Shown here: positions 1-64,000 of the stretch, one piece after another | Layout of the letters: each line of letters starts with the position of its first letter | How positions within the stretch are numbered: position 1 is the first letter of the stretch | Assembly (NCBI RefSeq): GCF_004403185.1 | Contig: NZ_SOHJ01000013.1 | Location: 90,245 to 154,244 of the forward strand | DNA from: Cryobacterium suzukii | GTDB lineage: Bacteria > Actinomycetota > Actinomycetes > Actinomycetales > Microbacteriaceae | Length of the DNA stretch: 64,000 bases | Direction: 5' to 3' | The notes under the pieces: generated by a model | The model's input: only the letters and a program-made list of their open reading frames with translations | What the model was told of the DNA's origin: nothing | Database searches by the model: none | Translations under genes and position numbers: made by a program

Positions 1-723
1 AAGAATTCCGGCGTTGTTGCGGTGCACAGCGGGAATGATGCGCGTCTTAAGTTTGAGCAACGGCAGAAAGTTCTCGTGGTGCTTTGAGACCCCGCCGCCG
101 ACGATGAACAGGTCGGGGGAGAAGAGCAGTTCGAGCGTTGAGTAATACTTCTGCAGGCGAGCAGCCCAGTTCTCCCAACTGAGGTTGTCACGTTCCTTGG
201 CGGAGTAGGCAGCGCGGGTTTCGTAGTCGTGCCCATCGATCTGCAGGTGGCCCAGTTCAGTGTTGGGCACCAGCACGCCGTCGTTAAGCAGCGCCGAACC
301 GATCCCCGTACCGAGCGTGGTCAGCAACACGACGCCAGCGACGCCCTTGGCCGCACCGAACTGTGCTTCAGCATAACCGGCAGCATCCGCATCATTGACG
401 AAGTGAATGGGCAGGCCGAGGCCTTTTTCGAACAGGGCTTCAGCGGCGAGGCCGATCCATTTCGACGACACGTTTGCCGCTGACATGGTGTGACCATTCT
501 TGACGACGGCGGGAAAACACACGCCGACCGGGAGGTCGCCAACGCCTTTCGAGACGGTGGAGAGCAGGGTGCGGGTCGTCTCGACGATGTCCTGCGGGCG
601 CCCCCCCTTGGGCGTGGGCAGCTTCACCCGGTCAGTGAGGAGCGAACCGGTGGCCAGATCGACTACGGCCCCCTTGATTCCCGTGCCGCCGATGTCGATC
701 CCAATTGCCGTCGTTGCAGTCAT
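1..723 (-). CDS. ppgK: Polyphosphate glucokinase (3' end outside window)
   Basis: ROK-family cytoplasmic kinase that phosphorylates glucose with polyphosphate (or ATP), feeding glucose 6-phosphate to glycolysis. The visible 241 residues begin MTATTAIGIDIGGTGIKG, the phosphate-binding loop in the form typical of actinobacterial PpgK. Further on are VNDADAAGYAE with the catalytic Asp and the GTGIGSALL loop. The reading frame stays open to the window edge, so the C-terminus is missing; the family is usually about 250-265 residues, so little is lost. Start chosen at ATG 723, preceded by AAGGATG at good spacing. It lies 31 bp downstream of map on the same strand and may be cotranscribed with it. 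The family call is by recognition of the motifs. Confidence 0.9.
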   Translation of the reverse strand, partial: MTATTAIGIDIGGTGIKGAVVDLATGSLLTDRVKLPTPKGGRPQDIVETTRTLLSTVSKGVGDLPVGVCFPAVVKNGHTMSAANVSSKWIGLAAEALFEKGLGLPIHFVNDADAAGYAEAQFGAAKGVAGVVLLTTLGTGIGSALLNDGVLVPNTELGHLQIDGHDYETRAAYSAKERDNLSWENWAARLQKYYSTLELLFSPDLFIVGGGVSKHHENFLPLLKLKTRIIPAVHRNNAGIL

Positions 724-754
724 GTGTTCATCCTTTATCTGTTCGAAAACCGTG

Positions 755-1618
755 TCAGGCTAAGGTCAGAATCTCGGCGCCGCGCTCGGTCACTACGAGG
801 GTGTGTTCAAATTGTGCGGTCATGCTTCGGTCGCGGGTGAGAACCGTCCAGTCATCACTCCAGATGTCCCAGTCGCCGGTTCCCAGGGTCAGCATCGGCT
901 CGATGGTGAAGACCATCCCGACCTCCATGACCGTGTCGTACTGCGGTGCGTCGTAGTGCGGAATGATGAGGCCCGAGTGGAAGGCTTCGCCAACGCCGTG
1001 CCCCGTATAGTCGCGCACAACGCCGTAGTTGAATCGCTTGGCATAGGACGCGATGGTTCGACCGATCACGTTGACCTGACGCCCGGGGGCAACGGCTTTG
1101 ATACCGCGGGCGAGAGCCTCTCTGGTTCGTTCGACCAGCAACGTCACCTCCTCGGTGGCCTCGCCCACAATAAACGTGACGTTGGTGTCGCCGTGCACGC
1201 CGTTCTTGTACGCCGTGATGTCAATGTTGACAATGTCACCATTGTCGAGCGCCGTGTTATCGGGGATTCCATGGCAAATGACCTCATTCACCGAACTGCA
1301 CAGCGATTTGGGGTAGCCGCGATAACCCAGGGTCGAAGGGTATGCATCGTTAGCCACCAAGTAGTCATGACCGATCTGGTCCAGTTGCTCGGTCGTGACG
1401 CCGGGAACGATGGCTCGACCGACAGCGGCAATCGCCTCGGCGGCGATGCGGCCGGATTCACGAATGAGCTCGATCTTTTCGTTCGAATAAACGTCAGAGC
1501 CGGTGAACGGGCTCGGCCCCTTCTTGCCCACGTACTCCGGGCGAACGATGTGTGCTGGAACGGAACGGGTCGATGACACCGTTCCCGGGATGAGGTGACC
1601 GATGGAATCCTTAGGCAT
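755..1618 (-). CDS. map: Methionine aminopeptidase type I
   Basis: Removes the initiator Met from nascent proteins; dinuclear metal peptidase of the pita-bread fold, 287 aa. The metal ligands are visible in [16 protein letters not shown] (two Asp), [11 protein letters not shown] (His), FTIEPML (Glu) and FEHTLVVTE (Glu). The N-terminal extension of about 40 residues, with [13 protein letters not shown], resembles the extended actinobacterial MetAP1c form rather than the short E. coli enzyme. A start 11 codons further upstream is possible in frame, but ATG 1618 is preferred. It starts MPKDSIGHL and has a TAAGCT -10 box 7 nt upstream on the minus strand, which suggests a leaderless mRNA. Its promoter overlaps the start of the divergent small gene at 1631. 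Confidence 0.93.
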
Positions 1619-1623
1619 AGGAT
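1618..1623 (+). promoter_or_regulatory. -10 box of the SPOR-like gene (leaderless)
   Basis: TAGGAT, 7 nt before ATG 1631. It overlaps the first base of the map start codon, so the two divergent genes share a fully interlocked promoter. Confidence 0.5.
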
Positions 1624-1625
1624 CA

Positions 1626-1631
1626 AGCTTA
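1626..1631 (-). promoter_or_regulatory. -10 box of map (leaderless)
   Basis: TAAGCT on the minus strand, 7 nt before the map ATG. It overlaps the A of the start codon of the divergent gene at 1631. No Shine-Dalgarno sequence precedes map, so transcription probably starts at or next to the ATG. Confidence 0.5.
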
Positions 1632-1819
1632 TGGCCGACGACAAAGAACACGCATTCTGGTACAACATGCGCACGGGCGAAGTGGAGCTCGGTTTACAGT
1701 CAACATCTTTGGATCGGGTGGGGCCATTCGCTACCAGGGACGAGGCAGCCCATGCCCTGGAGAAACTGCGCGCAAACAGCGCCAAGTGGTCGGAAGACGA
1801 CGCTCGGGACGCCCGCTAA
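1631..1819 (+). CDS. Small SPOR-like conserved protein, 62 aa
   Basis: Small acidic cytoplasmic protein of 62 residues with no signal peptide or membrane segment. It starts [19 protein letters not shown] and contains a [16 protein letters not shown] segment. That segment resembles the second half of a SPOR repeat, and similar actinobacterial proteins are usually named SPOR domain-containing. The function is unknown. An earlier in-frame start (1595) would overlap map; ATG 1631 is preferred because a TAGGAT -10 lies 7 nt upstream. It is divergent from map and convergent with panB, whose stop is only 13 bp away. Confidence 0.75.
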
Positions 1820-1832
1820 CCGTTGAGAGCCC

Positions 1833-2711
1833 CTACTCGTAGCTGTGCTCTGGCGCCGGGTAAGCACCAGAGGCGACGTCAGCGGTGAACCGCTGCACAG
1901 CATCCGTCAGCACCGCTCGAACGTCGGCGTACTGACGCACGAACTTCGGCACTCGACCACTCGTCATGCCAGCAAAATCCGTCCAGACGAGCAGCTGGCC
2001 GTCAACGGATGGCCCCGCCCCGACCCCGATAGTCGGGATGGACAGCCGTTTGGTGACGAGTGCGGCGACCGACGCCGGTACCATCTCCAGAACGACAGCG
2101 AAGGCGCCGGCGTCCTCAACCGCGAGGGCGTCCGCGATGAGTGTCTCGGCGGCGTCTCCCCGGCCCTGAATGATGTGGCCGCCCAAACCGTGTTCGCTCT
2201 GCGGGGTGAATCCCACATGGCCCATCACGGGGATGCCGGCGGAAACGATGCGCCTGATCTGCTTATGGCTACGCTGGCCGCCTTCGAGTTTCACCGCGTG
2301 CGCCTGGGTTTCCTTCATGAACCGCACGGCGGTCGCGAGGGCCTGATCCGCCCCGCTCTCGTACGAACCGAACGGCATATCGGCCACGACGAAGGCACGG
2401 GTTACTGCCCGGGCGACGGCACGGGTCAGTGGAATGAGCTCGTCAACCGTGACGGGGAGGGTGGTCTCGTACCCGAAGACGTTGTTGCCGGCGGAATCTC
2501 CCACCAGCAGAAAGTCGATTCCGGCCGCATCGAAAATCTGGGCGGTGAGCATGTCGTAGCTGGTCAGGCCCGTAATGGGGATCCCCTGGGCCTTGGCGTT
2601 TTGAAAGTGCCGAGTGCGTACTCGCTTGGGCCCGGAAACCGCGTTATAGGGAGGCTGCACGTCGGCATCGCTGCCCGCCGGGTGGGACTCTGGTGCTGTC
2701 AACTCTGGCAT
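1833..2711 (-). CDS. panB: 3-methyl-2-oxobutanoate hydroxymethyltransferase
   Basis: First committed enzyme of pantothenate (coenzyme A) synthesis: transfers a hydroxymethyl group from 5,10-methylene-THF to alpha-ketoisovalerate to give ketopantoate. The 292-aa sequence has the family landmarks LTSYDMLTAQIFDAAGIDF, LLVGDSAGNNVFGYE (metal-binding Asp), VKLEGG, GIPVMGHVGFTPQ and TIGVGAGPSVDGQ. The first 35 or so residues are an unrelated Pro/Ala-rich extension. Start at ATG 2711, preceded by a TACACT -10 at 6 nt with no ribosome site, so probably leaderless. It stands alone, divergent from glnA2; no other pantothenate gene is in the window. Confidence 0.95.
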   Translation of the reverse strand: MPELTAPESHPAGSDADVQPPYNAVSGPKRVRTRHFQNAKAQGIPITGLTSYDMLTAQIFDAAGIDFLLVGDSAGNNVFGYETTLPVTVDELIPLTRAVARAVTRAFVVADMPFGSYESGADQALATAVRFMKETQAHAVKLEGGQRSHKQIRRIVSAGIPVMGHVGFTPQSEHGLGGHIIQGRGDAAETLIADALAVEDAGAFAVVLEMVPASVAALVTKRLSIPTIGVGAGPSVDGQLLVWTDFAGMTSGRVPKFVRQYADVRAVLTDAVQRFTADVASGAYPAPEHSYE

Positions 2712-2717
2712 GCGACA

Positions 2718-2723
2718 AGTGTA
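2718..2723 (-). promoter_or_regulatory. -10 box of panB (leaderless)
   Basis: TACACT on the minus strand, 6 nt before the panB ATG. No Shine-Dalgarno sequence is present. Confidence 0.45.
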
Positions 2724-2752
2724 GTCAGGCGAGCAATCATGCTCGGAGCCAG

Positions 2753-2758
2753 TAGCCT
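2753..2758 (+). promoter_or_regulatory. Candidate -10 box of glnA2
   Basis: TAGCCT, of the actinobacterial TANNNT type, about 69 bp before the glnA2 ATG. It would give a leadered transcript. No convincing -35 is visible. Confidence 0.3.
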
Positions 2759-2826
2759 AGATAGTAGGTATTGAGGACGGTAGCTATTTAGGTACGTCCC
2801 CGTTGGAGCAATCAGAAAGAGCGTGA

Positions 2827-4164
2827 ATGGACAAGCAGCGCGACTTCGTTCTTCGGACCATCGAGGAGCGGGGAATCAAGTTCGTTCGGCTCTGGTTCAC
2901 CGATGTCGTCGGTACGCTGAAATCGGTGGCTATCGCGCCCGCTGAAGTTGAGGGCGCATTCAACGAGGGCCTCGGGTTCGACGGCTCGGCCATCGAGGGC
3001 CTCACCCGTTCTTTTGAAGCGGATGTCCTGGCACACCCGGATCCCACCACCTTCCAGATTCTGCCGTGGCGGGGGGAGGTCGACCCCACTGCCCGCATGT
3101 TCTGCGACATCACTACGCCGGACGGCCAGCCCGCCGTTGCTGATCCGCGCAACGTGCTCAAGCGCACCCTTGCCAAGGCGGCCGACCGTGGCTTCACGTT
3201 CTACACCCACCCCGAGGTGGAGTTCTACCTTCTCAAGTCGTCCAAGTACGGCAAGAACGGTCCGATTCCGGTCGACTCGGCCGGATATTTCGACAATGTT
3301 CCCGGTGGAACCGCCCACGATTTCCGTCGTCGCTCGGTGCGCATGCTTGAAGACCTCGGTATTTCCGTTGAGTTCAGCCACCACGAGGCCGGGCCAGGCC
3401 AGAACGAAATCGACCTGCGCTATGCCGACGCTCTGACGACCGCCGACAACATCATGACCTTCCGTACGGTGGTCAAGGAAGTCGCAATCGAGCAGGGCGT
3501 GTACGCGACGTTCATGCCCAAGCCCATGTCGGAGCACCCAGGATCGGGCATGCACACGCACATGTCCCTGTTTGAGGGTGACGCGAACGCGTTCTATGAG
3601 GCCGGTGCGAAGTACCAGCTCTCCAAGATCGGCCGCCAATTCATCGCCGGGCTGCTCAAACACGCCCCCGAGATCACCGCGGTGACCAACCAATTCGTCA
3701 ATTCCTACAAGCGGCTGTGGGGCGGAGACGAAGCCCCAAGCTTCGTCTGCTGGGGTCACAACAACCGCTCAGCCCTGGTGCGGGTACCGCTCTACAAGCC
3801 GAACAAGGGCCAGAGCGCCCGCGTTGAATATCGAGCAATCGACTCCGCTGCCAACCCGTACCTCGCCTATTCGCTCATGCTGGCCGCCGGCCTCAAGGGC
3901 ATCGACGAGGGTTACGAATTGCCGCCAGAAGCGGAAGACAATGTGTGGAGCCTGAGCGACACCGAACGTCGTGCGCTCGGCTACACGCAACTGCCGGCCA
4001 GCCTCGACCACGCGATCCAGTTCATGGAAGAGTCCGAACTCGTCGCGGAGACGCTCGGCGAACAGGTCTTCAATTATGTTCTGCTGAACAAGCGTCAGGA
4101 GTGGCGTGACTATCGGTCACAGGTCACACCGTTCGAACTTCAAAAAAACCTGGAGATGCTCTAA
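2827..4164 (+). CDS. glnA2: Glutamine synthetase, GlnA2 type
   Basis: Type I glutamine synthetase of 445 aa. It matches the actinobacterial GlnA2 group: start MDKQRDFVLRTIEERGIKF, then FRLW-like FVRLWFTDVVG, FDGSAIEGL, and the ATP/metal motifs GSGMHTHMS and NQFVNSYKRL. The loop that carries the adenylylation Tyr in GlnA1 reads GYELPPEAEDNVW here, with Tyr363. It lacks the preceding Leu and the following EAK of GlnA1. ATG 2827 has only a weak upstream GAAAGAG. glnE follows after 38 bp on the same strand, so the two are probably one transcript. GlnA2 enzymes are usually secondary to GlnA1 in ammonium assimilation, and some homologues have other amine or glutamate-ligase roles. Confidence 0.93.
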   Translation: MDKQRDFVLRTIEERGIKFVRLWFTDVVGTLKSVAIAPAEVEGAFNEGLGFDGSAIEGLTRSFEADVLAHPDPTTFQILPWRGEVDPTARMFCDITTPDGQPAVADPRNVLKRTLAKAADRGFTFYTHPEVEFYLLKSSKYGKNGPIPVDSAGYFDNVPGGTAHDFRRRSVRMLEDLGISVEFSHHEAGPGQNEIDLRYADALTTADNIMTFRTVVKEVAIEQGVYATFMPKPMSEHPGSGMHTHMSLFEGDANAFYEAGAKYQLSKIGRQFIAGLLKHAPEITAVTNQFVNSYKRLWGGDEAPSFVCWGHNNRSALVRVPLYKPNKGQSARVEYRAIDSAANPYLAYSLMLAAGLKGIDEGYELPPEAEDNVWSLSDTERRALGYTQLPASLDHAIQFMEESELVAETLGEQVFNYVLLNKRQEWRDYRSQVTPFELQKNLEML

Positions 4165-4202
4165 CTCGCCAGTGGTGTCGATGATCGAAGGAATCACCCG
4201 CG

Positions 4203-7200
4203 ATGGAGCGTTTGCACTTGACCCTGACCGAACTCGTTCGGGTTGGCTTCGTGGACCTTGCCGAGGTACGTGGGCGGCTCGACGAAATTGCCCAGCTCGG
4301 TGCGGGCAGCCCGCACCGAGGTTCCGGTTCGGCCGGCCGGTTGACCGATACGCGGGCATTACTGCCGCTGCTTGCGGCAACGGCGAGTCCGGATGCCGCG
4401 CTGGTCGCGCTCGTCGCCCTGCTGCGGCAGGGTTCGCCTGAGCTGTTCGAACTGCTCCAGTCACCGGCTGCGGCCGGGCGGTTGCTGAAAGTTGTCGGAG
4501 CCTCCAGCGGACTCACCGAATTCTTCCTCAGACATCCGGTGGAACTCGCGGTTCTCATGACGCCACTAACCGTGCTGCCCAGCGTCGACGAACTGGTGCG
4601 CGACCTGTTGGATTCTGTCGGAGCGACCGGGGGATTCTCCCGCCTGGTCGATGATGCAGCCTGGATCGCCCTACGGGTGCGCTACCGTCGCCGCCTGGCG
4701 CAGATCGCCGCCTTCGACCTCGAACAGTCGGACCCCGTTGCGGGGCTCGACGGCATAGCAAGTACGCTGTCCGATCTCGCCACGGCGGCGCTCGAAGCCG
4801 CCCTTGCGGTGGCCCGCACCATAAGCAGTGGCGACACGGCCGGGCACGCTGTCTTTGCTACCGACCAGGTGCGCGCAACGCGCCTGGCCATTATCGGCAT
4901 GGGCAAGGCCGGGGCGAGCGAGCTTAACTACGTGAGCGATGTTGACGTTATTTTCGTCGCCGACGGCGACGAATCAGCCGGTCTGGAAAGTTCTCGGGCT
5001 GTTGAGATCGCGACCCGACTTGCCGTGCTCATCATGCGCGGCCTGGGCGAATCCGGCATTGAACCCGAGCTGTGGGAGGTCGACCCCAACCTCCGCCCGG
5101 AAGGCAAGAGCGGCGCCCTCGTACGCTCGATCGAATCCCATCTCGCGTACTACGACCGTTGGGCCAAGAGTTGGGAGTTCCAGGCGCTGCTCAAGGCCCG
5201 CACGCTGGCCGGTGACCGCGAACTCGGAGCCCGCTACATCGATGCGGTCACCCCCAAGGTCTGGAGCAGCGCCGGCCGCGAGAATTTCGTCGAATCGGTG
5301 CAGCGCATGCGGGAGCGCGTCACCGACAATATCCCCGACGACGAGGTTGATATTCAGCTCAAGCTCGGGCCGGGCGGACTGCGCGATATCGAGTTCACTG
5401 TGCAGCTGCTTCAGCTCGTTCATGGCCAGACAGACCCTGCCGTTCGACAGTCCGGCACACTCCCGGCATTGACTGCCTTGGCCACCGCCGGGTATGTGGG
5501 TCGGGCGGAAGCCTCCGAATTCGCTCAGGACTATCGCATGCTGCGCCTGATGGAACATCGGCTGCAGCTGCAAAAACTCCGTCGTACCCACCTGGTGCCG
5601 CGCGATGAGGCAAATTTGCGGGTGCTGGCCCGGTCGACCGGGCTGGCCACCAGCGCTGCCGGGCTGACCATCCGCTGGTCGGAGACGAAACAGAGGGTTC
5701 GCGGCCTGCACGAGCGGTTGTTCTACCGCCCCCTGCTATCGGCGGTGGCGTCGCTGCCGGCCGACGGGCTGAACCTGACGACTGCACAGGCTGAGGCGCG
5801 GCTCGCGGCAATCGGCTTTCTAAATACCAAGGGCGCCCTGGCGCATATTGCCGCCCTCTCCGGCGGAGTCTCCCGGCGCGCGGCGATCCAGCGGCACCTC
5901 CTCCCCGTCCTGCTGCAGTGGCTCTCGCAAGGGGCGGACCCGGACTACGGGTTTCTGGTCTTTCGGCGCCTGAGCGACAACCTGGGTTCGACCTATTGGT
6001 TTCTGCGCATGTTGCGTGACTCCTCGGGCGCCGCCGAGCGCCTCACCAGGGTTTTGTCCGGAAGTCGTTACATCGGCGAGCTGCTAGAGAAGATCCCCGA
6101 AGCGGTGGCTTGGCTCGAAGACGAAGCCGACCTTCAGCCACGTCCGCTCAGGGCCCTCCAGGATGAAACCCGAGCGGTTCTTGGCCGGCATGAAAGTGCG
6201 GATGCCGCCGCAACTATTCTGCGCGCGGCCCGGCGCCGTGAGATGCTGCGACTGGCATTCGGAGCCCTTCTCGGTCAGATCAATCTCGACCAGCTGGGCC
6301 AGGGCCTGACGGATGTCAACGCCACGTATGTTCAGGGTGTCATCGCTGCCATTCGTGGGGAAGACCTGATTGTTCCGGGTGGTTCTGATGACTGCGCGTC
6401 GAGCGGCGATGGCATTGAATTCGGTGTGATCGGTATGGGGCGGTTCGGTGGTGCAGAGCTCGGTTTCGGTTCCGACGCCGACGTCATGTACGTCTTCCGC
6501 GCTGGTAATCTCGACGGGGAAGCGGCCAACGACCGTGCCCGGTATATCGTGCGCGAACTTAATCGACTTACCGAAGACGCGCGTTTGCCGCTCGACCTGG
6601 ACATTGGATTGCGGCCGGAGGGCAGCAACGGGCCGGTCGTGCGGTCGCTCGACTCCTATCAGGCGTACTACCGTCGCTGGTCACTCACCTGGGAAGCTCA
6701 GGCGCTCCTCCGCGGTCGCGGTGTGGCCGGTGATGCTGCGCTGCTGCGGGACTTCGAGGCTGTGGCTGACGACGTGCGGTACCCCGCAGCCATTAGCGAG
6801 CAGGCCGTGCGTGAGGTTCGCCGCATCAAGGCTCGGGTCGAGAATGAGCGTCTGCCGCAGGGCGCCGACCCGAACCGGCACCTGAAATTGGGGCGCGGCT
6901 CGCTCAGCGATGTGGAATGGCTGGTTCAGTTGCTTCAGCTGCAGCATGCCGCGGCGATTCCGGCGCTGCGCACGACGTCCACCCTGTCGGCGCTGGACGA
7001 GGCGGTCAGCGCCGGATTGATACCGGCGACGGATGCCGCGGTTCTGCGCAGCGCGTGGATCTTCGCGTCCCGCGCCCGCTCCGCCATCACACTGTGGACG
7101 AATCACACTTCGAACGTATTGCCCAGCGATCGCGCGGCCCTCGAGGGCATCGCCAGGGTAATGGAATACCCGCCCGGGTCGGGCAACCAATTGGAGGACG

Positions 7201-7289
7201 ACTACCTCGCTGTGACCCGACGTTCCCGCGCCGTATTCGAGCGCTTGTTCTACGGTCCCGTCGAACGTCCAGGGCCGACCGTCGGCTAA
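4203..7289 (+). CDS. glnE: Glutamine synthetase adenylyltransferase/deadenylylase
   Basis: Bifunctional enzyme that adds AMP to, and removes it from, the regulatory Tyr of glutamine synthetase in response to nitrogen status. 1028 residues, the full family length. Two nucleotidyltransferase domains are visible: N-terminal GMGKAGASELNYVSDVDV near residues 232-250 (deadenylylase half), and C-terminal GMGRFGGAELGFGSDADV near 741-760 (adenylylase half). Both carry the G-x11-D-x-D signature, and each is followed by a helical GlnD-PII-uridylylase-like segment. ATG 4203 is preceded by GAAGGAATC. It lies between its likely target glnA1 (convergent) and glnA2 (same operon), the usual actinobacterial layout. 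Confidence 0.96.
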   Translation: MERLHLTLTELVRVGFVDLAEVRGRLDEIAQLGAGSPHRGSGSAGRLTDTRALLPLLAATASPDAALVALVALLRQGSPELFELLQSPAAAGRLLKVVGASSGLTEFFLRHPVELAVLMTPLTVLPSVDELVRDLLDSVGATGGFSRLVDDAAWIALRVRYRRRLAQIAAFDLEQSDPVAGLDGIASTLSDLATAALEAALAVARTISSGDTAGHAVFATDQVRATRLAIIGMGKAGASELNYVSDVDVIFVADGDESAGLESSRAVEIATRLAVLIMRGLGESGIEPELWEVDPNLRPEGKSGALVRSIESHLAYYDRWAKSWEFQALLKARTLAGDRELGARYIDAVTPKVWSSAGRENFVESVQRMRERVTDNIPDDEVDIQLKLGPGGLRDIEFTVQLLQLVHGQTDPAVRQSGTLPALTALATAGYVGRAEASEFAQDYRMLRLMEHRLQLQKLRRTHLVPRDEANLRVLARSTGLATSAAGLTIRWSETKQRVRGLHERLFYRPLLSAVASLPADGLNLTTAQAEARLAAIGFLNTKGALAHIAALSGGVSRRAAIQRHLLPVLLQWLSQGADPDYGFLVFRRLSDNLGSTYWFLRMLRDSSGAAERLTRVLSGSRYIGELLEKIPEAVAWLEDEADLQPRPLRALQDETRAVLGRHESADAAATILRAARRREMLRLAFGALLGQINLDQLGQGLTDVNATYVQGVIAAIRGEDLIVPGGSDDCASSGDGIEFGVIGMGRFGGAELGFGSDADVMYVFRAGNLDGEAANDRARYIVRELNRLTEDARLPLDLDIGLRPEGSNGPVVRSLDSYQAYYRRWSLTWEAQALLRGRGVAGDAALLRDFEAVADDVRYPAAISEQAVREVRRIKARVENERLPQGADPNRHLKLGRGSLSDVEWLVQLLQLQHAAAIPALRTTSTLSALDEAVSAGLIPATDAAVLRSAWIFASRARSAITLWTNHTSNVLPSDRAALEGIARVMEYPPGSGNQLEDDYLAVTRRSRAVFERLFYGPVERPGPTVG

Positions 7290-7331
7290 CGACCCACGGA
7301 GGGCTGGTACGCCCCGTTCTCGCAGCAATAC

Positions 7332-7368
7332 AGTAAAGGACCGCATCCGATAGATGCGGTCCTTTACT
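7332..7368. terminator. Bidirectional terminator between glnE and glnA1
   Basis: Perfect 16-bp inverted repeat (arms 7332-7347 and 7353-7368) with a 5-base loop, between two convergent genes. Arms contain AAAGGACC/GGTCCTTT. There is no long U tract, but the stem is strong in either direction. Confidence 0.85.
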
Positions 7369-7398
7369 CAGTGCCGTGTGGGCGATATACGGTGCGGT

Positions 7399-8823
7399 TT
7401 AGACCCCGTAATACAGTTCGAATTCGAACGGGTGCGGACGCTGGGCGAGCGGCTTGATCTCGTTTTCGCGCTTGTACTGGATCCAGGTCTCGATCAGTTC
7501 GGGTGTGAACACGTTTCCGGCGAGGAGAAAGTCGTGATCTGCTTCGAGAGCCTGCAGGGCCTCCTCGAGCGACGCCGGAACCTGGGGGATGTTCTTGGCT
7601 TCCTCGGGGGGCAGTTCGTAGAGGTCCTTGTCGACGGGCTCGTGTGGCTCAATACGGTTTTTGATGCCGTCGAGGCCGGCCATGAGCTGCGCGGCAAAGG
7701 CGAGATACGGGTTACCGGACGCGTCGGGAGCGCGGAACTCGAGGCGCTTGGCCTTCGGGTTGGTTCCGGTAATCGGAATGCGGATCGACGCCGAGCGGTT
7801 ACCGGCCGAGTAGACCAGGTTGACCGGGGCCTCGAATCCGGGAACGAGACGGTGGTACGAGTTGACCGTGGGGTTCGTGAACGCGAGCACGGCCGGGGCG
7901 TGCTTAAGCAAGCCTCCGATGTACCAGCGAGCCACGTCGGAGAGCCCGCCATAGCCGGCCTCATCGTAGAACAACGGCTTGCCATCGGCCCAGAGTGACT
8001 GGTGCGTGTGCATGCCGGAGCCGTTGTCACCGAACAGCGGCTTGGGCATGAACGTTGCGGTCTTGCCCCAGTCGTGTGCGGTGTTCTTGACAATGTACTT
8101 AAACTTCAGCAGGTCATCCGCTGCGTGAACCATCGTGTCGAATCGGTAGTTGATCTCGCCCTGGCCGCCGGTGCCGACCTCGTGGTGGCTGCGTTCGAGG
8201 ATAAGGCCGGATTCGATTAGCTTCAGGCAGATGTCATCGCGCATGTCGACGTGTTGGTCGACCGGACTGACCGGAAAGTAGCCGCCCTTGAACGGCGTCT
8301 TGTTGGCGAGGTTTCCGCCTTCTTCCTTCTTTCCGGAATTCCAGGCGCCTTCGCCGGAGTCAACGGAGTAAAAACTCGTGTGCTGGTTCACTTCATAGCG
8401 CACATCGTCGAAGATGTAGAATTCCGCTTCGGAACCGAAGAGCGCAGTGTCGCCAATACCCGTGGAGGCGAGGTATTTCTCGGCCTTCTTAGCTACCTGG
8501 CGCGGGTCCTTAGAGTAGATCTCACCGTTACGCGGGTTGTAGATGTCGAAGAGCATAATGAGCGTCTTCTCGGTGCGGAACGGGTCCAGGTACGCGGTCG
8601 AAACGTCGGGAATGAGCTGCATGTCCGATTCGTGGATCGACGCGAAACCGCGGATCGAGGAACCATCGAACATTTGGCCGACGGTGAAGAACTCCTCATC
8701 GACGGTGGATGCCGGAATGTTGAAGTGCTGCTGCACACCGGGAAGATCGGTGAAACGGATGTCAAGAAACTTGACGTCATTCTCTTTGATGAATTTGAGC
8801 ACTTCGGACGAATCGCGGAACAT
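7399..8823 (-). CDS. glnA: Glutamine synthetase type I-beta (GlnA1)
   Basis: Main ammonium-assimilating enzyme (glutamate + NH3 + ATP to glutamine), 474 aa. Motifs: [32 protein letters not shown] and NRSASIRIP. The adenylylation loop [11 protein letters not shown] carries Tyr402, the expected GlnE target. The in-frame upstream extension (17 codons) is rejected because [11 protein letters not shown] at 8823 is the family N-terminus. A GGAG ribosome site lies 9 nt before it. A four-pentamer GlnR-like operator lies 79-116 bp upstream, implying transcriptional activation under nitrogen limitation. It is convergent with glnE across a strong terminator. Confidence 0.97.
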
Positions 8824-8901
8824 GCGGATTAACTCCAGACGACGAGGGCGTAGAAACGGCCGAATCGGACACATCGGCTCCCCTGAGATTAGTAGCGCCG
8901 C

Positions 8902-8939
8902 GTTACTCTTCCGTGACGCTTATGTTTCCCCCATGTTAC
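8902..8939 (-). promoter_or_regulatory. GlnR-type operator upstream of glnA1
   Basis: Read toward glnA1 (minus strand), four pentamers repeat with an exact 11-bp period: GTAAC-N6-GAAAC-N6-GTCAC-N6-GTAAC. The consensus for the actinobacterial nitrogen regulator GlnR is alternating gTnAC and GaAAC boxes with 6-bp spacers, so this is a near-ideal double site; only the last box deviates (GTAAC for GAAAC). A possible TAATCT -10 for glnA1 lies at 8886-8891. The site also sits just upstream of the divergent RDD gene. Confidence 0.85.
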
Positions 8940-8955
8940 AGGGAGGGCTCCTCGG

Positions 8956-8961
8956 TAGACT
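8956..8961 (+). promoter_or_regulatory. -10 box of the RDD gene (leaderless)
   Basis: TAGACT, ending 6 nt before GTG 8968. No ribosome site precedes the GTG, which fits a leaderless transcript. Confidence 0.45.
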
Positions 8962-8967
8962 CATCGG

Positions 8968-9396
8968 GTGCCAGACTCCAGCTCCCGCCCGAACACCTTT
9001 GGTCAGCTACCACCCAGTAAATGGCCGGGGGAGCGGCTCGGATTACCCCAGATCGGGCCCAGTTCCATCGGCCGTCCTGGGCGGCGACTGCTCGGCTTCG
9101 CCATTGATTGGGCGATCGCCATCGGGGTCTCCAGGGTCTTCTTCAACTATGACCCGGCCGCCAACCTGATCATTTTCGTCATTCTGCAGATCGTCTTCAT
9201 TCCCACGATCGGCGCCAGCATCGGCCATCGTTTGGTGGGACTACGGATCATTTCCATCCACGGCGGATGGGTCGGATTGTGGCGTCCCATTGTGCGTTCG
9301 GTGCTTCTTGGAATTGCGCTTCCCGCGCTCGTCTGGGATTCTGACCAGCGCGGGTTCCACGACAAAATTGCGGGAACAGCTCTCATTCGCCGATAG
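8968..9396 (+). CDS. RDD family membrane protein, 142 aa
   Basis: Small integral membrane protein of the RDD family, named for conserved Arg and Asp residues; no biochemical role is established for most members. The N-terminal 40 residues are Pro/Ser-rich and soluble. GRPGRRLLGFAIDWAIAIG follows with the RDD-type Arg and Asp in the first membrane segment. A second segment is LIIFVILQIVFIPT and a third VLLGIALPALVW, and the protein ends WDSDQRGFHDKIAGTALI, a typical RDD C-terminus. GTG start 8968 is supported by a TAGACT box 6 nt upstream. It is divergent from glnA1 with a GlnR operator between them, so a link to nitrogen control is possible but unproven. Confidence 0.85.
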   Translation: MPDSSSRPNTFGQLPPSKWPGERLGLPQIGPSSIGRPGRRLLGFAIDWAIAIGVSRVFFNYDPAANLIIFVILQIVFIPTIGASIGHRLVGLRIISIHGGWVGLWRPIVRSVLLGIALPALVWDSDQRGFHDKIAGTALIRR

Positions 9397-9419
9397 GGGA
9401 ACGACGTATGGCGGACGAT

Positions 9420-9450
9420 GAAGGGCCGGGCGCACAGCGCCCGGCCCTTC
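9420..9450. terminator. Terminator between the RDD gene and the DUF4191 gene
   Basis: Perfect 14-bp inverted repeat (arms 9420-9433 and 9437-9450), 3-base loop, followed on the plus strand by ATTTATTTGTT. It lies between two convergent genes. Confidence 0.85.
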
Positions 9451-9465
9451 ATTTATTTGTTGCTA

Positions 9466-10173
9466 CTAGCCGCGCTGCGGGCGTGCTTTCATCGGGTCAA
9501 CGCCCTTGGGGATGGGCAGTTTCGTACCCATCGAGTTGAGACGGTTGTTAACGGCGAGAACCTCGGCCTTGGTCAGGGTGGGCTTGATCCGAGTCAGGCG
9601 ACGAGCAAGCTTGTGCAGCGGCACGGCATCCGCGTCGGGGCCAACGGAGATCACGGTTACACCCACATTTCCGCCGATGCGCACGATCTTGCGCTTTTCT
9701 TCCTCGAGCATGCGCGCAGTGCGCGTTTTCGGACCCTCGCTGATCAACACGACACCGCCGCGGCCGACGGCGCGATAGATCGCATCCTGCGTCTTGCCGT
9801 TGACGGCTACCGGCATCTCGCTGCCGACCCAACCGCGCTTCAGCGAGCTGCGCAGCACGGCGCCGACGGCGCCGGGCTGACCCTCAATCTGCGAATACGC
9901 TGCCTTTTCTGCGCGTCGACCCAGAATGATCAGCATCGCCAATATGCCGGCGAGCACACCGGCGACGATCCAGAGCACCATGGTGAAGACGTTGCTGCCG
10001 GGAATCAACAAGGCCAGGGCCAGGCTGATCAGAACGGGTATGAGGAAGGCCAAAACCAGAATCCAAACGATGTTCGAGTCGTAGCGCCTCGTCATCTGGA
10101 AAACCTGCCACATTTGCTTCAAGCGGCCGGGCTGTTTTGGTTTTTTGGGGGTCTTTTCCTTGCTGCGTGCCAT
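9466..10173 (-). CDS. DUF4191 membrane protein, 235 aa
   Basis: Conserved actinobacterial membrane protein of unknown function, commonly found beside lipA/lipB as here. It has a basic N-terminus (MARSKEKTPKKPKQPGRLK) and two adjacent membrane segments at about residues 37-58 and 66-85. A cytoplasmic domain of about 145 residues follows, with RGWVGSEMPVAVNGKTQDA and VGRGGVVLISEG. ATG 10173 is preceded by TAGTCT at 7 nt and no ribosome site, so probably leaderless. The neighbourhood suggests, but does not show, a link with lipoate metabolism. Stop 16 bp past the shared terminator hairpin. Confidence 0.88.
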   Translation of the reverse strand: MARSKEKTPKKPKQPGRLKQMWQVFQMTRRYDSNIVWILVLAFLIPVLISLALALLIPGSNVFTMVLWIVAGVLAGILAMLIILGRRAEKAAYSQIEGQPGAVGAVLRSSLKRGWVGSEMPVAVNGKTQDAIYRAVGRGGVVLISEGPKTRTARMLEEEKRKIVRIGGNVGVTVISVGPDADAVPLHKLARRLTRIKPTLTKAEVLAVNNRLNSMGTKLPIPKGVDPMKARPQRG

Positions 10174-10180
10174 GGGTATA

Positions 10181-10186
10181 AGACTA
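10181..10186 (-). promoter_or_regulatory. -10 box of the DUF4191 gene (leaderless)
   Basis: TAGTCT on the minus strand, 7 nt before the ATG at 10173. Confidence 0.45.
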
Positions 10187-10220
10187 CCTAGTCACTCGAA
10201 TGCCGCATGACCGAATTTGG

Positions 10221-11210
10221 TCACGACACTGCTTGGGCAAACCCGAGCTGGGCATCCGCCAGCTGGCGCAGTTCGGCGGGAATCTCCCGACCGGTCGCAA
10301 CCATGGACTGGGCCCACAGTCGACCGGCACGATAGGAAGAGCGCACGAGCGGGCCAGAGAGAACGCCGAGAAAGCCGATCTCCTTGGCTTCCTCGTTGAG
10401 CTCGACGAACTCCTCAGGGCGCACCCAGCGCGCGACCGGCAGGTGCCGGGCGCTCGGGCGCAGGTACTGCGTAATGGTGATGATGTCGGTGCCGGCCTCG
10501 TGCAGGTCGTGCAGCGCCTGGGTGATCTCAGCTCGTTCCTCACCCATACCGAGGATGAGGTTGGATTTGGTGATCAGTCCGGCGTTGCGTCCCTGTGTGA
10601 GCACGTCGAGCGACCGGTCGTACCGAAACGCCGGGCGGATCCGCTTGAAGATGCGCGGCACGGTCTCGACGTTGTGGGCAAAGACCTCCGGCTTGGCGTC
10701 AAACACCTGGGCCAGGTGCTCCGGATTGCCGGAGAAGTCCGGCACGAGAATCTCGACACCGGTGCCAGGGCTCTGCTGGTGAATCTGCCGAATGGTTTCG
10801 GCGTAGAGCCAGGCCCCCTCATCGGGGAGGTCGTCGCGGGCGACGCCGGTCACGGTGGCATATCTCAGGTTCATCGTGACAACGGATTCGCCGACGCGAC
10901 GCGGTTCGTCGGTGTCGTAGTCGGCCGGTTTTCCGGTATCGATCTGGCAGAAGTCACACCGTCTCGTGCACTGTGAGCCACCGATCAGGAAGGTCGCTTC
11001 TCGGTCTTCCCAGCATTCAAAGATGTTCGGGCACCCCGCTTCCTGGCACACGGTGTGCAGATTTTCGCTCTTGACCAGGCTTTGCAGTTTCTGATACTCC
11101 GGCCCCATCCTGGCGACCGTCTTGATCCAGGAGGGCTTGCGTTCTATCGGCGTCTCCGCGTTGCGAATTTCCAATCGCAACAGTTTGCGGCCTTCGGGTA
11201 CTGCGCTCAT
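10221..11210 (-). CDS. lipA: Lipoyl synthase
   Basis: Radical SAM enzyme that inserts two sulfurs into protein-bound octanoyl groups to make lipoyl cofactor, 329 aa. Both iron-sulfur clusters are readable: the auxiliary-cluster cysteines in [15 protein letters not shown], and the radical [14 protein letters not shown]. The C-terminal RSSYRAG supplies the conserved Ser ligand. ATG 11210 overlaps the lipB stop by 4 bp (translational coupling), matching the order of the pathway. The products are needed by SucB, encoded nearby. Confidence 0.97.
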
Positions 11211-11887
11211 GCGTTCGTCCTGACGTTATCGAGGCTGGCAGAGATCGTGTTGGTGGGGTTCACACTCGCCGAGCGTTGAAAGGCGGCCGTGATGGGCGCA
11301 ATCAACTCGTCCGGGTCGACCGTGTCTCCAAGCACGCGCGACATGGTGGTCACACCGGCATCGCGAATGCCGCAGGCGATGATGCGCGAATAGGCTTCCA
11401 GCGAGTTACTGCAGTTGAGGGCGAAACCGTGCATTGTGACACCCTGGGCGACACGGATACCGATGGCGGCGATCTTGTCTTCACGGCCGGCTTCGCCGAC
11501 CCAGACGCCCGAGCGTCCGGCCACTCGCACGGCGTCAATACCGAACTCGATCAGAACCTCGATCAGAATGCCTTCGAGGGACCGAACGTAGCCGACGACG
11601 TCGACGGGTTCCTGGAGGTGCAGGATCGGGTAGCCGACCAATTGGCCGGGGCCGTGCCAGGTGATCTTGCCACCCCGGTCGACGTCGATGACCGGCGTGT
11701 CGTCGACGGGGCGTTCCTCCGGCAGGGTGCGTTTTCCGGCGGTGTACACGGCCGGATGCTCCAGAAGGAGAACGGTGTCCGGTCGCTCACGAGCGACGAC
11801 AGAACGATGGACTGCGCGTTGGAGCTCTAGGCCCTCAACATACGGCACGGAGTTGGCGCTTAGCCCCGCGACGACAAAGTCGAGCAT
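11207..11887 (-). CDS. lipB: Octanoyl-[ACP]:protein octanoyltransferase
   Basis: Transfers octanoyl groups from acyl carrier protein to lipoyl domains, the step before LipA. 226 aa. Family motifs: [28 protein letters not shown] (catalytic Lys), [15 protein letters not shown], and IIACGI with the catalytic Cys. ATG 11887 has a TAGACT box 6 nt upstream and no Shine-Dalgarno, so the lipBA operon probably begins with a leaderless mRNA. Divergent from the pseudokinase gene. Confidence 0.96.
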
Positions 11888-11893
11888 TTGCTT

Positions 11894-11899
11894 AGTCTA
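11894..11899 (-). promoter_or_regulatory. -10 box of lipB-lipA (leaderless)
   Basis: TAGACT on the minus strand, ending 6 nt before the lipB ATG. Confidence 0.5.
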
Positions 11900-11957
11900 G
11901 GGGCGCCGTGGGCAATCTGCGTGCACCGAGCACAGCGGGCGCGAGGTCAGGAAGCGA

Positions 11958-13931
11958 ATGCCTCGACTCCTCCACACCGGGACGGATCGCTGGCTCCGCA
12001 CTGATTCAAGGTGTGTGGGTCGGTCAGCGGGTTGTGTGCACGAACATGGTCCAGTGAGACGACGCGCTGAACGGTCCCCGACTTCGGTCGACGAAACACA
12101 GTATGAGTCCGTTCAGCGGGCCTCGCTTCAAGACAGCGACGATGCTGACGCTGATGCGAGCACTGTGGCATCGGTGCACACGGAGGGTGTCATTGCCGGA
12201 CACCGTGTAATCCGCCTGTTGGGCGCCGGGGACCGCGCCGTCGTGTACCTGGGACATTCCGGTGCCGGGAGCGTTGTTGCGCTCAAGGTCTTCCACGCCG
12301 CCACCGAGACGACAAGCGTTGAACTCGACATCGCCGTGATGACTTCGACGGCCGCACCAGGACTCGTGCGTCTGCTGGACGTCGCCCAAGTTAGCGATGG
12401 CCGCATCTGTCTGATTTTGGAACGGCTCGCTGGGGGATCCCTCGCCAAGTATCTGATCGAACACCCGTCCCTGTCGCCGGGCGAGGTCGTGACCCTGCTG
12501 GCACCGATCACTGTAGCCCTCAGCGCCATGCACACGGCCGGGTTCGCGCACGGCGGCGTCACTCAGTCAACGATTCTGCTGGATGCGAATGGCCGGGCGG
12601 TGCTCACCGGTTTTGGTGCTGTCTCGAACCTTACCGACGCGCCCCGCGACGCAATGCGGCGCCTGCGCGCCGATTACGAACGCTTGGCAATTGTAATGAT
12701 GGCTCTCTTCGAATCGGTCGCAAAAACGGACCCGCACCGCGAGAGCGGTGCCGAACTGATGCGACGATTTCAGGCTGCCATCAGTCCCGCATTAGCTCCA
12801 GTACGTCCAGATCAGGCAGCTGCCGCCGCACACCCTGGTTCGGTCCTCGGCAGACTCGAGTACGATCTTTTTGATTGGGCCGACGCTGAACCACTTCACG
12901 GCTTTCAACCCGACGACCGACGGGACGTTCAGACAGTCACAGAGAACACTGCCGCTGTCAAACCGGAAGCCGCGCGGGTCAACGGGGTTCAGCTCCGCCG
13001 CAGCGCTCTCCAAACAGACCCGGCCGGATCGCGGGCTTCCGACGACAACAACTTTCGCGATAAAGTACGCGCCGACCAAATAAACGGCAAGGTCGCCAAC
13101 GAAGTAAATCCACAGCCAAACTTCCCCGACCAAATCGACGACGACCTCGTGGACGGCTTCGACGAGAGGTTCGACGACACGCCGCCGCGCCTTCATTTTG
13201 CCACCGGTGGCGGTGTCCTCGGCAGTCTCTTCGGTCGGAGCACCATCCTCGTACGTGCACTACAGCCGCGAGCACGCCGCGGTCGGGTGATCGAGAGTGT
13301 TGTCGAGTCTCTGGTCGACTCGCATCCGCTCAACTACGCGGGGCATGCACTGCGGAAACGACTGCACGGGCATCAGCGCCCCCTGCTGGTGGCCGCCATC
13401 GCAGGCGCCAGCATCCTCCTACTCGCCCTGACTCTGTTCCCCGTCTCGGGCCGTGCCGGTGAAACCGGGCCACCGCATACTTCGGGCACAGACGGTGCTG
13501 CACGTGTCAACGACACCCCAGAGTCCACCGACCGTCCGACAACACCGGCCGGTGTACCAGCGAATGCCGCGGGCTCCACCAACCAGGCGGCAATAGCGGG
13601 GGATGACCCGGTAGCGGCCGTGCTGGCCCTACTCGAGCGCCGGGCCGCGTGCCTGGCCACCGCGTCCCTGGTCTGCCTGGTCGACGTGGACCAGACCGGG
13701 TCGGCCATGCTGGCTTCAGACAGCTACGACGCCCGTGAGCGGCAGCAGGGCCTGTCGGGCCGGGATATCGCCGACTATTCGGGCTACTTGCCGTCACTTG
13801 CTGAACGCAGCGGCGACCTCGCCGTCGTCGCATTGACCCCGGCGCCCGGGCAACAAAAAAACCAGCCGGCCTCGATCCTTGTGGTCAAGGGCGAGCACGG
13901 CTGGCGTCTTCGTGAGATTTTCGACTACTGA
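11958..13931 (+). CDS. Membrane-anchored Ser/Thr pseudokinase-like protein
   Basis: 657 aa. A divergent Hanks-type kinase fold spans about residues 78-270: glycine loop LLGAGDRAVVYLG (87-99), VALKVF with Lys110, and the C-helix/hinge segment LILERLAGGSLAKYL. The catalytic HRD is replaced by HGG (198-200), and the metal-binding DFG by GFG (218-220). The catalytic Asp, its Asn partner and the Mg ligand are therefore absent, and phosphotransfer is unlikely. A disordered linker of about 200 residues and one membrane segment near 475-495 follow. The outer domain is about 100 residues with two cysteines (RAACLATASLVCLV). ATG 11958 follows AGGA at 5 nt; in-frame GTG codons at 12015, 12036 and 12054 are alternatives. 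Family (kinase-like) secure; role unknown. Confidence 0.8.
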   Translation: MPRLLHTGTDRWLRTDSRCVGRSAGCVHEHGPVRRRAERSPTSVDETQYESVQRASLQDSDDADADASTVASVHTEGVIAGHRVIRLLGAGDRAVVYLGHSGAGSVVALKVFHAATETTSVELDIAVMTSTAAPGLVRLLDVAQVSDGRICLILERLAGGSLAKYLIEHPSLSPGEVVTLLAPITVALSAMHTAGFAHGGVTQSTILLDANGRAVLTGFGAVSNLTDAPRDAMRRLRADYERLAIVMMALFESVAKTDPHRESGAELMRRFQAAISPALAPVRPDQAAAAAHPGSVLGRLEYDLFDWADAEPLHGFQPDDRRDVQTVTENTAAVKPEAARVNGVQLRRSALQTDPAGSRASDDNNFRDKVRADQINGKVANEVNPQPNFPDQIDDDLVDGFDERFDDTPPRLHFATGGGVLGSLFGRSTILVRALQPRARRGRVIESVVESLVDSHPLNYAGHALRKRLHGHQRPLLVAAIAGASILLLALTLFPVSGRAGETGPPHTSGTDGAARVNDTPESTDRPTTPAGVPANAAGSTNQAAIAGDDPVAAVLALLERRAACLATASLVCLVDVDQTGSAMLASDSYDARERQQGLSGRDIADYSGYLPSLAERSGDLAVVALTPAPGQQKNQPASILVVKGEHGWRLREIFDY

Positions 13932-13976
13932 ACTGCACCAAAACCGCGGGTGGTCCAGAGCCGAAAGTTCGAGCTG

Positions 13977-15392
13977 TTAGATGCCGAGGTTGCCCTCGAA
14001 TGCACCAGCCTCGAGCCGCGCCTTCATCGTAGTGAGGAAGCGGGCTGCATCCGCACCGTCGATGATGCGGTGGTCGTAGGACAGTGCCAGGTACACGCTC
14101 GATCGGATCGCGATCGAATCAAGGCCGTCGTTGGTGACGACAAGCGGTTTCTTGTAGACGATTCCGGTACCAAGAATGGCGCTCTGCGGCAGGAACACAA
14201 CGGGCGTGTCGAACAGGGCACCACGCGAACCCGTGTTGGTCAGCGTGAACGTTCCACCACTCAGTTCGTCGGGCTTGAGCTTGTTATCCCGCGTGCGAGC
14301 GGCGAGGTCCGCGATTTGAGCGGCAAAACCGGCCAGGTCGAGTTCCCCGGCGTTGCGCACGACCGGCGTCAGGAGACCACGCTCGGTATCAACGGCAATG
14401 CTGATGTTTTCCTGGGCCGGGTACACGATCGTGTCGCCGTCGATCGTGGCGTTCACGATCGGGATGGCACGAAGCGCCTCGGCGGCAGCCAGAGCGAAGA
14501 ACGGCAGGAAGGAGAGCTTGTTGCCGGTCTTCTCGGCAAATGCTCCCTTGACCCGATCGCGGAGCAGCGCTACGCGAGTGACATCGACCTCGACCACTGT
14601 CGTGAGCTGAGCGGATGACTGCATCGAGATGACAGCACGCTCGGCGACAACCTTGCGTAGGCGGGACATCGGCTGGGTCGTTCCGCGAAGCGGTGAGATC
14701 TCGATGACCGGCGCCGCTACGGCAGTGCCGACAGCGGAAGCGGCCTGAACGATGTCCTCCTTGCGGATGCGTCCGCCCACGCCGGTGCCGCTGATCGTCG
14801 ACAGGTCAACGCCGGCCTCGTTCGCCAGCTTGCGCACGATCGGTGTGACGTAACCGCTGGTTCCGGCGTGCGAGCCTCGGGTCGCCGGGGCAGCAGCAGC
14901 GGGTGCCTGGACAGCAGGAGCGGGCGCCGGCGCAGCGACCGGCGCCGCTGCGACGGGTGCCGGGGTAGCGACCGGCGCGGCTGCGACGGGTGCCGGGGTG
15001 GGGGCAACGGGCTCGGGTGCTTCTACGGAAGCAGGTACTTCGGAAGCGGGTGCTTCAGCAGCGGGTGCTTCAGCAGCGGGTGCTTCAGCAGCGGGTGCTT
15101 CAGCAGCCGGTGCCTCAGCAGCCGGTTCCTCAGCGGCGGGCGCCGCTGCGCCGGAGCCATCGCCGATCGTGACGAGCGGGGTTCCGACCTCGACAGTCTC
15201 GTCTTCCTGCACCAAAATGGCTTCGATGATGCCGGCGACCGGGGACGGAATTTCCGTGTCCACCTTGTCGGTCGATACCTCGAGCAACGGCTCGTCGACC
15301 TCCACGCGGTCGCCCACGTTCTTGAGCCAGCGGGTGACCGTGCCCTCTGTAACACTCTCTCCGAGTGCCGGGAGGCTGACGGATTCGCTCAT
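13977..15392 (-). CDS. sucB: 2-oxoglutarate dehydrogenase E2 (dihydrolipoyl succinyltransferase)
   Basis: E2 core of a 2-oxo acid dehydrogenase complex, 471 aa. Domain order: one lipoyl domain (residues 1-78, with lipoyl Lys in [13 protein letters not shown]), then an Ala/Pro/Glu-rich swinging linker (about 80-170) containing AEAPA repeats. A peripheral-subunit-binding domain follows ([17 protein letters not shown] ... GRIRKEDI), and then the catalytic acyltransferase domain ending in [15 protein letters not shown] (HxxxDG). The best fit is SucB, but substrate (2-oxoglutarate against pyruvate) is inferred from similarity only; E1 is not in the window. ATG 15392 has an AAGGAGA ribosome site. 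lpdA (E3) lies 62 bp upstream on the same strand, and lipB/lipA, which supply its cofactor, are nearby. Confidence 0.9.
15046..15135. repeat. Six 15-bp tandem repeats in the sucB linker
   Basis: Unit GCGGGTGCTTCAGCA (plus strand) repeats four times exactly (15046-15105) and twice with changes (15106-15135). It encodes the A-E-A-P-A units of the flexible linker. Likely to vary in copy number between strains without disturbing the frame. Confidence 0.9.
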
Positions 15393-15454
15393 GCGTATGT
15401 CTCCTTCAAAACCGTTTACTTGTCTAAAAATTGGATGAAAATGGTTGGAACCGA

Positions 15455-16828
15455 CTACATCGCGTGAAGCGGCTTGCCGGCAAGCGCCAGGAACGCCTCA
15501 CCCATCGCTTCATTTTGTGTCGGGTGCGCGTGCAGGAACGGTGCGATGTCCTCCGGGTACGCTTCCCAGTTCACCACGAGCTGACCTTCACCGATGAGCT
15601 CACCAACGCGGGCACCGATCATGTGGATTCCCACAATGGGGCCGTCCTTGACCCGCACCAGCTTGACCGAACCGGCCGTGCCGAGGATCGAACTCTTGCC
15701 GTTCCCGCCGAGGTTGTACTCGTAAGTAGAAATCTGGTCGGCACCGAACTTGTCGGCGGCTTTCGCTTCGCTGTATCCGACCGAAGCGACCTCTGGGTCG
15801 CAGTAGGTGACCTTAGGAATGTTCACGTCTTCGACGATGATCGGGTTCAATCCGGCGATTTCTTCGGCGACGAAGATGCCCTGCTGAAAACCGCGGTGGG
15901 CAAGCTGCAGGCCTGGCACGATGTCGCCCACGGCGTAGACGCCGGGGATGTTCGTGGCGAGGCGTTCGTCGGTGATGACGAATCCGCGATCCATGGTTAC
16001 GCCGACCTCGTCAAAGCCGAGACCAGCCGTGACCGGGCCACGCCCGACAGCCACCAGCAGCAGGTCGGCCTCAACGGTCGCGCCGTTCTCGAGAGTGACG
16101 ACAACGCCGGAGTCGGACTGGGTGACGCTCTGAAAGCGGATGCCCAGGGAATACTCGATGCCGCGCTTGCGGAACGCGCGCTCGAGCTGCTTGGAAATCG
16201 ACTCTTCCTCGTTGGGCACGAGGTGAGGCAGGGCCTCGATGATCGTGACGTCGGCTCCGAAGGACTTCCAGACGCTCGCGAATTCAACGCCGATGACGCC
16301 GCCGCCGAGCACGGCCACCTTTTTCGGCACGTAGTCCAGGGCGAGTGCGGTCTCGCTCGTGATGACACGGCCGCCGATCTCGAGCCCTGGCAGCGAGCGG
16401 GAATAGGAACCAGTGGCCAGGATCACGTTCTTGCCGACGATCAGGTCGTCACCGACCTGAACGGTCGTCGGGGAGACCAGGTGACCTTCGCCCTCGATCA
16501 CCGTGATACCGCGCGCTTTGACCAGGCCCTGCAGCCCCTTGTACTTGCTCGCCACGATGCCCTCGCGGAACGCGGTGACGGCCGCAATGTCGATACCCTC
16601 AAACGCGGTCTTGACGCCGTATTTGGCGGCTTCCCGGCTGACGTCGGCGACCTCGGCCGAGTGCAGGAGGGCCTTGGTCGGAATGCATCCGACGTGCAGG
16701 CAAGTGCCGCCGAGTTTGCCTTTCTCGATCAGACCAACGGTGAATCCCAGCTGCACGGCACGCAGCGCTGCTGCATATCCACCGCTTCCGCCACCGAGAA
16801 CGACAATGTCAAAATTCTGTTCCGACAC
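15455..16828 (-). CDS. lpdA: Dihydrolipoyl dehydrogenase (E3)
   Basis: FAD flavoprotein that reoxidises dihydrolipoamide with NAD, 457 aa. Motifs: FAD loop [16 protein letters not shown], redox disulfide [19 protein letters not shown] loop [17 protein letters not shown], second FAD motif VYAVGDI, and the C-terminal catalytic [14 protein letters not shown]. The start is GTG 16828, with GGGAG 7 nt upstream. It is followed by sucB on the same strand, so E3 and E2 of the 2-oxo acid dehydrogenase are probably coexpressed. Confidence 0.96.
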
Positions 16829-16863
16829 TCAGCTACTCCCTCGCGCATTACGCTTTGTCACGA

Positions 16864-16890
16864 CGGCCGACAGATTATGCTGATCGGCCG
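16864..16890. terminator. Hairpin between pepA and lpdA
   Basis: Inverted repeat CGGCCGA/TCGGCCG (16864-16870, 16884-16890) with an inner CAG/CTG pairing, 39 bp past the pepA stop. No strong U tract, so it is only a candidate terminator; it could equally lie in the lpdA leader. Confidence 0.4.
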
Positions 16891-16928
16891 CGTGGTTTGA
16901 CAAGCTTTTTCTTGCCCTTACGACTGTA

Positions 16929-18422
16929 CTACGGGCGTGAAAAGTCCTCGGCCAGTCGAAGAAGCGCCCGAACGGACACCCCGGTTGGTCCGACACCGGT
17001 GAATCCCCAACCCGATCCGGAATTCTGAGCCGGACCGGCAATGTCGAGGTGAGCCCACGGAATAGTCTGGCCAACCGGGTCTGTTCCGATGAATTCCCTC
17101 AAAAACACCCCGGCCAGGAGCATCCCGCCGGCCGTGCTGCCGATTTTCGCATTTGCGATGTCGGCGACGTCAGAATTGAGGGTTGCCCGCAATTCGTTCG
17201 GGAAAGGCATGGGCCAGGCCGTCTCACCGGTCGCGGCGCTGGCCGCCAGCACGTGCTGCACGAGAGTGTCATGTCCCATCGCGCCGAAATACCGGTTGCC
17301 GAGGGCCACGACAGCGGCACCGGTCAGGGTAGCGACGTCGATGATGGCGTCGGGGTGTTCTTCGCCCGCGGCGACGAGTCCGTCGGCGAGCACGAGGCGG
17401 CCTTCGGCATCCGTGTTAAGGACCTCAACAGTGCGTCCGCCCCGCATGCGCAGCACGTCGTTGGGGCGGATGGCCGATCCCGACGGCATGTTTTCGGCGA
17501 TACACATCCACGCGGTGATTCGTACGGGCAGTTGGAGCCGGGCAGCGGCCACCACTACCGCAAGGACTGTGGCGGCGCCGGTCATGTCGTACTTCATGCC
17601 CACCATCGATGCCGGCGGCTTGAGTGAGAGCCCGCCGGTGTCGAACGTGATGCCCTTGCCGACGAGGGCGAGGTGCTTGCCGGCACTGCTCGGGCTATAG
17701 CTGAGTTTGACCAGGCGCGGCGGGCGGGTGGAACCCGCACCGACGCCGGCAATGCCACCGAACCCGTCGGCTGCGAGCTGATGCTCATCCCAGACCGTCA
17801 CGTCAAGCGGCAGGCCACGTGCGGCGTCGACCGCCAGGTCGGCCAGCGAGGCCGGGTATAGGTCGAGCGGCGGCATGTTCACGAGGTCCTTCACCAGAGC
17901 AATCGCTTCGGCGCTGACCCGGGCGCGTTCCACAGCGGATGACGCCGGGGTCGTACTGTGCACGACAACGCTCCGGGCCGGCAGTTTGGCCGCAGCCAGC
18001 GAACTGTGCCGGTACGCCGTGTACGAGTAGCCACCGAGGGCCGCGCCCTCAAGTACAGCTTCGACTTGGTCGGCATCGTCCAGGGGGAGAGCGAAGGCCA
18101 CCGAGGCTGCACCGGTCAGCTGCCGTACGGCAGACCCGGCCGCGTGTCGAAGGGCCTCGGTGTTGAACACGCTACCAAGCCCGACGATGGCGATGCTGCG
18201 CGGCGTCCCGGCCGTGATTACCAGGCGCACCACCTCGTCACGTGCGCCGGTCACATTCAGGAGAGGCACCTGAGCCGTCACCGAGGCGATTAGAGCGTCA
18301 CCGAGCGTGGCATCCGCGAGTAACCGCACCCCGTCATCCGTTTGGAGCGAAGCAAAAATAAGGATATCGGCGGTGGAGCCCTGCGCGGACTCGGTGGACA
18401 GGGTCAGGGTGGGAACAGTCAT
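16929..18422 (-). CDS. pepA: Leucyl aminopeptidase (M17)
   Basis: Cytosolic dinuclear-metal aminopeptidase that trims N-terminal residues from peptides, 497 aa. The M17 hallmarks are present: GKGITFDTGGLSLKP (metal Lys/Asp), MKYDMTGAATVL, and NTDAEGRLVLADGL with the catalytic signature. The N-terminal macro-like domain spans about residues 1-170. A 15-codon upstream extension is rejected; ATG 18422 (MTVPTLTLS) has a TACCAT -10 at 6 nt, so probably leaderless. It is upstream of lpdA on the same strand with a 100-bp gap and a hairpin between them, so a common transcript is uncertain. Confidence 0.95.
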   Translation of the reverse strand: MTVPTLTLSTESAQGSTADILIFASLQTDDGVRLLADATLGDALIASVTAQVPLLNVTGARDEVVRLVITAGTPRSIAIVGLGSVFNTEALRHAAGSAVRQLTGAASVAFALPLDDADQVEAVLEGAALGGYSYTAYRHSSLAAAKLPARSVVVHSTTPASSAVERARVSAEAIALVKDLVNMPPLDLYPASLADLAVDAARGLPLDVTVWDEHQLAADGFGGIAGVGAGSTRPPRLVKLSYSPSSAGKHLALVGKGITFDTGGLSLKPPASMVGMKYDMTGAATVLAVVVAAARLQLPVRITAWMCIAENMPSGSAIRPNDVLRMRGGRTVEVLNTDAEGRLVLADGLVAAGEEHPDAIIDVATLTGAAVVALGNRYFGAMGHDTLVQHVLAASAATGETAWPMPFPNELRATLNSDVADIANAKIGSTAGGMLLAGVFLREFIGTDPVGQTIPWAHLDIAGPAQNSGSGWGFTGVGPTGVSVRALLRLAEDFSRP

Positions 18423-18428
18423 ACCTCG

Positions 18429-18434
18429 ATGGTA
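18429..18434 (-). promoter_or_regulatory. -10 box of pepA (leaderless)
   Basis: TACCAT on the minus strand, 6 nt before the pepA ATG. Confidence 0.4.
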
Positions 18435-18469
18435 TCCGTGGCGCCTCTGGCCACCTGCCCTGGCCACCA

Positions 18470-18506
18470 GCTCTGGGCTGTTCGCTCTGGGCTGTTCGCT
18501 CTGGGC
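18470..18506. repeat. 14-bp tandem repeat, 2.6 copies
   Basis: Unit GCTCTGGGCTGTTC at 18470-18483 and 18484-18497, then a partial third copy to 18506. It lies between the divergent pepA and PAC2 starts, outside both genes. Confidence 0.85.
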
Positions 18507-18552
18507 GCGATGGTGAAAGCCCTAAAAGACCGCACGATTGGGCGCCTCGGAT

Positions 18553-18558
18553 TAGAGT
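18553..18558 (+). promoter_or_regulatory. -10 box of the PAC2 gene (leaderless)
   Basis: TAGAGT, 6 nt before ATG 18565. An AAGGA sits directly against the ATG, too close to act as a ribosome site. Confidence 0.4.
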
Positions 18559-18564
18559 TAAGGA

Positions 18565-19488
18565 ATGTCAGACCCCGACGAGCTCTACAAACTCACCGCC
18601 GACGCCGATGGCGTCCCTGAGGGACTACACCTAATCATGGGACTGACCGGCTTCGCGGATGCCGGTGGCGCAGTAGCGCAGTTCACCGACTACCTGCTGA
18701 CCACACTGGATCACACCGTCGTTGCGTCGTTCGATACCGACACCCTGCTCGACTATCGGGCCCGACGTCCGATCATCTACTTTGATCAGGATCACCTCAC
18801 GAACTACCAGCCGCCATCGCTCCAGCTCTATCTGGCCCGCGACGAGATCGGTCAGCCGTTCCTCTTCTTGACCGGCTTCGAACCCGACTTCCGCTGGGAG
18901 CAGTTCACGGCGGCCATGCTGCAGCTCGTCGATCGATTCACAATTTCCTCGACGACCTGGGTGCACGCCATTCCAATGCCTGTTCCGCACACCCGCCCGA
19001 TCGGTGTGACGGTCAGCGGTAATCGTTCCGATCTGATCGAAAATCGCTCGGTCTGGCGACCGCACACGCAAGTTGCCGCCAACGTTTTACACCTTCTGGA
19101 ATTCCGCCTGCAGGAACGTGGCGCATCCACTGTCGGCTACGTCTTGCTTATTCCGCATTACCTGGGTGATACCGAATTTCCCGCCGCGGCCCTCAGCGCG
19201 TTGGAAAGCACCAGCGCGTCGACCGGTTTGATCTTTCCGACCGATCGCCTGCGCGAAGCAAACCGAGAATTTGTCGCGCGCATCGACGAGCAGGTGCAGA
19301 GCAATCCGGAGCTGGCCAAACTTGTGGGCACTCTCGAGCAGCGCTACGACGCCTATATGGAGGGGAGCACGCTGCGTTCGCCACTCACCGACGAAGACGG
19401 CGAGCTGCCGTCAGCCGATGAGATCGCCGCAGAACTCGAGAACTTCCTCGCCCTGCGCCGCAGCCGCGATGACGGCGCTATCAGCTGA
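18565..19488 (+). CDS. PAC2 family protein, 307 aa
   Basis: Cytosolic protein of the PAC2 family (named after eukaryotic proteasome assembly chaperone 2), widespread in actinobacteria with no proven function. Family features: MGLTGFADAGGAVAQFTDYLL near residue 27, YRARRPIIYF, FLFLTGFEPDFRWEQF, then a C-terminal helical region with ALESTSASTGLIFPTDRLRE. Actinobacteria with proteasomes often carry PAC2 proteins, but Microbacteriaceae generally lack a 20S proteasome, so the name should not be read as a role. No proteasome gene is in the window. Start at ATG 18565; divergent from pepA; the MFS gene follows 70 bp later. Confidence 0.88.
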   Translation: MSDPDELYKLTADADGVPEGLHLIMGLTGFADAGGAVAQFTDYLLTTLDHTVVASFDTDTLLDYRARRPIIYFDQDHLTNYQPPSLQLYLARDEIGQPFLFLTGFEPDFRWEQFTAAMLQLVDRFTISSTTWVHAIPMPVPHTRPIGVTVSGNRSDLIENRSVWRPHTQVAANVLHLLEFRLQERGASTVGYVLLIPHYLGDTEFPAAALSALESTSASTGLIFPTDRLREANREFVARIDEQVQSNPELAKLVGTLEQRYDAYMEGSTLRSPLTDEDGELPSADEIAAELENFLALRRSRDDGAIS

Positions 19489-19512
19489 TAACCATCCCAC
19501 GGCAGGTGATGA

Positions 19513-19531
19513 ACCGGCATGACGTGCCGGT
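19513..19531. terminator. Weak hairpin between the PAC2 and MFS genes
   Basis: 7-bp inverted repeat ACCGGCA/TGCCGGT with a 5-base loop, 25 bp past the PAC2 stop and no U tract. Possible weak terminator or operator. Confidence 0.3.
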
Positions 19532-19545
19532 CGGGATGAACGCGA

Positions 19546-19551
19546 TAGGTT
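19546..19551 (+). promoter_or_regulatory. -10 box of the MFS gene at 19559 (leaderless)
   Basis: TAGGTT, 7 nt before the GTG start at 19559; no ribosome site. Confidence 0.4.
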
Positions 19552-19558
19552 AGATCCA

Positions 19559-20884
19559 GTGAACTCGTCTCGATCCACCCTGATCTTTATCGTCGGGTCG
19601 TTCGCCTACCTGTCGGCCGTGCTTCAGCGCACGTCAATGGGAATCGCCGGGGTGGCCGCCACGGAAAAATTCGGTGGCTCGGCCGCTATTCTCTCGAGTC
19701 TGGCCGTCGTACAACTCATCGTGTACGCCGCCGCGCAGATTCCGGTCGGGGTATTGATCGACCGGTACGGTCCGCGAGTGCTCATGATCACGGGAACCGC
19801 GCTCATGGTCACCGGTCAGATCACCCTAGCCCTGGCCCCGGATATCTCGGTCGCCATCATCGGCCGCATTCTCGTCGGCGCGGGTGATGCGACCATATTC
19901 ATCTCGATGATCCGCCTCATCAGCTCCTGGTTCAGCGGTCGCATCGTTCCCCTATTGAGTCAGTGGATGGGTAACATCGGCCAACTCGGCCAGGTGCTCT
20001 CCGCGGTGCCCCTGGCTTGGTTGCTACACAGGAGCGGCTGGATGGCGGCCTTCCTCTCGGCGGCCTCCGTGGCGGTTATCGCCCTGATCGTGGTCATCAT
20101 TTTCGTGCAGGACCGACCGAAGAACGTCACCGAGCACGTGCATGCCAACAGCCTCGGCATGGCGCTGACCCAGCTGCGGCACAGTTTTCGGCGCCCGGGC
20201 ACCCAACTCGGATTTTGGTCTCACTACGTGAGCCAGTCCTCCGGTACCGTCTTCACCCTGCTCTGGGGCTACCCGTTCATGGTCTTCGGACTGGGTTACG
20301 AACCGACTTTCGCGGCCGGAATGCTCACGGTACTGGTCGGTGCCGGCCTGGTTTTCGGTCCGATCCTGGGCCTGCTGACGGCGCGCTACCCGCTGCGCCG
20401 CAGCAACATCGTTCTCGCCATCGTGACCGGTATCGGTGTCGCCTGGGCGATCGTGCTGCTCTGGCCCGGTGTTCCACCACTCTGGACGATCGTGCTGTTG
20501 CTCGTCGTTCTCGGAATCGGCGGGCCGGGATCGCTGATCGGCTTCGACTTCGCGCGCACCTTCAATCCACAGCGAAGCCTTGGTTCGGCCAACGGAGTCG
20601 TCAACGTCGGAGGCTTCACCGCGAGCTTCGTCATGATGTATCTCATCGGGTTACTGCTCGACCTTCAAAACGGATGGCGTGTCGCCGGGGGAGCGGCGAG
20701 TGACCTGTATGCGCTCGATGCATTTCGGGTGGCCTTCGCGGTGCAGTACCTCGTCGTTGGACTCGGCATCGGTTTTCTGGTGCAAGCCCGCCGGCGTACC
20801 AGGCGCCAGCTTTCCCGCGACGAAGGAATAGAAGTCGCACCTATCTGGGTTGCACTATCACGCGCCTGGAAACGGCGTAGTTGA
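19559..20884 (+). CDS. MFS transporter, 441 aa
   Basis: Inner-membrane carrier with about 12 hydrophobic segments. The first is STLIFIVGSFAYLSAVL. The MFS motif A-like loop is GVLIDRYGPRVLMI between segments 2 and 3, and a long basic cytoplasmic loop near residue 190 (QDRPKNVTEHVHANS) splits the two six-helix halves. No residue set indicates a substrate; similarity in layout to nitrate/nucleoside or drug permeases is too general to use. GTG start 19559 is supported by the TAGGTT box 7 nt upstream. It stands alone between the PAC2 gene and sigA. Confidence 0.88.
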   Translation: MNSSRSTLIFIVGSFAYLSAVLQRTSMGIAGVAATEKFGGSAAILSSLAVVQLIVYAAAQIPVGVLIDRYGPRVLMITGTALMVTGQITLALAPDISVAIIGRILVGAGDATIFISMIRLISSWFSGRIVPLLSQWMGNIGQLGQVLSAVPLAWLLHRSGWMAAFLSAASVAVIALIVVIIFVQDRPKNVTEHVHANSLGMALTQLRHSFRRPGTQLGFWSHYVSQSSGTVFTLLWGYPFMVFGLGYEPTFAAGMLTVLVGAGLVFGPILGLLTARYPLRRSNIVLAIVTGIGVAWAIVLLWPGVPPLWTIVLLLVVLGIGGPGSLIGFDFARTFNPQRSLGSANGVVNVGGFTASFVMMYLIGLLLDLQNGWRVAGGAASDLYALDAFRVAFAVQYLVVGLGIGFLVQARRRTRRQLSRDEGIEVAPIWVALSRAWKRRS

Positions 20885-20906
20885 CGATTGTAGTATGCGT
20901 CGTGGC

Positions 20907-20934
20907 TTGTCGTCCAGACAAACCGTGCAATAAT
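20907..20934 (+). promoter_or_regulatory. Candidate sigA promoter
   Basis: TTGTCG (20907-20912), 16-bp spacer, AATAAT (20929-20934; 5 of 6 match TATAAT). It would give a sigA leader of about 145 nt. Confidence 0.4.
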
Positions 20935-20962
20935 TACTTACAGGACCCGTTCTGGTCCGGGG

Positions 20963-20985
20963 CATTCCGAATTCATTTCGGAATG
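20963..20985 (+). other. Stem-loop in the sigA leader
   Basis: Perfect 9-bp inverted repeat CATTCCGAA/TTCGGAATG with a 5-base loop, about 100 nt before the sigA start. A second short hairpin (CTTCTGG/CCAGAAG) follows near 21029-21056. It may be a leader structure; there is no U tract that would make it a terminator. Confidence 0.5.
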
Positions 20986-21087
20986 GGTATCCCGGGACTT
21001 GACATGGGTCCAAGTTCTGCCCAAAAACGCTTCTGGCTCCCTTGAGGTTCCCAGAAGCAGGTACGACTCCGCATGAGAGGTGTTCGA

Positions 21088-22377
21088 ATGGCAACCACCG
21101 TCAAGACTGAGGTGACCGATGAGTCTGTCACGACTCCGGTAGTCCCGCCGGTCAAGAAGACCGTCACTAAGGCCGCCGCCGCAAAGGCCGCCGCCGCCGA
21201 AGCCGCCGCGACGAAGAAGTCTGCAGCTGCTGACCTGGCTACCGAAAAACCGGCCCCAAAGAAGCGCGCGACGAAGGCGAAGGTCGTCAAGAAAGACGAC
21301 GAAGCCGACGTCGAGGGCGGTCCAGAAGCCGACGACGACGAGTCAGACGAGGACAGCACCAAGCGTTCCGCGTCGACCGAACCGCTCCCCAGCGGGGCTC
21401 TCGTGCTCTCGCTCGTCGACGACGACGACGAGGTTCCGGTCTACTCCAGCGCCATCACGGGCGCCACGGCCGACCCGGTTAAGGACTATCTCAAGCAGAT
21501 CGGTAAGGTCGCCCTGCTGAACGCCGCCGAAGAGGTCGAGCTGGCGATGCGCATCGAAGCCGGCCTGTTCGCCGAAGATAAGTTGTCGGAGATGACCGAC
21601 GTTGAGAAGAAGAACGCGCTGGGTCGTGAGCTTCAGTGGGTCGCCAAAGACGGCGCCAGGGCCAAGAGTCACCTCCTCGGCGCCAACCTGCGTCTCGTCG
21701 TGTCACTCGCCAAGCGGTATACCGGTCGCGGCATGCAGTTCCTCGACCTGATCCAGGAAGGCAACCTCGGCCTTATTCGTGCCGTCGAGAAGTTCGACTA
21801 CACCAAGGGCTTCAAGTTCAGCACTTACGCCACCTGGTGGATTCGGCAAGCCATCACCCGGGCCATGGCCGACCAGGCCCGCACGATTCGAATCCCCGTG
21901 CACATGGTCGAGGTCATCAACAAGCTCGCCCGCGTTCAGCGCCAGATGCTGCAGGACCTCGGTCGCGAACCCACTCCGGAAGAGCTCAGTCGCGAACTCG
22001 ATATGACGCCCGAAAAGGTCGTCGAAGTTCAGAAGTATGGACGCGAACCGATCTCCCTCCACACTCCGCTCGGCGAAGACGGCGACAGCGAATTCGGTGA
22101 CCTCATCGAGGATACCGAAGCCGTCGTTCCAGCGGATGCCGTGGGCTTCACGATGCTGCAAAAGCAGCTCGAGAGCCTGCTCGACTCGCTCTCCGAGCGC
22201 GAAGCCGGGGTGATCCGTATGCGCTTCGGCCTCGGTGACGGAATGCCGAAGACCCTCGACCAGATCGGTGACACCTTCGGGGTGACGCGCGAGCGCATTC
22301 GCCAGATCGAGTCCAAAACGATGGCGAAGCTTCGTCACCCGTCCCGGTCGCAGTCCCTACGCGACTACCTCGAGTAA
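21088..22377 (+). CDS. sigA: Principal RNA polymerase sigma factor (SigA/RpoD)
   Basis: Housekeeping sigma-70 factor, 429 aa. The N-terminal 110 residues are Lys/Ala-rich then acidic, typical of actinobacterial SigA/HrdB. Region 1.2 starts near [16 protein letters not shown]. Region 2 has [19 protein letters not shown] with -10 recognition [14 protein letters not shown]. Region 3 has [14 protein letters not shown], and region 4 ends in the helix-turn-helix [22 protein letters not shown] 21088 (MATTVKTEV) is chosen over ATG 21073 because GAGAGGTG precedes it at ribosome-site distance. This is the factor expected to read the TANNNT boxes seen through the window. Confidence 0.96.
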
Positions 22378-22411
22378 ACGTGATAGTGGCAGGTCCCGCC
22401 CTGGGTATGCA

Positions 22412-23698
22412 GTGCGGTTCGTGAGTTCCCTTCGGTACGCCCCCGCGATTCTGGTCGGTCGGGCCGTTCGTGTGCTGGCGAGATGGCGCAAACCGGGCGG
22501 TGGCTCTGCCATCCCCGGAGTCGTCGTCAACCGGATCGCCCCTGGCTTTCTGGCCGCAACGCTGAACGGGTTTCCGCTCGGTCTCGTTATCGTGACCGGG
22601 TCAAGCGGCAAATCGACGACGACCAAGATGCTCGTCGCTATTCTTCGCGCCCACGGCCTCTCCGTGTTCACCAACCAGTCGACGGCCAACATCAGCCAGG
22701 GTCTGACCAGTGCTCTTCTGGAACAGGTCAGTCTCGCTGGTACGATCGCCGACGATGTCGCCGTGCTTGAAATGGATGAGGGACACGGAGCGTTCATTGC
22801 CGGCTCGCTGACTCCGCGAGTCGTTGCCCTGACCAACGTCATGGTCGACCAGATCGATCGGTTCCACGACTCCGAAATGGTCGCTGCCCTTCTGGCGAAA
22901 ATTGCCGCTCGGGCGACAGATTCGGTCGTGCTCAATGCCGATGACCGGTACCTGGCCGACCTCGGCTCTGCGCTCGAACCTGACGTTGCGGTGTCCCGCT
23001 ACGGCGTCACCGCCGAGGTCCTCGCTCAGTATCCTCGTGGACTCGGTTATGCCGACACCGCACCGACCCGCCTGCCGGCCGGAAGCGGACTGCAGCTCAC
23101 TCGGGTGGTCGGCCGAGACGCCGACGTTCAGTTTGCAACGGGCGTTCACGGCATCCGCTTGCCGGCCCGCGGCATCCACTATGCCGTCGACGCGCTGACC
23201 GCGTTGAGCACGGCCAGCGCGACCCTCGGCGACCGCTTCGTTCCGGCGATGGCCTGTGCGGCGTTGTCGGCTATGCCGGCCGTGTTCGGACGTGGCGAAG
23301 TGGTGACCGTTGGTGGCAAAACCATCGAGTTCGTTCTGGTGCAAAACCCGTCGAGCTTTCAGCTCAATGTCGACAGTCTCGAACCGGGCACAGAGCAGAT
23401 TCTGGTGATCATCGGCTCAGATGTTCGGGACCCGTCGTATTTCTGGCCGGTGAACACTTCCGGGCTCGGCCACGTGCTCATTGCCTCCGGACTCAAGGCG
23501 CACGAGATCGGCCTGCAGCTGGCCTATGACGACGTTGCCGTTGACCGCATCGAACCGGATGTACCGACTGCCCTCGACGCGTTCCTGGCGCTGCCCGATC
23601 CCGCATCCGGGGTGAAAACCATTATTTTTTCCGCCGACGGAATGCGGCGCACGCGCGCGCACCTCGGCCTCGTCTCCAACTCTGAGGACCCGGTATGA
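22412..23698 (+). CDS. murT: MurT-like Mur ligase, degenerate ribbon
   Basis: Mur-ligase-fold protein with a C-terminal DUF1727 domain, 428 aa. In the canonical enzyme MurT activates the alpha-carboxyl of D-Glu in lipid II with ATP, and GatD supplies ammonia. The ATP loop GSSGKST (Lys67) and Mur middle-domain features (EMDEGHGAF, LTNVMVDQIDRF, VLNADDRYLADLG) are intact, so ATP-dependent ligation is plausible. Two canonical features are missing. The Cys4 zinc ribbon normally found after the NADD motif is absent (no CxxC there), and the DGRDxSWxWD motif reads DVRDPSYFWP (337-346). GTG start 22412; no clear ribosome site. It overlaps gatD by 4 bp. It probably still acts on D-Glu, but not necessarily as an amidase. 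Confidence 0.85.
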   Translation: MRFVSSLRYAPAILVGRAVRVLARWRKPGGGSAIPGVVVNRIAPGFLAATLNGFPLGLVIVTGSSGKSTTTKMLVAILRAHGLSVFTNQSTANISQGLTSALLEQVSLAGTIADDVAVLEMDEGHGAFIAGSLTPRVVALTNVMVDQIDRFHDSEMVAALLAKIAARATDSVVLNADDRYLADLGSALEPDVAVSRYGVTAEVLAQYPRGLGYADTAPTRLPAGSGLQLTRVVGRDADVQFATGVHGIRLPARGIHYAVDALTALSTASATLGDRFVPAMACAALSAMPAVFGRGEVVTVGGKTIEFVLVQNPSSFQLNVDSLEPGTEQILVIIGSDVRDPSYFWPVNTSGLGHVLIASGLKAHEIGLQLAYDDVAVDRIEPDVPTALDAFLALPDPASGVKTIIFSADGMRRTRAHLGLVSNSEDPV

Positions 23699-24456
23699 CC
23701 GCCACTTCGTCTGACCGGCCGTTCACGGTCGTCTCGCTGCTGCCGCGCCTGCTCAACACGAATGGCGACGCCGGCAATGCCAGAGTGCTCGCGCAGCGCA
23801 TTCGGTGGAGCGGCCACGACGCGCTCGTGGTCGAGGTGCATTCTCGCGCTGACCTGCCCGAACACGTGGACGCAGTGTCGATCGGTTCAGGAACGGATGC
23901 TGACCTCGTGCCGGCCAGGGACGCACTGCGTACGTTGGTCGAAGAACTGCGCGTCTGGTCCAACTCGGGTGTGCCCATCCTGGCCGTCGGAACCGGGTGG
24001 GAATTGCTGAGCTGGGGCATCGAGCTCGCCGATGGTTCTGTGCTGGAGGGACTCGGGCTCGTGGCCGGCCACGCCGTGCCGCGCGCTGCACGCGCAACCG
24101 ATGACATCATTGTCGCATCGAAGTACGGGCGGTTGATCGGGTTCGAAAACCATGCCCGCGACTATGTCGGCGCCGAAGCCAGCCCGCTCGGACGGGTGAT
24201 CTACGGCACCGGCAACGCGGATGCTCGGGGGAGCGGACCGCAGATCGAGGGGCTGACCATGGGCGAGGTGTTTTGTACCCACCTGCATGGACCGGTGCTC
24301 GCGCGCAACCCTGCCCTGGCCGACCACCTGCTGCAGGCAGCCTTCACCCGATCCGGACTCGACTATTCACGGGGAGCAAGGTCAGAATCCGTCGATGAGA
24401 CCGCGCGGGCGGCACGCAATCAAGTGGCCGTGCGGCTTGGGCAGTTAGCGGAATAG
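23695..24456 (+). CDS. gatD: GatD-like glutamine amidotransferase lacking the nucleophile Cys
   Basis: Class I GATase-fold partner of MurT, 253 aa. In working GatD the glutaminase nucleophile is a Cys in a LAxC-like elbow. Here the aligned segment reads PILAVGTGWELL, with Gly99 at the Cys position and Glu where the family has Gln. The histidine motif THLHGPVLARNP (His198) and LIGFENHARDY remain, so the fold is kept. Hydrolysis of glutamine by the usual mechanism is not possible without the Cys. ATG 23695 overlaps the murT stop (ATGA), so the two proteins are made together. The pair may transfer a different amine in this organism; see findings. Confidence 0.85.
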   Translation: MTATSSDRPFTVVSLLPRLLNTNGDAGNARVLAQRIRWSGHDALVVEVHSRADLPEHVDAVSIGSGTDADLVPARDALRTLVEELRVWSNSGVPILAVGTGWELLSWGIELADGSVLEGLGLVAGHAVPRAARATDDIIVASKYGRLIGFENHARDYVGAEASPLGRVIYGTGNADARGSGPQIEGLTMGEVFCTHLHGPVLARNPALADHLLQAAFTRSGLDYSRGARSESVDETARAARNQVAVRLGQLAE

Positions 24457-24485
24457 CGGCCTTAAAGACGCTTAACAACGAGAAA

Positions 24486-24525
24486 GCCGCGCGGGCCGCC
24501 GGCCGAAGCCAGCCGCCTGCGCGGC
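24486..24525. terminator. Hairpin between gatD and the DUF7455 gene
   Basis: 11-bp imperfect GC-rich inverted repeat (24486-24496 with 24515-24525, one mismatch) between two convergent genes. No U tract. Confidence 0.55.
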
Positions 24526-24549
24526 GTCCGTTCTGAAATCACTGAGTCG

Positions 24550-24786
24550 CTAGGAACGCTGATCTTCGAGCAGTCGGCTCGATTCGTCGTGCCAGCTTTC
24601 AGCGATGGCCGCGAGCTTCTCCTGGTGCTTCCGGCCATGGTGTGCACAGAACAGCAATTCGCTGTTCTTCACGACGACACGAATGTAAGCCTGGGCACCG
24701 CAAGCGTCGCAGCGGTCGGCTGCGGTGAGCTGGTGGGGGGCACCCTGGTTGGCTACGGCACCATTTTCGGTGGCGATCTGGGACAT
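24550..24786 (-). CDS. DUF7455-type small zinc-binding-like protein, 78 aa
   Basis: Short soluble protein with a conserved core LTAADRCDACGAQAYIRV and ELLFCAHHGRKHQEKL. The CxxC and CxHH pairs look like a single zinc site. This small family is common in actinobacteria near sigA and the topoisomerase genes, as here; function unknown. An upstream in-frame start (24837) is rejected because GGAGGAGG lies at ideal spacing before ATG 24786. Convergent with gatD and divergent from parE. Confidence 0.85.
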   Translation of the reverse strand: MSQIATENGAVANQGAPHQLTAADRCDACGAQAYIRVVVKNSELLFCAHHGRKHQEKLAAIAESWHDESSRLLEDQRS

Positions 24787-24955
24787 TTTCTCCTCCTCCA
24801 GATTGAATGCATGAATCCTCTTCACTAATGTAAACACGCCTAGGGACCTATGACGAGGTGATTGCCCCGTATTTCGCTCACCGCGTAGACGTGTTGTGGT
24901 CAGTGGCGAGTCAGGGCCAGCCGGCTCCGCGCGAAAGATTGCCGGTCGGGGCCGG

Positions 24956-24961
24956 TATTCT
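24956..24961 (+). promoter_or_regulatory. -10 box of parE (leaderless)
   Basis: TATTCT, ending 8 nt before the GTG start at 24970; no ribosome site is present. Confidence 0.35.
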
Positions 24962-24969
24962 TAGATGTT

Positions 24970-27048
24970 GTGAGCTCTGACTATTCCGCGCGCCACCTGT
25001 CAGTCCTTGAGGGACTCGAGGCAGTGCGCAAACGCCCCGGCATGTACATCGGTTCCACCGACTCGCGCGGATTGATGCACTGCCTGTGGGAGATCATCGA
25101 CAACTCCGTCGATGAGGCCCTGGGCGGACACGGTGCCAGCATCAACATCGAGCTGCACTCGGACCACAGCGTCGAGGTGCGCGACACCGCCCGGGGAATC
25201 CCGGTCGATATCGAGCCCAAGACCGGACTGACCGGAGTTGAAGTCGTGTTCACGAAACTGCATGCCGGTGGAAAGTTCGGCAGCGGGTCGTACGCGGCGT
25301 CCGGTGGTCTGCACGGCGTGGGAGCATCCGTCGTCAATGCTCTGTCCGAACGTCTCGATGTCGAAGTCGACCGCGACGGCAAAACCTGGGCCATGTCCTT
25401 TCACCGGGGCGAACCGGGCCTGTTTGCCGACTCGGGGGAGAAGAGCCCCGATGCCCCGTTCACTCCGTTTGAGAACCAGAGCGAACTGCGGGTGATTGGA
25501 AAGGTCAAGCGCGGGGTCACGGGAACCCGCATCCGCTATTGGGCCGACCGTCAGATCTTCACCAAGGGCGCCACGTTCCAGACCGACGAGGTACTGGGTC
25601 GTGCCCGTCAGACCGCATTTCTTGTACCCGGTCTCGCGATCGAGGTCGCCGACCGGCGCACCGATGAGCCCGTGATCAGCCTGTTCCAGTTCGACGGCGG
25701 TATCTCCGAATTTGTCGAGCACCTCGCAACGGATGCCCCAATCACCGACACCTGGCGGCTGACCGGCAGCGGAACCTTCAGCGAAACCGTGCCAGTGCTC
25801 ACCGACAAGGGTGCCATGGTGCCCACCGAGCTCGTTCGCGACTGCCAGGTGGATATCGCCCTGCGCTGGGGGACCGGCTACGACACGATCCTGCAGAGCT
25901 TCGTCAACATTATTGCCACGCCAAAGGGCGGAACCCACCAGGCCGGCTTCGATGCCGGTCTGCTCAAATTTTTGCGCGGTCAGGTCGAACTGAACGCCCG
26001 ACGGCTGAAGGTCGGCAGTGACAAGCTCGACAAAGACGACGTGATGGCGGGCCTCACCGCCGTACTCACGGTGCGTTTGCCCGAACCGCAGTTCGAGGGG
26101 CAGACGAAGGAAGTGCTCGGTACGCCGGCGGTTCGGGCAATCGTCGCCAACGTGGTCGCCAAGGCCATGGCTGAGCGGTATGCCTCCCCGAAACGCGATG
26201 ACAAGACCCAGTCGGCGCTCCTGCTCGACAAGATCGTCGCCGAGATGAAGTCGCGCATCTCCGCCAGGGCCCACAAGGAGACCCAACGGCGCAAGAACGC
26301 CCTCGAAAGTTCTTCCCTGCCGGCGAAGCTGGTCGACTGCCGCAGCAACGACGTGTCCACGAGTGAGCTCTTTATCGTTGAAGGCGACTCGGCCCTCGGC
26401 ACCGCCAAGCTGGCCCGCGACAGCGAGCATCAAGCGCTGTTGCCGATTCGGGGCAAGATCCTGAACGTGCAGAAGGCATCCGTTGCCGACATGCTCTCCA
26501 ACACGGAGTGCGCCTCGATTATCCAGGTCATCGGCGCCGGCTCAGGGCGCAGCTTCGACCTATCGGCGGCCCGCTACGGCAAGGTCATCATCATGAGCGA
26601 CGCCGACGTCGACGGCGCCCATATTCGTACCCTGCTCCTCACGCTGTTCTTCCGCTACATGCGTCCGATGATCACCGAGGGCCGCGTGTTCGCCGCCGTA
26701 CCGCCGTTGCACCGAGTCGTCGTGATGAACCCCGGCAGCAAACCCAACGAGACCATCTACACCTACTCGGAGACCGAACTGCACGGGGTCCTCAGCGCGC
26801 TCGAGAAGAAGAACCGGCGCTATCAAGACCCGATCCAGCGCTATAAGGGCCTTGGTGAGATGGATGCTGACCAACTTGCGACCACGACCATGGAACGCGC
26901 CCACCGCACGCTGCGGCGGGTGCGCGTGGCCGATGCCGAGTCCGCCGGCAAGGTGTTCGAACTGCTGATGGGCAACGACGTTGCTCCGCGTAAAGAGTTC
27001 ATCATCGACAGCTCCGACAAGCTCTCACGGGACCGCATCGACGTCTAG
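24970..27048 (+). CDS. parE: DNA topoisomerase IV subunit B (type IIA, GyrB/ParE family)
   Basis: ATPase subunit of a type IIA topoisomerase that decatenates or relaxes DNA, 692 aa. GHKL ATPase motifs: EIIDNSVDEALGG, VEVRDTARGIPVD and GGLHGVGASVVNALS. Toprim motifs: LFIVEGDSALGTA and MSDADVDGAHIRTLL. The C-terminal signature is QRYKGLGEMDADQL. The parE/parC name rests on the location (next to sigA rather than dnaA) and on the convergent parC-like partner; a second gyrase-like role cannot be excluded from sequence. GTG start 24970. Convergent with parC, only 25 bp between the stops. Confidence 0.87.
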   Translation: MSSDYSARHLSVLEGLEAVRKRPGMYIGSTDSRGLMHCLWEIIDNSVDEALGGHGASINIELHSDHSVEVRDTARGIPVDIEPKTGLTGVEVVFTKLHAGGKFGSGSYAASGGLHGVGASVVNALSERLDVEVDRDGKTWAMSFHRGEPGLFADSGEKSPDAPFTPFENQSELRVIGKVKRGVTGTRIRYWADRQIFTKGATFQTDEVLGRARQTAFLVPGLAIEVADRRTDEPVISLFQFDGGISEFVEHLATDAPITDTWRLTGSGTFSETVPVLTDKGAMVPTELVRDCQVDIALRWGTGYDTILQSFVNIIATPKGGTHQAGFDAGLLKFLRGQVELNARRLKVGSDKLDKDDVMAGLTAVLTVRLPEPQFEGQTKEVLGTPAVRAIVANVVAKAMAERYASPKRDDKTQSALLLDKIVAEMKSRISARAHKETQRRKNALESSSLPAKLVDCRSNDVSTSELFIVEGDSALGTAKLARDSEHQALLPIRGKILNVQKASVADMLSNTECASIIQVIGAGSGRSFDLSAARYGKVIIMSDADVDGAHIRTLLLTLFFRYMRPMITEGRVFAAVPPLHRVVVMNPGSKPNETIYTYSETELHGVLSALEKKNRRYQDPIQRYKGLGEMDADQLATTTMERAHRTLRRVRVADAESAGKVFELLMGNDVAPRKEFIIDSSDKLSRDRIDV

Positions 27049-27073
27049 CCAGTCCCCATGGCCACGACATCGG

Positions 27074-29563
27074 CTAGATCTCGGCGCCGATGGCTCCAAT
27101 CATGGCGTCGAGCATGACTCCGGAGGCGTCGCGGCGAGAGCCGGAATCCGGCAGGGTGCGCGGAGTGCCGTCCGGGGCAACGGCGCGGGCGGGGGAGCGG
27201 CCGACCCAGGCCACTGCGAGGGTGTCCTCACCCTTGAGGAAGCGTTGGGCGCGCACGCCCCCGGTGGCGCGTCCCTTGGCCGGATATTCCGAGAAGTCGC
27301 TCTGCTTCGCGCTGCCGGGATCGGTACCCGGCAACGTCTGACTGCTCGATGCCACCGTGGCCACGACGGCCGTGCTGACGTCTTCAGTCGACAGGCTGGA
27401 AAAGAACACGACGGTTTCGCCCGGCGAAAGTTTGATGCCGGCCATGCCTCCGGCCGCTCGGCCCTGTGGGCGCACACCCGACGCGTTGAACCGCAGCAGC
27501 TGCGCATCCGACGAGATGAAAACGAGGTCGTCGTCCTCGGCGCCCTGCACGGCACCGACCACCTCGTCCTTCGGCTTGAGTGCGATGATCTCGAAGTCAG
27601 GTTTGTTGGCCCAGTCGCCGGGAGTGACCCGCTTGACAACCCCTTGTCGCGTGCCGAGCGCGATTGCCCGATCAGAGTCGAGCGAGACGATGGCCAGCAC
27701 GTGTTCCTTTTTGTCGGGCAGCACGAGATACTCGCTGATCCGCACACCGGCCGCTAACTGAATGGACGTCGGCGGCATCACCGGTAGGTCGACGGGGGAG
27801 AAGCGGATGAGCCGGCCCCGGTTGGTCACCGCACCCACCTCCGTGCGGCTCGTTGTGTCGAGCGTCGACAGCACGGCATCGTGCTTGCTGCGGCGCTGCG
27901 GCGGCTGGATCCGAGGAGGCACGGCGTCGTCGACCGCGACCAGATCGACGCGGGCGATGCGCCCGGTCACGCTTAAGAACACCCGAGTGGGAATGTCCTG
28001 CACCTCAAGCACCGCGGCCTGGCGTTTGGCGGCAGCCGCCGACAGGCCAGCGATACTCGGCTTGGCCTCGGTCAGTACCGTGCGGCGCGGAGTACCAAAC
28101 TTTTCAGCGACAGCGCCGAGTTCCTCCGAAACAAGCGTACGAATGGCCGCTTTCGACGACAGTAACTTCTCGAGTTTCGCAATCTCCGCGAGCAACTGGT
28201 CGCGCTCAGCTTCGAGTTCAATTCGGGAAAACTTGGTCAAGCGCCGCAACCGCAGTTCAAGAATGTACTCAGCCTGGATCTGGCTGAGGTCGAACACATC
28301 GATCAACTTGGCACGAGCCTGTTCGGTGTCGTCGCTCGCACGAATGACTTGGATGACCTCGTCAATGTCGAGAATCGCGACGAGCAGGCCGAGCACGAGG
28401 TGCAAGCGCTCCTTCCGCCGGGCCAGCCGGTACGCAGAGCGCCTGGTGACGACCTCGATGCGGTGGTTCACGTAGACGTGCAGCAGTTCGAGCAACCCCA
28501 GGGTCTGCGGGGCGCCGTTGACCAGGGCGACAGCGTTGATATTGAAGGAATCTTCCAGCGGCGTGTACCGATAGAGCTGCTCGAGCACGGCGTCGGGGCT
28601 GAAGCCGGTCTTGATTCCAATGACCAGCCGCAGTCCCTTCTTGCGGTCAGTGAGGTCGGTGACGTCGGAGATTCCGCTGAGCTTCTTGGAGTTGACGCCG
28701 TCCTTGATCTTTTCGATCACTTTCTCCGGTCCGACCAGATAGGGGAGTTCGGTCACGACGAGTCCAGTCTTGCGGGCACTGATCGCCTCGACCGAGACGC
28801 GGGCGCGGGTCTTGAAACTGCCCCGGCCGGTGCTGTACGCATCCTTGATCCCGGCCAGGCCAACAATGGTTCCGCCGGTCGGAAGGTCGGGCCCCGGCAC
28901 GAATTCCATAACGTCGTCGAGGGTCGCGTTCGGGTGGGCCAGCAGGTGTCTGGCCGCCCCAACGACCTCGATCAGGTTGTGTGGGGCCATGTTCGTCGCC
29001 ATACCAACGGCGATGCCGCTGGTGCCGTTGACGAGCAGGTTGGGATAGGCGGCCGGAAGTACGTCGGGCTGGGTGAGCTGGTTGTCGTAGTTCGGCACGA
29101 AATCGACGACGTCTTCGTCGAGATTCTCAGTCATCGCCAACGCTGGGGCCGCGAGGCGGGCTTCGGTGTAGCGAGGAGCGGCCGGCCCGTCATCGAGGGA
29201 ACCGAAGTTGCCGTGCCCGTCGATGAGTGGAACGCGCAGTGAAAACGACTGTGCCATGCGCACGAGAGCGTCATAGATTGCCGTATCGCCGTGCGGGTGG
29301 AGCTTGCCCATCACTTCACCGACTACGCGAGCGCTCTTCACGTGACCCCTGTCGGGGCGCAACCCCATTTCGCTCATCTGGTACAGGATGCGCCGTTGCA
29401 CCGGTTTAAGGCCGTCCCTGGCGTCGGGCAGAGCCCGGGAGTAGATCACCGAGTACGCGTATTCGAGGAACGACCCCTGCATCTCCGCCGACACATCGAC
29501 GTCTTCGATGCGTTCGGTGCTGGCTGTGCTGGCGGCTGGTGGGGTGCTGTCTGAGCGGCTCAT
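27074..29563 (-). CDS. parC: DNA topoisomerase IV subunit A (type IIA, GyrA/ParC family)
   Basis: DNA-cleaving subunit partnering ParE, 829 aa. Landmarks: [22 protein letters not shown], the quinolone-determining region [19 protein letters not shown], and the catalytic Tyr in [11 protein letters not shown] winged-helix/tower region, a coiled coil (about residues 420-480, [17 protein letters not shown]) and a C-terminal beta-pinwheel follow. The pinwheel lacks an obvious GyrA-box QRRGGKG, which favours ParC over GyrA. A TTG start six codons earlier (29581) is possible; ATG 29563 with GAAG upstream is preferred. Convergent with parE, so the two subunits are separately promoted. Confidence 0.87.
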
Positions 29564-29685
29564 TAAAAACTTCTGCTTCAAGCGTGCGGCGGAAACCGAT
29601 TAAACGGTCACCACTGCACTACGTAGGAAGCGCTCTCGGGAGCGCTGGAGGGCCCGGGTTCATCCCTGTGAAAGAATGAGACCCG

Positions 29686-30831
29686 ATGCCCACCATGCTA
29701 CCGGCCCGCCAATTCAGTGCCCTGCGCCTTGCCGATGTTCTCGCCAGTTCCCTCAGTGCCGTCTGCGACCGGCCGAATGCGCTGGACTTGCCCCCGGTGC
29801 GCAAAGCGATCGTGATTCTGGCGGATGGGCTCGGCGTCAGCTCTCTTCGAGCACGCGCCGGGCACGCCCGATTCCTGTCGTCCCGGCTTAACAAATCGAG
29901 CATCATCGACGGTGTCTTCCCCGCCACGACGGCCGCGGGAATCGCGTCGCTCACCACCGGCGTGGAACCGGGCCAGCACGGTCTGGTCGGCTATCAGGTT
30001 CTCGACCAGGCCAACGACCGCGTGGTCAACCAGCTCACCGGCTGGGACGACGGTATGCAACCGGCCACGTGGCAGCGGGCCCGCACCGTGTTCGACCTGG
30101 CCACCGATATAAATGTACCGAGCTTCGCCATCGGCCCCAAGCGGTTCGTAGACTCCGGCTTCACCCAGGCTGTGCTGCGCGGCGCCCAGTACGTTCCCGC
30201 CGACAGGGTGGCCGATCGATTCGCCGCCGCGCGCAGCATCCTGAACGACAACCCGACCGCGCTGATCTACCTGTATGTGGCCGAACTCGACGTGGCAGCG
30301 CACGCCCACGGCTGGGAGTCCGATCGGTGGCTGGCCCAGCTCGAAAACCTCGATTCCGAAGTGACCCGCTTCGCGGCGATGCTGCGCTCCGACGAGGGCC
30401 TGTTACTCACCGCCGATCACGGTGTAATCGACGTACCGAGCACACGACATGTACTGTTCGACACCGAGCCCACCCTCGTGGCCGGCGTGCGCCACGTCGC
30501 GGGGGACCCGCGCTGCGTACAGCTCTACCTCGATCCGCAGCAGTCCACGGTGACCGCTGACACACTGGCGGATGCCTGGCGTGCGTCCCAGGGGGATCGC
30601 GCCTGGGTATATACCCGCGCCGAAGCCGTCTCGGCGGGCCTGTACGGGCGCGTTGCCGCCGAGGTTCTCCCGCGTATCGGCGATGTGCTCGTCGCCGCCC
30701 GTAAGTCGGTCGCCTACTACGATTCCCGACCAACCGACCAGAGAGCCCGCGGCATGATCGGGCAGCACGGCTCCCTCACCGATGAGGAAGTGCGTGTGCC
30801 ACTGATCCGCGCGGGCGCTTTCGCGCGATAA
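29686..30831 (+). CDS. Alkaline phosphatase superfamily phosphodiesterase, 381 aa
   Basis: Binuclear-metal phosphatase/nucleotide pyrophosphatase fold. Metal ligands and nucleophile are readable: VILADGLGV (Asp), FPATTAAGIASLTTG (Thr nucleophile), YVAELDVAAHAHG (Asp/His), TADHGVIDV (Asp/His) and GQHGSLTDEE (His). There is no signal peptide, so it is probably cytoplasmic. Similar to the nucleotide pyrophosphatase (NPP)-like proteins often annotated next to M20 peptidases or DUF3043 in actinobacteria; the substrate is unknown. Start at ATG 29686 with only a weak upstream purine stretch; convergent with the DUF3043 gene. Confidence 0.88.
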   Translation: MPTMLPARQFSALRLADVLASSLSAVCDRPNALDLPPVRKAIVILADGLGVSSLRARAGHARFLSSRLNKSSIIDGVFPATTAAGIASLTTGVEPGQHGLVGYQVLDQANDRVVNQLTGWDDGMQPATWQRARTVFDLATDINVPSFAIGPKRFVDSGFTQAVLRGAQYVPADRVADRFAAARSILNDNPTALIYLYVAELDVAAHAHGWESDRWLAQLENLDSEVTRFAAMLRSDEGLLLTADHGVIDVPSTRHVLFDTEPTLVAGVRHVAGDPRCVQLYLDPQQSTVTADTLADAWRASQGDRAWVYTRAEAVSAGLYGRVAAEVLPRIGDVLVAARKSVAYYDSRPTDQRARGMIGQHGSLTDEEVRVPLIRAGAFAR

Positions 30832-30863
30832 TCCGCCAAAACCGCCCGCTGGAACCTGACCGG

Positions 30864-31457
30864 TTAGACCGGGTACTGGCGGCGCTTGACCTGCGGCTTG
30901 GGCAGACGCATCGGCCGCAGCTGCAGCGCACGCATGGCCGCATACCAGCGGATGCGTTCGGCCTTGTCAGTTCCGAACTTGGCCTCGATCTTCTTGGTGA
31001 GCACGAATCCGAGAACGACGCAGTCGATGACCGCGAAAATGAAAAAAGCCCAGAGCGCAATCAGAGACACGTTGGCAACGCTGGGAACTGTTGTGAGCAG
31101 GATAACCAGGAACATGACTGGAATCATCAGCTCGCCAACGTTGAAGCGGGCATCCACGTAGTCACGGGCATAGCGCTTCTGCAAGCCGCGTTCACGCAGC
31201 GGCAAGTACTTGTCTATGCCGGCGGCCATGCCGACCCTGGCCACGTCGCGCGCAGCGGTCGACTTGGCGCGTGCCTGCTTAGCGGCCAGCTTGCGGTCAT
31301 CGGGAACCAACGGGCGTTTGTTGGCCGCTTCCTGCTTCTTACGAGTGGGGGTCGCCTGACCCTTGCCCGCGTTAGGCGTGACACCGAGGCGCGCTGCGGT
31401 CTCGTCGGAACTTTCGATCGACGGCTGGGCGTCGGGGTTTACGGGGGGCTTGGCCAC
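30864..31457 (-). CDS. DUF3043 membrane protein, 197 aa
   Basis: Actinobacterial membrane protein of unknown function. The N-terminal 90 residues are basic and disordered (TRKKQEAANKRPLVPDDRK). A conserved segment PLRERGLQKRYARDYVDAR is followed by two membrane segments (IPVMFLVILLTTV and ALWAFFIFAVIDCVVLGF). A basic cytoplasmic tail ends VKRRQYPV. A TTG start at 31472 is possible, but GTG 31457 has AAGGA at 7 nt and is preferred. Divergent from the M20 peptidase gene. Confidence 0.88.
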   Translation of the reverse strand: MAKPPVNPDAQPSIESSDETAARLGVTPNAGKGQATPTRKKQEAANKRPLVPDDRKLAAKQARAKSTAARDVARVGMAAGIDKYLPLRERGLQKRYARDYVDARFNVGELMIPVMFLVILLTTVPSVANVSLIALWAFFIFAVIDCVVLGFVLTKKIEAKFGTDKAERIRWYAAMRALQLRPMRLPKPQVKRRQYPV

Positions 31458-31482
31458 ATCAAATCCTTGCAATTGGGTGCCT

Positions 31483-31488
31483 TAAGAT
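31483..31488 (+). promoter_or_regulatory. -10 box of the M20 peptidase gene (leaderless)
   Basis: TAAGAT, 7 nt before ATG 31496, with no ribosome site between. Confidence 0.45.
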
Positions 31489-31495
31489 TACCCGT

Positions 31496-32971
31496 ATGAC
31501 TGGTAACCCACAGACAAATTCTCATTCCAACGGCCAGGCACCCGACTCGGCCACCGACTTGACTGCCAATTCACAGACCCGGGGTGCCCTCCGCGACGCC
31601 GTCGAATTGGGCCTTCCCACCACGATCGCTGACCTGTGCGCGCTGGTGCGCATTCCTTCTGTGTCCTGGGCAGCGTTCGATCCTGCGCAGGTCGCGGCCA
31701 GCGCCGATGCCGTAGCCGCTCTGGTCCGGGGCCTCGACGTGTTCGAGACGGTCGAGATCGTGCAGGCGGGCATTGGGCCGGCCAGCAGTGGCGGCGGCAC
31801 CGAATTGGGCCAGCCCGCGATCCTGGCCTCGCGTCCGGCCCGCAACGGCCGCCCGACCGTCCTGCTGTATGCCCACCACGACGTACAACCACCCGGCAAG
31901 GACGAGGACTGGGAATCCGACCCGTTCACGCCGACCGTGCGCGGCGATCGGCTCTATGGCCGCGGCGCTGCCGATGACAAGGCCGGCGTTATGGCCCACA
32001 TCGCGTCTATCCGCGCTCTGGTTGCGGCTGTCGGTCCCGACTTCGATCTGGGGATAGCACTGTTTATCGAGGGCGAGGAAGAATTCGGCAGCCGCTCCTT
32101 CGCCACCTTCCTCGACGAGAACCGCGAGGCCCTGCGCGGCGACGTGATCGTCGTGGCTGATTCAAACAACTGGGACATCAACACACCCGCCATCACCACG
32201 GCCCTTCGCGGCAATGTCACCCTACGGTTGACGGTGCGCACCCTCGCGCATGCCTCACACTCCGGCATGTTCGGCGGAGCAGTCCCCGATGCCATGCTCG
32301 CTACCATCAAGCTGCTCTCCACCCTCTATAACCAAGACGGTTCGGTAGCCGTCGCCGGCCTGACCAGCATTGACGTTCCCACCCCGGACTATTCTGAGGA
32401 TCAGCTGCGGGCGGAAACCGGCCTCCTGCCCGGCGTCAGCCCGATCGGCCACGGCTCTATCCTGAGCCGAATCTGGTCGCAGCCGGCTCTCACCGTGACG
32501 GGAATCGACGCACCAACCGTCGACAACGCCTCCAATACACTCACCCCGGCGGTGACGGTTCGGCTCAGCACGCGGATCGCCCCCGGCCAGTCCGCCGTGC
32601 AAGCCGCTGCGGCAATCGAAACGCACCTTCGGGAGAACGCGCCGTTCGGCGCGATTGTTGAGATCGACGATGTGGATACCGGCGAGCCCTTCCTCGTCGA
32701 TACCAGTGGATGGGCCGTGACCGAGGCTCGTTCCGCCATGACGGATGGCTGGGGTGTTCCGCCCGTCGACATCGGCGTCGGTGGCTCGATCCCGTTTATC
32801 GCCGATCTGGTGCGGGTCTTTCCGGCTGCGCAGATTCTGGTGACCGGAGTCGAAGACCCGGATTCGCGGGCCCACAGCCCGAATGAGTCCCTGCACCTCG
32901 GCGTCTTCAAACGCGCCGTGCTCAGCGAGGCCTTCCTGCTGGGTAGCCTGAACGAACGCACCGGCCACTGA
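31496..32971 (+). CDS. M20 family dipeptidase/metallopeptidase, 491 aa
   Basis: Cytoplasmic zinc dipeptidase-like hydrolase of the M20 family. Metal-site motifs: LLYAHHDVQPPG (His, Asp), YGRGAADDKAGV (bridging Asp), FIEGEEEFGS (catalytic Glu and metal Glu), and the C-terminal SRAHSPNESL His. A lid/dimerisation domain (about residues 240-370) contains HASHSGMFGGAVPDA. The length and lid match the carnosinase/CndP-like group; the physiological peptide is not known. ATG 31496 is supported by a TAAGAT box. It stands alone. Confidence 0.92.
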   Translation: MTGNPQTNSHSNGQAPDSATDLTANSQTRGALRDAVELGLPTTIADLCALVRIPSVSWAAFDPAQVAASADAVAALVRGLDVFETVEIVQAGIGPASSGGGTELGQPAILASRPARNGRPTVLLYAHHDVQPPGKDEDWESDPFTPTVRGDRLYGRGAADDKAGVMAHIASIRALVAAVGPDFDLGIALFIEGEEEFGSRSFATFLDENREALRGDVIVVADSNNWDINTPAITTALRGNVTLRLTVRTLAHASHSGMFGGAVPDAMLATIKLLSTLYNQDGSVAVAGLTSIDVPTPDYSEDQLRAETGLLPGVSPIGHGSILSRIWSQPALTVTGIDAPTVDNASNTLTPAVTVRLSTRIAPGQSAVQAAAAIETHLRENAPFGAIVEIDDVDTGEPFLVDTSGWAVTEARSAMTDGWGVPPVDIGVGGSIPFIADLVRVFPAAQILVTGVEDPDSRAHSPNESLHLGVFKRAVLSEAFLLGSLNERTGH

Positions 32972-33054
32972 GCAGACACCATGTCCGCGATCGACAATCA
33001 AAGAAATTGTGACAACGTGGGAATGCGCCCGTCGACTTAATGGTTGTCGAGGGT

Positions 33055-33060
33055 AGGCTT
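33055..33060 (+). promoter_or_regulatory. Candidate -10 box of erpA
   Basis: TAGGCT about 58 bp before erpA. The same hexamer precedes ctaC at 33684. The -35 is not clear. Confidence 0.3.
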
Positions 33061-33118
33061 TATGACATCGCAATCTATGAGAACGCACTGTGTGTGACTG
33101 CGTGAACCGAGGAGAAGC

Positions 33119-33505
33119 ATGACCGACACCATGACCGAAACAGTCAGCACTGCTGACACCGCCCACGTCCCAGCCGCTGCGCATGGCGTCGGACTCACCG
33201 ACACGGCCGCGCTCAAGGTTCGTAGCCTGTTGACTCAGGAAGGGCGCGAAGACCTCCGCCTGCGCGTGGCCGTCCAGCCCGGCGGTTGCTCCGGCCTGAT
33301 CTACCAGCTCTACTTCGACGAACGCGTGCTCGAGGGCGATGCGCTCGTTGATTTCGACGGGGTCGAGGTCGTCGTCGACAAAATGAGTGTTCCCTATCTC
33401 GATGGAGCCTCGATCAACTTCGAGGACACGATTGAGAAGCAGGGCTTCACCATCGACAACCCCAACGCCGGCGGCAGCTGCGCCTGTGGAGATTCGTTCC
33501 ACTAA
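33119..33505 (+). CDS. erpA: Iron-sulfur cluster insertion/carrier protein (A-type, ErpA/HesB)
   Basis: A-type carrier that delivers Fe-S clusters to apo-proteins, 128 aa. The three conserved cysteines are in QPGGCSGLIYQ and GGSCACGDSF. An acidic Thr-rich N-terminus of about 25 residues precedes the domain. ATG 33119 has GAGGAG at 6 nt. It sits just before the respiratory genes, where the Rieske protein and LipA are plausible clients. A strong intrinsic terminator follows. Confidence 0.92.
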   Translation: MTDTMTETVSTADTAHVPAAAHGVGLTDTAALKVRSLLTQEGREDLRLRVAVQPGGCSGLIYQLYFDERVLEGDALVDFDGVEVVVDKMSVPYLDGASINFEDTIEKQGFTIDNPNAGGSCACGDSFH

Positions 33506-33529
33506 CCGCTGACGCTCTGTGCACTGCTG

Positions 33530-33574
33530 AGGGCAGGGACATCATCTCTTCGATGGTGTCCCTGCCCTTTTTTT
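33530..33574 (+). terminator. Intrinsic terminator of erpA
   Basis: 17-bp stem (33530-33546 with 33552-33568, one G-T pair), 5-base loop, followed by seven T and TCT. A textbook rho-independent terminator. Confidence 0.95.
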
Positions 33575-33683
33575 CTACCCGATCGAGCCGAATCCGGGCC
33601 GATTCGCCCCGTCCCTAGGGCTGCACGCAAAGAAAATGTGTTCGACCCGACCCGGAGTGCACTTCGCGTGCGCTCTCGCGGAG

Positions 33684-33689
33684 TAGGCT
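33684..33689 (+). promoter_or_regulatory. Candidate -10 box of ctaC
   Basis: TAGGCT 57 bp before the ctaC start. A 7-bp stem-loop (ACACTTC/GAAGTGT, 33704-33721) lies in the predicted leader. Confidence 0.35.
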
Positions 33690-33746
33690 AGGAATCGATC
33701 AAAACACTTCCTGAGAAGTGTCCTCGAATCTCCCGAAAGGTCCCCG

Positions 33747-34637
33747 GTGCGCACTAACCACCGCCTTCGTTGGGCTGCTATTCCGCTCGCAGCAACGCTA
33801 GCCGTTGTCCTGGCCGGATGCACGCAAGCCCAGCTCCACGGTTTCCTGCCCGGTTTTGAAAATGAGGGCGAAACGGCGGTGACCAACCAGACCGATCGCA
33901 TCGGCGGCCTGTGGACTACCTCCTGGATCGTGCTCCTTATCGTCGGTCTCATAACCTGGGGCCTCATCATCTGGACGATCGTCGTGTATCGGCGTCGCAA
34001 GGGCCAGACCGGACTTCCGGTTCAGCTGCGGTACAACATGCCGATCGAGATCTTTTATACGATCGTGCCCCTCATCCTCGTTATCGGCTTCTTCGCCTTC
34101 ACCGTGCGCGACCAGATCGAGATCGAAGCTCGTTACGACTCTCCTGACGTGACAATTGAAGTTCAGGCCAAGCAGTGGGCCTGGGACTTTAACTACGTCG
34201 ACGAAGACGTTTACTCACCCGGCATCCAGGCCCAGGAAGATCCCAACGGCGCCCCCGGCTCGCGGATCGAATCAGAACTTCCCGTGCTCGTACTGCCGGT
34301 CGACAAGACCATTGAGATCGCGCTGGAATCTCGCGACGTTATCCACTCCTTCTGGGTCATCGACTTCCTGTACAAAAAAGATGTCGTCCCTGGCAAAACC
34401 AACTACATGTCGGTCACCCCTCAGCGCATCGGTACATACGCGGGTAAGTGCGCCGAGCTGTGCGGCGAGTACCACTCCCTCATGCTCTTCAATGTCGAAG
34501 TTGTCTCTCAGGCTGACTACGACACGTACATCCAGTCCCTGCGCACCGCGGGTAACGTCGGTCAGCTCGATAACGAGTTCGACCGCAATCAGAATCAGCC
34601 GGGCACGAGTGCTCCGACGGCACCGGAGGGCAACTAA
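33747..34637 (+). CDS. ctaC: Cytochrome c oxidase subunit II
   Basis: CuA subunit of the aa3 oxidase, 296 aa. Lipoprotein signal peptide with lipobox VLAGC (Cys24). Two membrane segments follow (WIVLLIVGLITWGLIIW and IFYTIVPLILVIGFFAF). The external cupredoxin domain has VIHSFWVIDF and the CuA site CAELCGEYHSLM. A Pro/Asn-rich tail ends the protein. GTG start 33747 is preceded by AAAGG. First gene of ctaC-ctaD-ctaF; ctaD begins 3 bp after the stop. Confidence 0.96.
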   Translation: MRTNHRLRWAAIPLAATLAVVLAGCTQAQLHGFLPGFENEGETAVTNQTDRIGGLWTTSWIVLLIVGLITWGLIIWTIVVYRRRKGQTGLPVQLRYNMPIEIFYTIVPLILVIGFFAFTVRDQIEIEARYDSPDVTIEVQAKQWAWDFNYVDEDVYSPGIQAQEDPNGAPGSRIESELPVLVLPVDKTIEIALESRDVIHSFWVIDFLYKKDVVPGKTNYMSVTPQRIGTYAGKCAELCGEYHSLMLFNVEVVSQADYDTYIQSLRTAGNVGQLDNEFDRNQNQPGTSAPTAPEGN

Positions 34638-34640
34638 GCC

Positions 34641-36371
34641 ATGACCACGACAATTTCACCCGTTGAGTCACGCCCGGCCGCACCGGTCTCCGACTCGGCC
34701 GAACGTAAGGGCAACGTACTCGTCCGGTGGATTACCTCCACCGACCACAAGGTCATCGGGTACATGTACCTAATCACCTCGTTCATCTACTTCTGCCTCG
34801 GCGGAGTCATGGCGTTGATCATTCGTGCCCAGCTGTTCGCTCCGGGACTCGACGTGGTGCAGACCAAGGAGCAGTACAACCAGCTCTTCACAATGCACGG
34901 CACGATCATGCTCCTAATGTTCGCCACGCCCCTCTTCTTCGGCTTCGCGAACTTCCTGGTTCCGCTACAAATCGGTGCGCCTGACGTCGCGTTCCCGCGG
35001 CTAAACGCCCTTGCCTACTGGTTCTTCAACTTCGGAAGCCTGATCGCCGTCGCCGGATTCCTTACGCCGCAGGGCGCGGCATCCTTCGGATGGTTCGCCT
35101 ACCAGCCCCTGGCGAGCACCACGTTCTCGCCCGGAGTCGGTGGAAACCTGTGGATGGTCGGGCTAGGGCTTTCCGGCTTCGGAACAATCCTGGGTGCCGT
35201 GAACTTCATCACAACCATCATCACCATGCGCGCACCCGGTATGACGATGTGGCGTATGCCGGTGTTCACGTGGAACACTCTAATCACCGCACTGCTGAGC
35301 CTGATGGTTTTCCCGGTACTCGCTGCTGCCATGCTCGCCGCGGCGTCCGACCGCATCTTTGGTTCGCACATTTACGATCCTGCAAACGGTGGCGCGATCC
35401 TCTGGCAACACCTCTTCTGGTTCTTCGGTCACCCCGAGGTTTACATCATCGCGCTGCCGTTCTTCGGCATCGTCTCAGAAGTGTTCCCTGTCTTCAGTCG
35501 CAAGCCGATGTTCGGGTACAAGACGCTCATCTATGCGACCATTTCCATCGCGGCGCTGTCGGTCTCGGTCTGGGCGCACCACATGTACGTCACCGGATCG
35601 GTACTTCTGCCGTTCTTCTCGCTCATGACCATGCTCATCGCCGTTCCGACCGGGGTCAAGATCTTCAACTGGATCGGCACCATGTGGCGTGGTTCCATCA
35701 CCTTCGAAACACCCATGATCTGGGCCATCGGCTTCCTCGTCACGTTCACCTTCGGTGGACTCACGGGTGTCATCCTGGCGTCACCGCCGCTCGACTTCCA
35801 CGTGTCGGACACCTACTTCGTCGTTGCGCACTTCCACTACGTTGTGTTCGGTACCGTCGTCTTCGCGATGTTCAGCGGGTTCTATTTCTGGTGGCCCAAG
35901 TGGACCGGCAAGATGCTCAATGAGAGCCTCGGCAAGTGGCACTTCTGGCTGTTATTCATCGGCTTCCACACGACCTTCCTTATCCAGCACTGGCTCGGCG
36001 TGATGGGCATGCCTCGTCGTTACGCGACGTATTCGCCCGACGATGGTTTCACTTGGATGAACCAGGTATCCACCATCGGCGCCATGGTTCTCGCCGTGTC
36101 GATGATCCCGTTCTTCCTGAACGTGTACATCACCGCGCGCAAGGCACCACAGGTCACGGTCAACGATCCGTGGGGCTATGGGGCCTCGCTCGAGTGGGCA
36201 ACGTCCTGCCCGCCGCCGCGCCACAACTTCACTTCCATTCCCCGAATCCGCTCTGAACGTCCGGCTTTCGACCTCAACCATCCCGAAGCCGGCCTACCGG
36301 TCGGTATCGGCCCCGGTAAAGATGCCCCCGACGTGACGGTTTACGACATCGATTCGAATCAGGTTAAATAA
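34641..36371 (+). CDS. ctaD: Cytochrome c oxidase subunit I
   Basis: Haem a/a3-CuB catalytic subunit that reduces O2 to water and pumps protons, 576 aa with 12 membrane segments. Ligand motifs: low-spin haem FTMHGTIM, CuB site [14 protein letters not shown] (His-Tyr crosslink), AHHMYVTG (His-His), and HFHYVVFG for haem a3 and a. Translationally close to ctaC (3 bp) and directly abutting ctaF. Confidence 0.97.
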
Positions 36372-36788
36372 ATGAAAACCAACGCAAACCTGCTCTGGGT
36401 GCTCACCGTATTCTTTGTCGTCGTCACGATTGTCTATGTCGCATGGAACCTCTTCGACCACGGCGCGGTCGAATGGGCGGGTACGTTCATGCTCGCTTTG
36501 ACGGCAGTACTAATGGCACTCGTTGCCTTCTACCTCGGTAAAGTACATGCAGCCCAGGGCGGTGAGCTGCCCGAAGACCGTCTCGATGGCAACATTGATG
36601 ACGGTGATCCAGAAATGGGATTCTTTAGTCCCTGGAGCTGGTGGCCTATTTTCCTGGCCGCATCAACGGCACTCCTCTTCCTCGGCTTGGCCGTGGGCTA
36701 CTGGATTTGCTTCATCGGTCTAGGTCTCGGTCTCGTCGCCCTTACCGGTTGGGTGTACGAGTACTACCGGGGCCTGTTCGCCCGCTAA
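36372..36788 (+). CDS. ctaF: Cytochrome c oxidase subunit IV (CtaF)
   Basis: Small actinobacterial subunit of the aa3 oxidase, 138 aa. Four membrane segments, in two pairs, are separated by an acidic loop (GGELPEDRLDGNIDDGDPE). The motif ESW-like GFFSPWSWWPIFLA and the end VYEYYRGLFA are typical. Its ATG follows the ctaD stop with no gap, so it depends on translational coupling. A terminator hairpin follows. Confidence 0.94.
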   Translation: MKTNANLLWVLTVFFVVVTIVYVAWNLFDHGAVEWAGTFMLALTAVLMALVAFYLGKVHAAQGGELPEDRLDGNIDDGDPEMGFFSPWSWWPIFLAASTALLFLGLAVGYWICFIGLGLGLVALTGWVYEYYRGLFAR

Positions 36789-36803
36789 GCACACGACTCG
36801 TTC

Positions 36804-36835
36804 GATACCGATCTCCCTCACGGGAGGTCGGTATC
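36804..36835 (+). terminator. Terminator of ctaC-ctaD-ctaF
   Basis: 14-bp stem with one G-T pair (36804-36817 with 36822-36835), 4-base loop, then GTCGTTTAA. It may also serve the convergent methyltransferase gene. Confidence 0.8.
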
Positions 36836-36914
36836 GTCGTTTAACGGTGCAGCAGCGTCACGTCACGGGCAGGTGCAAGGCGGGGAACCGTCCTGATGCT
36901 GCGCACAGCGGATC

Positions 36915-37736
36915 TTAGCGTCGTCGAAAACCAAAGATGTCGAACGCGACCGTGACGACTTGATCAATTCCCGCCGGGTCCACTCCGGCAGGGCGCGAGT
37001 GATGCGCGGACGGACCCATGCCGATCAGCGACGTCACCTCTGAAGCCGTCAGCTGCACGGTACGACCGAACTGTTCGTGCACCTCGGGGGTGAACCAGGC
37101 ACCGAGACTAGCTGTCAGATGAGCCGCCTTGTCGGCTTGCATTTCCACGGCGAGTCCCGAGTCGCGCAATTGCTGCAGATGGCTCGGCTGCGGAACGACG
37201 ACCAGCAGCAGTCCATCCGCACGCAGCACGCGAGCGAATTCGGCGGCATTGCGGGGTGCAAAAACGTTGAGGATGAGGTCCGCGGCGCCATCGCGCACCG
37301 GGAGCGGCGACCAGACGTCCGCCACCAGCCCGTCGACGCGTTCACTTGATCGGATAGTACGACCCACGGCGGTAGGGGAGAGGTCCATTCCCAGCGCCCG
37401 TATATTGTCTCCTGAGGGCAGCGCTGCCCTCAGATAGTACCCGGTGCCACAGCCCACATCGAGGACGCGCTTGGGCGCCTCACCGGCGACGATGTCTCGG
37501 ATAATGTCTCGAAGAGGTTCATACCACCCGGCCTTAAGGAACTGGTCCCGCGCTTCCAGCATGGTCGCGCTATCACCGATGAACTTGTGCGGTCCGGCGA
37601 GCAGGTTGACGAAGCCCCGCTTGTTCACGTCGAAGGAATGACCGCGCTCACATCCCAATAGCAGTTCGCCGCTGGGGTGGAGGGGGAGTAAACAGTTCGG
37701 GCACCGAAGCCACTCCGATAGCGTCTGGAGTGACAT
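36915..37736 (-). CDS. 23S rRNA (guanine-N1)-methyltransferase, RlmA/TlrB family
   Basis: SAM-dependent methyltransferase of 273 aa. The N-terminal zinc finger is LRCPNCLLPL ... LLGCERGHSFDVNKRGFVNLL. The SAM site is VLDVGCGTGYYLR, and a later GMGPSAHH motif is characteristic of the RlmA family. Known members methylate N1 of G745 (RlmA-I) or G748 (RlmA-II/TlrB, tylosin resistance) in helix 35 of 23S rRNA. Which guanine is used here cannot be told from sequence. It lies only 25 bp after the qcrB stop on the same strand, so it probably rides on the qcr transcript. ATG 37736 lacks a clear ribosome site. Confidence 0.87.
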   Translation of the reverse strand: MSLQTLSEWLRCPNCLLPLHPSGELLLGCERGHSFDVNKRGFVNLLAGPHKFIGDSATMLEARDQFLKAGWYEPLRDIIRDIVAGEAPKRVLDVGCGTGYYLRAALPSGDNIRALGMDLSPTAVGRTIRSSERVDGLVADVWSPLPVRDGAADLILNVFAPRNAAEFARVLRADGLLLVVVPQPSHLQQLRDSGLAVEMQADKAAHLTASLGAWFTPEVHEQFGRTVQLTASEVTSLIGMGPSAHHSRPAGVDPAGIDQVVTVAFDIFGFRRR

Positions 37737-37761
37737 CGATGCCCGTTCTGTTCGGTGTGAT

Positions 37762-39411
37762 CTACTTATCGGTGATCTCCGCTGGGTGATCGCCGTGAGC
37801 CCGGTTCAGCTCCGTCTGCGTAACCGGAGTGATCCGGTCCTCGAAGAACCAGCGGGACAGGCCGGCACGGACTTTCTCGGCCACGCCGATCTTGCCCTGA
37901 GCGTTAGGACGCAACATGAGGGGCTTGAAGTCGCTGTAGCTGACCAGCTTCCAACGCTCATACTCGTCGACGGGCTGGTGCACCTCGACGAACTCGCCAC
38001 CGGGGAGCCGTACGATACGGCCGGACTCGTAACCGTGCAGCACGATCTCGCGGTCCTTCTTCTGCAGGGCCAGACACACGCGCTTGGCGATGAAGAAGGC
38101 GAGGAACGGACCGAGCAACGTGGTCGCCTGGAGCGTGTGGATAACACCCTCCATGGTGAGGTGAAAGTGCGTCGCCATGATGTCCGACGATGCTGCTGCC
38201 CAGAGGGAGGCGTAGAACGTGACACCGGCTGCGCCAATAGCGGTGCGAGTCGGGGCGTTGCGCGGACGATCCAGCACGTGATGTTCACGCTTGTCGCCCG
38301 TGATCCACGCTTCAATGAACGGATAGATCATGACGGTCACGATGAACAGTCCGACCACGATGAGCACCACGAGGATGTTGAGCGAGTAGGTATGGTTCAG
38401 CCAGACGAACTCCCAACCGGTAGGAATCAGACGCATGGCGCCGTCGGCGAAGCCGATGTACCAGTCGGGCTGAGTGCCTGCCGATACCGGTGACGGATCG
38501 TATGGGCCGTAGTTCCAGATCGGGTTGATCGTGAACAACGATGCGATCAGCATGACGACACCGAAGACGATGAAGAAGAATCCACCCGCTTTGGCGGCGT
38601 AGACCGGCATAACCGGGTAACCAACAACGTTCTGGTTGGTGTGTCCGGCTGCTGGGTACTGGGTGTGCTTGTGCACGACGACGAACAAGAGGTGCATGGC
38701 AATCAGCGCGACGATGATGGCCGGCAGCAACAAAATGTGCAGTGAGTACAACCGCCCGACGATGTCCGTACCAGGGAATTCTCCGCCGAAGAGGAGGAAG
38801 GAGAACCAGGTGCCGACGACCGGAATGCCCTTGATCAAGCCGTCGATGATGCGCAGGCCGTTACCGGAAAGCAGGTCGTCGGGGAGGGAATAGCCGGTGA
38901 AGCCTTCAGCCATTGCCAAGATGAAGAGGATGAAACCGATCACCCAGTTCAGCTCACGCGGTTTGCGGAACGCACCGGTGAAGTAGATGCGCAGCATGTG
39001 CAGGCCGATCGCAGCGACAAACAGTAGGGCTGCCCAGTGGTGCACCTGACGCATGAGGAGTCCACCACGAATATCAAAGGAGATATCCATCGTGGACGAC
39101 ATCGCCGCTGACATTGGTATGCCCTTGAGCGGGGCAAAGGAACCGTCGTACACGACCTCGGCCATCGACGCCTGGAAGAAGAAGGTCAGAAACGACCCCG
39201 AGAGCAAAATAATGACGAAGCTGTACAGCGCCACTTCTCCGAGAAGAAAGGACCAGTGGTCGGGGAAGATCTTGCGGCCAAGTTCCTTGACGGCGCCCGA
39301 GATGCTCGTGCGTTCGTCAATATAGTTGGCGGCTGAGGCTGTGAAACCTCCGGACTTCTTCACCCCGACGCCCTGGTCCTCAGCGGATTCGCGGGTGGTT
39401 ATCGTTGTCAT
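37762..39411 (-). CDS. qcrB: Cytochrome bc1 complex cytochrome b subunit
   Basis: Di-haem cytochrome b of the quinol-cytochrome c reductase, 549 aa. Haem ligands are in RQVHHWAALLF (first pair) and LHILLLPAII ... AMHLLFVVVHKHTQYP (second pair). The Qo-site motif is PVSAGTQPDWYIGF, replacing the mitochondrial PEWY, as in other actinobacteria. A C-terminal cytoplasmic extension of about 130 residues is also typical. Its ATG overlaps the qcrA stop by 4 bp. Last respiratory gene of ctaE-qcrC-qcrA-qcrB. Confidence 0.96.
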   Translation of the reverse strand: MTTITTRESAEDQGVGVKKSGGFTASAANYIDERTSISGAVKELGRKIFPDHWSFLLGEVALYSFVIILLSGSFLTFFFQASMAEVVYDGSFAPLKGIPMSAAMSSTMDISFDIRGGLLMRQVHHWAALLFVAAIGLHMLRIYFTGAFRKPRELNWVIGFILFILAMAEGFTGYSLPDDLLSGNGLRIIDGLIKGIPVVGTWFSFLLFGGEFPGTDIVGRLYSLHILLLPAIIVALIAMHLLFVVVHKHTQYPAAGHTNQNVVGYPVMPVYAAKAGGFFFIVFGVVMLIASLFTINPIWNYGPYDPSPVSAGTQPDWYIGFADGAMRLIPTGWEFVWLNHTYSLNILVVLIVVGLFIVTVMIYPFIEAWITGDKREHHVLDRPRNAPTRTAIGAAGVTFYASLWAAASSDIMATHFHLTMEGVIHTLQATTLLGPFLAFFIAKRVCLALQKKDREIVLHGYESGRIVRLPGGEFVEVHQPVDEYERWKLVSYSDFKPLMLRPNAQGKIGVAEKVRAGLSRWFFEDRITPVTQTELNRAHGDHPAEITDK

Positions 39412-40481
39412 GCTCGCTCCCAGAAGCTCGGGCCGACTGGTTCAGTGAAATCGCTTTGCGCGATTAGGTAACCCTCAGCGTCCACGGCGATCGGTAGCTG
39501 GGGTAGTGCCCGTTTGGCCGGTCCGAAGATGACCTTGCAGTGGTTTTCAACGTCGAACTGCGACTGGTGGCAGGGGCAAAGGAGGTGGTGCGTGTGCTGT
39601 TCATAGAGAGCGACCGGGCATCCAACGTGGGTGCAGATCTTAGAATATGCCACGATGCCGTCATAGGACCAGGACTTGCGGTCTTCTTCTTCGATCAGGT
39701 CCTTCGGATCCATTCGAATGAGCAGAACAGCGGCTTTCGCCTTCTCTTCCAGACGGCCGTGGCCCATTTCGGACAGGCCTTCCGGAATGACGTGGAACGA
39801 AGATCCGAGGGTGACGTCCGCTGCCTTGATCGGGGTTCCGCTCGGGTCGATGGTGAGGCGTACGCCTTTTTTCCACATGGTCTCTTCGAGCAGGGCGACC
39901 GGGTCCTGGTCCATCGGGCCGAGGCCGCGAAAGAGAACGACTGCTGGCAGCGGGAACACAACGAGCGCACCGATCAAACTGTTGCGAATGAGTGTGCGGC
40001 GACCAAAGCCGGATTCCTCATTGGCTTGCTGAAAGATCTCTACGGCACGGGCCCGGACGGGTTCTGTGCCACGCACGGGGTGACGTTCGTCGACACCCTC
40101 GTGATCGCTCATGAGGGCCTTACCCCAGTGCACGGCGCCGATGCCAATGGCAAGCAGCGCAAGGCTGAGGCCGAGCCCGATGAAGAGGTTGTTCAGGCGT
40201 ACGGAGCCCGGATCTTCGGCAACGATGGGAAACGCCATGTACGCGGCGATTGCAAAGACACTGCCCACGATGGACACGTAGAACAACGTGTATACGGTGC
40301 GCTCGGCCTTGCGCTCTTCCTTGTGGTCAAGGTCGGTAATGCGCGGACGGTGCGGCGGGAATCCCGGGTTGACCAGGGCATCCCGTGTAACGACGGCTGT
40401 GCTTGCGGCAGATGTCGCGAGCTGCGCGCCAGGCGAGTCGGCGGCGGTTACGTGCTCCGCGCCGTTATCGTCCTTGGCCAT
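39408..40481 (-). CDS. qcrA: Cytochrome bc1 complex Rieske iron-sulfur subunit
   Basis: Rieske [2Fe-2S] protein of the bc1 complex, 357 aa. The actinobacterial form has three N-terminal membrane segments (about residues 65-85, 98-118 and 165-185) instead of one. Cluster ligands are CTHVGCPV and CPCHQSQFD. It accepts electrons from menaquinol at the QcrB Qo site and passes them to QcrC. The stop overlaps the qcrB start, and 92 bp separate it from qcrC. Confidence 0.96.
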   Translation of the reverse strand: MAKDDNGAEHVTAADSPGAQLATSAASTAVVTRDALVNPGFPPHRPRITDLDHKEERKAERTVYTLFYVSIVGSVFAIAAYMAFPIVAEDPGSVRLNNLFIGLGLSLALLAIGIGAVHWGKALMSDHEGVDERHPVRGTEPVRARAVEIFQQANEESGFGRRTLIRNSLIGALVVFPLPAVVLFRGLGPMDQDPVALLEETMWKKGVRLTIDPSGTPIKAADVTLGSSFHVIPEGLSEMGHGRLEEKAKAAVLLIRMDPKDLIEEEDRKSWSYDGIVAYSKICTHVGCPVALYEQHTHHLLCPCHQSQFDVENHCKVIFGPAKRALPQLPIAVDAEGYLIAQSDFTEPVGPSFWERA

Positions 40482-40573
40482 TGTTCTCCTTCGTGGGTGT
40501 AAATACTTTGCACTGTGGTGCTACGCGACGTTCGATCGGTACCGAATGGCGTGTCAAGACCGGATACCGCGTT

Positions 40574-41386
40574 CTAATTTGATTTAGCGGTGATCCACAC
40601 GGTGAGGGCCACGATTGCGCCCAATCCGAAGATCCAGATGAAGAGGCCTTCAGCCACCGGTCCCAAGGAACCGAGTGCCAAACCGCCCGGAGACGGATTG
40701 TTCTCGACGTACTTGAGGTAGGTGATGATGTCACGCTTGTCTTCGGGTGAGATATTCATATCGTTGAAAACCGGCATGTTCTGCGGACCGGTGATCATGG
40801 CTTCGTAGATGTGCTGGGCCGATACGTTCTCGATCGCTGGAGCGAACTTTCCCTCCGTCAGCGCGCCACCGGCGCCGGCAACGTTGTGGCACATTGCGCA
40901 GTTGATGCGGAACAGTTCGGCTCCGGTTGCAGCGTCGCCAGCAGCGTCGAGCAGCTCACCAGAGGGAATAGCCGGTCCGGGAGCGAGCGAAGCCACGTAC
41001 GCGGCCAGCGCGGCAGTTTGCTCGGGCGTGAACTGCACCGGCTTCTTCTGCGCTTGCGGGCCCTGCATCTGCATCGGCATGCGACCGGTGCCGACTTGGA
41101 AGTCGACCGAAGCAGCACCGACTCCGATCAGGCTGGGTCCTTCCGACGAGCCCTGAGCGCTGAGGCCGTGGCAGGTGGCGCAGTTCGCCGCGAAGAGCTT
41201 TTCACCCTGGGCGATGGTCTGCTGGGAGGACGCATCCGTTGTCGCAACGGCAGTGCTCGTGCTAAAGGCGACATAGGCGCCTCCAGTGAAGAGCAGTCCG
41301 ACGGCAATGAGCGCAACACTGGCGAGAGGATGGCGACGTCCGGTCTTGCGTGGCCGGCGTGCACGAGGGGTTTTGATCTTGGTCAT
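40574..41386 (-). CDS. qcrC: Cytochrome bc1 complex di-haem cytochrome c subunit
   Basis: Membrane-anchored dihaem cytochrome c that links the bc1 complex directly to the aa3 oxidase in actinobacteria, 270 aa. It has a basic N-terminus and one membrane segment (VALIAVGLLFTGGAYVAF). Two haem sites follow, ANCATCHG and INCAMCHN, with methionine ligands in the following loops. A C-terminal membrane anchor is GLFIWIFGLGAIVALTVWI. A long in-frame upstream extension is rejected: ATG 41386 (MTKIKTPRAR) begins the usual protein and leaves 37 bp to ctaE. Confidence 0.95.
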   Translation of the reverse strand: MTKIKTPRARRPRKTGRRHPLASVALIAVGLLFTGGAYVAFSTSTAVATTDASSQQTIAQGEKLFAANCATCHGLSAQGSSEGPSLIGVGAASVDFQVGTGRMPMQMQGPQAQKKPVQFTPEQTAALAAYVASLAPGPAIPSGELLDAAGDAATGAELFRINCAMCHNVAGAGGALTEGKFAPAIENVSAQHIYEAMITGPQNMPVFNDMNISPEDKRDIITYLKYVENNPSPGGLALGSLGPVAEGLFIWIFGLGAIVALTVWITAKSN

Positions 41387-41423
41387 GCTGAAGTAGTCCG
41401 CTCCCGTTTCTAAGTATTGACTT

Positions 41424-42053
41424 CTATTTAAGAACGTAGATGACCAGGAAGAGCCCGATCCAGACGACGTCGACGAAGTGCCAGTAGTAGGAAACCACGA
41501 TGGCGCTGGTGGCCTCTTTATGGCCGAAGTTCTTGACCGCGAAACCGCGCCCAATCACAAGAAGGAAGGCGAGCAGTCCAGCGGTCACGTGAATGCCGTG
41601 GAAGCCGGTCGTGATGTAGAAGGCGGAACCATAAGCGTTGGAGGAGAGTGAAATTCCTTCGGAGACCAGGGTGGCGTATTCGAACACTTGGCCGGTGACG
41701 AAGATCGCGCCGAGGGCGTAGGTGAGGAAGAACCACTCGATCATGCCCCACTCACTCGGCTTCCAGCCCGTTGAACGAGCCTGCAGCCGTTCGGCAGCAA
41801 AAACTCCGAACTGGCAGGTCACCGAGGACGACACCAGGATCAACGTATTGATCAACGCGAAGGTGAAGTTGTGCTTGTCGGCCTCAAACAGCCACAGCTC
41901 GGGGGAGGTTGAACGAAGCGTGAAGTAAATTGCGAAGAGCCCCGCGAAAAACATCACCTCGCTGCCCAACCACACAATGGTGCCTACAGCCACGCTGTTG
42001 GGCCGGTTCACGACGGGCGCACTCGCCGTCTGAGTAATTGAGGTGCTGGTCAC
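41424..42053 (-). CDS. ctaE: Cytochrome c oxidase subunit III
   Basis: Membrane subunit of the aa3 oxidase, 209 aa with five membrane segments, preceded by a short Thr/Ser-rich N-terminus ([14 protein letters not shown]). Typical motifs are [31 protein letters not shown] and [13 protein letters not shown]. As in other actinobacteria it is separated from ctaCDF and heads the qcr operon. The GTG start at 42053 has GGAGG only 1-2 nt away, too close to act. A CATAAT box 6 nt upstream makes a leaderless start more likely. Confidence 0.93.
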
Positions 42054-42059
42054 CCCTCC

Positions 42060-42065
42060 ATTATG
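42060..42065 (-). promoter_or_regulatory. -10 box of ctaE-qcrCAB (leaderless)
   Basis: CATAAT on the minus strand (5 of 6 match TATAAT), 6 nt before GTG 42053. Confidence 0.45.
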
Positions 42066-42183
42066 GCCGATATTCCCACAGGTTTTTCTCAATCACTCGT
42101 GCAAGTGAGTCTTATTCCTTGGTTCGGGTGAGCAATTTCGGCGCGGGAGTGCCGTGAATTCGGGGGAGTTGGGCCCGTTCTCC

Positions 42184-42189
42184 TATGAT
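42184..42189 (+). promoter_or_regulatory. -10 box of trpD (leaderless)
   Basis: TATGAT (5 of 6 match TATAAT), 7 nt before ATG 42197. It overlaps the alternative ATG at 42185, arguing against that start. Confidence 0.5.
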
Positions 42190-42196
42190 CGGAATC

Positions 42197-43249
42197 ATGC
42201 TTGAATCGCAGTCTTGGCCCAACATATTAAATTCCCTCCTCGTCGGACGGGACTTGAGTGTGGCCGACGCCGCGTGGAGCATGGAACGCATTATGCTCGG
42301 CGAGGCCACTCCGTCCCAACTAGGCGCTTTTTTGGTTGCCCTCCGGGCTAAGGGGGAGACCGTCGATGAGATTGTCGGATTTCGAGACGCTATCCTCGAG
42401 CAGGCAGTTGCACTCCCAGTCAATCCGATGGCTCTCGACATTGTCGGTACGGGTGGTGACCGGTTCGGGACCGTGAACATTTCTACGATGGCGTCGATCG
42501 TCTGCGCGGCAGCCGGTGTGCCGGTGGTCAAGCACGGTAACCGCGCCGCCAGTTCAGCTTCCGGATCGTCGGACGTTCTCGGCGAATTGGGGATCGACCT
42601 GTCGCGGGACGCGACGCGCGTGGCTCAGGTGTTCAAGGAGACCGGGATCACCTTTGCCTTTGCTGCGGCTTTTCATCCCGGGTTTCGCCACGTGGCCCTC
42701 ACTCGCAAGGAGTTGGGTATTCCCACGGTGTTCAATTACCTCGGTCCGCTGTGCAATCCGGCGCGGCCAGAGGCATCCGCCGTCGGCGTCGCTGACCTCG
42801 ATCGGGTTCCGCTCTTTGTTGGTGTGTTTCAAACTCGAGGTGCAACGGCGCTGGTCTTTCGGGGGGACGATGGCCTCGACGAAATGACGACCACGGGGCA
42901 CAGCCACGTCTGGGAAGTGTCGCGCGGCCTGGTAACCGAACACGACATCGACCCGCGGGACCTCGGAATCAAGCGAGCGCAGATTAGCGATTTGGTCGGC
43001 GGTTCGCCCCAACACAACGCGGACATTGTGCACTCCGTCCTCGCGGGGGAGCCAGGACCGGTCCGCGATATCGTTTTGCTCAATGCGGCAGCCGGGCTGG
43101 TGGCCTTCGACCTGGCCAATGATGCATCCCAAGTGCAGGTGGCTATTTTGGAGCGCTTTCGCAATAAGTTGGCCGTAGCCGCCGAAGCCATTGACTCTGG
43201 CGTGGCCACGGCCAAATTGTCTGCGTGGATTGCGGCGACGCAGGTCTGA
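42197..43249 (+). CDS. trpD: Anthranilate phosphoribosyltransferase
   Basis: Second step of tryptophan synthesis: anthranilate + PRPP to phosphoribosylanthranilate, 350 aa. Motifs: DIVGTGGDRFGTVNIST (PRPP binding), KHGNRAASSASGS, and the Mg site GDDGLDE. An ATG four codons earlier (42185) is rejected because a TATGAT -10 covers it and lies 7 nt before ATG 42197. It stands alone, away from other trp genes, divergent from ctaE; a lone trpD beside ctaE is common in actinobacteria. Confidence 0.95.
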   Translation: MLESQSWPNILNSLLVGRDLSVADAAWSMERIMLGEATPSQLGAFLVALRAKGETVDEIVGFRDAILEQAVALPVNPMALDIVGTGGDRFGTVNISTMASIVCAAAGVPVVKHGNRAASSASGSSDVLGELGIDLSRDATRVAQVFKETGITFAFAAAFHPGFRHVALTRKELGIPTVFNYLGPLCNPARPEASAVGVADLDRVPLFVGVFQTRGATALVFRGDDGLDEMTTTGHSHVWEVSRGLVTEHDIDPRDLGIKRAQISDLVGGSPQHNADIVHSVLAGEPGPVRDIVLLNAAAGLVAFDLANDASQVQVAILERFRNKLAVAAEAIDSGVATAKLSAWIAATQV

Positions 43250-43278
43250 AACCGACGTCGCCGTTCGTGTGACGCGCC

Positions 43279-44793
43279 CTAGAGAACGTCCTCGTCGACC
43301 CACCCGAATGTCTTCGTGACCGCTTTTTTCCAATTGCGCAGCTGGCGGCTGCGTTCAGCCTCGTTCATCTGCGGCGTCCACCGGCTGTCTTCCTGCCAGT
43401 TGGTGCGCAGTTCGTCGAGACCGCTCCAGAAGCCCACCGCAAGGCCGGCAGCATAGGCTGCGCCCAACGCTGTCGTTTCCGCAACGACCGGGCGAACCAC
43501 GGGAACCCCGAGAATGTCGGCCTGAAACTGCATGAGCAGGTTGTTGGTGATCATGCCGCCGTCGACCTTGATCTCCGTGAGGGGCACACCCGAGTCGGCG
43601 TTGACCGCATCGATGACCTCCCGGGTCTGAAACGCCGTCGCTTCCAGCGCTGCTCGTGCAATGTGGCCTCTGTTTACGAATCGGGTAAGACCGACCAGGG
43701 CACCGCGCGCGTCGGAACGCCAGTACGGCGCAAACAGTCCCGAGAACGCCGGTACGAAGTAGGCTCCGCCATTATCATCGACGGTTTTTGCCAGAGCTTC
43801 AATCTCGGAAGCCGAGCTGATCATGCCGAGATTGTCGCGCATCCACTGCACCAGGGCGCCCGTCACGGCGATGGATCCCTCCAGGGCATAGTGCGGGGCG
43901 TCATCGCCGAGCTTGTACCCCAGAGTCGTGAGAAGTCCGTTTTTGGAGTGCACAATCTCGGTACCGGTGTTAAAGATCAAGAAATTGCCGGTGCCGTACG
44001 TGTTCTTGGCTTCCCCCTGGTCAAACGCCGCCTGCCCGAAAGTCGCCGCCTGCTGGTCACCGAGGATGCCAGCGATGGGAACCTCACGCAGCAGGCTCGA
44101 GGTGTGGGCGGTGCCGTAGACCTCGGAGGAGGAGCGGATCGAAGGCAGCATCGACCTGGGCACGTCAAAAATGGCGAGGATCTCGTCGTCCCACTGCAAA
44201 GTCTCCAGATCCATGAACAAGGTACGGCTCGCGTTGGTGACGTCGGTGGCGTGCACGCCCCCGTCAACTCCTCCGGTCAGGTTCCACAACACCCAGGAGT
44301 CCGTTGTTCCAAAGAGCAGGTCGCCGGCATCAGCCTTGGCCCTGGCACCCTCAACGTTCTCGAGAATCCAAACTATTTTCGTGCCCGAAAAATAGGTAGC
44401 CAGGGGCAACCCGACCTTCTTTTTGAACCGTTCCACGCCTCCGTCGGTGGCGAGGCGGTCGACGATGGGCTGGGTGCGGGTGTCCTGCCAAACGATCGCG
44501 TTGTAGACGGGAACGCCGGTCGTTTTGTCCCATACCACGGCGGTTTCTCGCTGATTTGTGATGCCGACGGCCCGAATGTCGTGCCGTGTGAGGTTGGCCT
44601 TGGACAATGCCTGCCCGATCACTTCGCGGGTGTTGTCCCAAATCTCTTTCGGGTCGTGCTCGACCCAGCCGGCCTGGGGAAAAATCTGCTCGTGTTCGAG
44701 TTGCCCGGTCGACACGATCGAGCCGGCCTTGTCGAAGATAATCGCTCGCGAACTGGTGGTTCCCTGGTCTATAGCGAGAATGTAGTCAGTCAT
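43279..44793 (-). CDS. glpK: Glycerol kinase
   Basis: FGGY-family kinase that makes sn-glycerol 3-phosphate from glycerol and ATP, 504 aa. Motifs: [15 protein letters not shown] (N-terminal ATP/phosphate region), [27 protein letters not shown], and the FGGY signature [19 protein letters not shown] 44793 has AGGAGG 10 nt upstream. It is downstream of glpF in the same orientation, but a strong hairpin lies between the two genes. Convergent with trpD. Confidence 0.97.
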
Positions 44794-44847
44794 TTTGTAC
44801 GTGTCCTCCTAATGGAATGCCGATTATGCAGGTGGGGTGGCGTGACA

Positions 44848-44876
44848 ACGGGCCGGTTCACGGGGAACCGGCCCGT
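44848..44876 (-). terminator. Stem-loop between glpF and glpK
   Basis: Perfect 12-bp inverted repeat (44848-44859 with 44865-44876), 5-base loop, starting 9 nt after the glpF stop. There is no U tract, so it may be a partial terminator or an mRNA 3'-end stabiliser that separates glpF and glpK expression levels. Confidence 0.6.
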
Positions 44877-44885
44877 GTGTTCGAG

Positions 44886-45647
44886 TCAGGTGGCCAATAG
44901 CGGCAGCAGAACCAGGGCGGCCCAGCCAGCCAGCAGGCCGCCGATGATGGGGCCGACGACGGGAACCCAGGAGTAGGCCCAGTCGGAGCTGCCCTTGCCC
45001 TTGATGGGCAGGATGAAGTGTGCGATTCGCGGTCCGAGGTCTCGGGCGGGGTTGATGGCGTATCCGGTCGGACCTCCGAGCGAGGTACCGATGACGATCA
45101 CGAGCAGTGCAACGGGGAGTGGCCCGAGGGCGGCAAGGCCGCCGGTTTCGCCCTGCCGGCCGAAGGCTATGACAACGAAGACCAGTACAAACGTGCCGAT
45201 GATCTCGGTGACCATGTTCCAGCCGTACGAGCGAATGGCCGGCCCGGTCGAGAAGACACCAAGTTTGTTGGCCGGGTCCGGTTCGGCGTCAAAGTGTTGC
45301 TTGTACGCGAGCCAGCAGGCGACGGCGCCGAGAATCGCTCCGATCATCTGTGCGCCGATATAGGCGAGCACGGAGACGGCGTTGACCGGGACATCCATCC
45401 CGAATTCCGTGTCACCGTGGGCCACGAGGCCCAGGGTGACGGCCGGATTAAGGTGCCCACCCGAACGATAGGCGACCATGACGCCCGCGAAGACGGCGAA
45501 GCCCCAGCCGATGGTCACCATGAGGAACCCACCACCGAGGCCCTTGTTCTTGGCCAAAGCGACGTTGGCAACCACGCCGGTTCCAAGGAGAACCAGCATC
45601 GCAGTGCCCACGACCTCCGAGACGAATACAGCTCCGATATTTTCCAC
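44886..45647 (-). CDS. glpF: Glycerol uptake facilitator (aquaglyceroporin)
   Basis: MIP-family channel for glycerol, 253 aa, six membrane segments. Both NPA half-helices are present: GGHLNPAVTLGL and GYAINPARDLGPR. The Asp after the second NPA and the surrounding GP residues fit a glycerol facilitator rather than a water-only aquaporin. The frame stays open far upstream, but GTG 45647 is chosen: it has AAGG at suitable distance and starts at the first membrane segment. It feeds GlpK, encoded just downstream. Confidence 0.94.
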   Translation of the reverse strand: MENIGAVFVSEVVGTAMLVLLGTGVVANVALAKNKGLGGGFLMVTIGWGFAVFAGVMVAYRSGGHLNPAVTLGLVAHGDTEFGMDVPVNAVSVLAYIGAQMIGAILGAVACWLAYKQHFDAEPDPANKLGVFSTGPAIRSYGWNMVTEIIGTFVLVFVVIAFGRQGETGGLAALGPLPVALLVIVIGTSLGGPTGYAINPARDLGPRIAHFILPIKGKGSSDWAYSWVPVVGPIIGGLLAGWAALVLLPLLAT

Positions 45648-45725
45648 GAGAACCTTTCTGGTCAGACAAGGGACGCTGCAGCTTCCCCTCTGCGGTGAAC
45701 GGACGGCAATAACATAGCGCGGGGC

Positions 45726-45782
45726 GTCACCAAGGGGAATAGGCCAGGCGAGTTCGCCCTGGCTCTTACTGACCTTGGTCAC
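45726..45782. promoter_or_regulatory. Nested inverted repeats in the glpF-dhaK intergenic region
   Basis: Outer arms GTCACCAAGG (45726-45735) and CCTTGGTCAC (45773-45782) match at 9 of 10 positions. Inner arms CCAGGCG and CGCCCTGG (45744-45762) share the same centre. The right arm contains the palindrome TGACC-TT-GGTCA (45770-45781). It lies midway between the divergent glpF and dhaK starts, so it is a candidate operator for a shared regulator, or a dhaK leader structure. No regulator gene is adjacent. Confidence 0.5.
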
Positions 45783-45864
45783 ATCGCGTATGTTGAGCGT
45801 GGGAAAATTCGTCTGGGCGAAGCACCCGAAGGAATCCGTGGCATCACCGAGTGAATGGCTGTTC

Positions 45865-46866
45865 ATGAAGAAGCTCATCAACGATCCGAAGAACGTCGTC
45901 AACGAGGCCGTCGCCGGGTTCGAGGTGGCGCACGCCGACATTGTGCGAGTCTCGCACGATCCGGTTTTCATTGTGCGAGCGGATGCGCCGCTGCGCGGCA
46001 AGGTCGGAATCGTCAGTGGTGGCGGCAGTGGACACGAACCCTTGCACGGTGGATTTGTCGGTTTCGGAATGCTGGATGCCGCCGTTCCCGGCCCCGTTTT
46101 CACGTCGCCGACACCGGACCCCATCCTGGCAGCGACACAGGCCGTCGACGGCGGAGCGGGAGTGCTCCACATCGTGAAGAACTACACCGGCGACGTGCTG
46201 AATTTTGAGACCGCCGCCGATCTTGCTGCCGCTGAAGGCATCGACGTTCGCGCGGTCATCATTAACGACGATGTCGCCGTGAAGGACTCGCTCTATACAG
46301 CCGGACGCCGCGGTGTGGCCGGAACGGTCCTCGTTGAGAAGATTACCGGAGCTGCCGCTGAGCGCGGAGATGATCTGGATGCCGTTCTCGCCGTGGCCGA
46401 GAAGGTGAATTCCCGCGTGCGCAGCATGGGTGTTGCGCTCACCCCGTGCGTCGTGCCGCACGCGGGGGAACCGAGTTTTACCCTGGCCGACGACGAAATC
46501 GAAATTGGCATTGGCATTCACGGCGAGCCAGGGCGAGAGCGGATCAAGCTCGAGCCCGCCGACGCCATCGTGGACCGGCTGCTCGGCCCCATTCTCGACG
46601 ACCTGCCCTTTGCCAGTGGTGACGAGGCACTCCTGTTCGTCAACGGTATGGGCGGCACACCGCAGATTGAGCTATATATCGTGTTCCGCCGGGCTGCCGA
46701 AGTTCTAACGGAGCGCGGCATCACAGTCACCCGAAGCCTGGTCGGTAATTACACGACGAGCCTCGAGATGGCGGGAGCATCGATCTCCGTTCTGAAACTC
46801 GACGACGAGCTCACGGCACTCTGGGATGCCCCGGTGCAGACGTCCGCGCTACGGTGGGGACGGTAG
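45865..46866 (+). CDS. dhaK: PTS-type dihydroxyacetone kinase, DhaK subunit
   Basis: Binds dihydroxyacetone covalently as a hemiaminal and receives phosphate from DhaL, 333 aa, the normal length. Motifs: [26 protein letters not shown], and GIGIHGEPG with the substrate-binding His. The in-frame upstream extension is rejected; ATG 45865 begins [14 protein letters not shown], the family N-terminus, although its ribosome site is weak. First gene of dhaK-dhaL-dhaM, divergent from glpF-glpK. Together the cluster handles glycerol and dihydroxyacetone. Confidence 0.95.
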
Positions 46867-46877
46867 AAGGAGATTCA

Positions 46878-47576
46878 ATGACCCCGAACGATGAACCCGG
46901 CGCAGTTGTCTCTGACGCCGACCTCCCCAGCGCAGCACCCAGGCTGGACACCGGCTGGACCATTCGCTGGATTCGACTGAGCGCCGACGTACTCGCAGCC
47001 AATCGGGCCGCCCTCAACACCCTCGACCGCGACATCGGCGACGGCGACCACGGGGAGAACATGGATCGCGGTTTCCAGGCGATCCTGCCCAAACTCGATG
47101 GGCTCGACGACGAGACAACGCCAGGCTCCGTGTTAAAAATCGTCGCCACAACTCTGATCTCGACGGTCGGCGGCGCTGCCGGTCCGCTGTACGGTACAGC
47201 CTTTCTAAAAGCCGCCGGTGCTGTCGGCACGACGCAATCGTTGGATGCGACCGCACTGGTCGCCCTGCTGACGGCGGCGCGGGACGGCATCGTGCTGCGG
47301 GGCAAAGCAGCAGAGGGTGACAAGACCATGGTCGACGCCTGGACCCCGGCCGTCAACGCGGCGTCGGCCGCGCAGACGGCTGGCTCACCCGTTGGCGCGG
47401 TCCTGCTCGCCGCAGCGGATGCCGCGGCGCAAGGCGCCCAGGCCACCGAGCCGCTGGTAGCACGCAAGGGACGGGCAAGCTATCTCGGAGAGCGAGCGAT
47501 CGGTCACCGAGACCCGGGTTCCCAGTCGACGTCACTGCTGCTGCGCGCCGCGGCCGACGTGATGGCGCAGCATTGA
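46878..47576 (+). CDS. dhaL: PTS-type dihydroxyacetone kinase, ADP-binding DhaL subunit
   Basis: ADP-containing subunit that accepts phosphate from DhaM and passes it to dihydroxyacetone on DhaK, 232 aa. The Mg-ADP site is visible as LDRDIGDGDHGENMDRGF, with further motifs GGAAGPLYGTAFLKAAG, EGDKTMVDAWTPAV and GRASYLGERAIGHRDPGS. An N-terminal extension of about 25 residues precedes the domain. ATG 46878 has AAGGAG at 6 nt. It follows dhaK by 11 bp and overlaps dhaM by 1 bp. Confidence 0.95.
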   Translation: MTPNDEPGAVVSDADLPSAAPRLDTGWTIRWIRLSADVLAANRAALNTLDRDIGDGDHGENMDRGFQAILPKLDGLDDETTPGSVLKIVATTLISTVGGAAGPLYGTAFLKAAGAVGTTQSLDATALVALLTAARDGIVLRGKAAEGDKTMVDAWTPAVNAASAAQTAGSPVGAVLLAAADAAAQGAQATEPLVARKGRASYLGERAIGHRDPGSQSTSLLLRAAADVMAQH

Positions 47577-48271
47577 TGGCGGCGGCATCCGCTGAACGAG
47601 TCGGCATAATTTTCGTTTCGCACAGCGAGAAGATCGCGACGGGCTTGGTCGAACTGGCACGCCAAATGGCTCCCACGGTGCGTCTTGTCGCCGCGGGCGG
47701 AACAGATTCCGGTGGAATCGGTACGAGCTTTGAGAAGATCAGCGCCGGAATCATCGCGGCGAACGGCGGCGTGGGCGTGGTGATTATCTGCGATCTCGGT
47801 TCGGCCATCCTGACCGCGGAAACCGCGCGCGATTTTCTCGAGGAGGCCGAGCAAGACCAGGTGCGGATTGTCGACGCACCCCTCGTCGAAGGTGGGGTAG
47901 CTGCAGCGGTGGCCGCAGAAACCGGGGGAGGCCTTGACGAGGTTGTGGCGGCGGCGCAGTCAGCGCTGCACGTGATGAGTAAGGCGACACTGGCCACCGA
48001 GCCGTCCGCTTCGTCCGGGGTGTCGCGCACGGTGATCCTCGTTAACAAGGACGGTCTTCACGCACGGCCAGCCGCAGAATTCGTGAATCTGGCGAGCACA
48101 TTTTCGGTTCCGATTACCGTGAACGGCATGGATGCCGGCAGCCTGCTGAGCATAATGTCGCTCGGCCTCACTCGGGGGAGCAGCGTGCAGCTCACGTCGA
48201 CAGACCCCGCGGCTGGACCGGCGATCAATGCCCTCGCGGACCTGCTGGAATCAGGCTTCGGAGAGAAGTGA
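47576..48271 (+). CDS. dhaM: DhaM phosphotransfer subunit (EIIA-HPr fusion)
   Basis: Carries phosphate from the PTS to DhaL-ADP, 231 aa. The N-terminal EIIA-mannose-like domain (about residues 1-125) has the phospho-His in IIFVSHSEKIATG. The C-terminal HPr domain (about 145-231) has NKDGLHARPAAEFV with its phospho-His and SLLSIMSLGLTRGS. The Enzyme I-like third domain found in E. coli DhaM is absent, so a separate Enzyme I must supply phosphate; none is in the window. ATG 47576 overlaps the dhaL stop (TGATG), with tight coupling. Confidence 0.93.
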   Translation: MAAASAERVGIIFVSHSEKIATGLVELARQMAPTVRLVAAGGTDSGGIGTSFEKISAGIIAANGGVGVVIICDLGSAILTAETARDFLEEAEQDQVRIVDAPLVEGGVAAAVAAETGGGLDEVVAAAQSALHVMSKATLATEPSASSGVSRTVILVNKDGLHARPAAEFVNLASTFSVPITVNGMDAGSLLSIMSLGLTRGSSVQLTSTDPAAGPAINALADLLESGFGEK

Positions 48272-48333
48272 GCCGTCGGCGCGAACTTATGGCCTAGACA
48301 TAGCAGTTCCGTGCCTTATTGTCCAATCCGGCG

Positions 48334-48339
48334 TATCGT
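48334..48339 (+). promoter_or_regulatory. -10 box of the small gene at 48346 (leaderless)
   Basis: TATCGT, 6 nt before ATG 48346. Confidence 0.35.
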
Positions 48340-48345
48340 AATGGC

Positions 48346-48567
48346 ATGATTCAGGACAAGAACACCTCAAGAGGTCCCGCAGAGCGGGCCACGACCGATT
48401 CCCAGGCGTGCCCGATCTGCGGTCATGCCATGCGCGAACACACCATTGATCACTCAACCCGAAATACCGTGGTCGACTGCCCGGTTCCGCATCCGGGCGC
48501 GTGGGACCGCGATGCCTTCGAACCGGTCAATGAATATGGCATGGTCATACATCGAACCCACACCTGA
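48346..48567 (+). CDS. Small hypothetical Cys-containing protein, 73 aa
   Basis: Not recognised beyond a general pattern. It is soluble and hydrophilic, with ACPICGHAMREHTIDH followed by VVDCPVPHPG; three Cys and several His suggest one zinc-ribbon-like site. A TTG start nine codons earlier is possible, but ATG 48346 has a TATCGT box 6 nt upstream. It lies alone between dhaM and a convergent SnoaL-like gene. Real-gene status rests on the CxxC...C pattern and the promoter, so moderately sure. Confidence 0.6.
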   Translation: MIQDKNTSRGPAERATTDSQACPICGHAMREHTIDHSTRNTVVDCPVPHPGAWDRDAFEPVNEYGMVIHRTHT

Positions 48568-48642
48568 CTCGTCAGGGCAACTTGTGCATCATGTTTATCG
48601 ATGCACCCGGCCATTCTGACTGAAAATGCGAGTTGTTGCGGG

Positions 48643-49053
48643 CTACGGGGCGAGGCCCAGTTGTTCTAGCATGCCCTGTTGGTCGCTACTGCCCCACCGC
48701 TCGACGAGTATCCCGTTCTGGAACCGGCTGATTTGCATCCCACGTACCGACATCGTCTTGCCGCTGGCGGCCCGGCCCATGAGGGGGCCCAGGTGGGTGC
48801 CGGTGAGGGTATAAGCGAATGCGACGTCGGTGTCGTTCGCGACGAGACGTTCGACTTCGATGTGCAGGTCTGGGAAAGCGGCAATCATCTCGCCGAAGAA
48901 CGCTTTGTAGCCTGCCGGGCCCGGGCCCTGGCCAGGCGCCGGGTCGTTGTCGACGGCGTCTTCGGCCACGAGGTCGTCTAGAAGGTCGAGTTTTCCGCTG
49001 TTCACGGCTTCACCAAACTTTTGCTGTGCGGCGATATTCGCTTCTTTACTCAT
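48643..49053 (-). CDS. SnoaL-like ester cyclase family protein, 136 aa
   Basis: NTF2-fold protein of the SnoaL/ester cyclase family. Typical features: an N-terminal helix with NKAAQQKF-like NIAAQQKFGEAVNSG, VDNDPAPGQGPGPAGYKAFF, AFPDLHIEVERLVANDTDVAF, and RGMQISRFQNGILVERWGSSDQ. Many such proteins are catalytically uncharacterised; nothing here shows polyketide chemistry. ATG 49053 has only a weak AAGAG upstream. Isolated single gene. Confidence 0.85.
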   Translation of the reverse strand: MSKEANIAAQQKFGEAVNSGKLDLLDDLVAEDAVDNDPAPGQGPGPAGYKAFFGEMIAAFPDLHIEVERLVANDTDVAFAYTLTGTHLGPLMGRAASGKTMSVRGMQISRFQNGILVERWGSSDQQGMLEQLGLAP

Positions 49054-49208
49054 GTGTTTACTCTTTTCTTGGGGTTGAACACGGATTATTTTGTGCGGGT
49101 CACGGGGTGTCCGCTCCCGCGCTGCCGGGAAACGCTTCGGCGACGGCGCAGGGGCTGTTAGATCTGGCCGAAAGGGGCCGCACCCTCCCGCGCGGCCACG
49201 ACCCGTAA

Positions 49209-49262
49209 AGAGATGAAGAGGGCCTGCGCGTCGGACTCTTCCCGTCAGCGCGGACCCTCTTC
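49209..49262 (-). terminator. Terminator-like hairpin after the alpha/beta hydrolase gene
   Basis: Long imperfect inverted repeat: GAAGAGGG ... CCCTCTTC outer 8 bp plus inner GCGC pairing. It begins 7 bp past the hydrolase stop; no clear U tract. Confidence 0.6.
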
Positions 49263-49269
49263 GGTTTCG

Positions 49270-50118
49270 CTACTTCGCGAGGAAAGCGAGTACGTGCCGG
49301 TTCCATTCCTCGCGATGCGAAACGGTCAGACCGTGCGGGGCGCCTTCGATCACCACGAGTTCGCTGCCGGAAATGGCCGCGTGCGTGCGCTTGCCACTGA
49401 CCTCGAAGGGCACGATCGTGTCGGAGTCGCCGTGTATCACCAGGGTTGGTACGGTGATTTTCGACAGATCATCGCGGAAGTCCGTTGTGGCGAATGCGGC
49501 CGTGCAGTCGAGCGTGCCTTTCGGCGACGCCATTTCGGCCATATCAAGGGTGTATGCAATCTGCGCGGAACTGACCTTCGGCTTATTGACCATTGACGGC
49601 TTACCGGCGGTGAAAAACATCTGAAGAAATTCGTGCAGGAATGCCGGTCGGTCTTCGGTCAGGCCGTCGTGGAACCATTGGGCCAGTTCGGCATCGACAC
49701 CTCCATCGGGGTTGTCATCCGATTTCCAGAGGTACGGCGGCACTGCGCTGGCGAAGACGAGCTTCGCGATGCGGTCGGTGCCGTAGGTTCCCACGTAACG
49801 AGCAAGCTCGCCGCCACCCATTGAAAATCCAATGAGAGTGACATCTCGCAGGTCGAGGGTATCAAGAACGGCCTTCAAGTCGGCGGCGAACGTGTCGTAA
49901 TCATACCCATTCCACGGCTGAGATGACTGGCCGAATCCGCGGCGATCGTACGTGATGACCCTGTGACCGGCCTCGACCAGCGCGGGTACCTGACCTTCCC
50001 AGGACCTGCTGCTGAGTGGCCAGCCGTGAATCAGTACAACGGGCTTACCGGCACCGACGTATTCGTAGTGCAGTTCGACGTCAGGACCGCTTTGACCAGG
50101 GACGGTAATGAAAGGCAT
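49270..50118 (-). CDS. Alpha/beta hydrolase (non-haem chloroperoxidase/aryl esterase type)
   Basis: Soluble alpha/beta hydrolase of 282 aa. Oxyanion and substrate loop VVLIHGWPLSSRSWEGQ, nucleophile elbow IGFSMGGGEL (Ser), acid in TLVIHGDSDTIVPF (Asp), and His in IEGAPHGLTVSHREEW form the full triad. The sequence style (YDRRGFGQSSQPWNGYDYDTFAADL) matches the cofactor-free chloroperoxidase/bromoperoxidase group, which are usually esterases in vivo. An upstream extension of 60 codons is rejected since ATG 50118 has GAGGAGAG at ideal distance. No neighbour suggests a substrate. Confidence 0.9.
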   Translation of the reverse strand: MPFITVPGQSGPDVELHYEYVGAGKPVVLIHGWPLSSRSWEGQVPALVEAGHRVITYDRRGFGQSSQPWNGYDYDTFAADLKAVLDTLDLRDVTLIGFSMGGGELARYVGTYGTDRIAKLVFASAVPPYLWKSDDNPDGGVDAELAQWFHDGLTEDRPAFLHEFLQMFFTAGKPSMVNKPKVSSAQIAYTLDMAEMASPKGTLDCTAAFATTDFRDDLSKITVPTLVIHGDSDTIVPFEVSGKRTHAAISGSELVVIEGAPHGLTVSHREEWNRHVLAFLAK

Positions 50119-50363
50119 GTTCTCTCCTCGTACTCGGGATGGTTCGTTGGAGGTAACTGAGTTTGTGCAGTCTAGACAATCGAGGTTCGCTGAGAAAATG
50201 CTGAAATGAAAATGCGGGGGTCCCGGCCAGCCGGTCGATTCCCGGTAGTTTGCGCCACAGAGTCGCTTATGCCCACTGGTGAGATTTCGTAGCGGCACAG
50301 TTTTTGCCGCGCGCGATGACCTGTTACGAGAGCTTCATTCAGCAGGTGCGGTTCAATGGAAGC

Positions 50364-50972
50364 ATGGCTGGAACCTGTGTGTACACGATCGGGCATTCGA
50401 CTCACCCCATTGATGAGTTCGTTGGAATGTTGAAAGCGAATGGCGTCGAACGACTCATCGACGTGCGCACCGTTCCGGGGTCTCGTCACAACCCGCAGTT
50501 TGGGGAGCACGAACTTTCGGCGAGCATGTCGGAAGCAGATATCGACTATCAGCGACTCGCCGAGCTCGGCGGTCTACGGCACACCCCGGCGGCAGAAGCA
50601 TCCATCAATGGAGCGTGGCGCAATAAGAGCTTTCGCAACTACGCCGACTACATGCAAACGCCCGAGTTCGTTGCCGGTGTCGACGAGTTGATTGCACTGG
50701 CGAGGAAGCAGACGGTGGCGCTCATGTGTGCCGAGGCCGTGCCCTGGCGTTGTCACCGATCACTGATTGGAGACGCGTTGCTGGCTCGGGACATCCGGGT
50801 TGCCGACATCATGAGCCTGACCTCGACCAAGCCGCACACCCTGACCAGCTTTGCCAAACTCGATGGTCACCGCGTGTGGTACCCACCAGAAAATTCACCA
50901 CGGCAGACGTTCGCGGATTGCGAGCCCCGCAATTTATCTCAAGGTCTCGGTGATGGGCGGCCAGGTTTGTAG
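50364..50972 (+). CDS. DUF488 domain-containing protein, 202 aa
   Basis: Cytosolic DUF488 protein of unknown function. Characteristic segments: VYTIGHSTHPIDEFVGML, LIDVRTVPGSRHNPQF, YQRLAELGGLR, and MCAEAVPWRCHRSLIGDAL, a Cys/His-rich patch near the end of the domain. ATG 50364 has GGAAG upstream and begins at the domain. Its last 34 bp overlap, in antisense, the end of the convergent glycosylase gene. The overlap falls in the poorly conserved tail. Confidence 0.88.
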   Translation: MAGTCVYTIGHSTHPIDEFVGMLKANGVERLIDVRTVPGSRHNPQFGEHELSASMSEADIDYQRLAELGGLRHTPAAEASINGAWRNKSFRNYADYMQTPEFVAGVDELIALARKQTVALMCAEAVPWRCHRSLIGDALLARDIRVADIMSLTSTKPHTLTSFAKLDGHRVWYPPENSPRQTFADCEPRNLSQGLGDGRPGL

Positions 50973-51592
50973 GTCGATACGGATGAAGATTCAGCCAACC
51001 AGTATCGCCACGGAAAGTTCGTCGCGTTGCCGCCGGGCCCGCTGACGCCAACGCGGGGTCCGGTTCGGTGGGGTAAAACCACACCGGCATCCGGAATATA
51101 GAACTTCCACTGTCCGCCGAAAAGATCGTCACCGTCGTTGTCCAGGGTTGCTCCGAAGCTTTGGGCAACGCAGCCAGGACCTCGCGCCAAATTCCTATCT
51201 AGGAGAGGAACCTTTCGTGGTTTGCTTTCACGGCGGCTGCGGGCGATATCGGAACCCTCTATTACTTCTCCCGCCCTAATGAGACAACCGTATGGCTGGC
51301 CCGGTTTTCCGGCGACCAGGTTCACCGCGTGGTGCATACCGTAGGTGAAGTAGCAGTACAGGTGACCGGCGGGGCCGAACATTGTCCTATTTCGATTCGT
51401 CATGCCCCGATAGCTGTGCGCGCCGGGGTCGCGTTCCCCCGCATACGCCTCAACCTCGGTGATGCGAATGGTCACAGTGCCATCGTCATCGGTGCGTTGA
51501 AGGATGCAGCCGAGAATTTCCGGCGCGACATCGAGCACCTCGCGGGAAAAAAACCCTCGGTCCGCTAGATGAAATCCATTTAGAACGCTCAT
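50939..51592 (-). CDS. DNA-3-methyladenine glycosylase (AAG/MPG family)
   Basis: Base-excision repair enzyme that removes alkylated purines, 217 aa. Family motifs: EVEAYAGERDPGAHSYRGMTNRNRTMFGPAGHLYCYFTYG (from near residue 50; catalytic Glu within EVEAY, intercalating Tyr later), MHHAVNLV, and LIRAGEVIEG with the conserved Arg. An ATG ten codons earlier is rejected because a TACGCT -10 lies 6 nt before ATG 51592. Convergent and overlapping by 34 bp with the DUF488 gene; divergent from the sugE transcript. Confidence 0.93.
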   Translation of the reverse strand: MSVLNGFHLADRGFFSREVLDVAPEILGCILQRTDDDGTVTIRITEVEAYAGERDPGAHSYRGMTNRNRTMFGPAGHLYCYFTYGMHHAVNLVAGKPGQPYGCLIRAGEVIEGSDIARSRRESKPRKVPLLDRNLARGPGCVAQSFGATLDNDGDDLFGGQWKFYIPDAGVVLPHRTGPRVGVSGPGGNATNFPWRYWLAESSSVSTYKPGRPSPRP

Positions 51593-51598
51593 TTGGTT

Positions 51599-51604
51599 AG
51601 CGTA
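51599..51604 (-). promoter_or_regulatory. -10 box of the glycosylase gene (leaderless)
   Basis: TACGCT on the minus strand, 6 nt before ATG 51592. Confidence 0.4.
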
Positions 51605-51731
51605 TCCACTCCCGGTGAGCACCGTACGCGCAGCTCGAAACGACGATGCGGCAGCCGTTGTTCTAGCTCCTCTGCACAGGGATTGTTCAGCGGATGTGCT
51701 TATCGTCGGGGGAGGCCGTGGAATGCGACCC

Positions 51732-51772
51732 CCGGACGACGGATCAGTACCCGGATCGCGACAAGACTGGCC
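51732..51772 (+). promoter_or_regulatory. Guanidine-III riboswitch (ykkC-III type)
   Basis: The blocks CCGGACGA (51732-51739), GTACCCGG (51747-51754) and GACAAGAC (51760-51767) occur in the order and spacing of the guanidine-III aptamer as known from actinobacteria. The two CCGG elements can pair. GGATCA (51741-51746) can pair imperfectly with TGGCC (51768-51772) to close the pseudoknot. The ribosome site GAGGAG (51773-51778) of sugE follows directly, suggesting guanidine-dependent control of translation start. The gene it precedes is a guanidinium exporter-type SMR protein, which fits the class. Confidence 0.88.
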
Positions 51773-51786
51773 GAGGAGTAACAGTT

Positions 51787-52161
51787 ATGTCGTGGATCGT
51801 ACTCATTGCGTCCGGAGTGCTCGAAGCTGTCTGGGCAACCGCTCTCGGCAAGTCCGAGGGTTTCACCAAATTGTGGCCGACCGTTATTTTCGGTGCTGGG
51901 CTCGCGCTCAGCATGGGAGGCCTGGCCTGGGCGATGCGCGAAATTCCAATTGGAACGGCCTATGCCGTGTGGGTTGGCATCGGCGCAGCTCTAACGGTGA
52001 CCTGGGCGATGGTCAGCGGGGATACCACTGTCTCCTGGCTGAAGATCGCTTTGCTGGTCGGGCTCATCGGCTGCGTCGTCGGCCTCAAGCTCGTGGATAC
52101 CCCGGCCGAGGCTGCCGCCCTCGGGGACACGTACTCGGGCGTATCGACGAACTCTCGCTAA
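51787..52161 (+). CDS. sugE: SMR family guanidinium exporter (Gdx/SugE)
   Basis: Small multidrug resistance-type membrane protein of 124 aa with four membrane segments. The sequence MSWIVLIASGVLEAVWATALG carries the essential Glu, and GLAWAMREIPIGTAYAVWVGIGA follows the SugE/Gdx pattern rather than EmrE. Gdx proteins exchange guanidinium for protons. The upstream riboswitch supports that role. The last 19 residues form a soluble tail not present in the usual 105-aa protein. ATG 51787 follows GAGGAG at 8 nt. Its stop codon overlaps the stop of the convergent antiporter gene by 4 bp. Confidence 0.93.
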   Translation: MSWIVLIASGVLEAVWATALGKSEGFTKLWPTVIFGAGLALSMGGLAWAMREIPIGTAYAVWVGIGAALTVTWAMVSGDTTVSWLKIALLVGLIGCVVGLKLVDTPAEAAALGDTYSGVSTNSR

Positions 52162-54056
52162 CCGAGGAGCTCGTCAACGTAACACCAGCGCCACAATTCA
52201 CGCGGCTCGGCGCTGCACATGATGGGGTGGCCGGACTCGTGGAAATGCCTGGTCGCGTGCTGACCGACGGATGAATCGCAGCAGCCCACCTTGCCGCAGA
52301 TTAGGCACATCCGTAGGTGTACCGGGGTAGTGCCTTCGCGTACACAGTCGCTACATTCCGGGTCCGGCGGCACTGGATGCTCACCGACGGCCCGTAAGTG
52401 TTCGCAGCCGCCGGCGCCCAGGGGGACTCCAGCGTTGTCGGGCCGGGTCGCGGGATGGGCTTCGGCGCTGAAGTCGATGCCCAAATCGTCAGGCGGGGTG
52501 TCCAACATAGATTCCTCAACATCGAGCATCTCGAGCACTTCGCTGATCACCTCGTGGGCATATTCGCCCGAACGGCGCAATTTTAGAACCCGGGCTCGTT
52601 CCGCATCGAGCATGGCCAGCCGTAACTGTACGTAGCGCTTACTGGGAGTGCGGTCTGCAAGCTCCGATCGTCCGAGCCGCTCCCAGGCCGCTCGATTGCG
52701 TTCCTGTGTGCGGCGTTCGAGCATATCGAGCACCTCAGGCGGATCGTCGGCCCGCGCGTGCCGGCGCAGGTTTTCTATGCCAGCGGCGGTGGCCTGGTCC
52801 ATTAGCGCAGCCTGGCTCAGCGCATCCGCTTTCGTATCTGGACCACGCACCCGCAGGATGCGAACCAGCCACGGCAGGCTCAGGCCCTGCACAACGAGGG
52901 TTCCGGCCACCACTCCCAGGGCCGCGAGAACGAGGACGGGGCGGTGGGCAACGTCCTCTGGCAGGGCGAATACCGCAGCCAGGGTGACCACACCGCGCAT
53001 GCCAGCCCACGACACAATGGTCGGCAACTGCCAGGGCGGTGCGGGGTCGACCCGTCGAATTTTGGGTATCAGCCGAGGGAGATAAATCGCGGGAAACACC
53101 CAAATCGGGCGCAACAGGAGAACTGCGACGAGGATGACAGCGCAGGCACCCCAGATTCGCCCGGCACCGAGTGAGTCGCCTGAGGTCGCTTCAATGATCG
53201 ACCGCACCTGTAACCCGATCAGCAGAAAAACAGAGTTCTCGAGCAGGAACTGCACCGTGGCCCAGTTGCTGCGCTGGCTCAATCGCGACGCGCCGCCCGG
53301 CATGGCGGGCGTCTTGGTGCCGATCACGAGTCCGGCCACAACGACAGCCAACACGCCAGATGCATTGATCTCCTCGGCTGGAATGTAGGCCACGAACGGG
53401 GCCGCTAGCGACATGGACGTGTTTATGGCCACATTGCGCACGCGTCTGCGGATCTGCAGTAGGAGCCACGCAGCGATCAGGCCGATCACGACACCACCAC
53501 CGGCGGCAAAAGCGAGGTCTGACGCCACTTGCCAGACAGTGACGCTACCGCCAATAGCAACGATCGCCGTGCGAAGAAGTACCAGTGCGGTCGCATCGTT
53601 GACCAGCGACTCACCTTCCAGAAGACTCACTACCCGGCGCGGGAGCCCCACTCGGCGGGCGATCGTAGTCGCCGCCACCGCATCCGGGGGAGCCACCACC
53701 GCGCCAAGGGCGAACGCCGCAGCCAAGGGAACTTCCGGGATCAGCCACCAGACGATCAGGCCGATGGTCACGGTACCGAAAATGACATAACCGACTGACA
53801 GCAGGCCGATGGATCGCAGGTTGGTACGAAACTCGACCAGCGAGGTACGGATGGCGGCTGCGTAAAGCAGCGGAGGAAGGATTCCCACCAACACCAGTTC
53901 CGGATCGAGCTCTACGGCTGGAATGAACGGCAGGTATGAGCCGACGACGCCGACAACTACCAGGAGCAGTGGAACAGACAGGTTCAAGCGTCTAGCGAGT
54001 GCGCTGGCCGCGCAGACAACGACGACGAGAGTGAGTAGACCGAGTGAGACATCCAT
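52158..54056 (-). CDS. Na+/H+ antiporter (CPA1) with C-terminal UBP-type zinc finger
   Basis: 632 aa. Residues 1-400 form an NhaP/CPA1-type antiporter with about 12 membrane segments; GAVVAPPDAVAATTIARRVGLP and EGESLVNDATALVLL carry the ion-binding Asp pair (ND). A cytoplasmic helical domain (about 420-540) follows. The last 90 residues form a UBP-type zinc finger: CEHLRAV, CSDCVREG, LRMCLICGKVGCCDS, HATRHFHESGHPIMC. Such fingers bind ubiquitin C-termini in eukaryotes; bacterial copies have no known ligand. ATG 54056 lacks a strong ribosome site. It lies 30 bp downstream of the aldo/keto reductase gene and may be cotranscribed. Confidence 0.9.
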   Translation of the reverse strand: MDVSLGLLTLVVVVCAASALARRLNLSVPLLLVVVGVVGSYLPFIPAVELDPELVLVGILPPLLYAAAIRTSLVEFRTNLRSIGLLSVGYVIFGTVTIGLIVWWLIPEVPLAAAFALGAVVAPPDAVAATTIARRVGLPRRVVSLLEGESLVNDATALVLLRTAIVAIGGSVTVWQVASDLAFAAGGGVVIGLIAAWLLLQIRRRVRNVAINTSMSLAAPFVAYIPAEEINASGVLAVVVAGLVIGTKTPAMPGGASRLSQRSNWATVQFLLENSVFLLIGLQVRSIIEATSGDSLGAGRIWGACAVILVAVLLLRPIWVFPAIYLPRLIPKIRRVDPAPPWQLPTIVSWAGMRGVVTLAAVFALPEDVAHRPVLVLAALGVVAGTLVVQGLSLPWLVRILRVRGPDTKADALSQAALMDQATAAGIENLRRHARADDPPEVLDMLERRTQERNRAAWERLGRSELADRTPSKRYVQLRLAMLDAERARVLKLRRSGEYAHEVISEVLEMLDVEESMLDTPPDDLGIDFSAEAHPATRPDNAGVPLGAGGCEHLRAVGEHPVPPDPECSDCVREGTTPVHLRMCLICGKVGCCDSSVGQHATRHFHESGHPIMCSAEPRELWRWCYVDELLG

Positions 54057-54086
54057 TTTTTACCGCCAAGGGTTTCTGGGGCCGGA

Positions 54087-55016
54087 CTACGGCAAGATAT
54101 GTCCAGCGGCAGTGAAGAGTCGATACCATTCCTCCCGCGTGAGGGCGATATCAGACCCCACCGCCGAATCGAGAAGGTGGCGCACGCTTGTCGTGCCGAG
54201 AACCACCTGCATGTGGGCAGGATGACGGGTGATCCAGGCAACGGCGATGGCAGCCGGGGGAGCAGCATAGGTTCGAGCCAGGTCATCGATGACCTCGTTC
54301 AATGCGGAGTAGTTTTCTCGATCGTTTAGAAAAATACCATCGAAGAACCCCTTCTGAAACGGCGACCATGCCTGCAGCGTGATGTTGTTGAGCCGGCAGT
54401 AATCGAGGATGCCGTTGTCCCGGTCAATGGACTGGTCGAGGCCGGCCATGTTGGCCGAAATGCCGGCGGCGATCAGCGGCGCGTGCGTGATGCTGAGTTG
54501 CACCTGGTTCACGATGAGCGGTTGGGCCACCGAGTGTTTCAGCAGCTCGACCTGCCCCGGGGTGTGATTGGAGACGCCAAAATTAAGCACTTTTCCCGCA
54601 TCGTGCAGGACGTTGAAGGCCTCGGCGACCTCGTCGGGTTCCACGAGTGCGTCAGGGCGGTGCAGCAACAGCAGGTCGAGATAGTCGGTCTTCAACGCCG
54701 TGAGCGAATCATCGACGGATTCAAGGATGTGCTCCTTGGAGAAGTCCCAGAAGCCGGCTCTAATGCCGACCTTTGACTGGATGGCGACGCTGGCCCGATC
54801 CTCCGCCGAAAACGTCACGGCGTCGCCGAAACGCCGCTCGCATTCGTGGGGCTCGCTGCCGTACACGTCGGCGTGATCGAAGAAGTTTATGCCGGCATCT
54901 CTGGACGCTCCAACCAAGGATCGGATCTCTTCGTCGGCGAGAGGAACGATCCGCATCAGCCCCAGAATGATATTGGAGACTTCGAAGTGGGTATTCGGTA
55001 ACGTCATTGTCCTCAT
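54087..55016 (-). CDS. Aldo/keto reductase, YdhF-like, 309 aa
   Basis: NADPH-dependent TIM-barrel oxidoreductase. The catalytic tetrad is readable: NFFDHADVYGS (Asp, Tyr), AIQSKVGIR (Lys) and LLLHRPDAL (His). NADP-binding segments include FGVSNHTPGQVELL and LQAWSPFQKGFF. ATG 55016 (MRTMTLPNTHFEVS) is preferred; ATG 55007 is an alternative. The substrate is unknown. The antiporter gene lies 30 bp downstream on the same strand. Confidence 0.9.
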   Translation of the reverse strand: MRTMTLPNTHFEVSNIILGLMRIVPLADEEIRSLVGASRDAGINFFDHADVYGSEPHECERRFGDAVTFSAEDRASVAIQSKVGIRAGFWDFSKEHILESVDDSLTALKTDYLDLLLLHRPDALVEPDEVAEAFNVLHDAGKVLNFGVSNHTPGQVELLKHSVAQPLIVNQVQLSITHAPLIAAGISANMAGLDQSIDRDNGILDYCRLNNITLQAWSPFQKGFFDGIFLNDRENYSALNEVIDDLARTYAAPPAAIAVAWITRHPAHMQVVLGTTSVRHLLDSAVGSDIALTREEWYRLFTAAGHILP

Positions 55017-55301
55017 AGCTCCAGTCTGGATGCAGACGGGCCAGAACAACACCCCAACAACTGTTTGAACGCGACCGGGACGTTATCTGTGGGCTGGGGT
55101 CTGCCTACAGTGTCGGCCGTGAAAAGATTTCGTCTGCGGCTGAACGCACGTTAGTTTCGCGCTCTACTCGGGCGGGAAGATGAGGTTGCCCGACACCAGC
55201 ACGGGTGAGAGGGGGCACGCTGAAATCAATCTATTGACATAATGTGCATTATCGGTCACTTTGTAGAAGCTCTGCCAGCGAGTCCGATGGGCCTGGCATG
55301 T
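55017..55301. other. Intergenic region with a palindrome, no gene seen
   Basis: 285 bp between the aldo/keto reductase start and the DeoR gene stop. No plausible gene or terminator was found. ATAATG-TG-CATTAT (55239-55252) is a perfect palindrome overlapping TTGACA (55234-55239), but no -10 stands at the right distance on either strand. The reductase promoter must lie in this stretch or be read through from the regulator. Confidence 0.5.
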
Positions 55302-56132
55302 CTAGAATTCGACAGACGGAGTGGGTATGTAATGCACGCGCAAATCGAGCGTGTTGAGGTGCTCACGGAGCTCCGGCGCGAGTTCGGCATTGACGACCAC
55401 GTCGTCGAAGTCGGCCAGGTCAGCCACGTGATACAGACCCTTGGCCTCGAACTTGCTGTCGTCAAGCACCAGCACCTTGCGATCGGCCCGAGTGAGCAAG
55501 GCTCGCTTCGTTTCGGCGGCCGCGGCGTCCGGGTGAAAGAGAGCGTCGTTCTTCACTGTCGTGGTCGACACGAAAACCACGTCGGCAGAGACCCGGCTGA
55601 GCTGCTCGACCACGACGGCACCGAGAAATGAGTCTGTCTCGTGCACGTATTGGCCACCGAGACCCACGAGCGTAATCTGCGGATGCATCAGCGTCAGTTC
55701 GCGCATCAGCCCCAGCGCGTGGGTGACCACCGCGCTCGGCGCCCGTGCGGCGAGGTGGCCGAGCATGGCTGCGACCGTAGTCGAGTCGTCGAAAGCCACA
55801 ACGTCACCGGTCCGAATCAGCAGGGCTGCCTCTGCGGCGAGAGCCTTCTTGAGGCCGACCCTGGTCGCCCGGCGCAGGCGGACATCCTGTTCGGCAAACG
55901 GATGCGGCTTCGCACGAGCCCCGCCCCGCACGCGTTCGACAAGTCCCTCGCGGGCGAGGAGATCAAGGTCGCGGTGAATCGTCATGGCGCTGACGCAAAA
56001 GGTTTCGACAAGCTTTTCGAGTCGCACGGGCCCGTGTTCCTCGATGTGGCGCACCAGTTCGCTCCGCCGCACCGGACCGGTGAGGCCATCGCGCGTGAGG
56101 GAATCGTCGTCGGTGACGTGGGCCAGCTTCAT
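55302..56132 (-). CDS. DeoR/GlpR family transcriptional regulator
   Basis: Repressor-type sugar regulator, 276 aa. The N-terminal helix-turn-helix (about residues 18-70) is RRSELVRHIEEHGPVRLEKL, then VSAMTIHRDLDLLAREGLVERVRGGAR. The C-terminal DeoR sensor domain has FDDSTTVAAMLGHL, VTHALGLMRELT, GGQYVHETDSFLG and VLDDSKFEAKGLYHVADLADFD, which bind sugar phosphates in the family. It is divergent from the polyol transporter and dehydrogenase genes, which it probably controls. ATG 56132 (MKLAHV) is chosen over 56141 because TATTAT lies 7 nt upstream; probably leaderless. Confidence 0.9.
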   Translation of the reverse strand: MKLAHVTDDDSLTRDGLTGPVRRSELVRHIEEHGPVRLEKLVETFCVSAMTIHRDLDLLAREGLVERVRGGARAKPHPFAEQDVRLRRATRVGLKKALAAEAALLIRTGDVVAFDDSTTVAAMLGHLAARAPSAVVTHALGLMRELTLMHPQITLVGLGGQYVHETDSFLGAVVVEQLSRVSADVVFVSTTTVKNDALFHPDAAAAETKRALLTRADRKVLVLDDSKFEAKGLYHVADLADFDDVVVNAELAPELREHLNTLDLRVHYIPTPSVEF

Positions 56133-56139
56133 GTTCGCC

Positions 56140-56145
56140 ATAATA
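56140..56145 (-). promoter_or_regulatory. -10 box of the DeoR-family gene (leaderless)
   Basis: TATTAT on the minus strand (5 of 6 match TATAAT), 7 nt before ATG 56132. Confidence 0.45.
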
Positions 56146-56159
56146 GGCGCCCCGACGCG

Positions 56160-56225
56160 TGTTGTTAAATCGATGTGAGCAAATGCGTATTTCATAACAG
56201 ACGGCGTGTTAAATAAGTAAGAACA
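56160..56225. promoter_or_regulatory. Candidate DeoR-type operators of the polyol locus
   Basis: An 11-bp inverted repeat, TGTTGTTAAAT (56160-56170) and ATTTCATAACA (56189-56199), matches at 9 of 11 positions. A second TGTT-N11-AACA lies at 56207-56225. GTTAAAT also recurs as a direct repeat. The AT-rich stretch lies between the divergent regulator and transporter genes and stands out from the GC-rich surroundings. Confidence 0.5.
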
Positions 56226-56276
56226 TGTGTTAGTTTTGGTGCGCTCAATCTCTGGACCATCGTAAGGACGCGAAGA

Positions 56277-57635
56277 ATGGCAGCTCAGGCTCTCACCCAC
56301 CCAGGCACCCCCGCAGGCGCGACACGCGGCCTCGTGAGGCACGGGCTACTCGACCGACTTGGACTCCCCCGCCCGCTGCTGTGGGGGTACATCGGACTAG
56401 CCCTGTTCATGGTCGGTGACGGCGTCGAAACCAACATTCTTGCGCCATTCCTCACCGGCGATCACGGCTTCAGCATCCCCCTGGTCGGCACACTGGTCAC
56501 CGTCTATGGCGTGGCCGTCGCCATCGCCGCGTTCCTTTCAGCCGCACTCTCTGACCTGTGGGGCCCGCGCCGCGTGATGATGATCGGCGCCGGTATCTGG
56601 GTCGTCTTCAACCTGCTCTTTCTCACCGTCGCCCTCACCTCAAGCAACGTCATGCTCATCTTCGTCACCTACGGCCTGCGCGGCTTTGGGTACCCCTTCT
56701 TTGCCTACGGGTTTCTGGTGTGGATCACCGCGACCGCCAACCCCAAACACCTCGCGAGTTCCATCGGCTGGTTCTACGTGGCTTTCACCGCTGGACTTCC
56801 CACCCTCGGTGCGCTCGTTGCGACCGGCGCCCTCGATATCTTCCATCTCTCGATGTACGAAACCCTCTGGGTTTCCCTCGTGCTCGTCATTGTCGGAGCC
56901 CTCGTTGCCTTCATCGGCGTCAAGGAGAAGGCCGGCCGCAATCCCCTCGTCGACAACCCCGAGGAGGTCGTCAAAGTCCTGTCCTATGGGCTCAAGCTTC
57001 TCTCCACCAAGCCCAGGGTGCTGCTCGTGATGCTCACCCGCATGATCAACTCGATCCCGACCTACGGCATGGCAATCTTCTTCCCGGCCCTGTTTGTGGA
57101 CCGGTTCAACTGGTCGATCGGCCAGTTCCTGATTCTCACCACCGTGATCTATGCGGTGAACATTCCCTTCAACCTCGTCTTCGGCGCGCTCGGCGACCGC
57201 TTCGGCTGGAGCCGCACCGTGACCTGGTTCGGCGCAGTGCTCTGCGCCGTGTCGATGATCGGCCTCTACGTCGTTCCCATCTATGCCATCGGCCAGGGCT
57301 GGCCGTTCGCCTACGGCCTCACCCTTATCGTTGGCGCGATCTTCGGAATCGGCCTTGCCGGGTTTGTGCCGCTGTCCGCGATCGCTGTGTCGCTCGCCCC
57401 ACAGCAGCCAGGCGCGGCGATGAGCTCCTACAACCTCGGCATCGGCGCGGCCGTGTTCGCCGGCCCGCTCCTCGTGGCCCTGCTCTACGGCACCCTCGGC
57501 GCACTCGGACTCGTGGTGCTCTTCGCCGCGCTGTATCTGGTGGCCGCCGTGATGGCATCCGTGTTGCGGGGAACGCAGCCCGGCTTCCACGGTGTGCCCG
57601 CTCGCATTCCATTTGATGACGCTCGACTGAATTGA
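56277..57635 (+). CDS. MFS polyol transporter, 452 aa
   Basis: Proton-coupled carrier with 12 membrane segments, of the polyol permease (RbtT/DalT-like) type. Landmarks: WGYIGLALFMVGDGVETNILAPFL, motif A-like SDLWGPRRVMMIG, YGLRGFGYPFFAYGFLVW, and a central cytoplasmic loop VKEKAGRNPLVDNPEE. The substrate (D-arabinitol, ribitol, mannitol or sorbitol) is not decided by sequence. ATG 56277 follows AAGGA at 9 nt. The dehydrogenase gene begins 7 bp after the stop, so transport and oxidation are coexpressed under the divergent DeoR regulator. Confidence 0.88.
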   Translation: MAAQALTHPGTPAGATRGLVRHGLLDRLGLPRPLLWGYIGLALFMVGDGVETNILAPFLTGDHGFSIPLVGTLVTVYGVAVAIAAFLSAALSDLWGPRRVMMIGAGIWVVFNLLFLTVALTSSNVMLIFVTYGLRGFGYPFFAYGFLVWITATANPKHLASSIGWFYVAFTAGLPTLGALVATGALDIFHLSMYETLWVSLVLVIVGALVAFIGVKEKAGRNPLVDNPEEVVKVLSYGLKLLSTKPRVLLVMLTRMINSIPTYGMAIFFPALFVDRFNWSIGQFLILTTVIYAVNIPFNLVFGALGDRFGWSRTVTWFGAVLCAVSMIGLYVVPIYAIGQGWPFAYGLTLIVGAIFGIGLAGFVPLSAIAVSLAPQQPGAAMSSYNLGIGAAVFAGPLLVALLYGTLGALGLVVLFAALYLVAAVMASVLRGTQPGFHGVPARIPFDDARLN

Positions 57636-57642
57636 GACCCAC

Positions 57643-59148
57643 ATGACCACGCTCACCACTCCCCCTTTTTCCACCGGCACCGTCCTCACGACGGATGCCC
57701 TGGCCACCCTCGCGGCCACCGTACGCGTTCCGTCCTACGACCGCACCGGACTGACCGCGGGCATCATTCACTTCGGTGTCGGCGGGTTTCACCGTGCGCA
57801 CCAGGCACTCATGATCGACGACCTGCTCAGCCAGGGCCTGGCCCGTGATTGGGCGATTTGCGGAGTCGGCGTGCTGGCCGGTGACTCACGCATGCGAGAC
57901 GTCATGGCTGCCCAGGATGGCCTCTACACGTTGGTCGAAAAGCATGCCGACGGGCATCTGGAGGGCCGCGTCATCGGATCGATCATCGACTATATGTTCG
58001 CCCCCGACGACGTCGATGCTGTCATCGAGCGGATGGCCAGCCCCGAGGTGAAGATCGTCTCTCTCACCGTGACCGAGGGCGGCTATAACATCAACCCGGT
58101 GACCGGGGCTTTTGACTTCGGTAACCCTCAAGTGCAGGCCGACCTGGCGCCCGGCGCCGCGCCGGCCACAGTTTTCGGCATTACCGTGGAGGCTCTGCGG
58201 CGCCGGCGCGACCGCGGAGTGACCCCGTTCACGGTCATGTCGTGCGACAACCTGCAAAACAACGGTGAGGTTGCCCACCGCACCTTCGTGGCATTCGCGA
58301 CCGCCCGCGACGCTGAACTTGCCGCCTGGATCGATGCCAACGTGAGCTTTCCGAACAGCATGGTTGACCGCATCACTCCCGGCACAACGGATACCGATCG
58401 CGCGCTGGTCGCCGAAACCTTCGGCGTGCGGGACGCCTGGCCCGTGGTGTGCGAGCCCTTCTTCCAGTGGGTCTTACAGGACTCCTTTACCGACGGGCGC
58501 CCGCCCTACGAGCACGTGCGCACCCAGCTCGTCGCCGACGTCGAGCCCTACGAGCTCATGAAGCTGCGTTTGTTGAATGCGAGCCACCAGGGCCTGTGCT
58601 ATTTCGCACATTTGATGGGCTATCGGCTCGTGCACGACGCCGCGGCCGACCCGCTGATCTCACTCTTCCTGCGCGCCTACATGGACCGCGAGGGCTCCCC
58701 CACGCTCAAGCCGGTGCCCGGCATCGACCTCGACGCTTACAAGGACGAGCTCATCGCGCGGTTCTCGAACCCGAGCGTGCGCGACACCGTCGCGCGGCTG
58801 TGCAACGAGTCCTCTGACCGGATCCCGAAGTGGCTCGTGCCGGTGATCGTCGACCAGCTCGCGGCCGGTCGTTCGGTGCAGTTGTCAGCAGCGATCGTGG
58901 CCAGCTGGGCCCGCTACGCGGAGGGAACGGATGAGCAGGGCCAGCCGATCGAGGTCGCCGACCGTCTAAAGGAACGTGTCATGAATAACGCTGCCGGATT
59001 CGCCTCTGACCGACATTCGTTCCTGCGCGACCGCGACCTGTTCGGCGATCTCGTCGACGACACGACGTTTGTCGGAGCCTACGACCAAGCGCTTGAGCTG
59101 CTGCACACGGTCGGCGCCCGCGAAACACTGGTCGCGCTTTTAACCTAG
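57643..59148 (+). CDS. Mannitol dehydrogenase family polyol dehydrogenase, 501 aa
   Basis: NAD-dependent polyol-specific long-chain dehydrogenase (mannitol 2-, D-arabinitol 4-dehydrogenase or fructuronate reductase group). N-terminal Rossmann motif HFGVGGFHRAHQALMIDDLL, then LTVTEGGYNIN and VMSCDNLQNNG. The catalytic segment LMKLRLLNASHQGLCYFAHL has the conserved Lys, Asn and His. It would oxidise the polyol imported by the preceding transporter to a ketose. No kinase for the ketose is in the window. Convergent with the UvrA-like gene, 21 bp between stops. Confidence 0.92.
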   Translation: MTTLTTPPFSTGTVLTTDALATLAATVRVPSYDRTGLTAGIIHFGVGGFHRAHQALMIDDLLSQGLARDWAICGVGVLAGDSRMRDVMAAQDGLYTLVEKHADGHLEGRVIGSIIDYMFAPDDVDAVIERMASPEVKIVSLTVTEGGYNINPVTGAFDFGNPQVQADLAPGAAPATVFGITVEALRRRRDRGVTPFTVMSCDNLQNNGEVAHRTFVAFATARDAELAAWIDANVSFPNSMVDRITPGTTDTDRALVAETFGVRDAWPVVCEPFFQWVLQDSFTDGRPPYEHVRTQLVADVEPYELMKLRLLNASHQGLCYFAHLMGYRLVHDAAADPLISLFLRAYMDREGSPTLKPVPGIDLDAYKDELIARFSNPSVRDTVARLCNESSDRIPKWLVPVIVDQLAAGRSVQLSAAIVASWARYAEGTDEQGQPIEVADRLKERVMNNAAGFASDRHSFLRDRDLFGDLVDDTTFVGAYDQALELLHTVGARETLVALLT

Positions 59149-59169
59149 CCCGCGGGCGTGCTGGCCGGA

Positions 59170-61575
<2,406 letters not shown>

Positions 61576-63732
61576 CGGATCTCCTGTGATTGGCGGCACT
61601 GGGCAGAAATCGGGCCCACCAGTCCAGAATAATCTCGAACCGTTGCAAACGGTGCCGGGGGCGTCCGGTACGGCTGAGTTCGTGGTTCTCCCCCGGAAAA
61701 ATGACCAGTTCGGCCTGAACCCCGCCGCGTTTGAGCGCCGCGTAGTACCGCTCGCCCTGCGACAACGGGCAGCGCAGATCCTGCGCGGAATGCAGAACGA
61801 GCGTCGGGGTTTTTACCTGGCCGACCAGGAACTGCGGACTTTGACTCCGCACCAGGTTGGCATCCGTTCCTGCATATTCGTCACCGAAGAAATCGCCGAT
61901 GTCGCTCGTACCGACAAATGCGTCGGGATCGAGAAAACCGCGTTCCACGATGGCCGCGGCGAATCGGTGATTGTGTGCGATCGTCCAAGCGGTCAAATAG
62001 CCCCCGTAAGAGCCGCCCATGATGCCGACACGCTGTGCATCGAGGACGGGTTCGGCTTCGAGGGCACCGTCGAGAAAGTCCAACACGTCAGCCAGGTCGA
62101 GGGTACCCATACGCTGGCGGATGGCGCGACCGTGCGCTTGGCCATAACCGGATGATCCGCGCGGGTTGCAGAGGACTACCGCATAACCCGCGTCGACGTA
62201 GACCTGGGTCTCATCGAGGAGCGCGCCGGTGTACTGGGCGTACGGGCCTCCGTGGATGGTCAGGAGCACCGGGTGCGGGCCCTGCCCTGGCGGGGTGTGC
62301 ACCCAGCCGTGCACCCGGTAGCCGTCTCGCCCGGTGATCGTGAGTTCGATGCCCGCAACCACGCCGGTAGCGCGAAGGCGCCCGGAGAAGTCGGTGAGGC
62401 GTTTCGGTTCGGGGTGTGGCGTTTGCGTGCCGACGAGGCCCGTGTGTAGGAGAACGAGATCACCGGACGTACCGGCGGTCTGCACGGCGACGACGACAGA
62501 TTCGCCGCTGGTACCAACTGAGGTCGCGACGGTTGCTCCGCAGTCGAGTGGCTCCACGTGCCCATCGTGGTATACCCGAAGCAGATCAACTCGGCCGCGA
62601 CTGCCACGCAGCACGAGTACGGAGCCGTCCGCCATCGGACTAATACCGCCGGTTGCCTCCAGATCGAGTAAATCCTGGTCGGTCTGGTCTGGATCGGTCA
62701 CGCGTATCGGTGCTGAACCGTCAAGCGGGACAGGGCAGCGGTACAGGGCGCTTACCCGTCCGACGAAATCTCGTCCGGTCGCACCCACGTCGGTGGCGAG
62801 CAGCCAGAGATTACCGTCATCGTCACTGGCGAGAGCCGAAATGCTCAGGTTCTCCGTCGAACGCACGACGGTACGAGCCGGAGCGAGTATTTCGTCCGCC
62901 TTGGTGGCTTCTTCGTCGAGGCTGAGGTTGAGTTCGATTACTTCGCTGCGCAGGTCGTTGTCACGGCCGGCATGACGCGCCGAGATAGTGAGGAGCCTTG
63001 ACCCCTCACCCGCAAAGGCCAGGCCGGAATGATCGAAATCCCCCGCGGTTACCTGGCGCGCGACCGGTAGTCCGGACGGCAGGCTGGCCCGCGCTGGGGG
63101 AACGGCGTTCAACCCGGCACCCGGCTGGTCTTGAGGGTCAGCGCGAGTTGCGTCAGCCAAAACGGGTGCGAGAGCGGGCGTCGGTTCGCCCCAGACGTTG
63201 GGCACCACGGCAAGGAACACGTGCACGCGCCGGTCATTGGTGTAGCCGACTCCGTTCGACCGGTATCGCAGGGTTTCGATGCGACGTGCTGGTTCTGAAT
63301 CCGCCGACAGGCCGACAACCGTGCCGTAGCGTCCACGCTCGGGAACCCGGGCCAGGAAGGCGATCCGGCCACCGTTTGGATGCCAACGAAAGTCAGTCAC
63401 GCCGAGGACCGCGTCGGTCATTGCCAGGGGCTCGCCCCCGGCCGCGTCGACGACGTGCAACTGCGCGGTGCCGCCGGCGTCGGCCCTGAGAAACGCTATC
63501 AGGCTGCCGTCCGGGGAAAACTGGGGTGCCGAGTCACGAAAGCCCCGGGTGATGCGGCGCGGAGCCGGCTCCCCCGTTAGCGCGACGGTCCACAGCTGGC
63601 CGACGTAGTCATCCGCTGCAAAGTCAGCATTCACGCGCGAGAAAACCGCCCGCGAACCATCAGGATGGATCGTCGGGCGCGACACAGAGCAAAGCAGCGG
63701 AAGATCGGCAGCCTTCATTGTTTTCTCGCTTC

Positions 63733-64000
63733 CTAGTCGCTCGTGAACCCGGTCGTGTCGCCGACCAAACGGGTATTTCCGACCGGAACCGGGTCCACCG
63801 CGGCCGAGACGATCTCCGCCGCGAATTCGCTGACATTGTAGAGGCGCCCCGCTGCCTCCTTGCGGGCATTGAGGGCGCCCGGGTTGGACCGTTCGAGTAG
63901 CGTCGCCGTGATAGTGCCCTCGATCATGTCGCCGGAGACGACGACGAATCCGATACCGGACTCTTCAAGCTCGGGAATGACGGCGCGCAGGGCGTCTTCG
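63733..64000 (-). CDS. C-terminal part of an SDR-like oxidoreductase (5' end outside window)
   Basis: The frame is open to the window edge. The visible 88 residues include ALRAVIPELEESGIGFVVVSG, then GDMIEGTITATLLERSNPG, RKEAAGRLYNVSEFA and NTRLVGDTTGF. This resembles the C-terminal third of short-chain dehydrogenase/reductases as found in actinobacteria, but the NAD(P) loop and catalytic YxxxK lie outside the window and cannot be checked. It precedes the S9 peptidase gene by 14 bp on the same strand, so they are probably cotranscribed. Confidence 0.6.
   Translation of the reverse strand, partial: EDALRAVIPELEESGIGFVVVSGDMIEGTITATLLERSNPGALNARKEAAGRLYNVSEFAAEIVSAAVDPVPVGNTRLVGDTTGFTSD

Follow-up and report, generated by a model that had tools for sequence, protein, structure and literature searches.

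The MurT/GatD-like gene pair between rpoD and parE

The window analyzed here, a stretch of 64,000 nucleotides of the Cryobacterium suzukii genome, contains rpoD, murT, gatD, and parE in a row, and the reading frames of murT and gatD overlap by 4 bp. The interval between rpoD and parE is referred to as the slot, and MurT/GatD pairs with a residue other than Cys at the GatD nucleophile position as Cys-less. The features of the locus are as follows.

21073..22377, + strand: rpoD (principal sigma factor), an open reading frame; left border of the slot
22412..23698, + strand: murT, encoding a Cys-less-type MurT of 428 amino acids with a GTG start; open reading frame, profile match, and tree
22598..22618, + strand: MurT ATP loop GSSGKST, with Lys67; Cys-type MurT proteins have GTNGKT/S
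23168..23191, + strand: MurT motif RGIHYAVD, which marks the Cys-less clade; its Asp260 occupies the ATP-site position of S. aureus N267
23420..23449, + strand: MurT motif DVRDPSYFWP, including Asp340 (equivalent to S. aureus D349)
23695..24456, + strand: gatD, encoding a Cys-less GatD of 253 amino acids; open reading frame, profile match, and model
23989..23991, + strand: Gly99 codon, nucleophile position, aligned with S. aureus GatD Cys94
24091..24093, + strand: Arg133 codon, kept (equivalent to the glutamine-binding S. aureus Arg128)
24286..24288, + strand: His198 codon, catalytic His position
24970..27048, + strand: parE-type topoisomerase subunit, an open reading frame; right border of the slot, common to many relatives

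In profile searches, the window MurT matched Mur_ligase_M (E 1e-14) and GatD matched GATase_3 (E 9e-13), and the MurT score against MurT_C was 21 bits, under the 25-bit cut-off. Both proteins lie far below the NCBIfam equivalog cut-offs, the pair scoring 84.4 bits against 800 and 103.9 bits against 450, and the nearest solved relatives by sequence are the staphylococcal and streptococcal MurT/GatD proteins. The window MurT is the sole MurT_C match of its own genome; a second canonical MurT/GatD pair, which would have spoken against the original prediction of a new activity for this pair, was looked for and not found among the MurT-profile matches listed (down to E 7e-12).

GatD lacks the nucleophile, and MurT retains its catalytic residues

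Gly99 of the window GatD aligns with Cys94 of the S. aureus protein, as the original prediction had claimed, and His198 and Arg133 align with His189 and Arg128, respectively. Among 151 distinct Cys-less GatDs, the Arg133 position is occupied by Arg in 141, and the His198 position by His in only 87, with Gln, Gly, or Lys in others; the window protein keeps the His. Since there is no thiol at the GatD site, glutamine-dependent amidotransferase activity is hardly possible, which bears out the claim that GatD is no longer a glutaminase. The retained Arg133 means that glutamine or another amino acid could still be bound. An alternative thiol within GatD was considered and rejected: other Cys in the window GatD is not conserved, and 112 of the 144 Cys-less GatD domains that were long enough, among the 151, are without any Cys. 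The AlphaFold2 model of the window GatD has a pLDDT of 95, and its best PDB match is S. aureus GatD (6gs2_A, TM 0.85).

The Mg/ATP residues K67, E120, E123, N142, and R294 are intact in the window MurT and kept in all 150 Cys-less MurTs. Asp340 is kept in the window and in 148 of the 150 Cys-less MurTs with a filled column. Of the corresponding Asp mutants described, S. aureus MurT D349N was dead, according to the available part of PMC6113224, and pneumococcal MurT D355A had merely reduced activity, according to that of PMC6085368. The Cys-less MurTs are nevertheless distinguishable from the Cys-type at the ATP site: the second residue of the ATP loop is Ser in 145/150, versus Thr in 55/55 Cys-type proteins (GS in 0/55), and the ATP-site Asn position is Asp in 145/150, versus Asn in 54/55. 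The MurT model (AlphaFold2, pLDDT 91) gave TM values of 0.50-0.63 to solved MurT and of approximately 0.65 to MurF and pMurC.

Two MurT features had been put forward as signs of lost amidation chemistry. The window protein does read DVRDPSYFWP where canonical MurT has DGRDxSWxWD, but because Asp340 is kept, the motif is altered, not lost. Likewise, with one Cys between the NADD motif and DVRD, there is no Cys4 ribbon, as had been noted, but this is not special to the window: ribbon loss was rejected as a sign of new chemistry because Cys-type pairs of other families are also without the ribbon, with 0-2 ribbon Cys in all sampled loci of families f6, f12, f18, and f3 and in all but one of f4. 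The available text of PMC6085368 places the MurT Cys tetrad in "some Actinobacteria". Neither the ribbon loss nor the DVRD motif is evidence for new chemistry.

The residue after Asp340 is Ile in Curtobacterium, Frigoribacterium, and Humibacter, and Pro in Cryobacterium, Clavibacter, Subtercola, and most of the Leifsonia read. That Ile and Pro follow walls with Orn/Lys and with 2,4-diaminobutyrate (DAB), respectively, fits the names seen and is only a lead, since the Ile rows form a single clade of the tree.

Cys-less pairs are concentrated in the Microbacteriaceae and are under purifying selection

In a sample of 120 Microbacteriaceae genomes (G000-G119), MurT was found in 98, 87 by a match to the window GatD and 11 more by the MurT profile, and 22 were without it. 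These 22 genomes conflict with the description of murTgatD as universal in Actinobacteria in the available part of PMC6085368. The GatD nucleophile position in 90 family loci is occupied by Gly (55), Ala (14), Ser (3), Asn (2), Thr (1), His (1), or Cys (14), so that 76/90 loci have a non-Cys residue. Once the profile-found loci are added, His-type GatD occurs in seven genomes, and the set gains a few divergent members. A Cys-type pair alone is present in 12/120 genomes; G054 and G066 hold both a Cys pair and a Cys-less pair, and the GatD of G038 is not readable.

Cys-less GatDs were also looked for outside the family: of 41 loci fetched across nine further families in the same order, every one has both Cys and His (Cys-less, 0/41). 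The order-wide search scored nine candidates per genome, and absence of MurT from other families is for that reason not claimed. A DNA signature for RGxHYAxD, which misses known carriers such as G106, matched 8/21 family genomes and 1/373 other genomes of the class, with four matches in the reversed control; in the single outside match, no MurT was found in the fetched stretch. The proposal that loss of the GatD Cys tracks exactly with B-type peptidoglycan, the group-B status of the compared groups being that of genus descriptions and not of the sampled genomes, did not hold: 22 of the 120 genomes have no MurT (16 of them encode a CofE-like ligase, and 6 encode neither system), and the 12 above have only a Cys-type pair.

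In a FastTree phylogeny of 143 MurT sequences, for which the program flagged long branches, 95 of the 97 family MurTs with a non-Cys, non-His partner fall in one clade (SH 100). Eleven His-type MurTs form a second clade (SH 99), and the remaining two non-Cys, non-His sequences lie nearby. Two separate clades without the GatD Cys require at least two losses of the Cys. The window MurT groups with that of Cryobacterium luteum, inside the Cys-less clade.

The glycine at the nucleophile position and the fast divergence of GatD (27-63% identity to the window protein among 40 family GatDs) might suggest a pseudogene or relaxed vestige. Comparison of the window with a congener (G078) gave dN/dS values of 0.10 for GatD and 0.08 for MurT, indicating purifying selection, and the original prediction was right that Lys67, His198, and the 4-bp overlap are intact and that this is not simple decay. 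With high-confidence folds and a conserved gene pair as well, decay is already contradicted by the selection measure and can scarcely be the explanation. Chance or sequencing error behind Gly99 was rejected on the strength of the recurrence of non-Cys residues across the family loci and by dN/dS.

The rpoD-parE slot holds either MurT/GatD or an unrelated ligase system

Within the fetched stretch, rpoD lies upstream of 69/76 Cys-less loci and of 0/14 Cys-type loci (Fisher 1e-11), and seven His-type loci (L161-L167) also follow rpoD. The slot is empty, with parE coming next after rpoD, in all six Cys-only genomes that were inspected. Sixteen family genomes of the 22 that lack MurT encode a CofE-like ligase instead; the other 6 (6/120) have neither system. 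The CofE-like gene is in the rpoD slot in 14 of these 16; in G044 the locus is cut by the contig end, and in G094 the CofE/ATP-grasp pair lies away from rpoD. The CofE-like profile is strong in 16/22 MurT-lacking and 0/97 MurT-bearing genomes (Fisher 3e-15), with G053 set aside, an odd, divergent genome that has a weaker CofE homolog beside MurT/GatD.

Among 18 post-rpoD regions of MurT-lacking genomes, 15 encode a protein of approximately 233 residues assigned to PF01996, the F420-ligase family; 13 encode an ATPgrasp_ST protein (PF14397) of 340 residues, 8 an alanine-racemase-like protein, and 2 a diaminobutyrate aminotransferase that scores above the cut-off for EctB. The slot CofE-like protein scores 56 bits against PF01996 (cut-off 25) and 33 of the 181 bits required by the CofE equivalog TIGR01916, whose cut-off is not reached. 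The ATP-grasp profile is strong in 20/120 genomes, comprising 14/16 CofE genomes, 4/7 His-type genomes, G018, and G099; the window genome is not among them.

The same alternation is found within a single genus (g85). Of its 59 genomes, 10 have a Cys-less MurT and 49 a CofE-like gene (partial in G715), with no overlap and none without either. The GatD residue is Gly in all ten MurT genomes, and rpoD adjoins the ligase in 10/10 MurT loci and in 5/5 CofE loci looked at. A further set of at least 120 named stretches was collected by matching the 3' end of rpoD; the pattern used was designed on family sequences, and the set therefore cannot test absence outside the family. No record title in this set names another family; a few titles go no further than order, class, or phylum, and one reads "Corynebacterium-like". 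Across 120 of them, the slot holds MurT in 109 and a CofE-like gene in 7, is empty in 1 (Amnibacterium sp. CER49), and has too little sequence in 3. The nucleophile position in the 82 readable MurT/GatD loci is Gly (65), Ala (12), His (4), or Ser (1), and never Cys, 27 not being covered. Salinibacterium metalliresistens, Agromyces seonyuensis, and Lacisediminihabitans changchengi are among the CofE-like carriers, and MurT and CofE-like slots both occur under the titles Leifsonia and Agromyces.

The slot might be no more than a hot spot for cell-wall genes, the CofE/ATP-grasp pair doing something else and its exclusion with MurT reflecting clade history. The six genomes with neither system, the displaced pair of G094, and G053, which shows that the two can coexist, agree with this, and the MurT-bearing g85 species could be one clade. 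We nonetheless regard it as very improbable, as the exclusion is seen across genera and in 59/59 genomes within g85, and as both kinds occur under the names Leifsonia and Agromyces.

Racemase and diaminobutyrate genes accompany the slot ligases in relatives

In genus g85, a racemase gene lies no more than 12 kb from the ligase in 10/10 MurT and 34/49 CofE genomes; being near both, it was rejected as a divider of MurT from CofE species. A racemase directly follows GatD in 7/10 loci titled Leifsonia and in 1/2 titled Pseudoclavibacter, and in locus L220 GatD is followed by a diaminobutyrate aminotransferase and a racemase. An aminotransferase over the EctB cut-off is also present in the CofE slots L213 and L217. 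There is no racemase in the slot of the window, and nothing in the window genome is over the EctB cut-off (its own best is 185 bits versus 552). The diaminobutyrate aminotransferase proved uninformative about the MurT class and was rejected as a marker for it: 21/120 genomes are over the cut-off, and the window genome is not among them. Genes for D-diamino-acid supply are thus linked to the proposed bridge ligase in relatives, and not in the slot of the window. The slot racemase is alanine-racemase-like.

A candidate ligase for the group-B interpeptide bridge

The Microbacteriaceae are soil and plant bacteria, and group-B peptidoglycan has been a textbook wall type since the 1970s. To our knowledge, the family is group B throughout, and we know of no bacterium in which the enzyme attaching the group-B bridge to D-Glu has been assigned. 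Among the matches listed in a literature search with little coverage of subscription papers, there was none tying MurT/GatD or CofE to group-B walls. According to the available parts of the respective sources, Cryobacterium walls are B2gamma with DAB (PMC7033078), Cryobacterium strain 1639 has DAB and also ornithine (PMC12113805), and the D-Glu alpha-carboxyl of group-B walls carries the bridge, which in Clavibacter is D-DAB (PMC9603630).

Judging from gene content, residues, and position, the rpoD-parE slot of the Microbacteriaceae probably encodes the ligase that attaches the group-B bridge to the D-Glu alpha-carboxyl, with GatD as a non-hydrolytic partner. For substrate, nucleophile, chemistry, and order of steps, we propose the following. 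MurT would bind ATP and the lipid-linked or UDP-linked precursor and phosphorylate the D-Glu alpha-carboxyl. GatD, having lost glutamine hydrolysis, would stay as an obligatory structural, and possibly amino-acid-binding, partner. Mur ligases form an acyl phosphate that is attacked by an amino group, and here the amine of the bridge residue would attack it, like the incoming amino acid in MurC-F. The bridge residue would be D-diaminobutyrate in Cryobacterium, and D-Orn, D-Lys, or Gly in other genera. The sequence observation behind the original prediction is confirmed by this analysis, and its interpretation, that the pair may attach the first bridge amino acid to the carboxyl activated by MurT, is partly supported.

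The main rival is amidation driven by ammonia, in which the pair would still be a lipid II amidase, MurT using free ammonia on the D-Glu alpha-carboxyl and GatD persisting as a dead scaffold. In S. aureus, the GatD substitution C94G, which makes the Cys-to-Gly change that is fixed in the window GatD, abolishes glutamine use, and MurT still amidates lipid II when free ammonia is supplied at pH 8.5 (PMC3266927, available part). The catalytic MurT residues are conserved in the Cys-less class, and some D-Glu amidation is reported among Clavibacter muropeptides (PMC9603630, available part). At pH 7.5, however, ammonia was not used by the C94G enzyme or by the wild type (PMC3266927). Loss of the Cys is moreover concentrated in a family whose D-Glu alpha-carboxyl bears the bridge, and in G054 and G066 a Cys pair persists alongside the Cys-less one, suggesting two jobs. 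The activity of C94G with ammonia and the inactivity of S. aureus MurT alone (PMC3266927) indicate that a Cys-less GatD can be the needed partner of a MurT that uses a free amine; the swap to the CofE/ATP-grasp ligase families at the same place, with racemase and diaminobutyrate genes alongside, favors an amino acid over ammonia as that amine. On balance, we judge the ammonia-using amidase to be unlikely.

The pair could alternatively add a non-bridge amino acid to the D-Glu alpha-carboxyl, such as the glycine cap that Micrococcus carries at this position, or act on another stem carboxyl. Mur-ligase chemistry permits many amino acids, and the classes differ beside Asp340 (DP versus DI). Group-B walls, however, use the D-Glu alpha-carboxyl for the bridge, and D-amino-acid genes are often in the slot, which leaves this alternative quite improbable beside attachment of the bridge residue.

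In many relatives, an unrelated CofE-like amide ligase and an ATP-grasp ligase may perform this function, in most cases from the same locus, a role that we infer from their protein families and their place. If the two systems are functionally equivalent, the slot would be the genetic determinant of the group-B bridge, occupied by one or the other of two unrelated ligases for the D-Glu alpha-carboxyl, often together with racemase or diaminobutyrate genes, and bridge chemistry would evolve by enzyme swapping at one locus. We lean toward this broader proposal, by a slight preference over its contrary. It would identify the gene behind a wall type long described in textbooks and add a rare example of a glutaminase converted into a partner that does not hydrolyze, and locus content might predict wall chemistry from the genome.

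Several observations were counted against a bridge ligase in the slot: the 12/120 Cys-only genomes, with an empty slot in the six inspected, and the 6/120 with neither system, the off-slot CofE pair of G094, the lack of an EctB-grade match in the window genome and of a racemase in the window slot, the alanine-racemase-like character of the racemase, the retention of Arg133, and the D-Glu amidation described in the available part of the Clavibacter study (PMC9603630).

Comparison with known systems

By its folds and its paired genes, the window pair belongs to the MurT/GatD fold family. With the MurT/GatD isoglutaminyl synthase of S. aureus, S. pneumoniae, and mycobacteria, it shares the adjacent gene pair, the folds, the P-loop Lys, the Mg-binding acids, and the equivalents of D349 and Arg128. 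The window class differs from that enzyme in having no GatD Cys, frequent loss of the GatD His, and no Zn ribbon, and in having a GSxGKS loop, HYAxD in place of the Asn-bearing motif, and a place beside rpoD. The window pair itself agrees with the synthase in its His, its ATP site, and its D349 equivalent, and departs from it in the Cys and in the equivalog scores.

MurC-F and the pseudomurein ligases pMurC and pMurE share with the window MurT the central and C-terminal domains and, presumably, the acyl-phosphate/amine chemistry; unlike them, the window MurT has no N-terminal UDP-binding domain and has a GatD partner. The alternative gene of the slot is in the same Pfam family (PF01996) as CofE, the F420-0:gamma-glutamyl ligase, but is far under the equivalog cut-off and has cell-wall neighbors. 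Enterococci and lactococci offer a precedent for an ATP-grasp enzyme that joins a D-amino acid to a precursor of the wall, their D-aspartate ligase; the slot ATP-grasp gene belongs instead to ATPgrasp_ST (PF14397).

Variation among Cys-less MurT/GatD proteins

A second Cys-less lineage, in which His occupies the GatD nucleophile position, is represented by loci L161-L167, L288, and L313, and Schumannella is among its carriers. The catalytic His of these GatD proteins is replaced by Ile or Leu, and the equivalent of S. aureus MurT D349 is Asn, or Met in one protein. Their MurT proteins retain 4-5 cysteines in the ribbon region, and rpoD adjoins these gene pairs too. The MurT/GatD pair kept in G015 (L081), a single contig of 927303 bp, is Ser-type and fast-evolving, with rpoD adjoining.

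Directly after MurT Asp340, the counterpart of D349, Curtobacterium, Frigoribacterium, and Humibacter carry Ile (L222, L280, and L294), and genera with diaminobutyrate walls carry Pro (L243, L226, and L320). This position may point to substrate choice, but it is only a lead because the sequences with Ile form a single clade.

A short protein consisting only of a C-terminal alanine-racemase domain adjoins the full-length racemase at locus L209 (5445-5990), and such a protein is also encoded immediately upstream of the racemase in many genomes of genus g85.

Distribution of the two systems within the family

Neither a MurT nor a CofE-like gene was found in the family genomes G049, G119, G019, G022, G051, and G062. 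The rpoD-parE interval of G119 contains an apparent ABC-transporter set, and nothing lies between rpoD and parE in G019, G051, and G062. One genome, G053, encodes a highly divergent MurT/GatD with a weak CofE homolog (1.4e-45) adjoining (C1:610493-614392), perhaps an intermediate between both systems. Cys-type and Cys-less pairs occur together in G054 and in G066, making these genomes useful for telling the two functions apart.
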